38,207 nucleotides of DNA from an uncultured Oscillospiraceae bacterium (lineage in GTDB: Bacteria > Bacillota > Clostridia > Oscillospirales > Oscillospiraceae), in contig CANROF010000025.1 in the NCBI GenBank assembly GCA_947632155.1, positions 1-38,207 on the forward strand. Direction: 5' to 3'. Shown here one piece after another: positions 1-38,207 of the stretch. Position numbers and translations under genes: made by a program. Numbering within the stretch: position 1 is the stretch's first letter; every line of letters starts with the position of its first letter. Under the pieces are notes generated by a model that was not told the origin of the DNA, did no database searches, and saw nothing but the letters and a program-made list of their open reading frames with translations.

Positions 1-17
1 TTGTGCGACAAAAGGGA

Positions 18-48
18 TTTTTTCCAAGGCACATGTCCTTGGAAAAAA
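18..48. terminator. Perfect 12-bp hairpin with A/T flanks
   Basis: Arms 18-29 and 37-48 are exact reverse complements (TTTTTTCCAAGG and its complement) around a 7-nt loop. The T-rich and A-rich arm ends make this a possible bidirectional intrinsic terminator between the kinase-like gene and whatever lies left of the window. Confidence 0.5.
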
Positions 49-76
49 TATTGAAATTGAGTTTTTTGACAAACTG

Positions 77-99
77 AGGGCGGGCAAAAAGCCCGCCCT
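77..99 (-). terminator. Intrinsic terminator of the cytidylate-kinase-like gene
   Basis: A 9-bp perfect GC-rich stem (77-85 with 91-99) and a 5-nt loop lie 13 bp past the stop codon of the minus-strand gene. The U tract on the minus strand is weak, so the 18-48 hairpin may complete termination. Confidence 0.6.
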
Positions 100-111
100 G
101 AAATTTGAGAG

Positions 112-738
112 CTAATCGAGCCTTCCGGCGCGCTTGAGGTACTCCATGACGATCTCCACCGCGCCGTCGGGGCCCACCTTGGTGGTGTTTATGGAGAGGT
201 CGTGGGCAAATACGTATCCCCAAGTCTCTCCGGTGAAGTTTTTGTAGTAGTTGGAGCGGCTGCGGTCCAGCTTGCGAAGCTGCTGCTCCGCGCCCTTGTC
301 GTCCAGCTTGTACTCGGCCTTGCACTGTTCCAGCCTGTCGGCGTGCTCGGCGTAGAGGAACACCTTTACGCAGTCCGGGTCGTCCCGGAGGAGGTAGTCC
401 GAGCAGCGCCCGATGATCACGGAGCTTCCCTTTTTGGCGATCTCCTGAATGGCGTTGGCCTGGGCGTTGAAGGCGGTGTAGCTCATGGGTACGTCGGTGT
501 AGCTGTGGTGGAAGCCGTGCATATTGTACGCGCCGGAGGCCAGGTTGAAGAGGAACGAGCCGGTGACGTTCTCCTCAAGCTTCCCGATGTAGTCCGGCGA
601 CAGGCCGCTGCGCTCACTGGCAAGGTCGATGATCTTCTTGTCGAACATCGGCACGCCCAGCATCGCGGCCAGCTTCGCGCCCACGGTGGTACCGTGCGCG
701 CCGTAGGTCCGGCTGATGGCGACTATGGTTTTTTTCAT
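112..738 (-). CDS. Cytidylate kinase-like family protein
   Basis: 208 aa. The N-terminus (MKKTIVAISRTYGAHGTTVG) has the shape of the P-loop segment of the Cytidylate_kin2 family, in which a G-x-x-G-x-T/S-rich loop follows a hydrophobic strand. A downstream DxxIIDLASERSGLS segment is also typical. Family members are annotated as nucleoside-monophosphate kinases, but substrates are mostly unproven; this is not the canonical Cmk. The start is supported by a GGGGG-type ribosome binding site just upstream of ATG. It appears monocistronic, with its own promoter at 805-833. The family assignment is fairly sure; the exact reaction is not. Confidence 0.8.
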   Translation of the reverse strand: MKKTIVAISRTYGAHGTTVGAKLAAMLGVPMFDKKIIDLASERSGLSPDYIGKLEENVTGSFLFNLASGAYNMHGFHHSYTDVPMSYTAFNAQANAIQEIAKKGSSVIIGRCSDYLLRDDPDCVKVFLYAEHADRLEQCKAEYKLDDKGAEQQLRKLDRSRSNYYKNFTGETWGYVFAHDLSINTTKVGPDGAVEIVMEYLKRAGRLD

Positions 739-782
739 ATTCTGACCCCCTTTTTTGGTCCGTCGGTCGAGCTTTGAACGGA

Positions 783-799
783 AAAGCCCCAGGGGCTTT
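783..799 (-). terminator. Short GC hairpin between operons
   Basis: The arms AAAGCCC and GGGCTTT form a near-perfect 17-nt palindrome. It lies 72 bp past the anti-sigma-like gene stop and at the predicted transcription start of the kinase-like gene. It could terminate the sigma operon or form the 5' end of the next transcript. Confidence 0.35.
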
Positions 800-804
800 A
801 GATA

Positions 805-833
805 AATATACCATATTGAGCCAGATTTTTCAA
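805..833 (-). promoter_or_regulatory. Sigma-A-type promoter for the cytidylate-kinase-like gene
   Basis: Read on the minus strand: TTGAAA (833-828), a 17-nt spacer, then TATATT (810-805). It points to the ATG at 738, leaving a leader of about 60 nt. Confidence 0.55.
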
Positions 834-870
834 CTGAAAATTCACGAACTTTCCGTTTGCCGCGGATGCG

Positions 871-2064
871 TCATTCGGGGACGGCGGCGCCGCCGTCAGA
901 GAGCGTGCCCTTGGACAAATTGTACGCGCCCACAACGAGGCCGCCCGCCTCAACGTCAATGGCGCCGGTGAAGGATACAACCACCAGATCGCCGATACCG
1001 ATCTTCCGAAAATCAATACAGCGGCTTATGCGAAGATCGTCCGTCGGGATCCTGAAGGTCATTCCATCGGCTCTGTCCCGGCACAGCACAGAGTCATCGA
1101 CCAAGATGTAACCGTCCGATATATCCGTGACCGTTCCGGCGAGGGTGTTGGTATAGGGCTCGAAAGGTATCTCGGTCCCGTTCCGGACCGCGTATGAGAT
1201 GATGCTTTCGGCGGCCTCCTCGCCGATGCGGAACGAGTACGCGTAGTTGAAAATATTCGTGCTTATATACCCGTCGCCGGATACATAGAACACCCGCTTG
1301 TACACGCCCAGCGCGTCGGAGGTCACCGTAAAGCCGATATAGTCCCCCTCCCCGCGGCTCCACGCCTCATCCGGGACGCATTCCGCGTCCCGGCAGCCGT
1401 TCAGGACCTCCCAAATAGCGGCGTCATCGCCGATCGTAAAATACCCAGTCTCTTTAAGTCCCTTGTACGTGCCAAACCGGTCAAAACGGAGGACATCGGC
1501 AAGGTCGTACACATCCAGCGCCTCCCCGAAGGTCTTCGGCGGGTCTGATTCTTTCCGGACAAATGTATAATAGCCGTCCTCCAGCTTGACGGCCACGACG
1601 CGCCCGGCGCAGATGCCGCCGCTTTCAAAAACCTCGGCCCGCAGGCGATTCGTTTCCTCCGTATAGGAATCGTATCCCTCCACATCGTACACCCCCAGGG
1701 CCTTTCCGGTGAGGGAGCCGTCAACGGCTCTGCCGGTGGAGACGTATTCCCTGCCGTCCAGCGTTAAAGACGTATACCGCTCCGCGGGCGTCTTATATTC
1801 CCAGGGCCACTCGATCTCCGCCTCGTCGCCGCCTATGATACGGGCCCGTCCGTATTCCCGCCGGACCCCGCCAATAAGGACCGGAGACGCGTCCCCCGCT
1901 CTGTAAATCGCGATGCCGGCCGCAAGAAGCAGCGCAAGGCACGCCGCCGCGGCGGCCAATTTCACCCAAACGGGCCTCCGGCCCCTTTTCGCGCCGGGGG
2001 CGGCGTCCACGATGTACCTGTCGTCCAGCTCGCCGATGATGTACAAAAGACGTTTATTGTTCAT
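871..2064 (-). CDS. Membrane-anchored sigma-factor partner (putative anti-sigma factor)
   Basis: 397 aa. A basic cytoplasmic N-terminus of about 33 residues (with GAKRGRRPVW) precedes one hydrophobic segment at about residues 34-54 (KLAAAAACLALLLAAGIAIY). A long extracytoplasmic region without a recognised domain follows. The start codon overlaps the stop of the upstream ECF sigma gene by 4 bp (ATGA). That arrangement and the single-span topology are the standard layout of an ECF sigma factor with a membrane anti-sigma. The short N-terminal domain is not recognisably a ZAS zinc anti-sigma domain. The anti-sigma role is inferred from context only. Confidence 0.6.
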   Translation of the reverse strand: MNNKRLLYIIGELDDRYIVDAAPGAKRGRRPVWVKLAAAAACLALLLAAGIAIYRAGDASPVLIGGVRREYGRARIIGGDEAEIEWPWEYKTPAERYTSLTLDGREYVSTGRAVDGSLTGKALGVYDVEGYDSYTEETNRLRAEVFESGGICAGRVVAVKLEDGYYTFVRKESDPPKTFGEALDVYDLADVLRFDRFGTYKGLKETGYFTIGDDAAIWEVLNGCRDAECVPDEAWSRGEGDYIGFTVTSDALGVYKRVFYVSGDGYISTNIFNYAYSFRIGEEAAESIISYAVRNGTEIPFEPYTNTLAGTVTDISDGYILVDDSVLCRDRADGMTFRIPTDDLRISRCIDFRKIGIGDLVVVSFTGAIDVEAGGLVVGAYNLSKGTLSDGGAAVPE

Positions 2065-2621
2065 ACTCTGATGTCCTCCTTCTCCAGCATAGTCTTCAGC
2101 TTCTTTCTGGCTCGAAAAAGAGTGACCGCCACCTGGTTCTCCGTAAGGCCATATTGCTTCGCGATCTCCCCCACGGAACTCATGTACCAGTAGCGGCGGA
2201 CGAATATCCTCCGCGTCTCATCCGGGAGCCGGCGGAGAAAGCGGCGGAGAATATCCCTTATGACCATATCCTCCACCGCGCTCTCGGCGCTTTCCCCATC
2301 GGGAACGCACTCGGCGAGCTCATCGAGGACCATGGGGATCTGCCCCGCGCCGCGCCTTTCCGCGGAGAGCTTCTCCCACCTGTTCAGGGACAAATTCCGG
2401 GTGATTTTCCCAAGGAACGTTTGCAGTCTCCTGGGGCGGTGCGGAGGGATGGCGTTCCACGCCCGCAGATACGTGTCGTTTACGCACTCCTCCGCATCCT
2501 GGTCGCTGCGCAAAATGGAGTACGCGACATAGTGGCAGTATCTCCCGTATTTTCTGGAGGTTTCCGTTATCGCCTGCTCCGACCGGTCCAAATAGAGCTC
2601 TATGATCTTGCCGTCATCCAT
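2061..2621 (-). CDS. RNA polymerase sigma factor, ECF/sigma-70 family
   Basis: 186 aa. Region 2 lies at about residues 10-75 (SILRSDQDAEECVNDTYLRAWNAI, given here only as landmark; DAEECVND is the typical core). Region 4 lies at about residues 120-180 with the helix-turn-helix MSSVGEIAKQYGLTENQV. A linker of about 40 residues separates them, as in ECF factors. The ribosome binding site AGGGTGAGGAT precedes the ATG. It is translationally coupled to the membrane protein downstream. It probably directs transcription in response to a cell-surface signal; the regulon is unknown. Confidence 0.9.
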   Translation of the reverse strand: MDDGKIIELYLDRSEQAITETSRKYGRYCHYVAYSILRSDQDAEECVNDTYLRAWNAIPPHRPRRLQTFLGKITRNLSLNRWEKLSAERRGAGQIPMVLDELAECVPDGESAESAVEDMVIRDILRRFLRRLPDETRRIFVRRYWYMSSVGEIAKQYGLTENQVAVTLFRARKKLKTMLEKEDIRV

Positions 2622-2785
2622 ATCCTCACCCTTTCCGATTTTCGTAAAGGCCTTTCACCCCAATACACCGGTTTCGCCCCTGGTCCATTACACATTTTAA
2701 AGCTTTTTTCGTATCGTTCGCTCCGCATTTTTTACGGAAAAACGGCGCCCTTCCCCCGAACGGACCTCTCCCCGTCAAAAAAGCC

Positions 2786-2814
2786 TTTACTTTTTTATAA
2801 AAAGCTGATAAAAT
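2786..2814 (+). promoter_or_regulatory. Promoter of the DUF1015 gene
   Basis: TTTACT (2786-2791), a 17-nt spacer and TAAAAT (2809-2814) lie 32 bp before the ATG at 2847. Confidence 0.55.
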
Positions 2815-2846
2815 GCAAGGAAAAACCCTTGAAAGGAAGAGAACGC

Positions 2847-4064
2847 ATGTCAGAAGCGGCATTCAGGAGAGCCGATATACTCATCCCCCGCACCGGGGAC
2901 ATGGAGGACTGGAGCGTCATCGCCTGCGACCAGTTCACCTCGGAGCCCGCGTACTGGGACCGGGTGGATGCCCGCGCCGCGGGGAAGCTCTCCACCTATC
3001 ATATGATTCTCCCGGAGGCGTATCTGGGGAACATCTCCCCCCTGGAGATGGCCGACACGGCCAACGCCGCCATGCGCCGGTGCCTGGAGGCCAATGTCTT
3101 TGAGGAGCTGCCGGCGTCCTACGTGTATGTGGAGCGCCATGTCACCGGAGGCATACGCCGGGGATTGGTGGGGGCGCTGGACCTGGACGCCTACGACTAC
3201 TCCCCCCAGTCCCGCTCCCCCGTCCGGGCCAGCGAACGGACCGTGGCGGACAGGCTCCCGCCCAGGATGAAAATAAGGGAGAACGCGCCCCTGGAGCTCC
3301 CGCACATCATGGTGCTCATCGACGACCCGGACAGGAGCATTGTGGAGCCGCTGGGGGCCCGCACCCATTCCATGCGCAAGCTCTATGACTTTGACCTCAT
3401 GGAGGGCGGCGGGCACATCGCGGGCTGGCAGCTCTCCGGCGCGGACGCGGACGCCGTGGACGCGGCCTTTGAAAAGCTCGCCCGGCGGGAGGTCCAGATC
3501 GTCATCGGCGACGGCAACCACTCCCTGGCGGCGGCAAAGGAGCTGTGGAACAGGCTGAAAGCCGCTCTGACGCCGGAGGAGGCCGCCGTCCACCCCGCGC
3601 GCTACGCCTTAGTGGAGCTCAACAACGTCTACGACCCGGGCATCGCCTTCGAGCCCATCCACCGGGCGGTCTTTGGGGTGGACCCGGATAAGCTGCTGGA
3701 GGTGCTGAAGGAAAAGCTGGTCATCCCCGACGGGCGGGAGATCCAATACGCCGTGGGCGGCGAGGTCCGGGGGACGCTCAGGATCCGGGGCCGCAGCTTC
3801 GGCGGGATGATCGAGATCCTTGAGAGCTCCCTGGAGGAGTACGCCGCCATGTCCGACGGCGGCGACGTGGACTACATCCACGACGAGGAGTCCCTTTTGA
3901 AGCTCACCCAGGAGCCGGGCACCGTGGGCTTCCTGCTCCCGGCCATGGACAAATCGGACCTCTTCCGCACCGTCATCGCCGACGGCGTCTTCCCCAAAAA
4001 AAGCTTCTCCATCGGCCACGCAAGGGACAAGCGGTATTACCTGGAGTGCCGGAAGATAAAATAA
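2847..4064 (+). CDS. DUF1015 family protein
   Basis: 405 aa. The start MSEAAFRRADILIPR is preceded by AAAGGAAG. A longer open frame extends back to 2154, but that part is antisense to the sigma gene and upstream of the promoter, so it is rejected. DUF1015 hallmarks are visible: the N-terminal VIACDQFTSEP segment and the highly conserved GDGNHSLAAAK motif at about residue 221, plus a C-terminal GTVGFLLPAMD. The molecular function of the family is unknown; in other genomes members often lie near serine biosynthesis genes, but none is nearby here. It is monocistronic, ended by the strong terminator at 4102-4147. Confidence 0.88.
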   Translation: MSEAAFRRADILIPRTGDMEDWSVIACDQFTSEPAYWDRVDARAAGKLSTYHMILPEAYLGNISPLEMADTANAAMRRCLEANVFEELPASYVYVERHVTGGIRRGLVGALDLDAYDYSPQSRSPVRASERTVADRLPPRMKIRENAPLELPHIMVLIDDPDRSIVEPLGARTHSMRKLYDFDLMEGGGHIAGWQLSGADADAVDAAFEKLARREVQIVIGDGNHSLAAAKELWNRLKAALTPEEAAVHPARYALVELNNVYDPGIAFEPIHRAVFGVDPDKLLEVLKEKLVIPDGREIQYAVGGEVRGTLRIRGRSFGGMIEILESSLEEYAAMSDGGDVDYIHDEESLLKLTQEPGTVGFLLPAMDKSDLFRTVIADGVFPKKSFSIGHARDKRYYLECRKIK

Positions 4065-4101
4065 TTCTGTCCTCCAATAAAAAGTATACGATCTTCTATA
4101 A

Positions 4102-4147
4102 AAAGGGCTGTGAAAAAGAGCGTTTTTCACAGCCCTTTCGTTTTTTT
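4102..4147 (+). terminator. Strong intrinsic terminator
   Basis: A perfect 16-bp stem (4102-4117 with 4123-4138), a 5-nt loop, then CG and seven T residues. It ends the DUF1015 transcript. Confidence 0.9.
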
Positions 4148-4173
4148 AATACGGCTGAAAAGCGGCGGCCTTG

Positions 4174-4202
4174 TTGACACGGGGGGAAAAGCGGAGTAAA
4201 AT
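4174..4202 (+). promoter_or_regulatory. Sigma-A promoter of the esterase-transporter operon
   Basis: A consensus TTGACA (4174-4179), a 17-nt spacer and TAAAAT (4197-4202). The predicted transcription start (~4209) coincides with a first ATG at 4209, which argues that translation starts at 4230 instead. Confidence 0.75.
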
Positions 4203-4229
4203 CAAGGCATGAAACCGGGAGGCGGAGAT

Positions 4230-5132
4230 ATGAAAAAGGAAATGATGCTGAATATGGCCATGAAGGCGCGGGCGGAGATGAAGGCCAGCGACGACAGGCG
4301 CGACGCCGGACTGCCCGTAAGCCCCGGGGACATTGTACGGTACGACCACATCCCCTACGGCCCGGACGGGACATGGCAGATACTGGACGTCTACCGCCCC
4401 GCCAGGGCCGGGGACGCGGCGCTGCCGGTCATCGTCAACGTCCACGGCGGCGGCTGGATCTACGGCACCAAGGAGACTTATCAGTTTTACTGCATGGACC
4501 TTGCCCGCCGCGGCTTCGCGGTGGTGAATTTTACATACCGCCTGGCCCCGGAGACGCCCTTCCCCGGGAGCCTGGAGGACACCTGCCGCGTCTTTGGCTG
4601 GGTCCTGGAGAACGCGGAAAAGTACGGCTTTGACAAGGAGAACGTCTTTGCCGTGGGGGATTCCGCCGGCGGGCACCTTCTGGCGCTGTTCTGCGAGCTG
4701 TGCTCCGACCCCGAATTTGCCGGGAGCTGGGACTTCGCCGCCCCCGGGGGCTTCGTCCCCCGGGCCGTGGCCTTGAACTGCGGCTCATATCACCACGAGC
4801 GCGCCGCCGGGAGCCGGGACCTTCTGCTGGCGGTGATGCCCCAGGTCACGGATAAGTCCGTGGAGGCCGTGGACGCCACGCGCCACGTGACGGCGGATTT
4901 TCCCCCGACGTTCCTCATGACCTGCAACGACGATTTCCTCAAGGACGACGCCCTGCGGATGGCGCGGAGCCTCATGGACGCCTCCGTGCCCTTTGCGCTC
5001 CGCTTTTACGGCGACAAGGGCACGCGGCTGGGCCACGTCTTCCACTGCAACACCCGCCTTCCCGAGGCCGGCGCGTGCAACGACGACGAGTGCGCCTTTT
5101 TCAGGGCGTACCTGCGGGAGGGCCTGAAATGA
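4230..5132 (+). CDS. Alpha/beta hydrolase (acetyl-esterase/HSL family)
   Basis: 300 aa. The oxyanion motif HGGGW lies at about residues 71-75 and the nucleophile elbow GDSAGG near residue 143. A putative acid sits in a C-terminal NDDF segment, and the catalytic His is probably in GHVFH at about residue 268. This is the layout of hormone-sensitive-lipase-type esterases acting on short acyl esters. The start at 4230 has GGGAGGCGGAG immediately upstream; an in-frame ATG at 4209 would sit at the transcription start. The stop overlaps the next gene's ATG (ATGA), so esterase and AEC transporter are co-translated. The substrate is unknown; export or import of a carboxylate product is conceivable. 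Confidence 0.88.
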   Translation: MKKEMMLNMAMKARAEMKASDDRRDAGLPVSPGDIVRYDHIPYGPDGTWQILDVYRPARAGDAALPVIVNVHGGGWIYGTKETYQFYCMDLARRGFAVVNFTYRLAPETPFPGSLEDTCRVFGWVLENAEKYGFDKENVFAVGDSAGGHLLALFCELCSDPEFAGSWDFAAPGGFVPRAVALNCGSYHHERAAGSRDLLLAVMPQVTDKSVEAVDATRHVTADFPPTFLMTCNDDFLKDDALRMARSLMDASVPFALRFYGDKGTRLGHVFHCNTRLPEAGACNDDECAFFRAYLREGLK

Positions 5133-6067
5133 GCGGCTTCACTCTGGCCTTCAACGTGGTGGAGCCCCTGGTCATCTACATGGCCATCGGCGTCCTGGCG
5201 CGCAGGCTCAAGATCATGGGCGAGGAGACGCTGAAGGAGGTCAACACCTTCATCTTCAAGGTCCTCATCTCCCTCCAGCTCTTTTTCGACATCTACTACG
5301 CGGATCTGAGCTCCGCTTTGGACCCCAAGCTCTTTATCCTCACCGGGGCACTCATCACGCTGGCCTTTGTGACGGCCTTCGTCCTGTGCAAAAGGGCCAT
5401 CCCCGACCGCTCCGACGCCGCCACGGTGGCCCAAGGCATCTACCGCTCCAACTACGTGCTCTTCGGAACGGTGATCAGCTCCTCCCTGGCGGGGGAGTCG
5501 GGCCTGGCGGTGACGGCGGCGCTGTCCATCGTCGTGGTGCCGCTGCTCAACATCCTGGCGGTCATAGATTTTGAGGCCTCCCGCGGCGGGAAGATCAACA
5601 TAAAGCGCACGCTCCTCCAGATCGTCAAAAACCCGCTGGTCCTCGCGGGGCTGCTGGGCGCCGCGGTCAACGCCTCGGGCTTACGGATACCGGAGCTCAT
5701 CGCCGAGCCCCTCAACACCATCGGCGACGTGGCGTCGCCCCTGGCGCTGGTGGTGCTGGGCGGGATGCTCTCGGTGAAGAGCATCGTCAGCCACCGCGGG
5801 CAGCTCATCGCCGCCATCGTGGGCAAGCTGGTCATCGTGCCGCTGGTGTGCCTGTCCGTAATGATAGCCCTGGGCTTCCGGGGCGACGCGCTGGTGGCGC
5901 TGCTGGCGGTATTCGCCTCCCCCACCGCCGTGGCCTCCTCCCCCATGGCCCAGACCATGGGCGGCAACGCGCGCCTGGCCGGGGAGATCGTCGCCCTGAC
6001 CACGGCCTTCAGCATCCTCACGGTGTTCCTCTTCATCGCGGCCCTCTCCGGCCTCGGCCTTCTGTGA
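5129..6067 (+). CDS. AEC (auxin efflux carrier) family transporter
   Basis: 312 aa, almost entirely hydrophobic with about 9-10 predicted membrane helices in two halves separated by a polar loop (about residues 145-170, SRGGKINIKRTLLQIVKNP). Features such as VLGGMLSV in the middle and ASPTAVASSPMAQTMGG near the C-terminus fit the AEC/membrane transport protein family, which moves carboxylates such as malate. The start overlaps the esterase stop by 4 bp, and the longer frame upstream lies inside the esterase gene. The shared bidirectional terminator at 6086-6122 follows. Confidence 0.88.
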   Translation: MSGFTLAFNVVEPLVIYMAIGVLARRLKIMGEETLKEVNTFIFKVLISLQLFFDIYYADLSSALDPKLFILTGALITLAFVTAFVLCKRAIPDRSDAATVAQGIYRSNYVLFGTVISSSLAGESGLAVTAALSIVVVPLLNILAVIDFEASRGGKINIKRTLLQIVKNPLVLAGLLGAAVNASGLRIPELIAEPLNTIGDVASPLALVVLGGMLSVKSIVSHRGQLIAAIVGKLVIVPLVCLSVMIALGFRGDALVALLAVFASPTAVASSPMAQTMGGNARLAGEIVALTTAFSILTVFLFIAALSGLGLL

Positions 6068-6085
6068 CCGCGCCGCCGGCAAAAA

Positions 6086-6122
6086 AACGCTCCCGGAGGC
6101 CGTAAAAGGCTCCGGGAGCGTT
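6086..6122. terminator. Bidirectional terminator between convergent operons
   Basis: A 13-bp stem AACGCTCCCGGAG / CTCCGGGAGCGTT with an inner CC/GG pair. A runs precede it and TTCTTATTTT follows, so it can serve both the plus-strand transporter and the minus-strand ohrR-like gene. Confidence 0.85.
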
Positions 6123-6128
6123 CTTATT

Positions 6129-6572
6129 TTATTCCTCCGGTACGCTGCTCAGTATCTTGTACAGAAGCTCATAGAGGCTGACGGACTCGTCATGTGTGAG
6201 CGGCGTGCAGTCGGTCATTTGCTCCGGAATCTCGAGGGCCCTCTCCCTGAGCTCCTCGCCGGCGGGCGTTATGGACACGATAAGGTTCCGCTCGTCCCTC
6301 TCGGACCTGGCTCTCGACACAAGGCCCTTCTGCTCCATTTTCTTCAAAAGCGGCGTCAGCGTGCCGGAATCCAGGTAAAGGCAGTCCCCAAGCTCCTTTA
6401 CGTTCACCTGCTTGCGCTCCCACAGCACCATCATGGTGATGTACTGCGTGTAGGTGAGGCCCAGCTTGTCCAGATACGGCTTATACCGTTTGATCACCTC
6501 GCGCGAGCAGGCGTAAAGCGGAAAACACAGTTGGTTTTCCAGCTTCAGTACGTCGTATTTCTTTTCTTCCAT
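6129..6572 (-). CDS. ohrR: MarR-family regulator, OhrR type (organic-peroxide sensing)
   Basis: 147 aa. The N-terminus LKLENQLCFPLYACSREV closely matches OhrR proteins, including the redox-sensing Cys (here C16) in the LCF motif; a second Cys is at C22. The winged helix-turn-helix runs through LTYTQYITMMVLWE, then LYLDSGTLTPLLKKME and the wing RSERDERN. In known OhrR proteins the reactive Cys is oxidised by organic hydroperoxides, which releases DNA. No ohrA peroxidase gene is adjacent, so the target is unclear; the protein may regulate itself or the neighbouring ChrA pair. The ATG is preceded by GGAGGAAAG. Confidence 0.87.
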   Translation of the reverse strand: MEEKKYDVLKLENQLCFPLYACSREVIKRYKPYLDKLGLTYTQYITMMVLWERKQVNVKELGDCLYLDSGTLTPLLKKMEQKGLVSRARSERDERNLIVSITPAGEELRERALEIPEQMTDCTPLTHDESVSLYELLYKILSSVPEE

Positions 6573-6657
6573 GTCTTTCCTCCATCATTAGCTTTTTATA
6601 AGTATGCCCCTCTCCGAAAAAGGGCCAGCCGACAGGGCTCAGGTCCACTAAAGCAAT

Positions 6658-6686
6658 ATTATACAACAAAAAAGCAATAATTGCAA
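6658..6686 (-). promoter_or_regulatory. ohrR promoter with overlapping palindromic operator
   Basis: Minus strand: TTGCAA (6686-6681), a 17-nt spacer, TATAAT (6663-6658). A perfect palindrome GCAATAATTGC at 6674-6684 overlaps the -35 element, and TAGCA-N5-TGCTA lies at 6706-6720. The palindrome is a candidate autoregulatory operator. Confidence 0.7.
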
Positions 6687-6771
6687 TAGGAAAAATGCCA
6701 TTTATTAGCATTGAGTGCTATATGCTATACACCTATTTGCTGTTTTGTCATGAGATTTTATTAAACCTTGT

Positions 6772-7374
6772 TCAGGCGCCCGCGAATTTGAAGACGATCC
6801 CGGCGACGGCCGAAATTCCGATAAAGAGGATGGGGTGGAGCTTTTTGAGCTTCTTCTGCTGCATACAGGCGAAAACCAGCGCCGCCAGCGCCACGGAGGG
6901 CCACGAGACGCTTTTGGCAATGTCGAACCCGCCGGAGCCCAGATGCAGGAGCACATTTTTCGCTACGCTGAGCCCCGCCGCGGCGATGAGGGCCGTGGAC
7001 GCCGGCCGCAGGCCCTTAAAGGCGGAGTCCACGAGCTTCGAATCCCGAAAGCGCTGCAAAAACCCGGCGATGATGAGAATGATGACGATGGAGGGCGTGA
7101 TGAGCCCCAGGGTGGCGATGACCGCCCCGGGTATGGAGGCGATGTGGAAGCCCACGTAGGTGGCCATATTGACGCCCATGGGCCCGGGCGTGGACTCGCT
7201 GACGGCGATCATCGTGGTGAGGTCCGCGTCGGTAAACCACCCGGTGGAGGCACCCATATCCCGCAAAAACGGTATGGTGGCCAGTCCCCCGCCCACGGCA
7301 AAGAGGCCGGTCTTGAAAAACTCATAGAAGAGCCGCAAAAGCGTGATGATTTGGAGATTCATGAGCGTGTTCAT
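6772..7374 (-). CDS. chrA: Chromate transporter, ChrA second half (short-chain CHR)
   Basis: 200 aa. A CHR domain with the conserved TGLFAVGGGLATIPFL, AVSESTPGPMGVNMATYVG and HPILFIGISAVAGI segments and about 5-6 membrane helices. The start chosen is MNTLMNL at 7374, whose ATG overlaps the TGA of the upstream half (ATGA). The pair mimics the two halves of a full-length ChrA, and known short-chain CHR pairs function as heteromers. Named for chromate efflux, but many family members may move other oxyanions. Confidence 0.9.
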   Translation of the reverse strand: MNTLMNLQIITLLRLFYEFFKTGLFAVGGGLATIPFLRDMGASTGWFTDADLTTMIAVSESTPGPMGVNMATYVGFHIASIPGAVIATLGLITPSIVIILIIAGFLQRFRDSKLVDSAFKGLRPASTALIAAAGLSVAKNVLLHLGSGGFDIAKSVSWPSVALAALVFACMQQKKLKKLHPILFIGISAVAGIVFKFAGA

Positions 7375-7967
7375 TTGCCGCCCCCCTTTCCGCCCCGGGG
7401 CATCCACAGGAGGACGCCCGCCACGCCGGCGCACACGATGAGTATGGCCGGCGACAGGACCGTATCCAGAGTCCTCCCCCACCAGGTCCCCGGGAAAGAA
7501 ACAAACGTCCCCGCGGCGGCCAGGACCAGGACCGTGAGGAAGATGATGACGCTGGGCCTGTTTTTCAGCGTAGTTTTCCCCAGACGCAGGACGCTGGAGG
7601 CTATCAGCGCGATGACGCAGGCGTTCACCCCGGCCAGGGCGTTTTTCACCGCCGGAATGTCCGCGAAATTCGTCAAAAACGCCGCGATGACGGTTATGAT
7701 GAGTATCGACGGGAACACCACGCCCAGTGTGGCGATGATGCCGCCCAAGATTCCCTTGTGCTTGCGACCGATGAAAGTGGCGGTGTTCACCGCGATGATT
7801 CCCGGCGTACACTGGCCGATGGCGAAGTAGTCCGTCAGCTCCTCGTCCGTGGCCCAGTGATTTTTCTCCACGATCTCCCGCTGGAGTATGGGGAGCATGG
7901 CGTATCCCCCGCCGAAGGTCATGACGCCGATCTTGGCGAAGGTGAGAAACATTTTCAACAGCTCCAT
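7371..7967 (-). CDS. chrA: Chromate transporter, ChrA first half (short-chain CHR)
   Basis: 198 aa. CHR signature near the N-terminus (FAKIGVMTFGGGYAMLPIL), then the AIGQCTPGIIAVNTATFIG motif, and about 5-6 membrane helices. It is followed with 4-bp overlap by the second half. The ribosome binding site GGGAGGG precedes the ATG. The upstream region holds an inverted repeat AATTCCG/CGGAATT near 7988-8009 but no obvious -35/-10 pair. Confidence 0.9.
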   Translation of the reverse strand: MELLKMFLTFAKIGVMTFGGGYAMLPILQREIVEKNHWATDEELTDYFAIGQCTPGIIAVNTATFIGRKHKGILGGIIATLGVVFPSILIITVIAAFLTNFADIPAVKNALAGVNACVIALIASSVLRLGKTTLKNRPSVIIFLTVLVLAAAGTFVSFPGTWWGRTLDTVLSPAILIVCAGVAGVLLWMPRGGKGGGK

Positions 7968-8040
7968 AAAACCCTCCCGCGCCGCTAATTCCGAAGCGGC
8001 GGAATTTTTTATGTAAATTCAGGTAATTTGCCCTATGGCC

Positions 8041-8069
8041 TTGATATGTTCTCCCATATGATGTAGAAT
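8041..8069 (+). promoter_or_regulatory. Promoter of the SLH-domain protein gene
   Basis: TTGATA (8041-8046), a 17-nt spacer, TAGAAT (8064-8069). AGGAGG (8091-8096) precedes the ATG at 8101. Confidence 0.6.
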
Positions 8070-8100
8070 TATGTCAACTTAACACCACACAGGAGGACCT

Positions 8101-9372
8101 ATGAAAAAAACCATCGCGATCCTGCTGGCGGCGGCGCTGCTGCTGGCGCTGTCTCCCCCGGTCCGCGCCGGATACATAACCGACGGCGGGCAGCTCCGGG
8201 GCTCCGACTACACCGACATCCCCGCGCTGGCCGACGCTCTGAACGCGGTATTCGCGGGGGACCCGGCGATGTACGCGGACATCCGCTGTACGCTCCCCGC
8301 CCGGGCGCCCATCGGCTCCCGGAGCGTCCCCGTGGGCGTGACCTACTACGTGAAAAGCCCCGGCGGCGCGGTCTACTCGGGCAGCTCCTGCTACATATAC
8401 GCAAACGCCGTCTACGCCGCGCTCTTCGGGGACGTGCCCTACCACGGCGACCCGGGGACCTGGGAAAACTCCCGCCGCGTGGGCGGGAATCTGGAGAGCG
8501 CCTCCTATGAGACGTTCAGCGGCCTCGGCGTCCGGTGCGGGGCGCTGCTGCGGACCACCTCAAACCGGGACGGCAGCTACAACGGCAGCGCCGGGCACTC
8601 GGTGATCGTACTGAAATACGACGAGAGCGCCGTAACATACCTGGAGGGCAACGCCGACGGCGCGGGCCTCATCCGCGTGACCGCGCAGACCTGGGGCGCC
8701 TTCAACTCCGGCCTCCTCTCCGGCCGGGGCCGCAAAATCAGCTTCATCGTCCAGCCCACCGACGAACACTACGCCTCCCTGTCCGGCGAAAACAGGGCGC
8801 CGCGTGAGCTCGTGGGCCGGCTCGCGGCTGTCCGCTCCTATAACGGCGGTTTCCCGGACGTCCCGGAGACGAGCTGGTTCCGGCCCGGGGCGGAGCTTTG
8901 CTACGAGCTTGGGCTGGCCGAGGGCCGCGGCGCGGACAGGTTTGCCCCCAACGACACGGTGAACGCCGCGGAGGCCGTGACCTTCTGCGCGAAATTCCTT
9001 TCGCTCTACTACGGCGACGGCCACGACTTTGCGGCCGCGGACGGGGCCTGGTACGCGGAGTACTACGCCTACTGCGCCCGCCGGGGCATCGAAACGGAGC
9101 TTGGCCCCTTTGACCTCATGACCCGGGGCCAGTTCATGGTCCTTGTGTCTCAGACGCTGCCCGCGGAGGCCCGGGGCGTGCTGGTCCCGGACGCGGGCTT
9201 CTCCGACGTCTCCCCCGGCGGGCCCTACACCTCCGCCGTGCTCGCCATGGGGCGCTGCGGCATAGTCGCCGGCAGCGGCGGACTTTTCAGCCCCGACCGG
9301 GGGCTCACCCGCGCCGAGGCCGCCGCCATATTGGCCGCCATGGCGGACAGGTCCTTAAGGCGGACGGGGTGA
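8101..9372 (+). CDS. Secreted SLH-domain protein with a possible Cys/His hydrolase domain
   Basis: 423 aa. A signal peptide occupies residues 1-23 (MKKTIAILLA...PVRA). The N-terminal domain has a Cys at 97 in GSSCYIYANAVY, a His at 166 in SAGHSVIV, and an LEGN segment at 181-184. That order resembles NlpC/P60- or CHAP-like papain-fold hydrolases, but I cannot assign a family. Three SLH-type repeats follow at about 248-300, 310-355 and 362-420 (for example GFSDVSPGGPYTSAV, FSPDRGLTRAEAAAIL), which would bind the protein to secondary cell-wall polymer. Likely a cell-surface peptidoglycan or peptide hydrolase; that role is inference. Confidence 0.8.
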   Translation: MKKTIAILLAAALLLALSPPVRAGYITDGGQLRGSDYTDIPALADALNAVFAGDPAMYADIRCTLPARAPIGSRSVPVGVTYYVKSPGGAVYSGSSCYIYANAVYAALFGDVPYHGDPGTWENSRRVGGNLESASYETFSGLGVRCGALLRTTSNRDGSYNGSAGHSVIVLKYDESAVTYLEGNADGAGLIRVTAQTWGAFNSGLLSGRGRKISFIVQPTDEHYASLSGENRAPRELVGRLAAVRSYNGGFPDVPETSWFRPGAELCYELGLAEGRGADRFAPNDTVNAAEAVTFCAKFLSLYYGDGHDFAAADGAWYAEYYAYCARRGIETELGPFDLMTRGQFMVLVSQTLPAEARGVLVPDAGFSDVSPGGPYTSAVLAMGRCGIVAGSGGLFSPDRGLTRAEAAAILAAMADRSLRRTG

Positions 9373-9405
9373 GCCAGCCGTTCTCCCTCCGGTCCGCGGG
9401 GGTCC

Positions 9406-10380
9406 TCACTCCCCGATGATGTCTCTGAGCGCCCGGAGGGCGTTCTTGTGGCAGATCTTTTCCCCCGTATCAACGCCGAACGCGCCGATTATGGCCTCCG
9501 CGAGGCTCTGCTGGCCGGCACAGCCGCCCCACTCAAGGCGCGAGCCGATGCCGTCGTAGTCCGAGCCCAGGGCCACGGCCTCCGTTCCGGCGATGTTCAC
9601 CATGTGCCGAAGGTGCCGCAAAAGCTCCGATATGGCGGTGAAGCTGTCCTCCCTGTCGGCCACCGGGTGGAGGAAGTAGTTGCAGTAGTTGAGGCCCACC
9701 ACGCCCCCGGACTCGGCCACGGCCCGGAGCTGCTCGTCCGTCAGGTTCCGGCTAATGTCGCACAGCGCCCGGCAGCAGGAGTGCGAGGCGATAAAGGGCT
9801 TTTTCGAATTTTTCGCCACGTCCCAGAAGCCCCCCTCGGACAGGTGCGAGACGTCCACGGCGATCCCCAACTCGTTCATCCGGCGCACGCAGTCGATGCC
9901 GAAGGGCTTCAGGCCCAGGGCGTGCTTCTCCGGGTCGCTGTTCTGGGGGTAGCCCAGGGAGTTTTCGTAATTCCACGTCAGGGCCACCATGCGCACGCCC
10001 TTTTTGAAGTAGTCGTCCACGTTCTCTATCTTCCCGTCCAGCGTGACGCCGTCCTCCACCGTGAGGATGGAGCTCACAAGGCCCCGGGCGTCGTTTTGCA
10101 CGATGTCCGCCGCGGTATACGCCGGCGCCAGCTTTCCGCGGCACAGCTCCAGCTCCCGGAGGTACGCCTCATAGGCCCTGTCGAAGTACTCCCCGGGCCC
10201 CACGGGCACCCCGTGGCGCTCCGCCGCGCCGTAGGTGGGCACAAAGATGGCGAAGCACTGGGCCATCGTCTCCCCCTGGCGCAGGCCCTCCAGGCTCACG
10301 TGCCCCGCGGTCATGCCGTCCAGGTGCTCGCCGTCATAAAAACGCATGACGGTGTCACAGTGAAGGTCAATGATCTTCAT
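9406..10380 (-). CDS. Membrane dipeptidase, peptidase family M19
   Basis: 324 aa. The zinc-binding HxD is at residues 7 and 9 (DLHCDT). TVEDG supplies the bridging Glu, SHSCCRALCDISRNLTDEQL contains the conserved SH and N-L-T-D-E segments, and GSDYDGI is near the C-terminus. These are diagnostic for renal-dipeptidase-like enzymes that cleave dipeptides, including those with D-residues. The start at 10380 is chosen because GGAGGCGAG precedes it; an in-frame GTG or ATG further upstream lacks such a site. The promoter is at 10413-10441. Confidence 0.93.
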   Translation of the reverse strand: MKIIDLHCDTVMRFYDGEHLDGMTAGHVSLEGLRQGETMAQCFAIFVPTYGAAERHGVPVGPGEYFDRAYEAYLRELELCRGKLAPAYTAADIVQNDARGLVSSILTVEDGVTLDGKIENVDDYFKKGVRMVALTWNYENSLGYPQNSDPEKHALGLKPFGIDCVRRMNELGIAVDVSHLSEGGFWDVAKNSKKPFIASHSCCRALCDISRNLTDEQLRAVAESGGVVGLNYCNYFLHPVADREDSFTAISELLRHLRHMVNIAGTEAVALGSDYDGIGSRLEWGGCAGQQSLAEAIIGAFGVDTGEKICHKNALRALRDIIGE

Positions 10381-10412
10381 TTTCTCGCCTCCAAAACAAT
10401 TTACCATATATT

Positions 10413-10441
10413 ATTATAGTGCCCCGGAGGTCCAATTGCAA
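10413..10441 (-). promoter_or_regulatory. Promoter of the M19 dipeptidase gene
   Basis: Minus strand: TTGCAA (10441-10436), a 17-nt spacer, TATAAT (10418-10413), then about 33 nt to the ATG. Confidence 0.75.
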
Positions 10442-10455
10442 TCGGTAAAGACGAA

Positions 10456-10483
10456 TCACCCGCCGAAAGATTTCGGCGGGTGA
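10456..10483 (-). terminator. Terminator of spoIIR
   Basis: The arms TCACCCGCCGAAA (10456-10468) and TTTCGGCGGGTGA (10471-10483) are perfect complements. It lies 10 bp past the spoIIR stop. The following minus-strand sequence has only a short T-rich stretch. Confidence 0.75.
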
Positions 10484-10492
10484 GGCTCATTT

Positions 10493-11098
10493 TTATCCAA
10501 AAAGCTTAAAAAACTGTGAAAGAAGCTCCAAAAGCTTGAATTTCACGATATATCCTGTATTTTCCTGTGTGATTATCCCAATTTCGTCCTCCGAAAGGCC
10601 CATGGCCGCGGCGGCCTCCGGCCCCAGCTCCCCGGTATCGCATATGGGCGGGAAGACCACGCACCACCAGTTATGGCCCGCGGCCCGGCCGATCTTCACC
10701 CGCAGGGACGTGTACTCCCCGGCGGGCAGGGAAAAGCTCTCATATTCCGTGGTGGGGAAGCTCTCCCGGCATACCGCGGCCGTGACGGCATAGCCGGCGC
10801 CCCACTTGGCGACAACCTCCGCCGACGCGCGCTCGATGTCCCCGAGGCTCCCGGCGATGACCTCCCGGGCCCTTTCGGCGTCGCTCACCCCCTCCAGCCT
10901 GGGCCGCAGGAGCTCCAAAACGGCGTCCCGGACCTGCAGCTTCATGGCCTGGTCGGCCTCCGAGTCGGAATTTGCCACCACGTGCAGGCGCACCAGCTTC
11001 CCGCTGAGCTCCGCGGCCTCGGCGTTTACATGACTTCCCAGCAAAAATGCGGCCAGCACGGCGAATAGCAGCGCCAGCTCCCAGGTTTTCAGCTTCAT
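10493..11098 (-). CDS. spoIIR: Stage II sporulation protein R
   Basis: 201 aa. The N-terminal hydrophobic segment (residues 5-25) is a signal or anchor. The core RLHVVANSDSEADQAMKLQV and the later GRAAGHNWWCVVFPP motif are characteristic of SpoIIR. In Bacillus and Clostridia this protein is made in the forespore under sigma-F and triggers SpoIIGA-mediated processing of pro-sigma-E across the septum. It therefore marks the host as a spore former. Only 10 bp separate its ATG from the foldback element at 11108-11368, so its promoter must lie in or beyond that element. Confidence 0.95.
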   Translation of the reverse strand: MKLKTWELALLFAVLAAFLLGSHVNAEAAELSGKLVRLHVVANSDSEADQAMKLQVRDAVLELLRPRLEGVSDAERAREVIAGSLGDIERASAEVVAKWGAGYAVTAAVCRESFPTTEYESFSLPAGEYTSLRVKIGRAAGHNWWCVVFPPICDTGELGPEAAAAMGLSEDEIGIITQENTGYIVKFKLLELLSQFFKLFG

Positions 11099-11107
11099 AA
11101 GTACCTC

Positions 11108-11368
11108 ATACTAATATCCAATTAAAATAAGCCATTCGCGCCGGTCTTTTTCGCGTCGTCGTCGCTGATGCCGCTTTGCCTCGGGCTCCAAGTATTCGCC
11201 CTCAGGCGCTGGCATCGCTCCTCCTCTCCCCAGCGGGCTTTGCCCGCCGGGGACCCCGGCGGCGTCAGCCGCCTTGGAAATACCAATGGGTATTCCCTGC
11301 GGCGTCTTCCTTGCCTGACACGAAAAATCCTCGCCGCTCGGTGTCTCATTTTAAATGGATATTAGTAT
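11108..11368. mobile_element. Foldback/MITE-like element, copy 1 (261 bp)
   Basis: The ends are 21-bp inverted repeats with one mismatch (ATACTAATATCCAATTAAAA at the left, its complement at the right). Inside are further nested stems: an A/T-rich sub-terminal pair (TCTTTTTCGCG with CGAAAAATCC), a GCGGGC-TTT-GCCCGC hairpin flanked by CCCC/GGGG near 11233-11257, and AATACC-AAT-GGGTATT near 11279. No credible reading frame is present. It is about 65-70% similar by eye to the copy at 13960-14217, and several stems are kept by paired changes. Interpreted as a non-autonomous mobile element; a structured RNA is the alternative. Confidence 0.75.
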
Positions 11369-11378
11369 CACAGAAAGA

Positions 11379-11416
11379 AAAATCGGACAGTGCCACGGAT
11401 AGCATTGCCCGATTTT
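11379..11416 (-). terminator. Terminator of the AsnC-aminotransferase-ispE operon
   Basis: The outer arms AAAATCGG/CCGATTTT and the inner arms AGTGC/GCATT (one G-U pair) form a stem 8 bp past the ispE stop. On the minus strand it is followed by a TTTTTCTTTCTG tract. Confidence 0.8.
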
Positions 11417-11423
11417 GAGGTTT

Positions 11424-12287
11424 TTAAACTGAAAAGCCCACGGGAGATACAAAAAAAGCTGTGTACGGAAGGGACTTCGCCCGTCTCGCGGCCTCCATGG
11501 ATGGGAAAAGGCCGAAGACCACGGAGCCGGTGCCGGTCATGGCGGCCCCAAGGGCGCCGTTTTCCAGAAGATGGGCCTTGATGCCATCCACCGTCTCCCT
11601 CCGCGCGGGGGGAAGGGCGAGCTCAAAGACGTTATACAGCGCCGCGCCCACGCCCCGCAGGACCCCGGCCTCCAGAAGGCGCAAAAAGCCGGGCGTGTCG
11701 GGGCGTTTTTCTATCTCACGGCCGTCCAGCGCCGCGAACAGCGCCGGGGTGGAGACGGAAAAGTCCGGCTTTACAAGGACGATGCCGCAGTCGGGAAGCG
11801 CGGGGAGGGCGGTGAGGATCTCTCCTCTCCCTCTGGCCAGCGCCGTGCCGCCCCGGACGCAGAAGGGCACGTCGGAGCCAACCTTGGCGCCCAGCTCCAA
11901 GAGCTCCCCCTCCGAAAGGCGCGTCCCCAGGAGCCTGTCGAGCCCCCGCAAAACAGCGGCGGCGTCGGCGGAACCCCCGGCCATTCCGGCTTTGTCGGGG
12001 ATGCGCTTGGTTATGTAAATCGAGACGCCCACATCAGGCCGGTTTACATAACTAAGAAATATTTTCGCCGCCTTTCCTGCAAGATTATGTAAACCTTTCG
12101 GCAGGTCGTCCCTACTTATGTCAACTTCAATGCCCGGGACGTCTTTTATGGTTATGTCAACCTCGTCCCACAGGTCCACGGTCTGCATCACCGTCTCCAT
12201 GTTATGGTAACCGTCAGGTCGTTTCCCAAGTACATCCAGCGTCAAATTGAGCTTCGCGAAGGCCCGCTCCGTGATATGGCCGCTCAT
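11424..12287 (-). CDS. ispE: 4-(cytidine 5'-diphospho)-2-C-methyl-D-erythritol kinase
   Basis: 287 aa GHMP kinase of the MEP isoprenoid pathway, phosphorylating CDP-methylerythritol with ATP. The N-terminal AFAKLNLTLDVLGKRPDGYH carries the catalytic Lys (K12). The ATP-binding glycine loop PDKAGMAGGSADAAAVL is at residues 97-113, the catalytic Asp is in VGSDVPF (D139), and AMTGTGSVVFGLF is near the C-terminus. The start at 12287 overlaps the aminotransferase stop by 4 bp. Codons for about residues 42-95 are unusually A/T-rich and contain five copies of a GGTTATGTMAACC-like word (see 12009-12162). Confidence 0.95.
   Translation of the reverse strand: MSGHITERAFAKLNLTLDVLGKRPDGYHNMETVMQTVDLWDEVDITIKDVPGIEVDISRDDLPKGLHNLAGKAAKIFLSYVNRPDVGVSIYITKRIPDKAGMAGGSADAAAVLRGLDRLLGTRLSEGELLELGAKVGSDVPFCVRGGTALARGRGEILTALPALPDCGIVLVKPDFSVSTPALFAALDGREIEKRPDTPGFLRLLEAGVLRGVGAALYNVFELALPPARRETVDGIKAHLLENGALGAAMTGTGSVVFGLFPSMEAARRAKSLPYTAFFVSPVGFSV
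12009..12162. other. Cluster of five GGTTATGTMAACC-like words inside ispE
   Basis: Copies begin near 12009 (GGTTATGTAAAT), 12041 (inverted, GGTTTACATAACT), 12083 (GATTATGTAAACC), 12114 (ACTTATGTCAACT) and 12150 (GGTTATGTCAACC). Spacings are 32, 42, 31 and 36 bp, near whole helical turns. Function unknown. Confidence 0.5.
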
Positions 12288-13456
12288 TTCCCCAGTCTCC
12301 CCAAAAAATCGTCCAGGCGCGTGAGGGCCGTCTCGATATTCTGCACCGAGGACGCGTAGCAGATGCGCGTGAAGCCCTCCCCTCCCGGGCCGAAGGCCGT
12401 GCCGGGGATGATGGCCACGTTCTCCTCCTGCAAAAAGCGCGTGCAGAATTCCTCGCTGGAAAGGCCGTGGCCGCCGATGTACGGGAACATATAGAAAGCC
12501 CCTCTGGGCTCGAAGCACGGAAGTCCCAGCCGCCGAAGGCCCGTCAGCAGGAGCTTCCGGCGCTTGTCGTAGGAGCCGCGCATCGTCTCGATGTCCCCGT
12601 CGCCGTTTTTGAGGGCCTCGATGGCGGCGTACTGGCTGGTGGTGGGGGCGGACATGATGCCGTACTGGTGAATCTTCAGCATCTGCTTTATGATGGCCGC
12701 GGGGCCGCAGACATACCCCAGCCGCCAGCCGGTCATGGCGTAGGCCTTGGAAAAGCCGTTCACCAGCAGCGTGCGCTCATAGAGCTCCGGCAAATTCGCC
12801 GGGGAGACGTGGTGCTGCCCGTAGGTGAGCTCGGCGTAGATCTCGTCCGACAGCACCATGATGCCGGTACCCCGCAGGACCTCCGCCAGGGCCTCCAGGT
12901 CGGCCCGCTCCATGATGGCGCCGGTGGGGTTATTGGGGTACGGCAGGATGAGGAGCTTGGTCTTCGGCGTTATGGCGGAGCGCAGCTCCTCCGGCGTCAG
13001 GCGAAACTCGTTCTCCGCCCGCGTCTCCACGTACACCGGCACGCCGTGGGCCATGGTCACCAGCGGCCCGTAGCAGACAAAGCTGGGCACGGGGATGATG
13101 GCCTCGTCCCCGGGGTTTAACATGGTGCGGATGCAAAGGTCGATGGCCTCGGACCCGCCCACGGTGACGAAGACCTCCCCCGCCGGGTCGTAGCGCAGAT
13201 CAAAGCGGCGCTGGAGGTACTCCGATATGGCCGCGCGAAGCCTGATGAGGCCGGCGTTGGAGGTGTATTTCGTGTAGCCCTGCTCTAAGGAGTAGACGCC
13301 CGCCTCCCTTATGTGCCACGGGGTGACGAAATCGGGCTCCCCTATCCCCAGGGATATGGCGCCCTGCATGGTGTCAAGGATGTCGAAAAACCGGCGTATC
13401 CCGGAGGGCTTCAGCGTCCGGACGTTTTCCGACATCAGGCTTTCATAGTCCATCAT
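12284..13456 (-). CDS. Pyridoxal-phosphate aminotransferase, class I/II
   Basis: 390 aa, fold type I. Visible PLP-site residues: PNNPTG (N176 region), SDEIY (D204, Y207), NGFSKAYAMTGWRLGY with the Schiff-base Lys at 237, and a C-terminal TRICYA Arg that binds the substrate carboxylate. This is the aspartate/aromatic or branched-chain aminotransferase subgroup; the exact substrate cannot be read from sequence. It overlaps the AsnC regulator upstream and ispE downstream by 4 bp each, so the three genes form one translationally coupled operon. The AsnC partner suggests regulation by an amino acid. Confidence 0.92.
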   Translation of the reverse strand: MMDYESLMSENVRTLKPSGIRRFFDILDTMQGAISLGIGEPDFVTPWHIREAGVYSLEQGYTKYTSNAGLIRLRAAISEYLQRRFDLRYDPAGEVFVTVGGSEAIDLCIRTMLNPGDEAIIPVPSFVCYGPLVTMAHGVPVYVETRAENEFRLTPEELRSAITPKTKLLILPYPNNPTGAIMERADLEALAEVLRGTGIMVLSDEIYAELTYGQHHVSPANLPELYERTLLVNGFSKAYAMTGWRLGYVCGPAAIIKQMLKIHQYGIMSAPTTSQYAAIEALKNGDGDIETMRGSYDKRRKLLLTGLRRLGLPCFEPRGAFYMFPYIGGHGLSSEEFCTRFLQEENVAIIPGTAFGPGGEGFTRICYASSVQNIETALTRLDDFLGRLGK

Positions 13457-13932
13457 ACAAACAGCGTCCGCTCCTCCTGCTGGGGCTCCACGATGAAGGC
13501 CCGGTGCTTATCCTTGTAGCGCTTCATGATGAAGTGGGTGGCGGTGCTGATGACGCCGTCGATGGGCGCCAGCTTCTCCGCCACGAAGCGGCTGACCTCC
13601 CGGAGGGACTTGGCCGAGACGATTACGGAGAAGTCGAAGCTCCCGGACATGAGGTACAGGCTCTCCACCTCCTCGTACTGATAGATCCTCCGGGCGATGC
13701 GGTCGTAGCCGTCGTCCCGCTGGGGGGTGATCTTCACCTCGATAAAGGCCGTTACGGCCTCCTCGCTGGTGCGGTCCCAGTCGATAAGCGTGGTGTAGCC
13801 GTTTATAATGTGCTCGTCCTCACAGCGCTTCACGGTGTCCCGGACGTACTGCTCGTCCTTGCCGGTCATGTCGGCGATCTGGGAGGGCGTGTAGCGGCTG
13901 TCCTCCTCAAGGAGCTTCAAGATCTCGTTCAT
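13453..13932 (-). CDS. Lrp/AsnC family transcriptional regulator
   Basis: 159 aa. An N-terminal winged helix (residues 1-60, TPSQIADMTGKDEQYVRDTV as recognition region) precedes a C-terminal RAM/AsnC ligand domain (AVTAFIEVKITP, YLMSGSFDFSVIVSAKSLREV). Family members sense amino acids as octamers. It is the first gene of the operon with the aminotransferase, which it probably controls. GGAGGA precedes the ATG, and only 27 bp separate the ATG from the foldback element at 13960-14217. Confidence 0.92.
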   Translation of the reverse strand: MNEILKLLEEDSRYTPSQIADMTGKDEQYVRDTVKRCEDEHIINGYTTLIDWDRTSEEAVTAFIEVKITPQRDDGYDRIARRIYQYEEVESLYLMSGSFDFSVIVSAKSLREVSRFVAEKLAPIDGVISTATHFIMKRYKDKHRAFIVEPQQEERTLFV

Positions 13933-13959
13933 AGGCTGATTCCTCCGTTTTGCGAATTA

Positions 13960-14217
13960 ATACTAATCCCTAATCAAAAACTCCAATTCGCGACGGTCTT
14001 TTTTGCCTCGTCGTCGCTCGAGCCGCTTAACCTCGGGCTCCCTTTGGTCGCCCTCAGGCGCAGGCTCGGCTCCTCCTCTCCCCACACGGCGGGCCGTGTG
14101 GGGGCCCCGATGCGTCAGACGGCTTGACAATACATACAGTATTCTCTGCGCCGTCTTCCTCGCCTGACGCAAAAAATCCTCGCCGCTCGGTTGGCGTTTT
14201 TAATCAGGGATTAGTAT
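13960..14217. mobile_element. Foldback/MITE-like element, copy 2 (258 bp)
   Basis: The termini ATACTAATCCCTAATCAAAA and its near-complement (two mismatches) enclose the same series of stems as copy 1. The central hairpin is here CCCCACACGG/CCGTGTGGGG (copy 1: CCCC..GCGGGC/GCCCGC..GGGG). A GCGTCAG/CTGACGC stem, an AGACGGC/GCCGTCT stem and AATAC..GTATT also pair. Shared unpaired blocks such as CCTCGGGCTCC, CGCCCTCAGGCGC and CTCCTCCTCTCCCC are nearly identical. It has the same orientation as copy 1. No open frame encodes a plausible protein. Confidence 0.75.
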
Positions 14218-14236
14218 AAAGCATACTATAGCACAA

Positions 14237-14284
14237 GGCGGGCCCTTTTTAAATACCTTTTTGAAAATTTCCGCAAGGCCCGCC
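14237..14284 (-). terminator. Possible long-loop hairpin downstream of the GH31 gene
   Basis: The arms GGCGGGCC (14237-14244) and GGCCCGCC (14277-14284) are perfect complements but enclose a 32-nt A/T-rich loop. It may end the glycosidase transcript before the foldback element; the evidence is weak. Confidence 0.3.
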
Positions 14285-14333
14285 GCGGGGCTTTTTTGAC
14301 CGGTCATGCCCGGGACGGCGGGACGCGGCGCGT

Positions 14334-16625
14334 TTACCGCCCGCGCCGGACCGTCCGGAACGACGCCGGGCGGCGGAAACGCGGGTCGCCGGAGGGCGTC
14401 TCGGAGACGGCCCCCTCCGCGTCGCGGTACTCTATCCTCCGCATGGACCACTCGCCCTTTTCGTAGCCATAGCCGTCGCCGGCGTCCTCGTAGAGGGTGA
14501 AAGCGCCGTCGTCGCCGGGGTATACGGCGATCTCATAGGGGACGTTTTTCTCCCGGGCCTCGTCGGTGGACTGGACGGGGGCGGACAGCATGGGTATCAC
14601 GGAGCCCGCGCGGACAAAGACGGGTATTTTGTCCATGCCGCAGGCGACCTCCAGCGTCTGCCCGCCCTCATGGAAGCTCTCGGTGTAAAAATCAAACCAG
14701 CCGCCCCGGGGGAGCCTCGGGAGGTAGACGCGCCTCACGGATACGCCGCCCTCCCGGGGCGCCGTGATGGGACAGACCAGGAACTCGTGGCCGTAGATGT
14801 ACTCGTCGGCGTGTTCCCCGGCCTCGGGGTCCTCCGGGAACTCCAGCGCCAGGGGCCGCAGGGGCATCTCGCCCCGGAAGGTCACTGCGGCGTTGACGGA
14901 ATAGAAGTACGGCAGGAGCCTGTACCGCAGGCGTATGGCCTCCGCTATGGCGTCGTAGTACTCCCCGCCGGGCTCGCCGAAATTCCATATCTCCCTGGGC
15001 GTGTCTGCGCCGTGGGAGCGCATGAAGGGCGTAAAGCAGGAAAACTGGAGCCACCGGGTGTAAAGCTCCCTATAGGCCGGGTCCTGGCAGCCGCCCTCGT
15101 AGTCCCCGTTCCAGAACCACTGCCTCCCCTTTTTGACGAAGAACCCGCCGGCGTCGCAGCTCCAGTACGCCTCGCCGCAGACCACGTAATTTTGCATACA
15201 GTGGACCTGCCGGCGCAGCGTCTCCCACTTGGCCGACACGTCCCCGGACCAGACGACGGCGGCGAATTTGTGCTGTCCGGGAAAGCCGGAGCGGGTGAGG
15301 TTGATGACGCGCTTTTCCGATCTCGCCCTCTGGGCCTCGTATATCCCCATGGAGTGGTAATAGGAGTAGGCGTTTATGAGCTCCGGCTCGATGGTCCTTT
15401 CAAATTCCTCCACCGACATCCTCATCCGCTCCTTGAGCGGCGGGCGCTCAGCGCCGTCCCAGACGGTGTCGTAGGGCTCGGAGGAATCGCACCACCAGCC
15501 GTCTATCCCCTTGTCGAAAAGCCCCTCGAAGGCCTGCCGGGCGTAAAGCGCCCGGGCCTCGGGCAGGAATGCGTTGTAAAACGCCCCGTCGGAGAGCATC
15601 AGCCCCGCGTCCTCAAACTCCTTTTTGTCCGGGGAGTCGCCGGTCATGTTGGGCCAGACGGAGATCATCACATGGACGCCCATGTCGTGGAGCTCCCCCA
15701 TGGTCCTCTCCGGCTCCGGGTAGCGCTCCGGGTCGAAGCGCTTGTCGCCCCACTGTCCCTCCCGCCAGTAGCGCCAGTCCTGGACGATGACGTCCAGGGG
15801 CACGCCCCGGCGGCGGTACCGGGAGGCCACGTCCACAAGCTCCTGCGCCGTCTTGTAGCGCTCCTTGGACTGGACGTAGCCGCAGGCCCAGATGGGCAGC
15901 ATGGGCGTCTGTCCGGTGATGGCCGCCAGCTCCCGGCTCACGCCGTCGAAGCTGCCGCCCAGGATGAAAAACCGGTCGATGGCGTCCGCGGCGTCAAAAT
16001 AGAGCCGCCCGCGCCCGGGCTCGGTGGCGTCAAAGGTCATCAGCGACGCGCAGCGGTAGAGATACCCGTACCCCCGGGTGGAGACGATCACCGGCAGCGC
16101 CACGCGCATGTTCTCCTGATAGAGCGGCAGGAAGCGGCCGTTGAGGTCCGCGTACCCCTCCTCGTGGCAGCCGAGGCCGTAGAGCCGCTCGCCGTCCGCG
16201 ACGCTCATCTCAAGCCGGGCGCCGGGGACCTCCCGGGCAAGCACGCGCTGCCCGCCCGTGACGCCGGTCCTCTCGCCGTCCACGGTGGAGCGCGTCTCCG
16301 TTTTGCCGTTTTCCGTGCGGTAGACGGGGTGTTTTTCAAAGACCGCGCCGCCCTCGGCGGAGACGAGGCCGCCGTTTTTGTCCAGATATTCGATGTCGAG
16401 GGTCCCCTTGTCCACGCGCACCGCCATTTCGGCGGTGGAGATGAGATACGTATCCCCCGCCTCGCAAAATGCGGCGGCGACGCCCTCGGGCTCCGGGACG
16501 ATCTCCGGCACCGGGGAGAGCCGGGGATTCGGGTGGTCGCTCAGGGTCGCCCGGACCGCCCTCTCGCTGTAAAAGGTGAGCGTGAGGCAGTATTTTCCGT
16601 TTGTCAGCTCAAATCTGTCCGCCAT
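14334..16625 (-). CDS. Glycoside hydrolase family 31 (alpha-glucosidase/alpha-xylosidase)
   Basis: 763 aa. An N-terminal beta-sandwich is followed by the (beta/alpha)8 barrel. The nucleophile is D380 in GWWCDSSEP and the acid/base D462 in WSGDVSAKW. LDVIVQDWRYW, FTPFMRSHG and the proximal C-terminal EYIYGHEFLVCPI segment all fit GH31. The DSSEP form of the nucleophile motif resembles alpha-xylosidase and related clades more than classical DMNEP alpha-glucosidases, so xyloglucan- or isoprimeverose-type substrates are possible. There is no signal peptide, so it is probably cytoplasmic. AGGAGG precedes the ATG; the PHP gene lies 36 bp upstream in the same direction. Confidence 0.93.
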   Translation of the reverse strand: MADRFELTNGKYCLTLTFYSERAVRATLSDHPNPRLSPVPEIVPEPEGVAAAFCEAGDTYLISTAEMAVRVDKGTLDIEYLDKNGGLVSAEGGAVFEKHPVYRTENGKTETRSTVDGERTGVTGGQRVLAREVPGARLEMSVADGERLYGLGCHEEGYADLNGRFLPLYQENMRVALPVIVSTRGYGYLYRCASLMTFDATEPGRGRLYFDAADAIDRFFILGGSFDGVSRELAAITGQTPMLPIWACGYVQSKERYKTAQELVDVASRYRRRGVPLDVIVQDWRYWREGQWGDKRFDPERYPEPERTMGELHDMGVHVMISVWPNMTGDSPDKKEFEDAGLMLSDGAFYNAFLPEARALYARQAFEGLFDKGIDGWWCDSSEPYDTVWDGAERPPLKERMRMSVEEFERTIEPELINAYSYYHSMGIYEAQRARSEKRVINLTRSGFPGQHKFAAVVWSGDVSAKWETLRRQVHCMQNYVVCGEAYWSCDAGGFFVKKGRQWFWNGDYEGGCQDPAYRELYTRWLQFSCFTPFMRSHGADTPREIWNFGEPGGEYYDAIAEAIRLRYRLLPYFYSVNAAVTFRGEMPLRPLALEFPEDPEAGEHADEYIYGHEFLVCPITAPREGGVSVRRVYLPRLPRGGWFDFYTESFHEGGQTLEVACGMDKIPVFVRAGSVIPMLSAPVQSTDEAREKNVPYEIAVYPGDDGAFTLYEDAGDGYGYEKGEWSMRRIEYRDAEGAVSETPSGDPRFRRPASFRTVRRGR

Positions 16626-16661
16626 GTCGTCCTCCTGTAAAAATATATAGTTTAATAAGGT

Positions 16662-17498
16662 TTATTTTATAAGCGCCGTCAGGACCGTGATCTCCTCCGG
16701 CTCCGGAGGCGGCCCCTGGGTGACGTTGCCCAGCAATACATCCTTGTTGGCCCCGTGGTAGTCGCTGCCGGCGGAGACGAAAAGGCCCCACTTCTCCGCC
16801 GTGGCCGCCAGCTCCCGGCAAAGGCGCTCCGGGTACATGGAGTAGAAGCACTCAAGGCCCCCAAGGCCGTAGGAGACAAGCTCCGGCAAAAGGGCCCGGA
16901 ATTCCGTCTCCCCCACCTTGCCGTCCACGCCGCCCCGGGGGTGGGCCCAGACGGGGACGCCTCCGGCGGCGAGGATGGCGCTGACGGCGCACTGGGCGTC
17001 GATGCGGTCCTCCCACGTCTCGCACTGGGCGAGGAGGCCGAAAGCGGCCTTTTTGTCCGGGACGAGGCCGTTTTTTATCAAAGCCGCCGCTATGTGGGGC
17101 TTCCCGGCGGAGGGCATGGCCCGCAGGGCCTCCACGTCGCTCCACGGGAGCCGCATTCCACGGCGGAAAAGAAAGCCCAGGCGCTTTTCCAGCTTCTCCC
17201 GCCGCAAAATGGACACCGCGTCCACGGCGCCGGAGAGCTCCCGGTTTTCGATGTCCACTCCCAGCCCCAGGATGTGGCACTTCCCCGCCCTGCCCCGGCA
17301 GGAGAGCTCCACGCCCGGTATGAGCCGCAGCCCCTCCGGCGCCCGGCCGCCCACGGCCCGGACGCCCTCCAGCGTGTCGTGGTCGGTTATGGCCAGGGTA
17401 TCGAGGCCCAGGGCGGCGGCCTTATTCAGAAGCTCCTCCGGGCTGTCCGTCCCGTCGGAGGCGCAGGTATGGGCGTGCAGGTCAACGCGACTCACCAT
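16662..17498 (-). CDS. PHP-domain metal-dependent phosphoesterase
   Basis: 278 aa. Metal ligands are visible in the order expected for PHP: DLHAHTCASDG near the N-terminus, AITDHDTLEG, PGVELSC, later PVWAHPRGG, and SAGSDYHG near the C-terminus. This matches the RNase AM/YciV-type (3',5'-nucleoside bisphosphate phosphatase-like) group, acting on nucleotide phosphates or short oligonucleotides. The start is placed at 17498 because GGGGAG lies 7 nt before it; in-frame upstream ATGs lack this spacing. Probably co-transcribed with the GH31 gene. Confidence 0.88.
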   Translation of the reverse strand: MVSRVDLHAHTCASDGTDSPEELLNKAAALGLDTLAITDHDTLEGVRAVGGRAPEGLRLIPGVELSCRGRAGKCHILGLGVDIENRELSGAVDAVSILRREKLEKRLGFLFRRGMRLPWSDVEALRAMPSAGKPHIAAALIKNGLVPDKKAAFGLLAQCETWEDRIDAQCAVSAILAAGGVPVWAHPRGGVDGKVGETEFRALLPELVSYGLGGLECFYSMYPERLCRELAATAEKWGLFVSAGSDYHGANKDVLLGNVTQGPPPEPEEITVLTALIK

Positions 17499-17573
17499 CT
17501 CATCACTCCCCAATCCCATTTTAACGCAGAACGGCGGTGTTTTCAATATGGAATTCCGGCGGGGGCCAAAAAG

Positions 17574-17618
17574 CGCGAAAAAATCTCCGGTCCTTTCACA
17601 GGCCGGAGATTTTTCGCG
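17574..17618 (-). terminator. Terminator of the small membrane protein gene
   Basis: The arms CGCGAAAAAATCTCCGG (17574-17590) and CCGGAGATTTTTCGCG (17603-17618) pair with one bulged A. On the minus strand a CGCTTTTTGG tail follows. Confidence 0.8.
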
Positions 17619-17631
17619 AATATGTGCGCTC

Positions 17632-17970
17632 TTATCCCCCCAGCACCCGCCGCCAGTAGGTCAGGACGATGGTGAGGGCGATCGCGTCGAAAATGAGATA
17701 CGCGAGAAAGCACAGCCACAGGCCCACACGCGCCAGCGGGCGGCGGCGGAAGTGGTAGAGCGTCCAGAGGGACGCGGGAATGAGGACGAGCTTCAGCCCC
17801 AGCGCGGCCCAGGGGGTGCGGAGGATTCCGCCGAAAAAAGGGTTTATCTCGAAGCTGCCCGGGATGAGGCGCAGGCCCACGGTGGTGTAGATGAAGTCCA
17901 GAAGGCTTAAAGCCTGCGTCCCCACGGCAAGCCAGAGATAGAGACGGGAGCGGGGAAAAGAGCGGTCCAT
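17632..17970 (-). CDS. Small integral membrane protein, DUF5658-like
   Basis: 112 aa with about three to four hydrophobic helices (LYLWLAVGTQALSLLDFIYT; WAALGLKLVLIPASLWTLYH; VGLWLCFLAYLIFDAIALTIVL). The LLDFIYTTVGLRLIPGSFEINPFF segment (landmark LLDFxxT...EINPF) resembles DUF5658-type proteins of unknown function. AAGGAGG precedes the ATG at 17970. Its first 48 codons and upstream region are duplicated at 18283-18440, inside the repeat array. Confidence 0.7.
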   Translation of the reverse strand: MDRSFPRSRLYLWLAVGTQALSLLDFIYTTVGLRLIPGSFEINPFFGGILRTPWAALGLKLVLIPASLWTLYHFRRRPLARVGLWLCFLAYLIFDAIALTIVLTYWRRVLGG

Positions 17971-18002
17971 GGGGTCGCCTCCTTGAATGCGTCTACGGGG
18001 GG

Positions 18003-18897
18003 CCGGTGTGACACGTGGACAGTTCTTTAGTCCCACCAGCGTGCGCACTGGTGTTACAAAAAAACCGTCCCCACTGTCCCACCTACTCAGTAGAACAGAC
18101 GAAAAAAAATCTATCGGTAACAGAGCACCTTCCCGCGGGACTGAGGGACGGTTTTTTCGTCACACCGGAGCAAAGCGGAGGTGGGACTAAAGAACCGTCC
18201 CTCTGTCACGCCGGTAGGGGGTTGGATCAAGTTATGTCAGGCTGTGACAAAGTTGGGACAAAAGAACCGTCCCCTTGTCTCTGCCGCCGAAGAAAGGGTT
18301 TATCTCAAAGCTGCCCGGGATGAGCCGAAGGCCAACGGTGGTGTAGATGAAGTCCAGAAGGCTTAAAGCCTGCGTCCCCACGGCCAGCCAGAGATACAAT
18401 CGCGAGCGGGGAAAAGAGCGGTCCATGGGGTCGCCTCCTTGAATGCGTCTACGGTAGGCCGGTGTGACACGTGGACGGTTCTCACCAGCGTGCGCGCTGG
18501 TGTTACAAAATAACCGTCCCCTTTGTCCCACCTCCTCAGTCACCGAGCGCTTTCCCGCGGGACTGAGGGACGGTTTTTTTGTCACACCGGAGCAAAGCGG
18601 AGGTGGGACTAAAGAACCGTCCCTCTGTCACGCCGGTAGGGGGTTGGATTTTGGGACAAAAGAACCGTCCCCTTGTCTCACCCTTGTCTCACCCGCGGGA
18701 CTGAGGGACGGTTTTTTTGTCACACCGGAGCAAAGCGGAGGTGGGACTAAAGAACCGTCCCTCTGTCACGCCCGCAGGGGGTCGGATTATGTATTTTTAA
18801 TTGCGCTCAATGATACAAAAGAACCGTCCCCTTGTATCATAAAAGAACCGTCCCCTTGTATCACGAAGTTGGGACAAAAGAACCGTCCCCTTGTCTC
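18003..18897. repeat. Array of ~15 REP/BIME-like palindromic repeats (core AAGAACCGTCCC)
   Basis: Plus-oriented cores lie near 18061, 18190, 18264, 18510, 18613, 18661, 18750, 18819, 18842 and 18878. Minus-oriented cores (GGGACGGTTYTTT-like) lie near 18015, 18144, 18472, 18566 and 18706. The flanking arms pair but differ between copies: GGGACAA/TTGTCTC, TGATACAA/TTGTATCA, GGGACT/CTGTCAC. A ~95-bp unit with one minus and one plus core occurs three times (from about 18132, 18555 and 18690). This resembles REP/BIME elements mobilised by Y1-type (RAYT) transposases; no such gene is in the window. Confidence 0.85.
18232..18426 (-). pseudogene. Truncated duplicate of the DUF5658-like membrane protein gene
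   Basis: An ATG at 18426 with the same AAGGAGG leader as the intact copy encodes about 48 residues nearly identical to its N-terminus (MDRSFPRSRLYLWLAVGTQA start). At EINPFFGG the frame then runs into a REP-like repeat and ends after 64 residues. This comes from a ~0.4-kb tandem duplication (about 17828-18226 with 18284-18646) whose left junction lies in the repeat array. Not expected to be functional. Confidence 0.85.
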
Positions 18898-19940
18898 GGC
18901 GTTGCAAGACGTTGCGCTACTTCACCTCTTATTGTGGGGAGTTGATCTTCGTCAGTTAATCCTGCGGCAAGATAGTTCCAATATTGTTCCGCAGTTTGCC
19001 CGTTGCTCAGCTTCTCATCCTTGTGCACCGGATCATGTGCCCAAGCGGTTAGTACGCCGTAAGCTGTGGCGGCTTTCGCCACAATTTTGCCTCCTGCTGT
19101 AGTCCCTAATGGCATATTACCTTTTATTACATTAATAACCTCTTCTTGTGTCAAACCCTTAGATAGTTCGGCTATATTCATTACAACTGCGTTTGCGAGT
19201 GCATTATTGTATTCAGCGCTTTTATCTGTATATCCTTTTTCGCTAATGTATTTTTGAAATTCCTCAAGTTCAGCGGTCCCAAGCAGGTTTCTTGCACCCA
19301 ACAATCCAAAAGTAGCAGCCGCACCACTTGCACAATCACCAACTCTTCCAATGACCTCTCCTGCGCCCATCGGTCCAAAGGCAGAATCCTGGAATGCCTG
19401 AACCGCCGCATCATTCACTTTGTATGTGCGCTCGTTTCCGTCTCCATCTGTCACGGTATAGATTGTGTATCCGTCACCTGTACTCTCGGCTGTCATCTTC
19501 CACCCGTTAGTGAGTATTATGGTCCCGTCATTAAGTACACCGCTAAAAACGCCATTCTCAACGCCATATTTAAGCCCCTTATATACTTTGAAGACAGCCT
19601 CTTCATTGCCCTCATAGTATTTCTTAAACACGTCGAAAAACCCTGAGATTTCCTCAGTACCATTTTCATTCTTGGCAGTTAAATCGGTCAGTTTCAATGC
19701 ACCCTCGTCACCTTCCAATTTTGCCTCTGCCTCTTTGGGATATGTTGTCAGTTCCTCCTCGGTGTACGCGGCTTGGAATGCCGTATTTACTGCGCTCAAG
19801 AGCGCTAAGTCGTGCGCCTCGTTGGCCTTTTCTATGTACCCACTGTACGCCACCGCGCCCACGCCGGCCAAAATTGCCAGCACCGCGATCACGACCACCA
19901 GCTCCACCAGCGTGAAGCCGTTTTGTTTACGCTTTTGCAT
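18861..19940 (-). CDS. Prepilin-like surface protein with N-terminal methylation motif
   Basis: 359 aa. The N-terminus has a short basic leader and the class III prepilin signal NG^FTLVELVVVIAVLAILAG (cleavage after Gly, Glu at +5), then a hydrophobic helix of about 22 residues. The remaining ~320 residues are acidic, soluble and unrecognised, longer than a typical major pilin, so this may be a minor pilin or pseudopilin-like adhesin. GC is clearly lower than in neighbours beyond the helix. The last residues (RQGDGSFVPTS) and the stop are encoded by palindromic repeats. AGGAGG precedes the ATG. Its only upstream region is the invertible segment at 19991-20255, currently without a promoter facing it. 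No other pilus genes are nearby. Confidence 0.85.
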   Translation of the reverse strand: MQKRKQNGFTLVELVVVIAVLAILAGVGAVAYSGYIEKANEAHDLALLSAVNTAFQAAYTEEELTTYPKEAEAKLEGDEGALKLTDLTAKNENGTEEISGFFDVFKKYYEGNEEAVFKVYKGLKYGVENGVFSGVLNDGTIILTNGWKMTAESTGDGYTIYTVTDGDGNERTYKVNDAAVQAFQDSAFGPMGAGEVIGRVGDCASGAAATFGLLGARNLLGTAELEEFQKYISEKGYTDKSAEYNNALANAVVMNIAELSKGLTQEEVINVIKGNMPLGTTAGGKIVAKAATAYGVLTAWAHDPVHKDEKLSNGQTAEQYWNYLAAGLTDEDQLPTIRGEVAQRLATPRQGDGSFVPTS

Positions 19941-19990
19941 TGTAAAAACCTCCTCATAAAGCTTCGGCCTGCACCCTCCCCGGCCGGATG

Positions 19991-20015
19991 GGACATTATT
20001 GATATAATGTCACGC
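19991..20015 (+). repeat. Left inverted repeat (IRL) of the switch
   Basis: 25 bp, beginning GGACATTATTGATATAATGT, identical in reverse complement to 20231-20255. The repeat itself contains a dyad GACATTAT-TGAT-ATAATGTC, which is 8-bp arms round a 4-bp asymmetric centre, as expected for a tyrosine-recombinase core site. Confidence 0.9.
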
Positions 20016-20157
20016 GAGCCCGGACGGAGAAGGCTCGGACGGGCAAAATTTGCGGAGGCTAATGGCCCCGGACGGCAAAAATAGGCACGCTTTCGCGCGA
20101 CCGGCCCGTCAGGGCCCGTCGCGGCGTGGTCAAATTTGAAAATTTAAGAAAAAATTG

Positions 20158-20186
20158 TTGACATTGCGCCTTTAGGGTGCTACTAT
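20158..20186 (+). promoter_or_regulatory. Mobile sigma-A promoter inside the invertible segment
   Basis: A perfect TTGACA (20158-20163), a 17-nt spacer and TACTAT (20181-20186), with an A/T-rich upstream stretch (AATTTGAAAATTTAAGAAAA) like an UP element. In this orientation it reads towards the 3' end of the recombinase gene. Confidence 0.85.
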
Positions 20187-20230
20187 GTAAGGGAAGAATT
20201 TCATGAGGCTTGCGTTTTCCCCGGACGTGT

Positions 20231-20255
20231 GCGTGACATTATATCAATAATGTCC
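20231..20255 (-). repeat. Right inverted repeat (IRR) of the switch
   Basis: The exact reverse complement of 19991-20015. In the present orientation its 8-bp dyad is followed after 7 nt by a T run (about 20261-20267), so it may also act as a weak terminator for the outward promoter. Confidence 0.9.
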
Positions 20256-20257
20256 GC

Positions 20258-21148
20258 CTATTTTTTTGCCCTTTTTCCTCTTCCGCGCCTTTTCGCCCGG
20301 GGAGGATTTTTCATTTTCGGAGCCAGCCCGAGGGCGTTTACGAGCCTCCGATGCTCCGCGCCGCTGGATTTGGTGTAAATGCGGGTCGTCTCGATGCTGC
20401 TGTGGCCCAAAACGTCCGCCAGCTTTACCACGTCGTGGTTGGCCTCGTAAAACGTCCGGGCAAAGAGCTTGCGGAGGTTGTGGGGAAACGCCTTCGCCGC
20501 CCGGACCTTGGCGCGGAACGCCGCCGTTTTCACGATGGCCCAGACGCGCCGCCGGTCCAGCGGCTTGCCCTTTCTCCCCCGGAAAATGACGCCGGAGTCG
20601 ATGCCCTGCTCCCCGGCGTACCGCTCCAGCGCCCGCCCCACGTCGTCCGGCACCATGATCCGCCGGGTCTTCCGCTTGCAGGTGACGACAACCTCGCGAT
20701 TTTTCACCGCCTCCAGCGTGAAAAACCGCAGCTCCGACACCCGGATTCCCGTGGAGCATATCGTCCCGATAATGAGCCTGTCCCGCCCTTTGACCGCGCC
20801 CAAAAGCGCCTCGTAGTCCCCTCTGGTGAGCTCCCTGTCCTCCGGGCAGTAGGCGTCCCGCTGGATGACAAGTCTCTGCGTCCCGCACCCCTCCCAGCCC
20901 ATGAATTTGAAGAACGCGAACAGCGACTGAAGAATCGTGTTGACGCTCCCGGGCTTGTAGCCCTTTTCAATAAGCCCCCTCTTAAACCTCCCCGTTTCCT
21001 CCCCGGAAGCCTCCCGCCCGCCAAGGAACGCCGCGTAAGCCCCCACGTCATGCAAATACCGCCAAACCGTATGCCGGCTTCGCTCGTGCAAAATGAGGTC
21101 TGCCTCGAAACCGGAGACGGCCTCCGGGGTGATATATTTTGTGTCCAT
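20258..21148 (-). CDS. Tyrosine site-specific recombinase (putative promoter invertase)
   Basis: 296 aa, XerC/D-size. A SAM-like core-binding N-terminal domain spans about residues 10-90. The catalytic domain has R136 (STGIRVSEL), a probable Lys at about 158-160 (CKRKTRR), H223-x-x-R226 (FPHNLRKLFA), H249 (LGHSS) and nucleophile Y258 (TRIYTK). The C-terminal ~20 residues are strongly basic. AGGAGG precedes the ATG. The stop codon lies 2 bp from the right inverted repeat, which strongly suggests that this enzyme inverts the adjacent segment. In the present orientation the mobile promoter would produce antisense RNA against it. It is separate from the integrase at 23260-24603. Confidence 0.92.
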   Translation of the reverse strand: MDTKYITPEAVSGFEADLILHERSRHTVWRYLHDVGAYAAFLGGREASGEETGRFKRGLIEKGYKPGSVNTILQSLFAFFKFMGWEGCGTQRLVIQRDAYCPEDRELTRGDYEALLGAVKGRDRLIIGTICSTGIRVSELRFFTLEAVKNREVVVTCKRKTRRIMVPDDVGRALERYAGEQGIDSGVIFRGRKGKPLDRRRVWAIVKTAAFRAKVRAAKAFPHNLRKLFARTFYEANHDVVKLADVLGHSSIETTRIYTKSSGAEHRRLVNALGLAPKMKNPPRAKRRGRGKRAKK

Positions 21149-21281
21149 AATCGCGCCTCCTAAATAAGTATGTGACTATTTTGCCCCAAACCGGCGCGGC
21201 AATCTATCAAATCGGGGATGTTCCTTGCATAAACCGGGGCCCCGGGAAAAAAGAATTCTTATTTTCGGGAGCGGGAATGAA

Positions 21282-21310
21282 TTGACATGGACGCGGCTTG
21301 CTGATATAAT
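21282..21310 (+). promoter_or_regulatory. Strong sigma-A promoter of the NifU-like/GGGtGRT operon
   Basis: Consensus TTGACA (21282-21287), a 17-nt spacer and consensus TATAAT (21305-21310), about 60 nt before the ATG at 21373. Confidence 0.9.
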
Positions 21311-21372
21311 TTATTAAGGTACACCTTTCCGGCGCCACGGCGCCGAGTAACACATAAAGAAGGGAGTTCAAC

Positions 21373-22065
21373 ATGATCTATTCCGCTGAAGTTGAAAAAA
21401 TGTGTCCCGTCGCCAAGGGCGCGTATCACGGCCCGGCCCCCATACCCGAGGAGGGCAAGTGGGTCCAGGCCAAGGAGATAAAGGACATCTCCGGTTTCAC
21501 CCACGGCATTGGCTGGTGCGCCCCCCAGCAGGGCGCCTGCAAGCTCACCCTGAACATCAAGGACGGCATTATCGAGGAGGCCCTGGTGGAAACCATCGGC
21601 TGCACCGGCATGACCCACTCCGCCGCCATGGCCGGCGAGATCCTCATCGGCAAGACCATCCTTGAGGCCCTGAACACCGACCTTGTGTGCGACGCCATCA
21701 ACACCGCCATGCGGGAGCTGTTTTTGCAGATCGTCTACGGCCGCAGCCAGTCCGCTTTCTCCGAGGGGGGCCTTGTCATCGGCGCGTCCCTGGAGGACCT
21801 GGGCAAGGGCCTGCGCGGACAGGTGGGCACCATCTTCGCCACCAAGGCCAAGGGTCCCCGGTATCTGGAGCTCACCGAGGGCTACATCACCCGCCTGGCC
21901 CTGGACGAGGAAAACCAGATCATCGGCTATGAGTTCGTACATATCGGCAAGATGATGGAGGCTATCAAGAAGGGCACCGACGCCAACGAGGCCATGAAGG
22001 CCGCCACCGGCACCTACGGACGCTTCAAGGACGCCGCCAAGTACATCGACCCGCGCCACGAATAA
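21373..22065 (+). CDS. Iron-sulfur cluster assembly scaffold protein, NifU-N-like
   Basis: 230 aa. The NifU/IscU-like fold is suggested by GIGWCAPQQGACKLTLNIKDG, with Cys near residues 49 and 56, and by ETIGCTGMTHSAA with the conserved scaffold Cys followed by hydrophobic helices. The C-terminal region (residues 130-230) is longer than in classical IscU. Family members in Clostridia are annotated as Fe-S scaffold proteins and commonly sit next to a GGGtGRT gene, as here (16-bp gap). Its precise partner and client proteins are unknown. Codon bias is very strong, which with the consensus promoter implies high expression. Confidence 0.82.
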   Translation: MIYSAEVEKMCPVAKGAYHGPAPIPEEGKWVQAKEIKDISGFTHGIGWCAPQQGACKLTLNIKDGIIEEALVETIGCTGMTHSAAMAGEILIGKTILEALNTDLVCDAINTAMRELFLQIVYGRSQSAFSEGGLVIGASLEDLGKGLRGQVGTIFATKAKGPRYLELTEGYITRLALDEENQIIGYEFVHIGKMMEAIKKGTDANEAMKAATGTYGRFKDAAKYIDPRHE

Positions 22066-22081
22066 GAAGGAGGATGGAACA

Positions 22082-23083
22082 ATGGCACTTTTTGAAAGCT
22101 ATGAGAGAAGAATAGACAATGTCAACGCCGTCCTCAACGAGAACGGTATCGCCTCCCTGGAGGAGGCCAAGAAGATCTGCGACGACGCCGGCGTGGACGC
22201 CTACAACATCGTCCGCGGCATCCAGCCCATCTGCTTTGAGAACGCCTGCTGGGCCTACACCGTGGGCGCGGCCATCGCCTTAAAGCGCGGCGTCAAGTCC
22301 GCCGCCGAGGCCGCCGAGGTCATCGGCATCGGCCTGCAGAGCTTCTGCATCAAGGGCTCCGTGGCCGACGACCGCAAGGTGGGCCTGGGCCACGGGAACC
22401 TGGGCGCCATGCTCCTCAGGGACGACACCAAGTGCTTCGCGTTCCTGGCGGGCCACGAGTCCTTCGCCGCCGCTGAGGGCGCCATCGGCATTGCCCGCAA
22501 CGCCAACAAGGCCCGCAAGACCCCCCTGCGCGTCATCCTCAACGGCCTTGGCAAGGACGCCGCCCAGATCATCAGCCGCATCAACGGCTTCACCTATGTC
22601 CAGACCCAGTTTGACTACTACACCGGCGAGCTGAAGATCGTCCGGGAGATCCCCTACTCCAACGGCGAGCGTGCGGCTGTCCGCTGCTACGGCGCCGATG
22701 ACGTCCGCGAGGGCGTTGCCATCATGCACCACGAGGGCGTGGATGTCTCCATCACCGGCAACTCCACCAACCCCACCCGCTTCCAGCACCCCGTGGCCGG
22801 CACCTACAAAAAAGAGTGCATCGAGCAGGGCAAGCGCTACTTCTCCGTGGCCTCCGGCGGCGGCACCGGCCGCACGCTGCACCCGGACAACATGGCCGCC
22901 GGCCCCGCCAGCTACGGCATGACCGACACCATGGGCCGTATGCACTCCGATGCCCAGTTCGCCGGCTCCAGCTCCGTCCCCGCCCACGTTGAAATGATGG
23001 GCTTCTTGGGCATGGGAAATAATCCCATGGTCGGCGCCACCGTCGCCGTCGCCGTGGCCGTGGACCAGGCGATTAATAAGTAA
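22082..23083 (+). CDS. GGGtGRT protein
   Basis: 333 aa. The eponymous GGGTGRT is at residues 259-265, following SVAS. Other conserved stretches are QPICFENACWAYTVGAA, VGLGHGNLGAMLL, AGHESFAAAEGAIG and MGRMHSDAQFAGSSSVPAH. The protein has several Cys (51, 56, 89, 118, 202, 246). This is a conserved family of unknown biochemical function. Its constant pairing with the NifU-like scaffold suggests an Fe-S-dependent or Fe-S-handling role, which is inference. AAGGAGG precedes the ATG. Strong codon bias as for its neighbour; terminator at 23138-23179. Confidence 0.9.
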   Translation: MALFESYERRIDNVNAVLNENGIASLEEAKKICDDAGVDAYNIVRGIQPICFENACWAYTVGAAIALKRGVKSAAEAAEVIGIGLQSFCIKGSVADDRKVGLGHGNLGAMLLRDDTKCFAFLAGHESFAAAEGAIGIARNANKARKTPLRVILNGLGKDAAQIISRINGFTYVQTQFDYYTGELKIVREIPYSNGERAAVRCYGADDVREGVAIMHHEGVDVSITGNSTNPTRFQHPVAGTYKKECIEQGKRYFSVASGGGTGRTLHPDNMAAGPASYGMTDTMGRMHSDAQFAGSSSVPAHVEMMGFLGMGNNPMVGATVAVAVAVDQAINK

Positions 23084-23137
23084 CTTTTCATTAAGAAATA
23101 CCGCGAATTTAACTCAATAGCGGCTATAATCCAGCAC

Positions 23138-23179
23138 AAAAGCCGGGCTTTGTCACGTTGTGACACAGCTCGGCTTTTT
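23138..23179 (+). terminator. Terminator of the GGGtGRT operon
   Basis: An extended stem AAAAGCCG..TGTCAC / GTGACA..CGGCTTTT with a short loop is followed by TTGGTATTATTT. It marks the end of chromosomal DNA before the integrative element. Confidence 0.85.
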
Positions 23180-23259
23180 GGTATTATTTGTGTGATTTCC
23201 GTGTTAAAATGTTGAAAGTTGAACGATTCTTGAACGTAATTTTGAAAAACTTTTCGGAC

Positions 23260-24603
23260 TTATTCCTCAGAACCGTTTTTGATATCCGTTTTGTACATAT
23301 CGTTCAGTGCGGAGATACCTTTGTTGCGAGAATTCTCGGTTAAATGATTCAAATATATACTTTGCGTAACTTGCGGTTTTTTGTGTCCAAGTCTGCGTTG
23401 TATGTAAATGAGCGGGGCGCCGCTTTCCTCCAACATGGTGGCATGGGTGTGACGCAGAGAATGGAAGTCGTAGCCTTCAATACCAATCTTCTCGTGGATG
23501 ACCTTGTTGACGTACTGCATGTTACGGAAATTGTTATACAATCCGTTGTCCCTGACAAATATGAAATGAACTGGGTTCGCGGTTTTCCGGACAGTAATAG
23601 GAGAGTCGTGTTGGGGGTTTCTGGGGGGCTTGCCGCCTTTTCCGTAATACATAGGAAAAGTGGAATAGTACTCGAAAAATTTATCCCCATAATACTTTTT
23701 GGCTTTCAGGTAATGGTCACGCGTGCGCTGTAAGAGGGCAACGAGATCATCATCCAGGTCGATAGTCCGATAGGAGTTGTACTTGGGGGCGGAGAAGTAC
23801 CAATACCCCTTCCCCGCCTCAGACGTTCCGTTCTTTTTCTTTTTGTCCGCCTCGGAACGGGTCTCGTCCTTGTGCCACTGGATTTGGCGGTTTACACTTA
23901 GGGTCTTATTCTTGAGGTCTATATCCTCCCAGGTCAACGCGAAAGCCTCGGCGATACGAAGGCCGCAGCGATAGCCGAGTTGTATTGGAAGGTGGTAATC
24001 ATCGCCCTCAGGAAAACGCTCAAATATAGCCCGCATATTATCTTCGGTAAGGAAGATGTGTTCCTTGCTGCGAGTCTCAATTGTAGGAGGCTTCCCGTTT
24101 TGGCCGATGGACGGTATCCCATTGGCGGGAGAAGAAAGAACGATCTGGTTATCGACCGCGTATTTGAAACACTTGGTCAGAATGCCCTTTACGGAAGAAA
24201 TAGTGTTGGGACTGTAGCCCTGATCAAACAGATAGTACAGGAAGTCCTGAATATCCTTTTTGGTCAGCTTGGCTGCATTTTTGTTGCCCAGAAGGGGCAT
24301 AAGGTAAAGGCGGATCTTCTTCTTATACCCGGCAACTGTTGTCTCCTTGCATCTCTTTGCAACATCCGCATCGATCCATTCATAAAGCAGGTCCCCCATG
24401 GATATGTCTGAGGGGGCCGCCAAAACCCCGCGGGTCTCGTAGGCCGCGTAAGCCTGCTGCCCCGCCTTTCGAGCCTCTCGTCTGGTTCTGAAGCCGCTCT
24501 TGGTCACCGATTTGCGGTGACCGTCAACGCCCATGACCTCAAACCGATACTGATATACCACCTCATTCTTGTTCTTTTTCTCATAAACCAATAGCTGTCC
24601 CAT
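23260..24603 (-). CDS. Tyrosine integrase of an integrative element (Tn916/phage type)
   Basis: 447 aa. Three-part layout: an N-terminal AP2-like arm-binding region (YQYRFEVMGVDGHRKSVTKS, followed by FRTRREARKA), a SAM-like core-binding domain (about 65-155), and the catalytic domain with R216 (YRCGLRIAEA), H381-x-x-R384 (FHSLRHTH), H407 (LGHKK) and Y417 (QSIYLNH). The start at ATG 24603 is chosen because AAGGAGA lies 8 nt upstream; a TTG 10 codons earlier is possible. The promoter is at 24776-24804. It sits at the edge of the element, next to the conserved GGGtGRT terminator, as integrases usually do. No excisionase was identified. Confidence 0.93.
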   Translation of the reverse strand: MGQLLVYEKKNKNEVVYQYRFEVMGVDGHRKSVTKSGFRTRREARKAGQQAYAAYETRGVLAAPSDISMGDLLYEWIDADVAKRCKETTVAGYKKKIRLYLMPLLGNKNAAKLTKKDIQDFLYYLFDQGYSPNTISSVKGILTKCFKYAVDNQIVLSSPANGIPSIGQNGKPPTIETRSKEHIFLTEDNMRAIFERFPEGDDYHLPIQLGYRCGLRIAEAFALTWEDIDLKNKTLSVNRQIQWHKDETRSEADKKKKNGTSEAGKGYWYFSAPKYNSYRTIDLDDDLVALLQRTRDHYLKAKKYYGDKFFEYYSTFPMYYGKGGKPPRNPQHDSPITVRKTANPVHFIFVRDNGLYNNFRNMQYVNKVIHEKIGIEGYDFHSLRHTHATMLEESGAPLIYIQRRLGHKKPQVTQSIYLNHLTENSRNKGISALNDMYKTDIKNGSEE

Positions 24604-24624
24604 GTTTTTCGTCTCCTTTGCGTG

Positions 24625-24760
24625 TTTAGCCAAAAATGTCGAACCTTACTCGTTGCGTGTAACGCACGAATTTGCAAGTTCTATGAGGTACATACGCAAA
24701 GAAGCTTGCAATTATTTCGCGATCCAAGGTCAAATCGAGACGACGAGAGCCAAATTGACC
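24625..24760. promoter_or_regulatory. Integrase leader with inverted repeats
   Basis: Between promoter and gene lie GGTCAA..TTGACC (24728-24760), TTGCAAG..CTTGCAA (24672-24711), TGCGT-GTA-ACGCA (about 24655-24667), and at 24625-24639 the word TTTAGCCAAAAATGT, which nearly matches the operator half-site of the island promoter boxes (TTTAACCAAAAATGT). These are candidate repressor or integrase arm sites. Confidence 0.5.
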
Positions 24761-24775
24761 TATTTCAGTGGAAAC

Positions 24776-24804
24776 ATTATATATAATCTCCACAAGTTTT
24801 GCAA
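24776..24804 (-). promoter_or_regulatory. Promoter of the integrase gene
   Basis: Minus strand: TTGCAA (24804-24799), a 17-nt spacer, TATAAT (24781-24776). The leader to the ATG at 24603 is about 165 nt long. Confidence 0.75.
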
Positions 24805-24879
24805 TACTTAATGTCGGACAAATAGGATTAAATTTCAGGAGAGAAAAACCGTATCATCCATAGTTGAACAAAATTATAA

Positions 24880-24901
24880 CGGGGAGGTTTTCACCTCCCC
24901 G
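24880..24901 (-). terminator. Terminator of the last island operon
   Basis: The perfect 9-bp arms CGGGGAGGT/ACCTCCCCG with a 4-nt loop lie 10 bp past the stop of the gene at 24911-25498. The minus-strand tail is A/T-rich. Confidence 0.8.
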
Positions 24902-24910
24902 CTAAACTTT

Positions 24911-25498
24911 TCAGGGCCACAATCCGTAGCCCACTGTTCCTATGTGCCGGCCCTTCTTGTCAACCCCGCCAAAGTGGATATCCTCCATATTGTCCTCAGA
25001 GACTTCAAGTGTCTGGATCGTGGGGTCCGCCTTCTTCAGAAGGAAAATCCACAGGTCCACAACATCATCCGCCTCCACAAACATTTTCCCATCAAAAAGA
25101 GGATGGGCGAACGATTGCTTCCACCCAAGGTCCTGGAGAATTTGGAGTTCGAAAAATGTGAGGTAGTCTTTCTCCTCAAACATCTCCTCAATATTCACTC
25201 CGCAGACTTCCTTGATGCGGAAGTGCGCCTCTCTCACCTGCTCAAGCGGAACACTGGAGATGACGCTGTACGGAACATCAATTCCATGCCCGTCCATGCT
25301 CCAGTCGCCCAGCGTAAGATTGAAGCGGTACGTATGCTGTCCGGCTTCCACGGCAACTTTATCAGCATGCGGCTCAATTTCATCATCATGAAGAAGTTGA
25401 CCGCACTCCGGACAGTACTCCGGATACTGATCGCTGTCGCAGAACTCAAGCCAGTGGTGTCCACATTTGGGACAAATATACAGCCGAGCCTCGCCCAT
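24911..25498 (-). CDS. Hypothetical protein with N-terminal zinc ribbon
   Basis: 195 aa, not recognised beyond a four-Cys zinc ribbon at residues 9-33 (CPKCG at C9/C12, CPECG at C29/C32). The rest is acidic (pattern DGKMFVEADDVVDLWIFLLKK). The ATG at 25498 has no well-spaced ribosome binding site; GAGGTG lies about 30 nt upstream, where an in-frame ATA would be the only nearer start, so the true start could be nine codons earlier. It is the last gene of a minus-strand series, followed by the terminator at 24880-24901. Zinc-ribbon proteins of this sort often bind nucleic acids, but no function is claimed. Confidence 0.7.
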   Translation of the reverse strand: MGEARLYICPKCGHHWLEFCDSDQYPEYCPECGQLLHDDEIEPHADKVAVEAGQHTYRFNLTLGDWSMDGHGIDVPYSVISSVPLEQVREAHFRIKEVCGVNIEEMFEEKDYLTFFELQILQDLGWKQSFAHPLFDGKMFVEADDVVDLWIFLLKKADPTIQTLEVSEDNMEDIHFGGVDKKGRHIGTVGYGLWP

Positions 25499-25536
25499 GG
25501 GCGTCTCAAACGTTTTCTCCGTTATATTTTCACCTC

Positions 25537-25806
25537 TTAATGAGATATGTCTTCGGTATACCCGGAGACCGTCTTGCGCTTTTCCAGCCAGAGACCGTCC
25601 GCGATACTGCTCGCGATCTCCTCAGCCGTTTCCCGACTATCTGTCATATAGACCGTCGTCCAGCGGTCTGCCCTGCCGTTCAGAAGCTGAACGCGGTATT
25701 CCTCGATATCCGAGTACTTGAACACGCGCACGGCAGTCGCGAGGAACTCCGGGACCGGCTGATGAGGGCGGTCGCCGTTTAAGGCTCTGGTCGTGCTGAC
25801 CGTCAT
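25537..25806 (-). CDS. Hypothetical protein (island)
   Basis: 89 aa, not recognised. Mixed alpha/beta pattern with YSDIEEYRVQLLNGRADRW and a helix DSRETAEEIASSIADGL. GAGGTGG precedes the ATG, whose first bases overlap the stop of the 55-aa gene upstream (ATGA). The overlap and ribosome binding site make it a confident gene without a known role. Confidence 0.7.
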   Translation of the reverse strand: MTVSTTRALNGDRPHQPVPEFLATAVRVFKYSDIEEYRVQLLNGRADRWTTVYMTDSRETAEEIASSIADGLWLEKRKTVSGYTEDISH

Positions 25807-25970
25807 GAGTCCACCTCTATTTCTCTCGCGCCTTCCGCCGAATGCTCCCAGATAGAGACGGAATATCCGACCCGTCTGAAGCTTTGGGCGAACTGGCGAG
25901 CGGAGGCGAGGTCAGAGAACCAAGCGGTCATAGGATCTCCGCGTTTTCCGTAAAGAACACAATAACGCAT
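25803..25970 (-). CDS. Small hypothetical protein, 55 aa (island)
   Basis: Starts MRYCVLYGKRGDPMTAWFSD at 25970 with GGAGG 7 nt upstream, and ends in VDS* with a 4-bp overlap to the next gene. The pattern (a short strand, then an amphipathic helix ASARQFAQSFRRVGYSVSIWE) resembles the small domains that recur among neighbours here. Not recognised. Confidence 0.65.
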   Translation of the reverse strand: MRYCVLYGKRGDPMTAWFSDLASARQFAQSFRRVGYSVSIWEHSAEGAREIEVDS

Positions 25971-26076
25971 ATTTGTACCTCCAATATTTATGTGATTCAG
26001 GCGACCGACTCAACTGGGACCCCGCCGTCAATGACAGCAGAGGCCCCGATATTGAATAGCTCGCCAATTACTGTAT

Positions 26077-26364
26077 TTACTCGACCTCATGCTCGGTAAT
26101 TTCCCAAGCGCAATACATATCTGGTGTATCGCTTGGCGAGTAGAACTCGTCGTACCGAATGGAGTCGGCATCCTCATGACACTCGGCTTGATTGTCAGTG
26201 AAGAGCTTATTCTTGATGCTCAACGCATTCGCACGCATCTTCTCACGCGCTTTCTCAATGTCCGAATAGACCCCAAGTATTTTAGAGCCTTCCGTTCCAT
26301 TGAAGCAGCGATATGACAACCTCAATACATAGACAGTCAGGGATTGAGTTTGATCAGTCTTCAT
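26077..26364 (-). CDS. Hypothetical protein (island)
   Basis: 95 aa starting MKTDQTQSLTVYVL; AGGAG lies 10 nt upstream, and an in-frame GTG six codons earlier is a weaker alternative. The pattern VYVLRLSYRCFNGTEGSKI then a helix DIEKAREKMRANALSIKNK looks like a small alpha/beta protein. The C-terminus is acidic (WEITEHEVE). Not recognised. About 105 bp without a clear gene separate it from the next one. Confidence 0.65.
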   Translation of the reverse strand: MKTDQTQSLTVYVLRLSYRCFNGTEGSKILGVYSDIEKAREKMRANALSIKNKLFTDNQAECHEDADSIRYDEFYSPSDTPDMYCAWEITEHEVE

Positions 26365-26389
26365 ATTTTTATCACTCCTCACTCGCCTC

Positions 26390-26644
26390 TCAATTGAGGT
26401 CTACATAGGCATACCCCGTGTACTTATCCCGCGTTCCCCACTCGTCATCAACGGCAGGGTCGAAGTATCCAGTCACGGGGTCGAAGCCGACGGCCTCAAG
26501 CACGTCCGCAAGGACATTGGCCTCGTCCAACGAGGGACAGAGGATGAGGTCCTGATCGCTCCAGTAGTCGGGTCGCTTTCCGGTGGGATAGTGCGGGAGG
26601 AGACTGGTGAGTAAGCTCCAGAGGTCTCTTGTTTTCGTTTCCAT
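26390..26644 (-). CDS. Hypothetical protein (island)
   Basis: 84 aa starting METKTRDLW. AAGGAG lies 11-12 nt upstream; in-frame upstream codons run through the leader hairpin and are rejected. Contains LCPSLDEANVLADVLEAVGFDPVTGYFDP, that is, a helix followed by a Gly-Tyr-rich strand. Resembles small antirestriction- or YubA-type accessory proteins only in size and acidity; not recognised. Confidence 0.6.
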   Translation of the reverse strand: METKTRDLWSLLTSLLPHYPTGKRPDYWSDQDLILCPSLDEANVLADVLEAVGFDPVTGYFDPAVDDEWGTRDKYTGYAYVDLN

Positions 26645-26678
26645 TGATGTTTTTCTCCTTTTTCGTTTTATTTCGATG

Positions 26679-26701
26679 ACCCACCCCATAAGGGGGTGGG
26701 T
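26679..26701 (-). other. Intercistronic hairpin
   Basis: ACCCACCCC-ATAA-GGGGGTGGGT lies between two co-directional genes. No T run follows on the minus strand, so it is more likely a processing or stabilising hairpin than a full terminator. Confidence 0.5.
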
Positions 26702-26731
26702 GTTTAGGTGCGGAACCCATTTAAGTTTCGA

Positions 26732-27046
26732 TTACTCCTCAAGCGCGAATTCGTCGACCAACTGCTCGTCCAAATCGACTTCAATATCGGACAAAACAGC
26801 ATCAAGCTTTCTGAAACCGTACCGTTCGCAAAATTCTTGAGGGACGAACATGTCGAAATCCGCCCAGTTGAAACAGGAGCGGTTGCACTCAAAGGTGTTT
26901 CTGCCCTGTTCGGTTTTGCAATAATCGGTAGCGGCCTTGCGAACCGCGTTTGCCAGGTTGAAATCCTCGCTCGGGACATCGAAACGAAGAGTCAACGTGC
27001 GGATATCGAATCCATCACGTTCTACTGCTACCACTGTACGAAGCAT
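26732..27046 (-). CDS. Hypothetical protein (island)
   Basis: 104 aa starting MLRTVVAVERDGFDIRTLTL, with AAAGGAG 9-10 nt upstream. Strand-rich N-terminus, helix NLANAVRKAATDYC, then a Cys pair (C54 and C65-69 region, FECNRSCFNWADFDMFVP) and an acidic C-terminus. Not recognised. Co-directional with neighbours. Confidence 0.65.
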   Translation of the reverse strand: MLRTVVAVERDGFDIRTLTLRFDVPSEDFNLANAVRKAATDYCKTEQGRNTFECNRSCFNWADFDMFVPQEFCERYGFRKLDAVLSDIEVDLDEQLVDEFALEE

Positions 27047-27069
27047 ATTGTTTTCTCCTTTTCTGTTTT

Positions 27070-27672
27070 TTAACTGCAACGGGCCTCAGCTTTCGCCTCA
27101 GCTATCATTTCACGCATACTCTCGACCGGGCAGTCGATGCAGTAGCGCATGAAGTCCTTGTACTCGACGAACAGCTCTCGCTCAGTCGTCTTCACCCGCC
27201 CATGCTCGCATCTCACGCACAAAGCCATGAGTTCTTCTTCGGTGACGGGCTTGCGCTCGAACCAAGGGACGGTTGCCTCTTCGTCAGAGACGTTGTACCG
27301 CTCCAGAGGACATGCTGTCCCTTTCCCAAAGAGAGGGATGCGAGGGGTGTGCGGGTGAGCGCAGGAGTAACCGTTAGCGCAGCCGTTCCCACAAATCTTT
27401 CGAGCGCCGCTCAGAGCGCACGCGTGGGCGCCGCCTGGGAAGAAGGCGGGGAAGTCTTCATCCCTAAGCTTTAGCTTGCTGCGCCGCACATAGGTCGTCA
27501 CGTTCGCATCCCCGTCGATGGAGAATAGCGTGACAAGGACCTTTCTGGCGTGAGGCTCAGGCGTCTCCTCGACTCTCGCGTCTGTGTCCACACGGACATT
27601 GTAGTCATGGATCCACAGCTCGGCAGAGTCGCCGCTGACGTGGACGATCTGATCCTTGAAAAGAGATAGCAT
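27070..27672 (-). CDS. Cys/His-rich hypothetical protein (island)
   Basis: 200 aa. The start MLSLFKDQIVHVSGDSAELW at 27672 has GAGGAGG just upstream and shares one base with the stop of the preceding gene (TAATG). A longer open frame upstream overlaps that gene and is rejected. The middle and C-terminal parts carry many Cys and His: CALSGARKICGNGCANGYSC, CVRCEHGR, then YCIDCP. This suggests one or two zinc sites. Not recognised. Confidence 0.7.
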   Translation of the reverse strand: MLSLFKDQIVHVSGDSAELWIHDYNVRVDTDARVEETPEPHARKVLVTLFSIDGDANVTTYVRRSKLKLRDEDFPAFFPGGAHACALSGARKICGNGCANGYSCAHPHTPRIPLFGKGTACPLERYNVSDEEATVPWFERKPVTEEELMALCVRCEHGRVKTTERELFVEYKDFMRYCIDCPVESMREMIAEAKAEARCS

Positions 27673-28142
27673 TACTGCACCTCCTCCTCGGATATGTCCT
27701 CGTCCGTCAGCCCGCCGATCGTGCAGCCGTCGTCCAGAGAGAGGACGATGGGAAGGTCTTTGGGATACCGACGGAGCTCGGAGATGAGGTCGCCAACGGT
27801 CATGGTCTCGGAGATATGCGAGAACCGATACCCCTGCCGACGCATCGTGAGCTTGAGACACGGATGAAGCGCGTTCTCCTTGGCGAAGAAGATGAACCGG
27901 CCATCCTGGTCGTAGTTGTCCGGGTCAGCGGAGGGAATGTCCCAGCCGAACATGGAACCGGACATCATGGCCTCGGCCTGCGCCTTGGTCACGCCAATGA
28001 CGGCGTTCAGGTCATCCGCCTGTGCATTGCCAGGGGTGGCGTTGGAGGAGTAATAACCCATCTCTCCGCGCTTGATGATGACGACTTCTCCGGTGGACGG
28101 AAGAGTACCGTAGCAGTACTCGGGCAGTTTTGCAGTGTTCAT
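27672..28142 (-). CDS. Hypothetical protein (island)
   Basis: 156 aa. AAAGGAG precedes the ATG. Contains a Tyr-rich N-terminus, a helix VTKAQAEAMMSGSMFGW, and a C-terminal segment TMTVGDLISELRRYPKDLPIVLSLD that resembles a widespread phage and mobile-element motif (TVGELIELL..LPxD.PV). Function unknown. Coupled to the downstream Cys-rich gene through TAATG. Confidence 0.7.
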   Translation of the reverse strand: MNTAKLPEYCYGTLPSTGEVVIIKRGEMGYYSSNATPGNAQADDLNAVIGVTKAQAEAMMSGSMFGWDIPSADPDNYDQDGRFIFFAKENALHPCLKLTMRRQGYRFSHISETMTVGDLISELRRYPKDLPIVLSLDDGCTIGGLTDEDISEEEVQ

Positions 28143-28178
28143 GTTTTTGAACTCCTTTCAATGTTTTGATTTAGTAAG

Positions 28179-28198
28179 CCGCTCCCATAAGGGAGCGG
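28179..28198 (-). other. Intercistronic hairpin
   Basis: CCGCTCCC-ATAA-GGGAGCGG. It has the same loop and placement as the hairpin at 26679-26701, 13 bp past the stop of the upstream-transcribed gene at 28213-28419. Confidence 0.5.
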
Positions 28199-28212
28199 GC
28201 CTACGTTGTTTT

Positions 28213-28419
28213 TCAACGATGATAGACGATAAATTTACCGTCGCTCATCATGACCTCTATCGACTGGGGATAACCCGAAGCGTCGATAGTTCTGGGTTGG
28301 TTCTTGGTGCGAACTACGGCCGCCACCGTCTTGTGGTTTTCCTCACAAAGCTTCGCGTCCTTCGCGTTGTTATAGATGGTGTGGCATACTTCGCACTGGA
28401 ACTGAGAAAGTCTCTTCAT
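28213..28419 (-). CDS. Small zinc-finger-like protein, tandem paralogue 1
   Basis: 68 aa. C9-x2-C12-x12-C25-x3-H29 (QCEVCHT..KLCEENH) suggests a CCCH zinc site. The C-terminal half VRTKNQPRTIDASGYPQSIE is almost unchanged from the paralogue at 28452-28658 (about 75-80% identity over the full length, by eye). AAGGAG precedes the ATG. Function unknown. Confidence 0.75.
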   Translation of the reverse strand: MKRLSQFQCEVCHTIYNNAKDAKLCEENHKTVAAVVRTKNQPRTIDASGYPQSIEVMMSDGKFIVYHR

Positions 28420-28451
28420 TGTGCGGACTCCTTATACAGCACGGCATCGCT

Positions 28452-28658
28452 TCAGCGATGGTACACGACGAATTTGCCGTCGCTCATCTGGACCTCGATA
28501 GACTGGGGATACCCCGAAGCGTCGATAGTCCTGGGATGGTCCTTGGTGCGAATGACAGCCACAATAGACTTGTGGTTTTCCTCACAGAGCTTGGCATCCT
28601 TCTCGTTGTTGAAAACGGTGTGACAAACTTCGCACTGGAACTGAGTGAGTTTCTTCAT
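28452..28658 (-). CDS. Small zinc-finger-like protein, tandem paralogue 2
   Basis: 68 aa, same length and C9/C12/C25/H29 spacing as 28213-28419, with conservative substitutions (HTVFNNEKDAKLCEENHK). Its ATG overlaps the stop of the 164-aa gene upstream (ATGA). AAAGGAG precedes it. Both copies have intact ribosome binding sites and no frameshift, so both are probably expressed. Confidence 0.75.
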   Translation of the reverse strand: MKKLTQFQCEVCHTVFNNEKDAKLCEENHKSIVAVIRTKDHPRTIDASGYPQSIEVQMSDGKFVVYHR

Positions 28659-29149
28659 TGTTTAGTCTCCTTTATGATTGGTTCAAAAATTGGTATTGCC
28701 TTAAATCCACTTTCGAGGATAAAGACTTTTGTTTCAGATGGGAAAAACCCGTATGAACACCAGTCACATTTCCCGTCCTTTTCTATTCGATGTTTGCATT
28801 CTTGCGGATGATAAGATATATCTCCGCATGTTGGGCACCTAAACCCTTCAAAATGCTCCCGCGAATAATCGTAAAAATCCGCAAATGTTTTGAAGATACC
28901 GATTACTCCCTTGCCATCAAGAGGAGGGAAATTTGATTGTTGATAGTAGTTGGGCCATGAGTATGTCCGTTTTGCCTCCATCTCCACCGCAACCTCATCT
29001 GGAGTCAGGTGAAAGAAATCCGCATAACTATTGACCATGCTCTCGATCCACTCAATCTCTTCATCAAATCTGTGTGTGCCATCACGGTTCTCTGTGTTCC
29101 AATTCTTGTCATTGCGAAATTTGTTAAGCATATCACGCAATTCATTCAT
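28655..29149 (-). CDS. Hypothetical protein with Cys cluster (island)
   Basis: 164 aa. Helical N-terminus (NELRDMLNKFRNDKNW), then a zinc-ribbon-like C-terminal half CPTCGDISYHPQECKHR followed by CDWC (about residues 105-135). GGAGGGG precedes the ATG. Not recognised. Translationally coupled to the paralogue pair downstream. Confidence 0.7.
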   Translation of the reverse strand: MNELRDMLNKFRNDKNWNTENRDGTHRFDEEIEWIESMVNSYADFFHLTPDEVAVEMEAKRTYSWPNYYQQSNFPPLDGKGVIGIFKTFADFYDYSREHFEGFRCPTCGDISYHPQECKHRIEKDGKCDWCSYGFFPSETKVFILESGFKAIPIFEPIIKETKQ

Positions 29150-29164
29150 GGTTGTCCCCTCCGA

Positions 29165-29353
29165 TTATAAATCCGAGTCTGTTGACAAGCGGTATCCGAA
29201 GTGGCAGAAGCCTACCGTATCCGAGAGATAGTCGGATATGGCATCGCAGCCAAGCTGGGCAACGTCGTCAGGAATGGGAACGTTCTGGGGTAACTCCTCC
29301 GCCAGCGCTCCATCCCCATCAACATCCCAATCAATGTCACGGACATACAGCAT
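29165..29353 (-). CDS. Small acidic hypothetical protein (island)
   Basis: 62 aa, very acidic (DIDWDVDGDGALAEELP). AAAGGAG precedes the ATG at good spacing. Not recognised; the acidity and size recall small DNA-mimic or antirestriction-type proteins, but nothing specific supports that. Confidence 0.6.
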   Translation of the reverse strand: MLYVRDIDWDVDGDGALAEELPQNVPIPDDVAQLGCDAISDYLSDTVGFCHFGYRLSTDSDL

Positions 29354-29378
29354 ACTTTTTGTCTCCTTTTCTTGTTTT

Positions 29379-29654
29379 TCACAGTGACGCGCAGAACGCG
29401 CCGAGCTTGTTCCACAGGGCGTACGTCTCGGGAGTCATCATGACCTTATCGGGAGCGCCCTTGACCAGATACCAGCGGTGCGCCAGGGCAAAGAGACGAG
29501 TGGCCTCTTTGCGCTCCTTCTCAGAGAACTCCTGGAGCCAGCGCCGGCGCCGGTGACCGGTGTTCCACCGAGCTCCTTCCCTGCCCTCACAGACCACAGC
29601 GTACGGGATCCTGCTGTTGATCTCGTCGTGAGAGAATCGCAGAAATGTTGTCAT
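29379..29654 (-). CDS. Small basic hypothetical protein (island)
   Basis: 91 aa with a basic run GHRRRRWLQEF and a helical middle. The ATG overlaps the stop of the 76-aa gene upstream (ATGA). Not recognised. Confidence 0.65.
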   Translation of the reverse strand: MTTFLRFSHDEINSRIPYAVVCEGREGARWNTGHRRRRWLQEFSEKERKEATRLFALAHRWYLVKGAPDKVMMTPETYALWNKLGAFCASL

Positions 29655-29881
29655 GCCGCGGCGACCTCCTTGGCAGAGGAGCGCTCGAGAGCGATGAGAG
29701 GGTCGTCCTCGACCAGGTACGCGTCGATCAGAAGGCTCATGACCTCCTTGACGGAGTACTCCGGGAACAGGCCGTTCTGCTTCGCGTCCTCAGCCATGTG
29801 ACGGACGTATCCGTAGGCCAGGCACGCCTTCTCGCGAGCGGTGAGAGGCTGGAGATGGGGGATGATCTTGCTGTTTTCCAT
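29651..29881 (-). CDS. Small hypothetical protein, first gene after promoter box P1
   Basis: 76 aa starting MENSKIIPHLQPLTAREKAC, with a helical pattern throughout. AAAGGAAG lies 10 nt upstream. The leader from AAGGAA to ATGGAAAA is almost the same as that of the gene at 30627-30824, so the two leaders are duplicated. An upstream open frame through the terminator and promoter box is rejected. Ends with 4-bp overlap into the next gene. Confidence 0.7.
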   Translation of the reverse strand: MENSKIIPHLQPLTAREKACLAYGYVRHMAEDAKQNGLFPEYSVKEVMSLLIDAYLVEDDPLIALERSSAKEVAAA

Positions 29882-29933
29882 AATTGTTTTACTTCCTTTC
29901 TTGGTTTCGCATTGAAGCGCAAAAAATGTTTTT

Positions 29934-29984
29934 AACCAAAAATGTTGGTTATCTGTTGATACGAAAAAAATGCAGAAAATATAA
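29934..29984 (-). promoter_or_regulatory. Island promoter/operator box P1
   Basis: Minus strand: TTATATTTTC, then 12 nt, CGTATCAACAG, then the dyad AACCAACATTTTTGGTT (perfect AACCAA/TTGGTT arms). It starts just after the terminator at 30002-30021 and precedes the gene at 29881. No canonical -35/-10 pair is present. Confidence 0.65.
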
Positions 29985-30001
29985 CAGATACGCGAAAAAA
30001 A

Positions 30002-30021
30002 CCGCCCCGGAAAGGGGGCGG
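30002..30021 (-). terminator. Terminator of the HAD-protein gene
   Basis: CCGCCCC/GGGGCGG hairpin; on the minus strand it is followed by TTTTTT. Gene stop 9 bp before. Confidence 0.85.
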
Positions 30022-30029
30022 CTGGATAA

Positions 30030-30611
30030 TCATTCTTTTTCCCAGACGAAATTACCGTCTTCGTCCTCAACGGAAATCTGCTCACTGTCGATTTCCTCCG
30101 CCTCGCCGAAATCCGCATCCATAAACACAGATTCCGCAAGGTGTAGAGCCTCATTTACGGTCTCCGCCTCGACTCTGGCGACAAACCTGGCATCAATAGC
30201 GTAGTTCACGTAGAACACACTCTTGGCGCTGTCGCTATTGCCAGGGGCAGGCGGGAGTGTGTGAGAGAGGGAGATGGGCGCGCCATCGGAGCTAATACCA
30301 ACGGCCTTGTCGTCCCAGTATTCAGTCGCGCCGACCTTTCTGGGATTATTTCCGTAGTATTCCTTCCACTCCGGCAAACTCTCGTTCACCGCGTCAAAGT
30401 GAAGACCCCAGCTTTTAGCCGCGGCAACTGCGGCTTCAAGAGCCTCACCCTCACGACAAGTCCAGAGTATGAGTCCGGCGCCATTCTCCTGACGACGCCT
30501 CGCGGCATTGATGACCTTCCAGTTAGGAAGACCAATTTCCGGGAACCAGTCCTCGCAGAGGCAACCATCAAAATCTATGGCAATGGCCTCTCGAAGATGC
30601 TTGTTTTTCAT
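30030..30611 (-). CDS. HAD-superfamily hydrolase-like protein with acidic C-terminal extension
   Basis: 193 aa. Residues 1-110 look like a small HAD phosphatase of the BT0820 type: motif I AIDFDGCLCED (D13, D15), then LILWTCREGEALEAAV, VNES, and a YWDDKAV segment. Residues about 130-193 form a separate acidic domain (VFYVNYAIDARFVARVEAETVNEALHLAE as landmark; helix-strand pattern recalling DpnD/PcfM-type domains). The substrate is unknown. The ATG follows a GGGGAT site, and the gene ends at the 30002-30021 terminator. Confidence 0.7.
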   Translation of the reverse strand: MKNKHLREAIAIDFDGCLCEDWFPEIGLPNWKVINAARRRQENGAGLILWTCREGEALEAAVAAAKSWGLHFDAVNESLPEWKEYYGNNPRKVGATEYWDDKAVGISSDGAPISLSHTLPPAPGNSDSAKSVFYVNYAIDARFVARVEAETVNEALHLAESVFMDADFGEAEEIDSEQISVEDEDGNFVWEKE

Positions 30612-30626
30612 GGGAGATCCCCTTTC

Positions 30627-30824
30627 TCAGCAATCGGCATCGTCCAGGTCGCTCCTGGCGGCGAGGGTGTACAGGTCCGCATCGAGCAGGACCTCGTTGC
30701 AGTCGTCACACTCGAGAGCGACGTCAATCGGGTCGTTGGGGTCACCGTAAACGGCGATCGTCACGTCGTGCCCGGCGTGGGCAAGAAGGATGTCCCAAAG
30801 AAGATGGTTATTGAAGTTTTCCAT
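30627..30824 (-). CDS. Small hypothetical protein (island)
   Basis: 65 aa starting MENFNNHLLWDILLAHAGHD, with an ECDDCNEVLLDAD Cys pair in the middle. GAAAGGA lies 10-11 nt upstream, with the same AACAATTATGGAAAA context as the gene at 29881. The open frame extends further upstream, but without a ribosome binding site. Not recognised. Confidence 0.65.
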   Translation of the reverse strand: MENFNNHLLWDILLAHAGHDVTIAVYGDPNDPIDVALECDDCNEVLLDADLYTLAARSDLDDADC

Positions 30825-30882
30825 AATTGTTTTTCCTTTCTTTTTTCGCATGAAGCGATAGATTATTATTTTTCAGGTGAAT

Positions 30883-31836
30883 TTACACTTTTTCCGTATC
30901 CGAAGAAAGTATGACTATCTCCGGTGCGTAGGAAGCAAAGCGCGTCAGTACACGCTTCGCAGCCGCTTCGTCGGGAAAATGTTTGGCGTATCTGGCATCC
31001 CAGGTATGCTTGAAACCCCTGCTGCTGGAACTGACAAAGTAGTTGCCAGCCACATCAGATCCCGCGCCGAATCGGATGACCACATTGTATGGCTTATCCT
31101 TGATGGCGGCAGAAACAACGCGAAGGTTGCGGAAACAACCGCTGGCAATCTGAAGCGCCTCGCTACGCGTCATGACCTTGGCCTGCTTGGGGTCGCGGCA
31201 ATAGGATATGCCAGAAACTTTCCCATCCCGTTTCTCTATGGCAGTCACATAATCCTTTCCATGCTTGAGGATTACCAGGTCATCCCCGGATTTCTCTTTG
31301 TCTTCCGGCCTTGCACGCACAAAGCCGTCTCTGGGGAAATCTATGACCGGATAGATATGGTCTTCCGGATGCTCAGAGACATACTGCCTCACCGCAAGGA
31401 TCCAGTCATCAAGCTCTTTCGTTGTGGAAACAGAACCGGCAAGCTGAGTCGTATTGGACAAGTCCTTCGTCCAAACACTCAGGTAGCAGCGGACGCTGCT
31501 TATGTGGTTGGCATAGAGGACTTCTTCGATAGGGACCGCGTTGCCGCATCCGTTTTTGCCCCAACGGAGGATGGCCGCGTCGTCGAGATATTTCCCGCCG
31601 CGCTTCCAGTGTTCTTGATAGGGGCCGCCACAGAAAGACTTGAGTTTATCCATGATCTCGTCCTCAGAGGCGGCAAGCATGTTGCAGAAAACGCACCAAT
31701 CTCTTGTGCATCTTTCCACACGCTTGCCACCGACCCAGTGGTACTCTGTGACGTTGTTGTCCCCACAGAGCCAGCAAGGAGTGAAACCGAGCTCGGAACG
31801 GATGAACTGATTTGAGTACTCAATCGTATAGCTCAT
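30883..31836 (-). CDS. Hypothetical protein with N-terminal Cys cluster (island)
   Basis: 317 aa. The N-terminus has C21-x2-C24, H33, C43, C48-x2-C51 (CWLCG...CTRDWCVFC), probably one or two zinc sites. The middle region holds YPVIDFPRDGFVRARPED, and the C-terminal third ends in a repeat-like alpha/beta pattern (VVIRFGAGSDVAGNYFVSS, ARYAKHFPDEAAAKRVL). AAAGGAG precedes the ATG at 31836; a longer frame overlapping the next gene is rejected. Function unknown. Confidence 0.7.
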   Translation of the reverse strand: MSYTIEYSNQFIRSELGFTPCWLCGDNNVTEYHWVGGKRVERCTRDWCVFCNMLAASEDEIMDKLKSFCGGPYQEHWKRGGKYLDDAAILRWGKNGCGNAVPIEEVLYANHISSVRCYLSVWTKDLSNTTQLAGSVSTTKELDDWILAVRQYVSEHPEDHIYPVIDFPRDGFVRARPEDKEKSGDDLVILKHGKDYVTAIEKRDGKVSGISYCRDPKQAKVMTRSEALQIASGCFRNLRVVSAAIKDKPYNVVIRFGAGSDVAGNYFVSSSSRGFKHTWDARYAKHFPDEAAAKRVLTRFASYAPEIVILSSDTEKV

Positions 31837-31852
31837 TTTTTTCTCCTTTCTC

Positions 31853-31888
31853 TCCTCCCCCACTGTCCCTAAAGACAATGAGGGAGGA
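31853..31888 (-). other. Intercistronic hairpin with G-U pairs on the minus-strand RNA
   Basis: The arms 31853-31867 and 31874-31888 pair over 15 positions. The two imperfect positions are G-U in the minus-strand transcript but C-A on the plus strand, which supports function as RNA of the minus strand. It lies 13 bp past the gene at 31901-32770. Confidence 0.6.
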
Positions 31889-31900
31889 TATTCTTGTTTT

Positions 31901-32770
31901 TCAGTCCCGAACGAGATGGTACTCGTCGTCATCGTCGAGCAGAACATCGTAGCGTTCGCCCTTGATGAGGACGTACTCGCTCTCGACTCCCCCGTCCACG
32001 TCCCCGACGTCCACCTGGCCGATGTCAAAGACAGAGCCGGTGTCGAGGTTGACCTTGCAGGCGGTGGCGAAGGTAGCTCCGTCGTCCCAAACGGAAACGA
32101 AGGTCGCGTCTACGATACCGCTGTCCTTGTCGTCGGCGAAGGCGTCGATAACACCGCTCACGCAGCCGTCCTCATCCGTTATCTCCGGCATCTTCTCATG
32201 CACAAGAGCGTAACGGCAGACGCCGTTGTGGTTGTAGGCGCAGTCGAAGGTTTCGCAGTCGAAACACTGCTCGCTGAGATACAGCAGCTTCGCGGTGTCC
32301 GGCGTACGGTCCTCGCCGTCCCGGTACATGAGGTAATACACACCCCTGCTGTACCGCTCGTCGAACCAGTGCCAGATGTCCTCGCGGAAGGTGCCGGCGG
32401 GAAAATCCATGAACGGCTCCTCAATGCACTCCGTGTCCGGATTCATGGGAACATCCTCAAGCTGAGCCCAAAGCTCCTCAAGAACCTTGTCCACGGTCTC
32501 GCAGGTGAAGGCGTTGAGAGAGTCCTGAGAAAGCTCAAGAATCTCCCACTCATAGGTCATTCCCCCAACATCCGCCCAAGCGCGACGCTCCAGAAGGCCC
32601 AGCTCAGGGGTCTCATCGCCGTCGCGCTCAAGGACCTCGGTCAGCCTCTCGGGGGTCAGATTGAGAGTCTGTGCCAGAGCGCGGAGCATGGCGCGATGAG
32701 CGGCCTCCGTGTTGCGATAGAGCTTGGCACTCTCGCCGGTACCGTCGACGCGCTTTGTTAATACGAACAT
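31901..32770 (-). CDS. Acidic hypothetical protein with central Cys cluster (island)
   Basis: 289 aa, strongly acidic. An N-terminal helical region (residues 1-60, ERLTEVLERDGDETPELGLL) is followed by a central cluster CFDCETFDCAYNHNGVC at about 168-184 that could bind zinc, and a Val/Asp-rich C-terminal region (VDVGDVDGGVESEYVLI). AAAGGAGG precedes the ATG. It is the first gene after promoter box P2. Not recognised. Confidence 0.7.
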   Translation of the reverse strand: MFVLTKRVDGTGESAKLYRNTEAAHRAMLRALAQTLNLTPERLTEVLERDGDETPELGLLERRAWADVGGMTYEWEILELSQDSLNAFTCETVDKVLEELWAQLEDVPMNPDTECIEEPFMDFPAGTFREDIWHWFDERYSRGVYYLMYRDGEDRTPDTAKLLYLSEQCFDCETFDCAYNHNGVCRYALVHEKMPEITDEDGCVSGVIDAFADDKDSGIVDATFVSVWDDGATFATACKVNLDTGSVFDIGQVDVGDVDGGVESEYVLIKGERYDVLLDDDDEYHLVRD

Positions 32771-32795
32771 GATTTGTTTTCCTCCTTTTTTTGAT

Positions 32796-32863
32796 TAACC
32801 AAAATTTGTAATGAACCATAAATGTGGTTACTTGTTGATACGGAAAAAATGAGGAAAATATAA
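32796..32863 (-). promoter_or_regulatory. Island promoter/operator box P2
   Basis: Minus strand: TTATATTTTC, CCGTATCAACAAG, the dyad AACCACATTTATGGTT, then a second half-site TTTTGGTTAA. It lies between the terminator at 32891-32912 and the gene at 32770. Confidence 0.65.
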
Positions 32864-32890
32864 ATGGGTTGTGCTGAAAACAAAGAAAAA

Positions 32891-32912
32891 ACCGCCCCGG
32901 AAAAGGGGCGGT
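32891..32912 (-). terminator. Terminator of the 232-aa gene
   Basis: Perfect 8-bp ACCGCCCC/GGGGCGGT stem, 6-nt loop, then TTTTTTC on the minus strand. Confidence 0.9.
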
Positions 32913-32927
32913 AGGTTTGCGTGGGTA

Positions 32928-33626
32928 TCAGTAAATTTGCTTTTTCACGAGTTTCCATTTGTATACGACTCTATCTATCGGGTCGTATAGGGAAGCCTCC
33001 TCAAAAGATGCCTTCTTGACGGGGTTGTGCCCCATCTCCTTGAGCTGCTTTTCCTTCGCGACGACCTCATAGACCATCGCGGTATGCGCTATCTGCTCGT
33101 TGGCGAAGATATCTACATCCGCGACATCGTTCTCAAAGTCACGAATGAGAGCGAAGCAGGAAAGGGTTTCCTTGGGGGTCTCGGTGTTATACACCTTGAT
33201 GAGGGAATCCCAGCTCACTCGGGTAAACCAGTTGTCCAGGGCGATCAGCTTGCCGTTGAAGATACCGCAATCCGCGGGGACACCGGTATCCTTGTCGGTG
33301 ATGCGGAAATCGTCCCAGGAGCCCTCCACGAAGCCGAGGCGTACCGTCTGACCGTTCATGATCTTGGGGAACTTGGCGTTGGGATTCCAAGGTGTCAGAA
33401 CGGGACGGAAGCCGACGGTAGAATGGACGAGCGCGGGATGATTGTACTCCCAATGGCGGGGGTTGGTCCCTCCACGGACTTCGCCGCATTCCAGGCACCA
33501 GGAAAACGGGTCCTTGCAATGCAGGTCGCACCCTGCGTCCAGAGCGCTGTCCCAGTCATTGCCGACGCAGCCGCCGGTCGGGAGAGTCACTACAAGTGGC
33601 TCTCCCCTTACATAGATAGTTCTCAT
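32928..33626 (-). CDS. Hypothetical protein, paralogue of 33642-34550
   Basis: 232 aa. Shares with the upstream-transcribed neighbour the order LPTG...W/D-A-L-D/R-AGC...SWC-E...GFRPVL-P...GQTV-LG...GIFNGKLIAL...VSWDSL. This shows an old tandem duplication. It also carries Cys residues C20, C33, C37, C44, C47 absent from most of the partner. GGGGAG precedes the ATG. No known domain was recognised; the shared block GFRPVLxP followed by GQTVxLG recalls structural or tail-associated island proteins but is not diagnostic. Confidence 0.7.
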   Translation of the reverse strand: MRTIYVRGEPLVVTLPTGGCVGNDWDSALDAGCDLHCKDPFSWCLECGEVRGGTNPRHWEYNHPALVHSTVGFRPVLTPWNPNAKFPKIMNGQTVRLGFVEGSWDDFRITDKDTGVPADCGIFNGKLIALDNWFTRVSWDSLIKVYNTETPKETLSCFALIRDFENDVADVDIFANEQIAHTAMVYEVVAKEKQLKEMGHNPVKKASFEEASLYDPIDRVVYKWKLVKKQIY

Positions 33627-33641
33627 GGCAATCTCCCCTTC

Positions 33642-34550
33642 TTACAGCTCCAACCAGCAGTCGATGTATTTGGACGCGGACTCGAAGCCGTTTTCCTGGA
33701 GATGGCCGCTGACGAAATCCAGCAGCGCGTACATGGCACTTCTCTTGCACGTCACAGGGAAGCGGAATTTCTTGTCCAAAGACGGACGATACATGAACGC
33801 AACCGCGTGATCGGACATGGCCTCAATAGCGAAGTACTCCAGGTCATCGTAGGTGTAGTTGTAGAGGAGGTCTGAGAGGTCGAAATACTTCAACTCCTTG
33901 AGATTGTTCAGAAGATATTCGAACTTGATGGCGACATAGGTAATGGGCGTTTCGTCCCAGTCCTCAGTCTCCTCATACTCCTCCGCAGACAGCATGGCGT
34001 ATGTGGTCAGCAGGATGTACCCTCCAGAGAGAATAGTTTCGTCTATTTTCTCGTCCGGATTGTACGATCCATAGCCCATCTTCGCCAGCTCCTCATAAGT
34101 GACCCCATCGACCAGGTTAGTCAGGGCGATCAGTTTCCCCCCAAACACTCCCCACTCAATAGGTGTGCCTTTCTTGGTGTTCTCGATGGTAATGTCGCCA
34201 TCCTTGACGCGCAGAGAGCCAAGCTTGACTGTCTGTCCGTCCTTACCGGCATAAACGGTATCGTCGAAGACGGGAGCGTCATCGACCAGAGGCATCAATA
34301 CGGGCCGAAACCCGATTTCGGGTAAAGCGGTCTGAACGGGAACCCAGTTTCGGTCGAGCGTAGGCACGCCGCGCAGGAGCTGCGTTCCGTCCTCAAGCAC
34401 TTCCCAGCACCAACTGGCCTTCGAGAGGTCCAGCTTGCACCCGGCCCTGAGAGCCTGATCGAATTCGTTTTCCTTGTACGTCTCGGACAACCAGCCGGTC
34501 GGGAGAGAAGCCACGTAGTCGCGGCCGTCGATTTTGAAGATCTTACTCAT
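33642..34550 (-). CDS. Hypothetical protein, paralogue of 32928-33626
   Basis: 302 aa. The ATG at 34550 is preceded by GGAGGAAG, which lies inside the end of the previous gene (8-bp overlap). The N-terminal ~190 residues align with 32928-33626 (SLPTGW, ALRAGCKLDLSKASWCWE, EIGFRPVLMPL, GQTVKLGSL, GVFGGKLIAL). A C-terminal extension of ~100 residues has no counterpart. Function unknown. Confidence 0.7.
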   Translation of the reverse strand: MSKIFKIDGRDYVASLPTGWLSETYKENEFDQALRAGCKLDLSKASWCWEVLEDGTQLLRGVPTLDRNWVPVQTALPEIGFRPVLMPLVDDAPVFDDTVYAGKDGQTVKLGSLRVKDGDITIENTKKGTPIEWGVFGGKLIALTNLVDGVTYEELAKMGYGSYNPDEKIDETILSGGYILLTTYAMLSAEEYEETEDWDETPITYVAIKFEYLLNNLKELKYFDLSDLLYNYTYDDLEYFAIEAMSDHAVAFMYRPSLDKKFRFPVTCKRSAMYALLDFVSGHLQENGFESASKYIDCWLEL

Positions 34551-34995
34551 ATTCTTCTTCCTCCGGCTGCATATCTTCAGGCAGCATGCCGTTGTCCACC
34601 ACGTAGTGGTTCTCACGGTAGAGTTGAACGTTGAAGTCCACGTCTCCACCGACAACAAGCACAGGCTCCTTGGGGTCCTTATCGAACTCGTCGTCCGGAC
34701 GAACATCGTGGCAAAGATACGCCAGATAAGTGTCTGTGCGGTTGTAGAGATAGGTGGTAGGCTGGTGGTTGCGGACCTGCTCAGTACGGGCGACCATGAT
34801 GGACGTGCCGTCCTTGAGATTGATGTATGAGTCGATTCCAGGGGCGGCGCTTTGGCCGTTATCGAAGGTGTTGACCTCCAGCTCTCCAGCGGGGATGCGG
34901 ACGCAGAGTGAAAGGGAATGGATGGGGGCGGGAAGATTGAGCTTCTCCGCCAGCTCCTCAGCAGTCATCTCTACGCCGTTGATTTTGAGATACAT
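34543..34995 (-). CDS. Hypothetical protein (island)
   Basis: 150 aa starting MYLKINGVEMTAEELAEKLN, with AAGGAGG upstream. Strand-rich middle (LKDGTSIMVARTEQVRN) and acidic tail QPEEEEYE, whose coding sequence supplies the ribosome binding site of the next gene. Not recognised. Confidence 0.65.
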   Translation of the reverse strand: MYLKINGVEMTAEELAEKLNLPAPIHSLSLCVRIPAGELEVNTFDNGQSAAPGIDSYINLKDGTSIMVARTEQVRNHQPTTYLYNRTDTYLAYLCHDVRPDDEFDKDPKEPVLVVGGDVDFNVQLYRENHYVVDNGMLPEDMQPEEEEYE

Positions 34996-35020
34996 ATTTT
35001 TTCCTCCTTGAAATTGTTAT

Positions 35021-35947
35021 TCAGTCCTCGTCCTTGCGGGCATAGAGGACCTTGCCTTTGAACGTGATCTTCGAGATGTACGAGAGAGGGATGCGTTCGT
35101 ACCGCTTGCCACAGAAGGCCTCTGACAGCTCGTCGGCTTCTTTGTCCGTCTTGAACGTCAGATAGCCTGTCTCGAGGCAAGAAGAAAGCAGGGAGTTCTG
35201 GAAACCATGCTTCCCGTACTTGCACTCGCGGACAAGCCCGTCGTGTTCGAGGGTCAGAGTGAACATCTGCGCGTCAACGTCACGAATGGCATCAGCGATG
35301 GTCTGATTCATCTCCGGCAGGTCCCCGCCACGTCTCACAACCTCCAGAAGTCTGAATCGAAGAGTTTTCAGGTCGATATACTCGTCCCTCTCAGCTTCAA
35401 ACTGCTGAAGGAGATAGGGCTTCAGCTCGATGGCGCCGGTCAAGGTCTGGATGACAACTTGCTCCGGAGGATCCTGCCTCTTGGGAGCCTCAGCAAAGGT
35501 GTTGCTGCCCCTGCCATGCTCGATGAAATCCTTCTTTGCCCTCTCAAAGTCGTAGATCTTCAAGCTTTCTTCTGCACTGGTTGGCACAGAAAGCTGGGCG
35601 TACCAGTCACGGAAAATGGCCTGGGCTTCCTCATAGATAGCGCGGAAGAAGTCCATGCTATCTATGACATGCGGGAACTCATCGAGCTTGCCATAGTACC
35701 TGCCAAAAAAGTTGAAGTCGTTGAAGACGTAGACCGTACCATTGGCAACGATGGCCCCCAGATTATACTGAAGCTTCGTTTCCTCAATGAAATCCGGATT
35801 GAAGCCATATACGCCGTAGACGTAGACGGCCTTCCCGACAGGGACCTTCACCAGACTCAAATAGCAGTCATCTACCTGCGCGTTGAGAGAGGGTACAGTG
35901 GGGTCCAGAGCGAATTCAACGATTTCGGCGTGTGTTTTTGTGACCAT
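35021..35947 (-). CDS. Hypothetical protein, first gene after promoter box P3
   Basis: 308 aa starting MVTKTHAEIVEFALDP, with AAAGGAG upstream. N-terminal half is strand- and aromatic-rich (VPVGKAVYVYGVYGFNPDF; FNDFNFFGRYYGKLDEFP); the C-terminal half has helices around EAERDEYIDLKTLRFRLLEV. Not recognised. Heads the operon that includes the paralogue pair. Confidence 0.65.
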   Translation of the reverse strand: MVTKTHAEIVEFALDPTVPSLNAQVDDCYLSLVKVPVGKAVYVYGVYGFNPDFIEETKLQYNLGAIVANGTVYVFNDFNFFGRYYGKLDEFPHVIDSMDFFRAIYEEAQAIFRDWYAQLSVPTSAEESLKIYDFERAKKDFIEHGRGSNTFAEAPKRQDPPEQVVIQTLTGAIELKPYLLQQFEAERDEYIDLKTLRFRLLEVVRRGGDLPEMNQTIADAIRDVDAQMFTLTLEHDGLVRECKYGKHGFQNSLLSSCLETGYLTFKTDKEADELSEAFCGKRYERIPLSYISKITFKGKVLYARKDED

Positions 35948-35970
35948 AATTGATTACTCCTTTCAATGTT

Positions 35971-36040
35971 TAACCAAAATTGTGTTTTCAACCAAAAATA
36001 TTGGTTGCTTGTATATACGAAAGTTTTTCAGAAAATATAA
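35971..36040 (-). promoter_or_regulatory. Island promoter/operator box P3
   Basis: Minus strand: TTATATTTTC, CGTATATACAAG, the 19-bp dyad CAACCAATATTTTTGGTTG (35989-36007), and a second half-site TTTTGGTTAA. It directly follows the T run of the terminator at 36052-36074. Confidence 0.65.
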
Positions 36041-36049
36041 ACAAAAAAA

Positions 36050-36211
36050 TTAGTCCGCCGGGGTACGGCGGACTTTTGCGCGGTTGTATGCGCGGGGATT
36101 GGGCGGGACGCGGGTGACGGGATTTAACCCGCCCCAGCTCCCACGCTTCTGCGCGTTGATTTTACGCTGCTCCTTTTTCGAGAGCTTGGAAAATGGGGTG
36201 TATTTGGGCAT
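36050..36211 (-). CDS. Small basic hypothetical protein, 53 aa
   Basis: Starts MPKYTPFSKLSKKEQRKINA after GAGGAGG. Lys/Arg-rich throughout and ends VRRTPAD*. Small basic proteins of this form are common in clostridial mobile elements and may bind nucleic acid; no function is known. The terminator stem at 36052-36074 is built from its last codons. Confidence 0.7.
   Translation of the reverse strand: MPKYTPFSKLSKKEQRKINAQKRGSWGGLNPVTRVPPNPRAYNRAKVRRTPAD
36052..36074 (-). terminator. Terminator overlapping the end of the 53-aa gene
   Basis: Perfect 9-bp AGTCCGCCG/CGGCGGACT stem; the stop codon TAA leads straight into TTTTTTT on the minus strand. Confidence 0.9.
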
Positions 36212-36316
36212 ACTTGCCTCCTCCTCTCCCCTCTCATGTCTCAAAAGACACGAGAAGTACTGACTCCTCTGCACACTGTTACCAGTGGCAGCTACCTGCG
36301 GCTGTATTCTGTGTTG

Positions 36317-36368
36317 AACCATAAGTGTCGGTTAGTATATACTTACGGAAAAACGCAGAAAAATATAA
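36317..36368 (-). promoter_or_regulatory. Island promoter/operator box P4
   Basis: Minus strand: TTATATTTTTCTG, CCGTAAGTATATACT, the dyad AACC-N9-GGTT. It is the most divergent of the four boxes and abuts the terminator at 36371-36394. About 105 nt separate it from the 53-aa gene. Confidence 0.6.
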
Positions 36369-36370
36369 AT

Positions 36371-36394
36371 CATCCGCCGGGGAATCGGCGGATG
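36371..36394 (-). terminator. Terminator of the 250-aa gene
   Basis: Perfect 9-bp CATCCGCCG/CGGCGGATG stem with 6-nt loop, 6 bp past the stop codon; an A/T-rich tract follows on the minus strand. Confidence 0.85.
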
Positions 36395-36400
36395 AGGAAG

Positions 36401-37153
36401 TTATGTTTGAAAAGGTGTGGGAGGAGTGGAGGAGATCGCTCGCTTGCGGCAGGTCTCGTTGTATTCCTCGATTTGGTACCAGACACGAGCGAAATCCGCC
36501 GGACCCGACAGTTGAATTCCATTCTTCTCATAGAACTCGTTTGCGAGGGCGGCGGCTGGGGTCTTGTCCGGGTCATTCAATAAGAAAATGTGCTGCAAGA
36601 CGACCGGGAAAAAGTCTGGATACAGTGCTTTTTCGAGAATGAGATTGCCGTTGGGATTGCAGCCGGCAACAATGACCGTCTCGTCATTGCGGTCGGGTTT
36701 TAGAAATTCTATCGGGAGCCGCAGGAATCGGAGAAACTCCCCTATTATATATAAGGAGTTATCCTGGGGGTGGGTTTCGGCAATACGAAGAAAAGCGTCA
36801 GAGCAGGCCTCCACGAACTCGAAAAACTGCCTTTGCTCGTTCCGTTGGGTAATTACGAGGGCCGGTCTCGCCGTAAAGTGCCTCAAATTGATAAGGAAAA
36901 ATTCCGGCTCTATAATGGCCCTCCGAAGATAGGACTTAAACAAGGAAAAGAATTTGTTCGGACTCACATACTCATCCAAAAGAGACATTGCAGCGTCATA
37001 TTCATCAGTATTTTCCAACGCACTGACAATGCTCAATGCGGTGACGTGTTCCCGAAGGGCAAGCGGCTGAGCCTCTTTAGGGTAGTTTTCAATAGTTTTG
37101 AGATATTTTTGCCAAATGTATGAGCGGTTGAAAAGGAACGGAAAGGGTTGCAT
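36401..37153 (-). CDS. Hypothetical protein (island)
   Basis: 250 aa, largely helical (YEEKNG, DEYDAAMSLLDEYVS, EFLRFLRLPIEFLKPD). AAGGAGG precedes the ATG. A TATAAT at about 37208-37213 on the minus strand may be its -10, but the -35 region is poor. Not recognised. It is the last gene before the IS200/IS605-type element; whether it belongs to the island or flanks it cannot be told. Confidence 0.65.
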   Translation of the reverse strand: MQPFPFLFNRSYIWQKYLKTIENYPKEAQPLALREHVTALSIVSALENTDEYDAAMSLLDEYVSPNKFFSLFKSYLRRAIIEPEFFLINLRHFTARPALVITQRNEQRQFFEFVEACSDAFLRIAETHPQDNSLYIIGEFLRFLRLPIEFLKPDRNDETVIVAGCNPNGNLILEKALYPDFFPVVLQHIFLLNDPDKTPAAALANEFYEKNGIQLSGPADFARVWYQIEEYNETCRKRAISSTPPTPFQT

Positions 37154-37357
37154 TGAGGGTACCTCCTTGTTGAATGTGGGACGGATGGGTGGTGAGTGGG
37201 GTTACATTATATTATACGGGAAGTGCTTGGGGAGGGGGTCAGGAATACCTTTTCGAAAAGTTTGGATCATATCTCGCGAGGACTTTTTTGTTGGTCGTTT
37301 TGAAATATGACTTTTTAACGGATATAAAATCGATACTCTTCCGGTGAGAGAAAGTCC

Positions 37358-37600
37358 GTGAACTACTCGGCTATGAATAACCGAGCATCATGTTACGCTG
37401 CCTCGCGGCAGCTTGGCACTCATTTTTCCTACTCGATGGATTGTTAGGCACGATTCCCAACCGTGCGACCAAGCATAAATAGGCTTTCACCGGTGTTCCT
37501 ACCGGCATAGCTGGGGTATAACGAATTCAGGCAGTAGCCTTCGTTCGATCCATATAGAATTCTCGAAGACCTTCCTCTTTGATGTTTTTGCCCGCGTTGG
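37358..37600 (-). ncRNA. Omega-RNA (reRNA) scaffold at the right end of the TnpB element
   Basis: After the tnpB stop (37527) the minus strand continues for ~170 nt with several stems: CCGGT..ACCGG, GCACGG..CCGTGC-like, GCTGC..GCAGC, and finally CTCGG-TTATTCATA-GCCGAG before the end GTAGTTCAC (37366-37358). This is the organisation of IS605-type right ends, where the RNA overlaps the tnpB 3' end and the sequence beyond the boundary is the guide. The 5' limit is approximate. The putative guide is read from 37357 leftwards (GGACTTTCTCTCACCGGAAG). Confidence 0.75.
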
Positions 37601-38207
37601 CGTCACGCATGACAATTGCCCCGCATTCGGGACATATCCATACGCGGTCTTTTAGAGTCAGGTCTTTGTTGACGTAGCCGCACTCGTTGCAAGTCTTACT
37701 GGAAGGGAACCACTTATCTATTACAATAAGATGTTTCCCTTGTTCCTCAAGCTTGTACTTCAGAAACATGCGGAACATTCCAAAACCGTTATCCAAGGTA
37801 GATTTACCAAGCTTCAAAGAACGGGATATTGCGCTCAGATTGAGGTCTTCTACACAAACGGCATCGTAGGAATTGGCTATCTCCCTACTGAGCTTATGGC
37901 AGAAGTCTTTTCTCTGGTTAGAGATATGTTCATGAAGTTCTCGGATACGGTGGAGCTGGTATTCGTAATTCTTTGAACCATACTGCATGCGGCTGAGCTG
38001 CCGTTGCATACGGGCGAGTTTCTTTTCAGACTCTCTGTAATAGCGATGTCCTTCAGGGGACCGGCCCTGGTCATCGACATAGAAGTGCGGAGAGGAATAA
38101 TCCAAACCAATTGTCTTCTCTGGGGTAGGAAGCACTTCTTCTGGAGGGACGGATTCATATTCGAAAAGTAAAGCGCAAAAATACTCGCCTGTAGGGGTTT
38201 CGCTAAC
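37527..38207 (-). CDS. tnpB: RNA-guided endonuclease TnpB, C-terminal part (cut by window edge)
   Basis: 226 residues visible, open through the window end, so the N-terminal ~40% is missing. The RuvC triad is intact: D36 in TIGLDYSSP, E120 in VCVEDLNL, D202 in MRDANAGKNI. The zinc ribbon CNECG...CPECG (C173, C176, C192, C195) lies between the last two. These are diagnostic of IS200/IS605 TnpB, a programmable nuclease guided by omega-RNA. Whether a tnpA transposase accompanies it lies outside the window. No internal stop is seen, so the visible part looks functional. Confidence 0.93.
   Translation of the reverse strand, partial: VSETPTGEYFCALLFEYESVPPEEVLPTPEKTIGLDYSSPHFYVDDQGRSPEGHRYYRESEKKLARMQRQLSRMQYGSKNYEYQLHRIRELHEHISNQRKDFCHKLSREIANSYDAVCVEDLNLSAISRSLKLGKSTLDNGFGMFRMFLKYKLEEQGKHLIVIDKWFPSSKTCNECGYVNKDLTLKDRVWICPECGAIVMRDANAGKNIKEEGLREFYMDRTKATA

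Follow-up and report, generated by a model that had tools for sequence, protein, structure and literature searches.

The locus described here lies in a window of 38,207 nucleotides (the whole stretch of DNA analyzed, from an uncultured Oscillospiraceae bacterium) and very likely belongs to a phase-variation system for type IV pilins that comprises many cassettes, of which it is one. In the proposed mechanism, a tyrosine recombinase would cross over between two inverted 20-bp sites and reverse the 215-bp segment between the repeats that contain them. In the ON state the promoter would point leftward and the prepilin would be transcribed via a leader of roughly 113 nt. The window shows the OFF state, in which the promoter points rightward; the prepilin would then be silent, and the promoter would read antisense into the recombinase gene from its 3' side, with transcription following orientation. 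The features of the locus are collected in Table 1.

Table 1. Features of the putative pilin cassette, in window coordinates
Feature	Position	Strand	Description
Array of AGAACCGTCCC-type repeats	18175-18900		At and beyond the prepilin 3' end
Type IV prepilin (type A), 359 aa	18861-19940	-	N_methyl, E 2.8e-9
AGGAGG ribosome-binding motif of the prepilin	19949-19954	-	8 nt before the ATG; recognized by eye
Left 25-bp inverted repeat	19991-20015	+	Contains the 20-bp site GACATTAT-TGAT-ATAATGTC at 19992-20011
Invertible spacer, 215 bp	20016-20230
Terminator-like hairpin	20085-20099	-	Strand of recombinase and prepilin; -29.4 kcal/mol, T-rich tail
Strong promoter, TTGACA-17-TACTAT	20158-20186	+	Points away from the prepilin, into the recombinase gene 3' end (antisense); predicted OFF
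Right 25-bp inverted repeat	20231-20255	-	Same 20-bp site, inverted, at 20235-20254
Tyrosine recombinase, 296 aa	20258-21148	-	Phage_integrase, E 7.6e-25; stop 2 bp outside the right repeat

The anatomy claimed in a first-pass annotation of this DNA was reproduced in its coordinates, including the position of the recombinase stop. The two 25-bp arms are 100% complementary, and no exact inverted repeat elsewhere in the window is as long at spacings between 50 and 1,000 nt (the runner-up has 16 bp); base composition would give about 6e-8 perfect pairs of this length within 1 kb. The single strong promoter of the spacer, which faces away from the prepilin as had been stated, matches 10 of 12 consensus positions with a TG before the second hexamer, and the same element is present in the five other switches of the window's sub-group. 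A scan of positions 18500 to 22500 agreed with the earlier claim that no other promoter faces the prepilin, finding no sigma-70-like site of at least 9 of 12 matches that does so from upstream; the three minus-strand matches (first hexamers at 19697, 19232, and 18864) all fall inside the prepilin gene or at its end. Recomputing the start point from the sequence gave the same leader length to the prepilin ATG after inversion. The pilin coding region is outside the inverted segment, with its ORF starting beyond the left repeat. The hairpin in the spacer could stop readthrough in the OFF state. A conserved insulating terminator was rejected as a general feature of such spacers, since polarity varied among the 32 cassettes described below (promoter direction only in 14, opposite direction only in 6, both in 10, and none in 2).

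The recombinase in the window is the proposed invertase of this segment. Its best relatives of solved structure are XerC-like, XerD, and XerA proteins; none of the NCBIfam curated cutoffs was reached, the best being an XerA-like model at 119.5 of 220 bits. The expected catalytic motifs are kept (GIRVSEL, HxxR, GH, and Y), and GIRxSEL was present in all 31 cassette recombinases read. Because recombinases were preselected by an HxxR...GH...Y pattern, the presence of those three motifs is not independent evidence. Among recombinase loci of about 46% identity or below, no sites at up to 5 mismatches were found in L012 to L022, L024 to L030, L032, and L033, and L023 and L031 had only 5-mismatch matches. 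Three loci at 46 to 47% identity (L066, L065, and L098) do carry sites, so recombinase identity alone sets no boundary. The recombinase tree was made by a quick method that left 10 of 28 inner branches open; it grouped spacers by length only, left out L097 (whose gene is cut by the contig start), and had pilin type unscored for six rows.

Homologous recombinases adjoin a site pair in 32 complete cassettes from 10 genomes, 7 belonging to one Oscillospiraceae genus and 3 to two other families of the order. These came from 48 stretches, of which the other 16 (L044, L045, L048, L056, L058, L060, L062, L067 to L073, L099, and L100) lacked one or both sites, many of them where the contig ends. Each cassette tabulated combines a strong promoter with a recombinase and a pair of inverted GACATTAT-NNNN-ATAATGTC-like sites. 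The two sites of each pair share an identical 4-nt centre in 32 of 32 cassettes, with seven kinds of centre and none self-complementary, whereas bases outside the centre differ within the pair in 5 of 32. Each 20-bp site is nearly palindromic (8+4+8), the two sites lie 211 to 300 bp apart, and the promoter keeps its position relative to the site across cassettes. The first-pass annotation had described the prepilin as standing alone. This did not hold, given the tabulated family and the pieces of two or more further cassettes that the window's own genome has at the ends of contigs (C83 and C2). A recombinase start at the end of a third contig of that genome (C62) is 85% identical over 46 aa.

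This type of switch does invert in nature, as a 288-bp segment is 98% identical between two species and reversed between collinear flanks. In this comparison of L052 (OFF) with L054 (ON), the spacer is 98% identical when inverted and 59% when aligned directly, while the flanks match in the same direction (94% on the right, 78% on the recombinase side, and 92% in the recombinase body) and the breakpoints fall at the sites. A single segment was thus seen in both orientations, with its flanks unchanged, in different species (L052 and L055 versus L054) and in a sub-group other than the window's. In the proposed mechanism, inversion would also take place within one population. With repeats around a promoter-bearing segment, a nearby recombinase with its motifs, and both orientations among related cassettes, the element has the sequence features of an invertible promoter (inverton), and the earlier reading of a recombinase-controlled switch in its OFF state is supported. 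The near-palindromic form of each site is also what operators of a dimeric repressor in a fixed arrangement would look like. Such an explanation is highly improbable: it does not account for the reversed segment with breakpoints at the sites or for matched, never self-complementary centres in 32 of 32 pairs. It also fits poorly with the Xer-like recombinase beside every tabulated pair (partly by construction, as pairs were sought near recombinases) and with a genus-wide pattern search in which exact sites were nearly all paired, single ones being near contig ends.

By best promoter match, 28 of 32 cassettes are oriented away from the cargo (OFF) and 4 towards it (ON; L039 and L042 in G025, L053 and L054 in G020), with a 9/12 match in the opposite direction also present in L036, L037, L038, L063, and L098. 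A single orientation in all relatives, which the first-pass annotation had counted against a switch, is therefore not a property of the family, although it still holds for the window's sub-group (the window cassette with L036, L037, L038, L057, and L063), where 6 of 6 are OFF. In 4 of these 6, the window not among them, a weak 9/12 match additionally points towards the pilin. All 28 OFF cassettes have their promoter aimed at the recombinase gene 3' end, as it would be if the switch fed back mainly on the recombinase through OFF-state antisense RNA and pilin expression were secondary. The prepilin motif on the far side within 1 kb in 30 of 32 cassettes argues against this, making it quite improbable, and a switch acting on the pilin is preferred.

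That the family switches while the window copy has decayed or become locked OFF, its pilin C terminus lost where the repeat array stands, is a less likely reading. The first-pass annotation considered the 359-aa prepilin unusually large; among type-A pilins it is in fact short, since it lacks the C-terminal portion seen in relatives and its final residues are repeat-encoded, the first AGAACCGTCCC-type repeat of the array supplying them. Seven type-A pilins, full-length at 408 to 448 aa, are 32 to 38% identical to the window pilin, and the L036 pilin aligns over residues 1 to 301 of 411 only. No convincing match to the missing tail was found nearby. This loss and the uniformly OFF sub-group suggest that the copy may be decayed. 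Against it stand the intact state of the repeats, promoter, ribosome-binding motif, and recombinase ORF, and the perfect match of the 25-bp arms, which decay would be expected to erode; type-B pilins behind similar heads also differ strongly at their C termini. A switching cassette caught in the OFF orientation is the preferred reading.

In 30 of 32 cassettes, a GFTLVE-type prepilin motif lies no more than 926 nt from the far repeat. The L098 cassette precedes a different protein, von Willebrand-like to the eye, with no Pfam match in its 159 readable residues. N_methyl was found in every pilin of the alignments, 18 of 18 of type B and 8 of 8 of type A, as well as in the window pilin, and is the sole Pfam domain common to all pilins. 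No clear known domain was found by Pfam in the pilin bodies from type-A and type-B alignments; Big_2 (0.026), Big_5 (0.034), CBM77 (0.018), and HsbA (0.0049) in type B and Lsr2 (0.0018) in type A are among the weak matches, each to a single member, to which no weight was given. Predicted structures of one full-length type-A and one type-B pilin were of low confidence (mean pLDDT of 45.5 and 48.2, from inputs of 2 and 3 rows, respectively, the type-A model having one extra leading residue).

Comparison of closely related cassettes separates a constant head from a variable body. In eight sister pairs, recombinases are 92 to 99% and pilin N termini 90 to 100% identical, but pilin bodies only 23 to 38%. 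The reverse case is found between L063 (family f1) and L097 (family f7), whose pilin genes are 93 to 100% identical at the rear, nearly to the stop, while the spacer (54%), leader (46%), and recombinase end (61% over 148 bp) are not. As read from these alignments, pilin bodies are mosaic, and the rear of one is common to two bacterial families under unrelated switches. Five cassettes of G025 share 1.42 kb at 93 to 96% identity, up to 1.70 kb in one pair, and within 5 kb either side of these heads no further similarity was found except a 34-bp match in one pair. As the five also have the same spacer, they do not count as independent cases; in draft assemblies, where many contigs end at the switch, short repeats may be misjoined or averaged, which could inflate spacer identity within a genome. 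Near-identical heads at unrelated places could mean that the recombinase and sites form a small mobile element carrying the 1.4-kb head around genomes, with promoter orientation a by-product. The patchy distribution of exact sites (7 of 34 genomes of the genus) and of paired sites (5 of 394 genomes order-wide) would suit this idea. It is nevertheless improbable: the two sites flank the promoter within the unit instead of marking the unit's ends, the promoter sits at a constant place relative to the site, and the conserved block stops within the pilin helix or shortly beyond it, a pattern more in keeping with homologous recombination than with site-specific insertion.

Across the order-wide sample, 9 of 394 genomes matched the site pattern, paired in five (G000, G025, G042, G129, and G369) and as a single or self-palindromic match in the other four; a reversed control pattern gave one match each in 2 genomes. 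Twelve stretches of viral contigs had one match each, none of them paired, and these are probably due to chance. Searches of the recombinase by tblastn returned four plasmid records (E up to 1e-40) at 37 to 42% identity and one phage record (E up to 1e-20) within the same range.

Contig C23 of the window's own genome carries a type IV pilus operon with T2SSE twice, T2SSF (E 2.7e-61), A24 (type IV leader) peptidase domains (E 3.1e-28 and 1.6e-11), a 148-aa pilin, minor pilins, and a PilO-like ORF for which no Pfam match was found. Over its full length, a 376-aa pilin of this operon is related to the type-A pilins of the cassettes (hhalign E 3.6e-31). With its methylation motif, and with assembly machinery and a prepilin peptidase in the genome, the window protein is by these features a type IV pilin. 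In G025 and G017, the matching pilus operon has a cassette no more than about 5 kb away. There is no strict coupling of cassettes to a pilus, because G020, one of the seven cassette-bearing genomes of the genus, has only a pilus ATPase fragment and 13 of 27 genomes without sites have a strong pilus ATPase match (E below 1e-100). Since its N-terminal helix is shared with the pilins of the operon on C23, the prepilin probably enters the filament as a large modular subunit with a variable body; we infer this entry, as well as any binding by the body.

Because several related genomes contain many cassettes that differ in their bodies, switching each one independently would display different subsets of surface pilins, and a second, slower layer would replace bodies while the head (recombinase, switch, and signal helix) stays. 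We lean slightly towards a broader model of two-layer surface variation in gut Oscillospirales-like bacteria. In it, each cassette's own recombinase would flip the promoter (fast), recombination, perhaps with the aid of AGAACCGTCCC repeats, would swap bodies among cassettes and even across families (slow), and one pilus would display combinations from a large shared pool of modular pilins.

Separately, modular type IV pilins and invertible promoters are already known. The recombinase of the Mycoplasma penetrans P35/mpl system is encoded elsewhere, recV is not known to be adjacent to cwpV in Clostridioides difficile, and the Moraxella Piv enzyme uses another chemistry. In the cited account of Escherichia coli fimS, a promoter between inverted repeats is flipped by the same-locus recombinases FimB and FimE (PMC2784873). 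The cassettes resemble it in having an inverted promoter, a recombinase in the same locus, and predicted ON/OFF control of a surface fiber. Unlike fimS, with one switch and two recombinases for a type 1 fimbria, they have one recombinase each, occur in many copies, and encode type IV pilins. The P35/mpl lipoproteins are described as lying in three clusters (PMC10502178), whereas these are dispersed type IV pilin cassettes, each with its own recombinase. For cwpV, the same source as for fimS gives imperfect 21-bp repeats 195 bp apart and the Xer-family tyrosine recombinase RecV, with a promoter outside the segment and a terminator that forms in OFF RNA (PMC2784873). Both systems place a clostridial surface protein under a small inverted segment and an Xer-family tyrosine recombinase, but here the promoter is inside the segment and not upstream of it. 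Pilin phase variation by DNA inversion is reported for Moraxella bovis (cited in PMC11868660 and PMC5903667). The pilin genes themselves are inverted there, in contrast to the fixed coding region and invertible promoter here. In Streptococcus sanguinis PilB, displayed by Gram-positive filaments, a big functional module is grafted on a pilin module (PMC8179133). The cassette pilins likewise bear a large module, but the abstract of that paper does not mention phase variation, and the bodies here vary greatly and have no clear known domain. Dispersed self-contained cassettes, each with its own recombinase, invertible promoter, and different large pilin with a changing body on a constant head, were not found in searches of open-licence papers, a scope outside which the main survey of invertible promoters falls.

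Many switch copies in related gut bacteria, each before a different pilin, look like a surface-display variation system. If this is correct, uncultured gut Oscillospiraceae would possess a combinatorial repertoire of pili whose logic resembles that of mycoplasma antigen families. The cassettes would then also offer natural ON/OFF pairs and matched-site sets for testing recombinase specificity, and a means to study phage or immune selection on pili and surface-gene transfer among gut families.

The window's genome has 18 exact copies of AGAACCGTCCC, 8 of them in the array at the prepilin 3' end. In general, AGAACCGTCCC repeats stand mostly at the 3' side of pilin bodies.

The elements that the first-pass annotation had claimed at the window locus, namely perfect 25-bp inverted repeats, a strong promoter directed away from a 359-aa prepilin-like gene, and a tyrosine recombinase 2 bp outside the right repeat, were all recovered. 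On the minus strand, the recombinase is followed by 2 bp, a 265-bp segment, and then the prepilin; the segment's promoter is on the plus strand and therefore points away from the prepilin (OFF). Among the window's inverted repeats with arms 50 to 1,000 nt apart, this one is the longest (chance expectation, ~6e-8). Within each of its arms lies a 20-bp site, GACATTAT-TGAT-ATAATGTC, with an asymmetric centre between two palindromic half-sites. In the Pfam search of the recombinase, Phage_int_SAM_1 fell slightly below its cut-off, and no cut-off was reached among curated NCBIfam profiles, the best being XerA-like (119.5 of 220 bits).

Positions of features at the window locus and elsewhere in the same genome
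Feature	Position	Strand	Remark
Tyrosine recombinase, 296 aa	20258-21148	-	Phage_integrase E 7.6e-25
Inverted-repeat arms, perfect, 25 bp	19991-20015 and 20231-20255		ends of 265-bp segment
Strong promoter inside segment	20158-20186	+	promoter scan
Prepilin, 359 aa	18861-19940	-	beyond segment
AGAACCGTCCC/GGGACGGTTCT repeats	window 18045-18900; C83:1479-1617; C23:16668-16869		3' of large pilin genes
Small membrane-protein-like ORF	17632-18048		by eye
Partial second copy of small ORF	18232-18585
Second tyrosine integrase, phage type	23260-24633		Pfam
IS605 OrfB/TnpB-type protein	37527-38135		Pfam
Prepilin-type ORF, 2384 aa	C11:27932-35086		N_methyl barely above cut-off

A protein search across 60 relatives located close recombinases in one genome from another family and in several from the window's own genus, genome G025 alone having more than 10. 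Complete site pairs were present in 32 of 48 stretches examined, representing 10 genomes, of which seven belong to the window's genus, two to one other family (G042 and G129), and one to another (G369). All 32 had the same order of recombinase, site, 211 to 300 bp, and inverted site. Strand exchange by tyrosine recombinases needs matched centres; the 4-nt centres were identical within every pair but came in seven kinds (TGAT, AGAT, GGAT, AGGA, AAAT, TGGT, and CTGT), none self-complementary, which fits that demand, and site bases outside the centre differed within 5 of the 32 pairs. A pilin motif followed within 926 nt of the far site in 30 cassettes, the exceptions being L055, which is cut short by its contig end, and L098. 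The L098 cassette (G369:C56), from a different family, has a recombinase and switch of this kind; its cargo, cut by the contig end, has 159 readable residues, no Pfam match, and is not recognizable as a pilin. Searching 34 genomes of the genus revealed exact sites in 7 and no match to a reversed control pattern; a looser pattern matched 9 of 394 genomes in an order-wide sample, 5 of them with paired sites. Four named relatives are metagenome-assembled genomes of uncultured Oscillospiraceae with isolate names starting "Lapin," from which we infer rabbit, the record titles giving no source.

Both orientations were represented, with the promoter away from the cargo in 28 cassettes and towards it (ON) in 4 (L039 and L042 in G025, L053 and L054 in G020). 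The spacer of L052 (G002, OFF) was 98% identical to that of L054 (ON) when reversed but 59% when compared directly, while in the same direction the right flank (94%), recombinase-side flank (78%), and recombinase body (92%) aligned. The L055 spacer, on a contig that stops at the far site, gave the same result against L054. These alignments indicate that this type of switch inverts, as seen between genomes G002 and G020, which are of two species. The expectation that related genomes would hold both orientations thus held for the family as a whole, but not for the six switches closest to the window's, which were all OFF.

Pilins combined a constant head with a changing body. Type A pilins (the window, L036, L038, L063, and others) are 408 to 448 aa if complete; most type B pilins are 474 to 559 aa, with a C terminus that is beta-rich in a low-confidence structure model. 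Counting from GFTLVE, the first 30 residues had a mean identity of 80% (A) and 88% (B), versus 37% and 27% over the remainder. Five G025 cassettes share 1.42 kb at 93 to 96% identity, covering recombinase, switch, and pilin start, one pair sharing up to 1.70 kb, and the sole further match within 5 kb on either side was 34 bp in one pair. Their recombinases were 98 to 99% identical in the five pairs compared. Three of these cassettes carry a type B pilin and two a type A pilin; between pilins of one type, N termini were identical and bodies 26 to 38% identical. Pilin type changes at least eight times on a recombinase tree built by a quick method, with many forks unresolved.

Mosaic pilin genes were seen directly. 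The switches of L063 and L097, two cassettes from different families of bacteria, are unrelated (spacer 54%, leader 46%), whereas the back part of the pilin genes is 93 to 100% identical almost to the stop codon, where likeness ends. Between L063 and L038, both in one genome, spacers and leaders match completely and pilin starts are 97% identical, but bodies have 47 to 70% identity, followed by 75 to 85% for some hundred bases past the stop. Among 30 bodies there were 27 local DNA matches, whole-body in 3. From these alignments, we infer that bodies were probably replaced via recombination in the conserved helix and 3' flank. Recombinases of L038 (G020:C2) and L063 (G020:C11) are only 55% identical despite the identical spacers, as if switch segments had been exchanged between cassettes; the spacer identity could possibly be an assembly effect instead.

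The AGAACCGTCCC repeat may serve as a handle for such recombination: across the 32 loci, copies fell 3' of the pilin (47), between switch and pilin (10), or elsewhere (7), never inside, but 11 loci had none. In the window's genome, 15 of 18 exact repeat copies follow large pilin genes. The window pilin's final residues are coded by the repeat array; its alignment to the L036 pilin stops at residue 301 of 411, and a search nearby for the missing tail found nothing convincing. The copy in the window could be either a short variant that still works or one that has decayed. The small ORF and its partial copy lie inside and past this array.

The window's genome (2.5 Mb, 89 contigs) contains three sites at up to 3 mismatches, two at the window locus and one on C83. 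Parts of two further cassettes lie at the ends of C83, where the visible half-switch is oriented as in the window (OFF), and C2, whose first bases are 90 to 100% identical to the flank of other switches. The end of C62 holds the beginning of a recombinase gene, possibly part of one of these two cassettes.

Type IV pilus operons are on C23 and C11. The C23 operon encodes two T2SSE ATPases, a T2SSF platform protein, a type IV leader peptidase, a 148-aa pilin, minor pilins, and a 376-aa pilin related to type A along its full length (hhalign E 3.6e-31); the 2384-aa ORF lies near the start of the C11 operon. A cassette lies within ~5 kb of the corresponding operon in G025 and G017, and no site was found in stretches around that of G032, G005, or G002. 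Strong pilus ATPase matches (E below 1e-100) were present in six of the seven cassette-bearing genus genomes (G020 had only a fragment) and in 13 of 27 without sites; the pilus therefore exists without cassettes.

Reading function from sequence, the cassette would work like E. coli fimS (PMC2784873), with family-level likeness to the mpl genes of Mycoplasma penetrans (PMC10502178) and a cargo comparable to modular pilins such as Streptococcus sanguinis PilB (PMC8179133). Unlike in cwpV, whose promoter is outside the inverted segment (PMC2784873), the promoter is inside, and unlike in Moraxella, the pilin genes themselves are not inverted. A genome-wide survey places genes for fimbriae, flagella, and pili close to invertible sites generally and finds that, in Clostridia, the most frequent neighbours are signalling and chemotaxis (PMC5903667). 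Searches of open-licence papers listed none that appeared to describe such pilin cassettes. Elsewhere in the window, the phage-type integrase and the IS605 OrfB/TnpB-type protein suggest that its right part is a mobile element.
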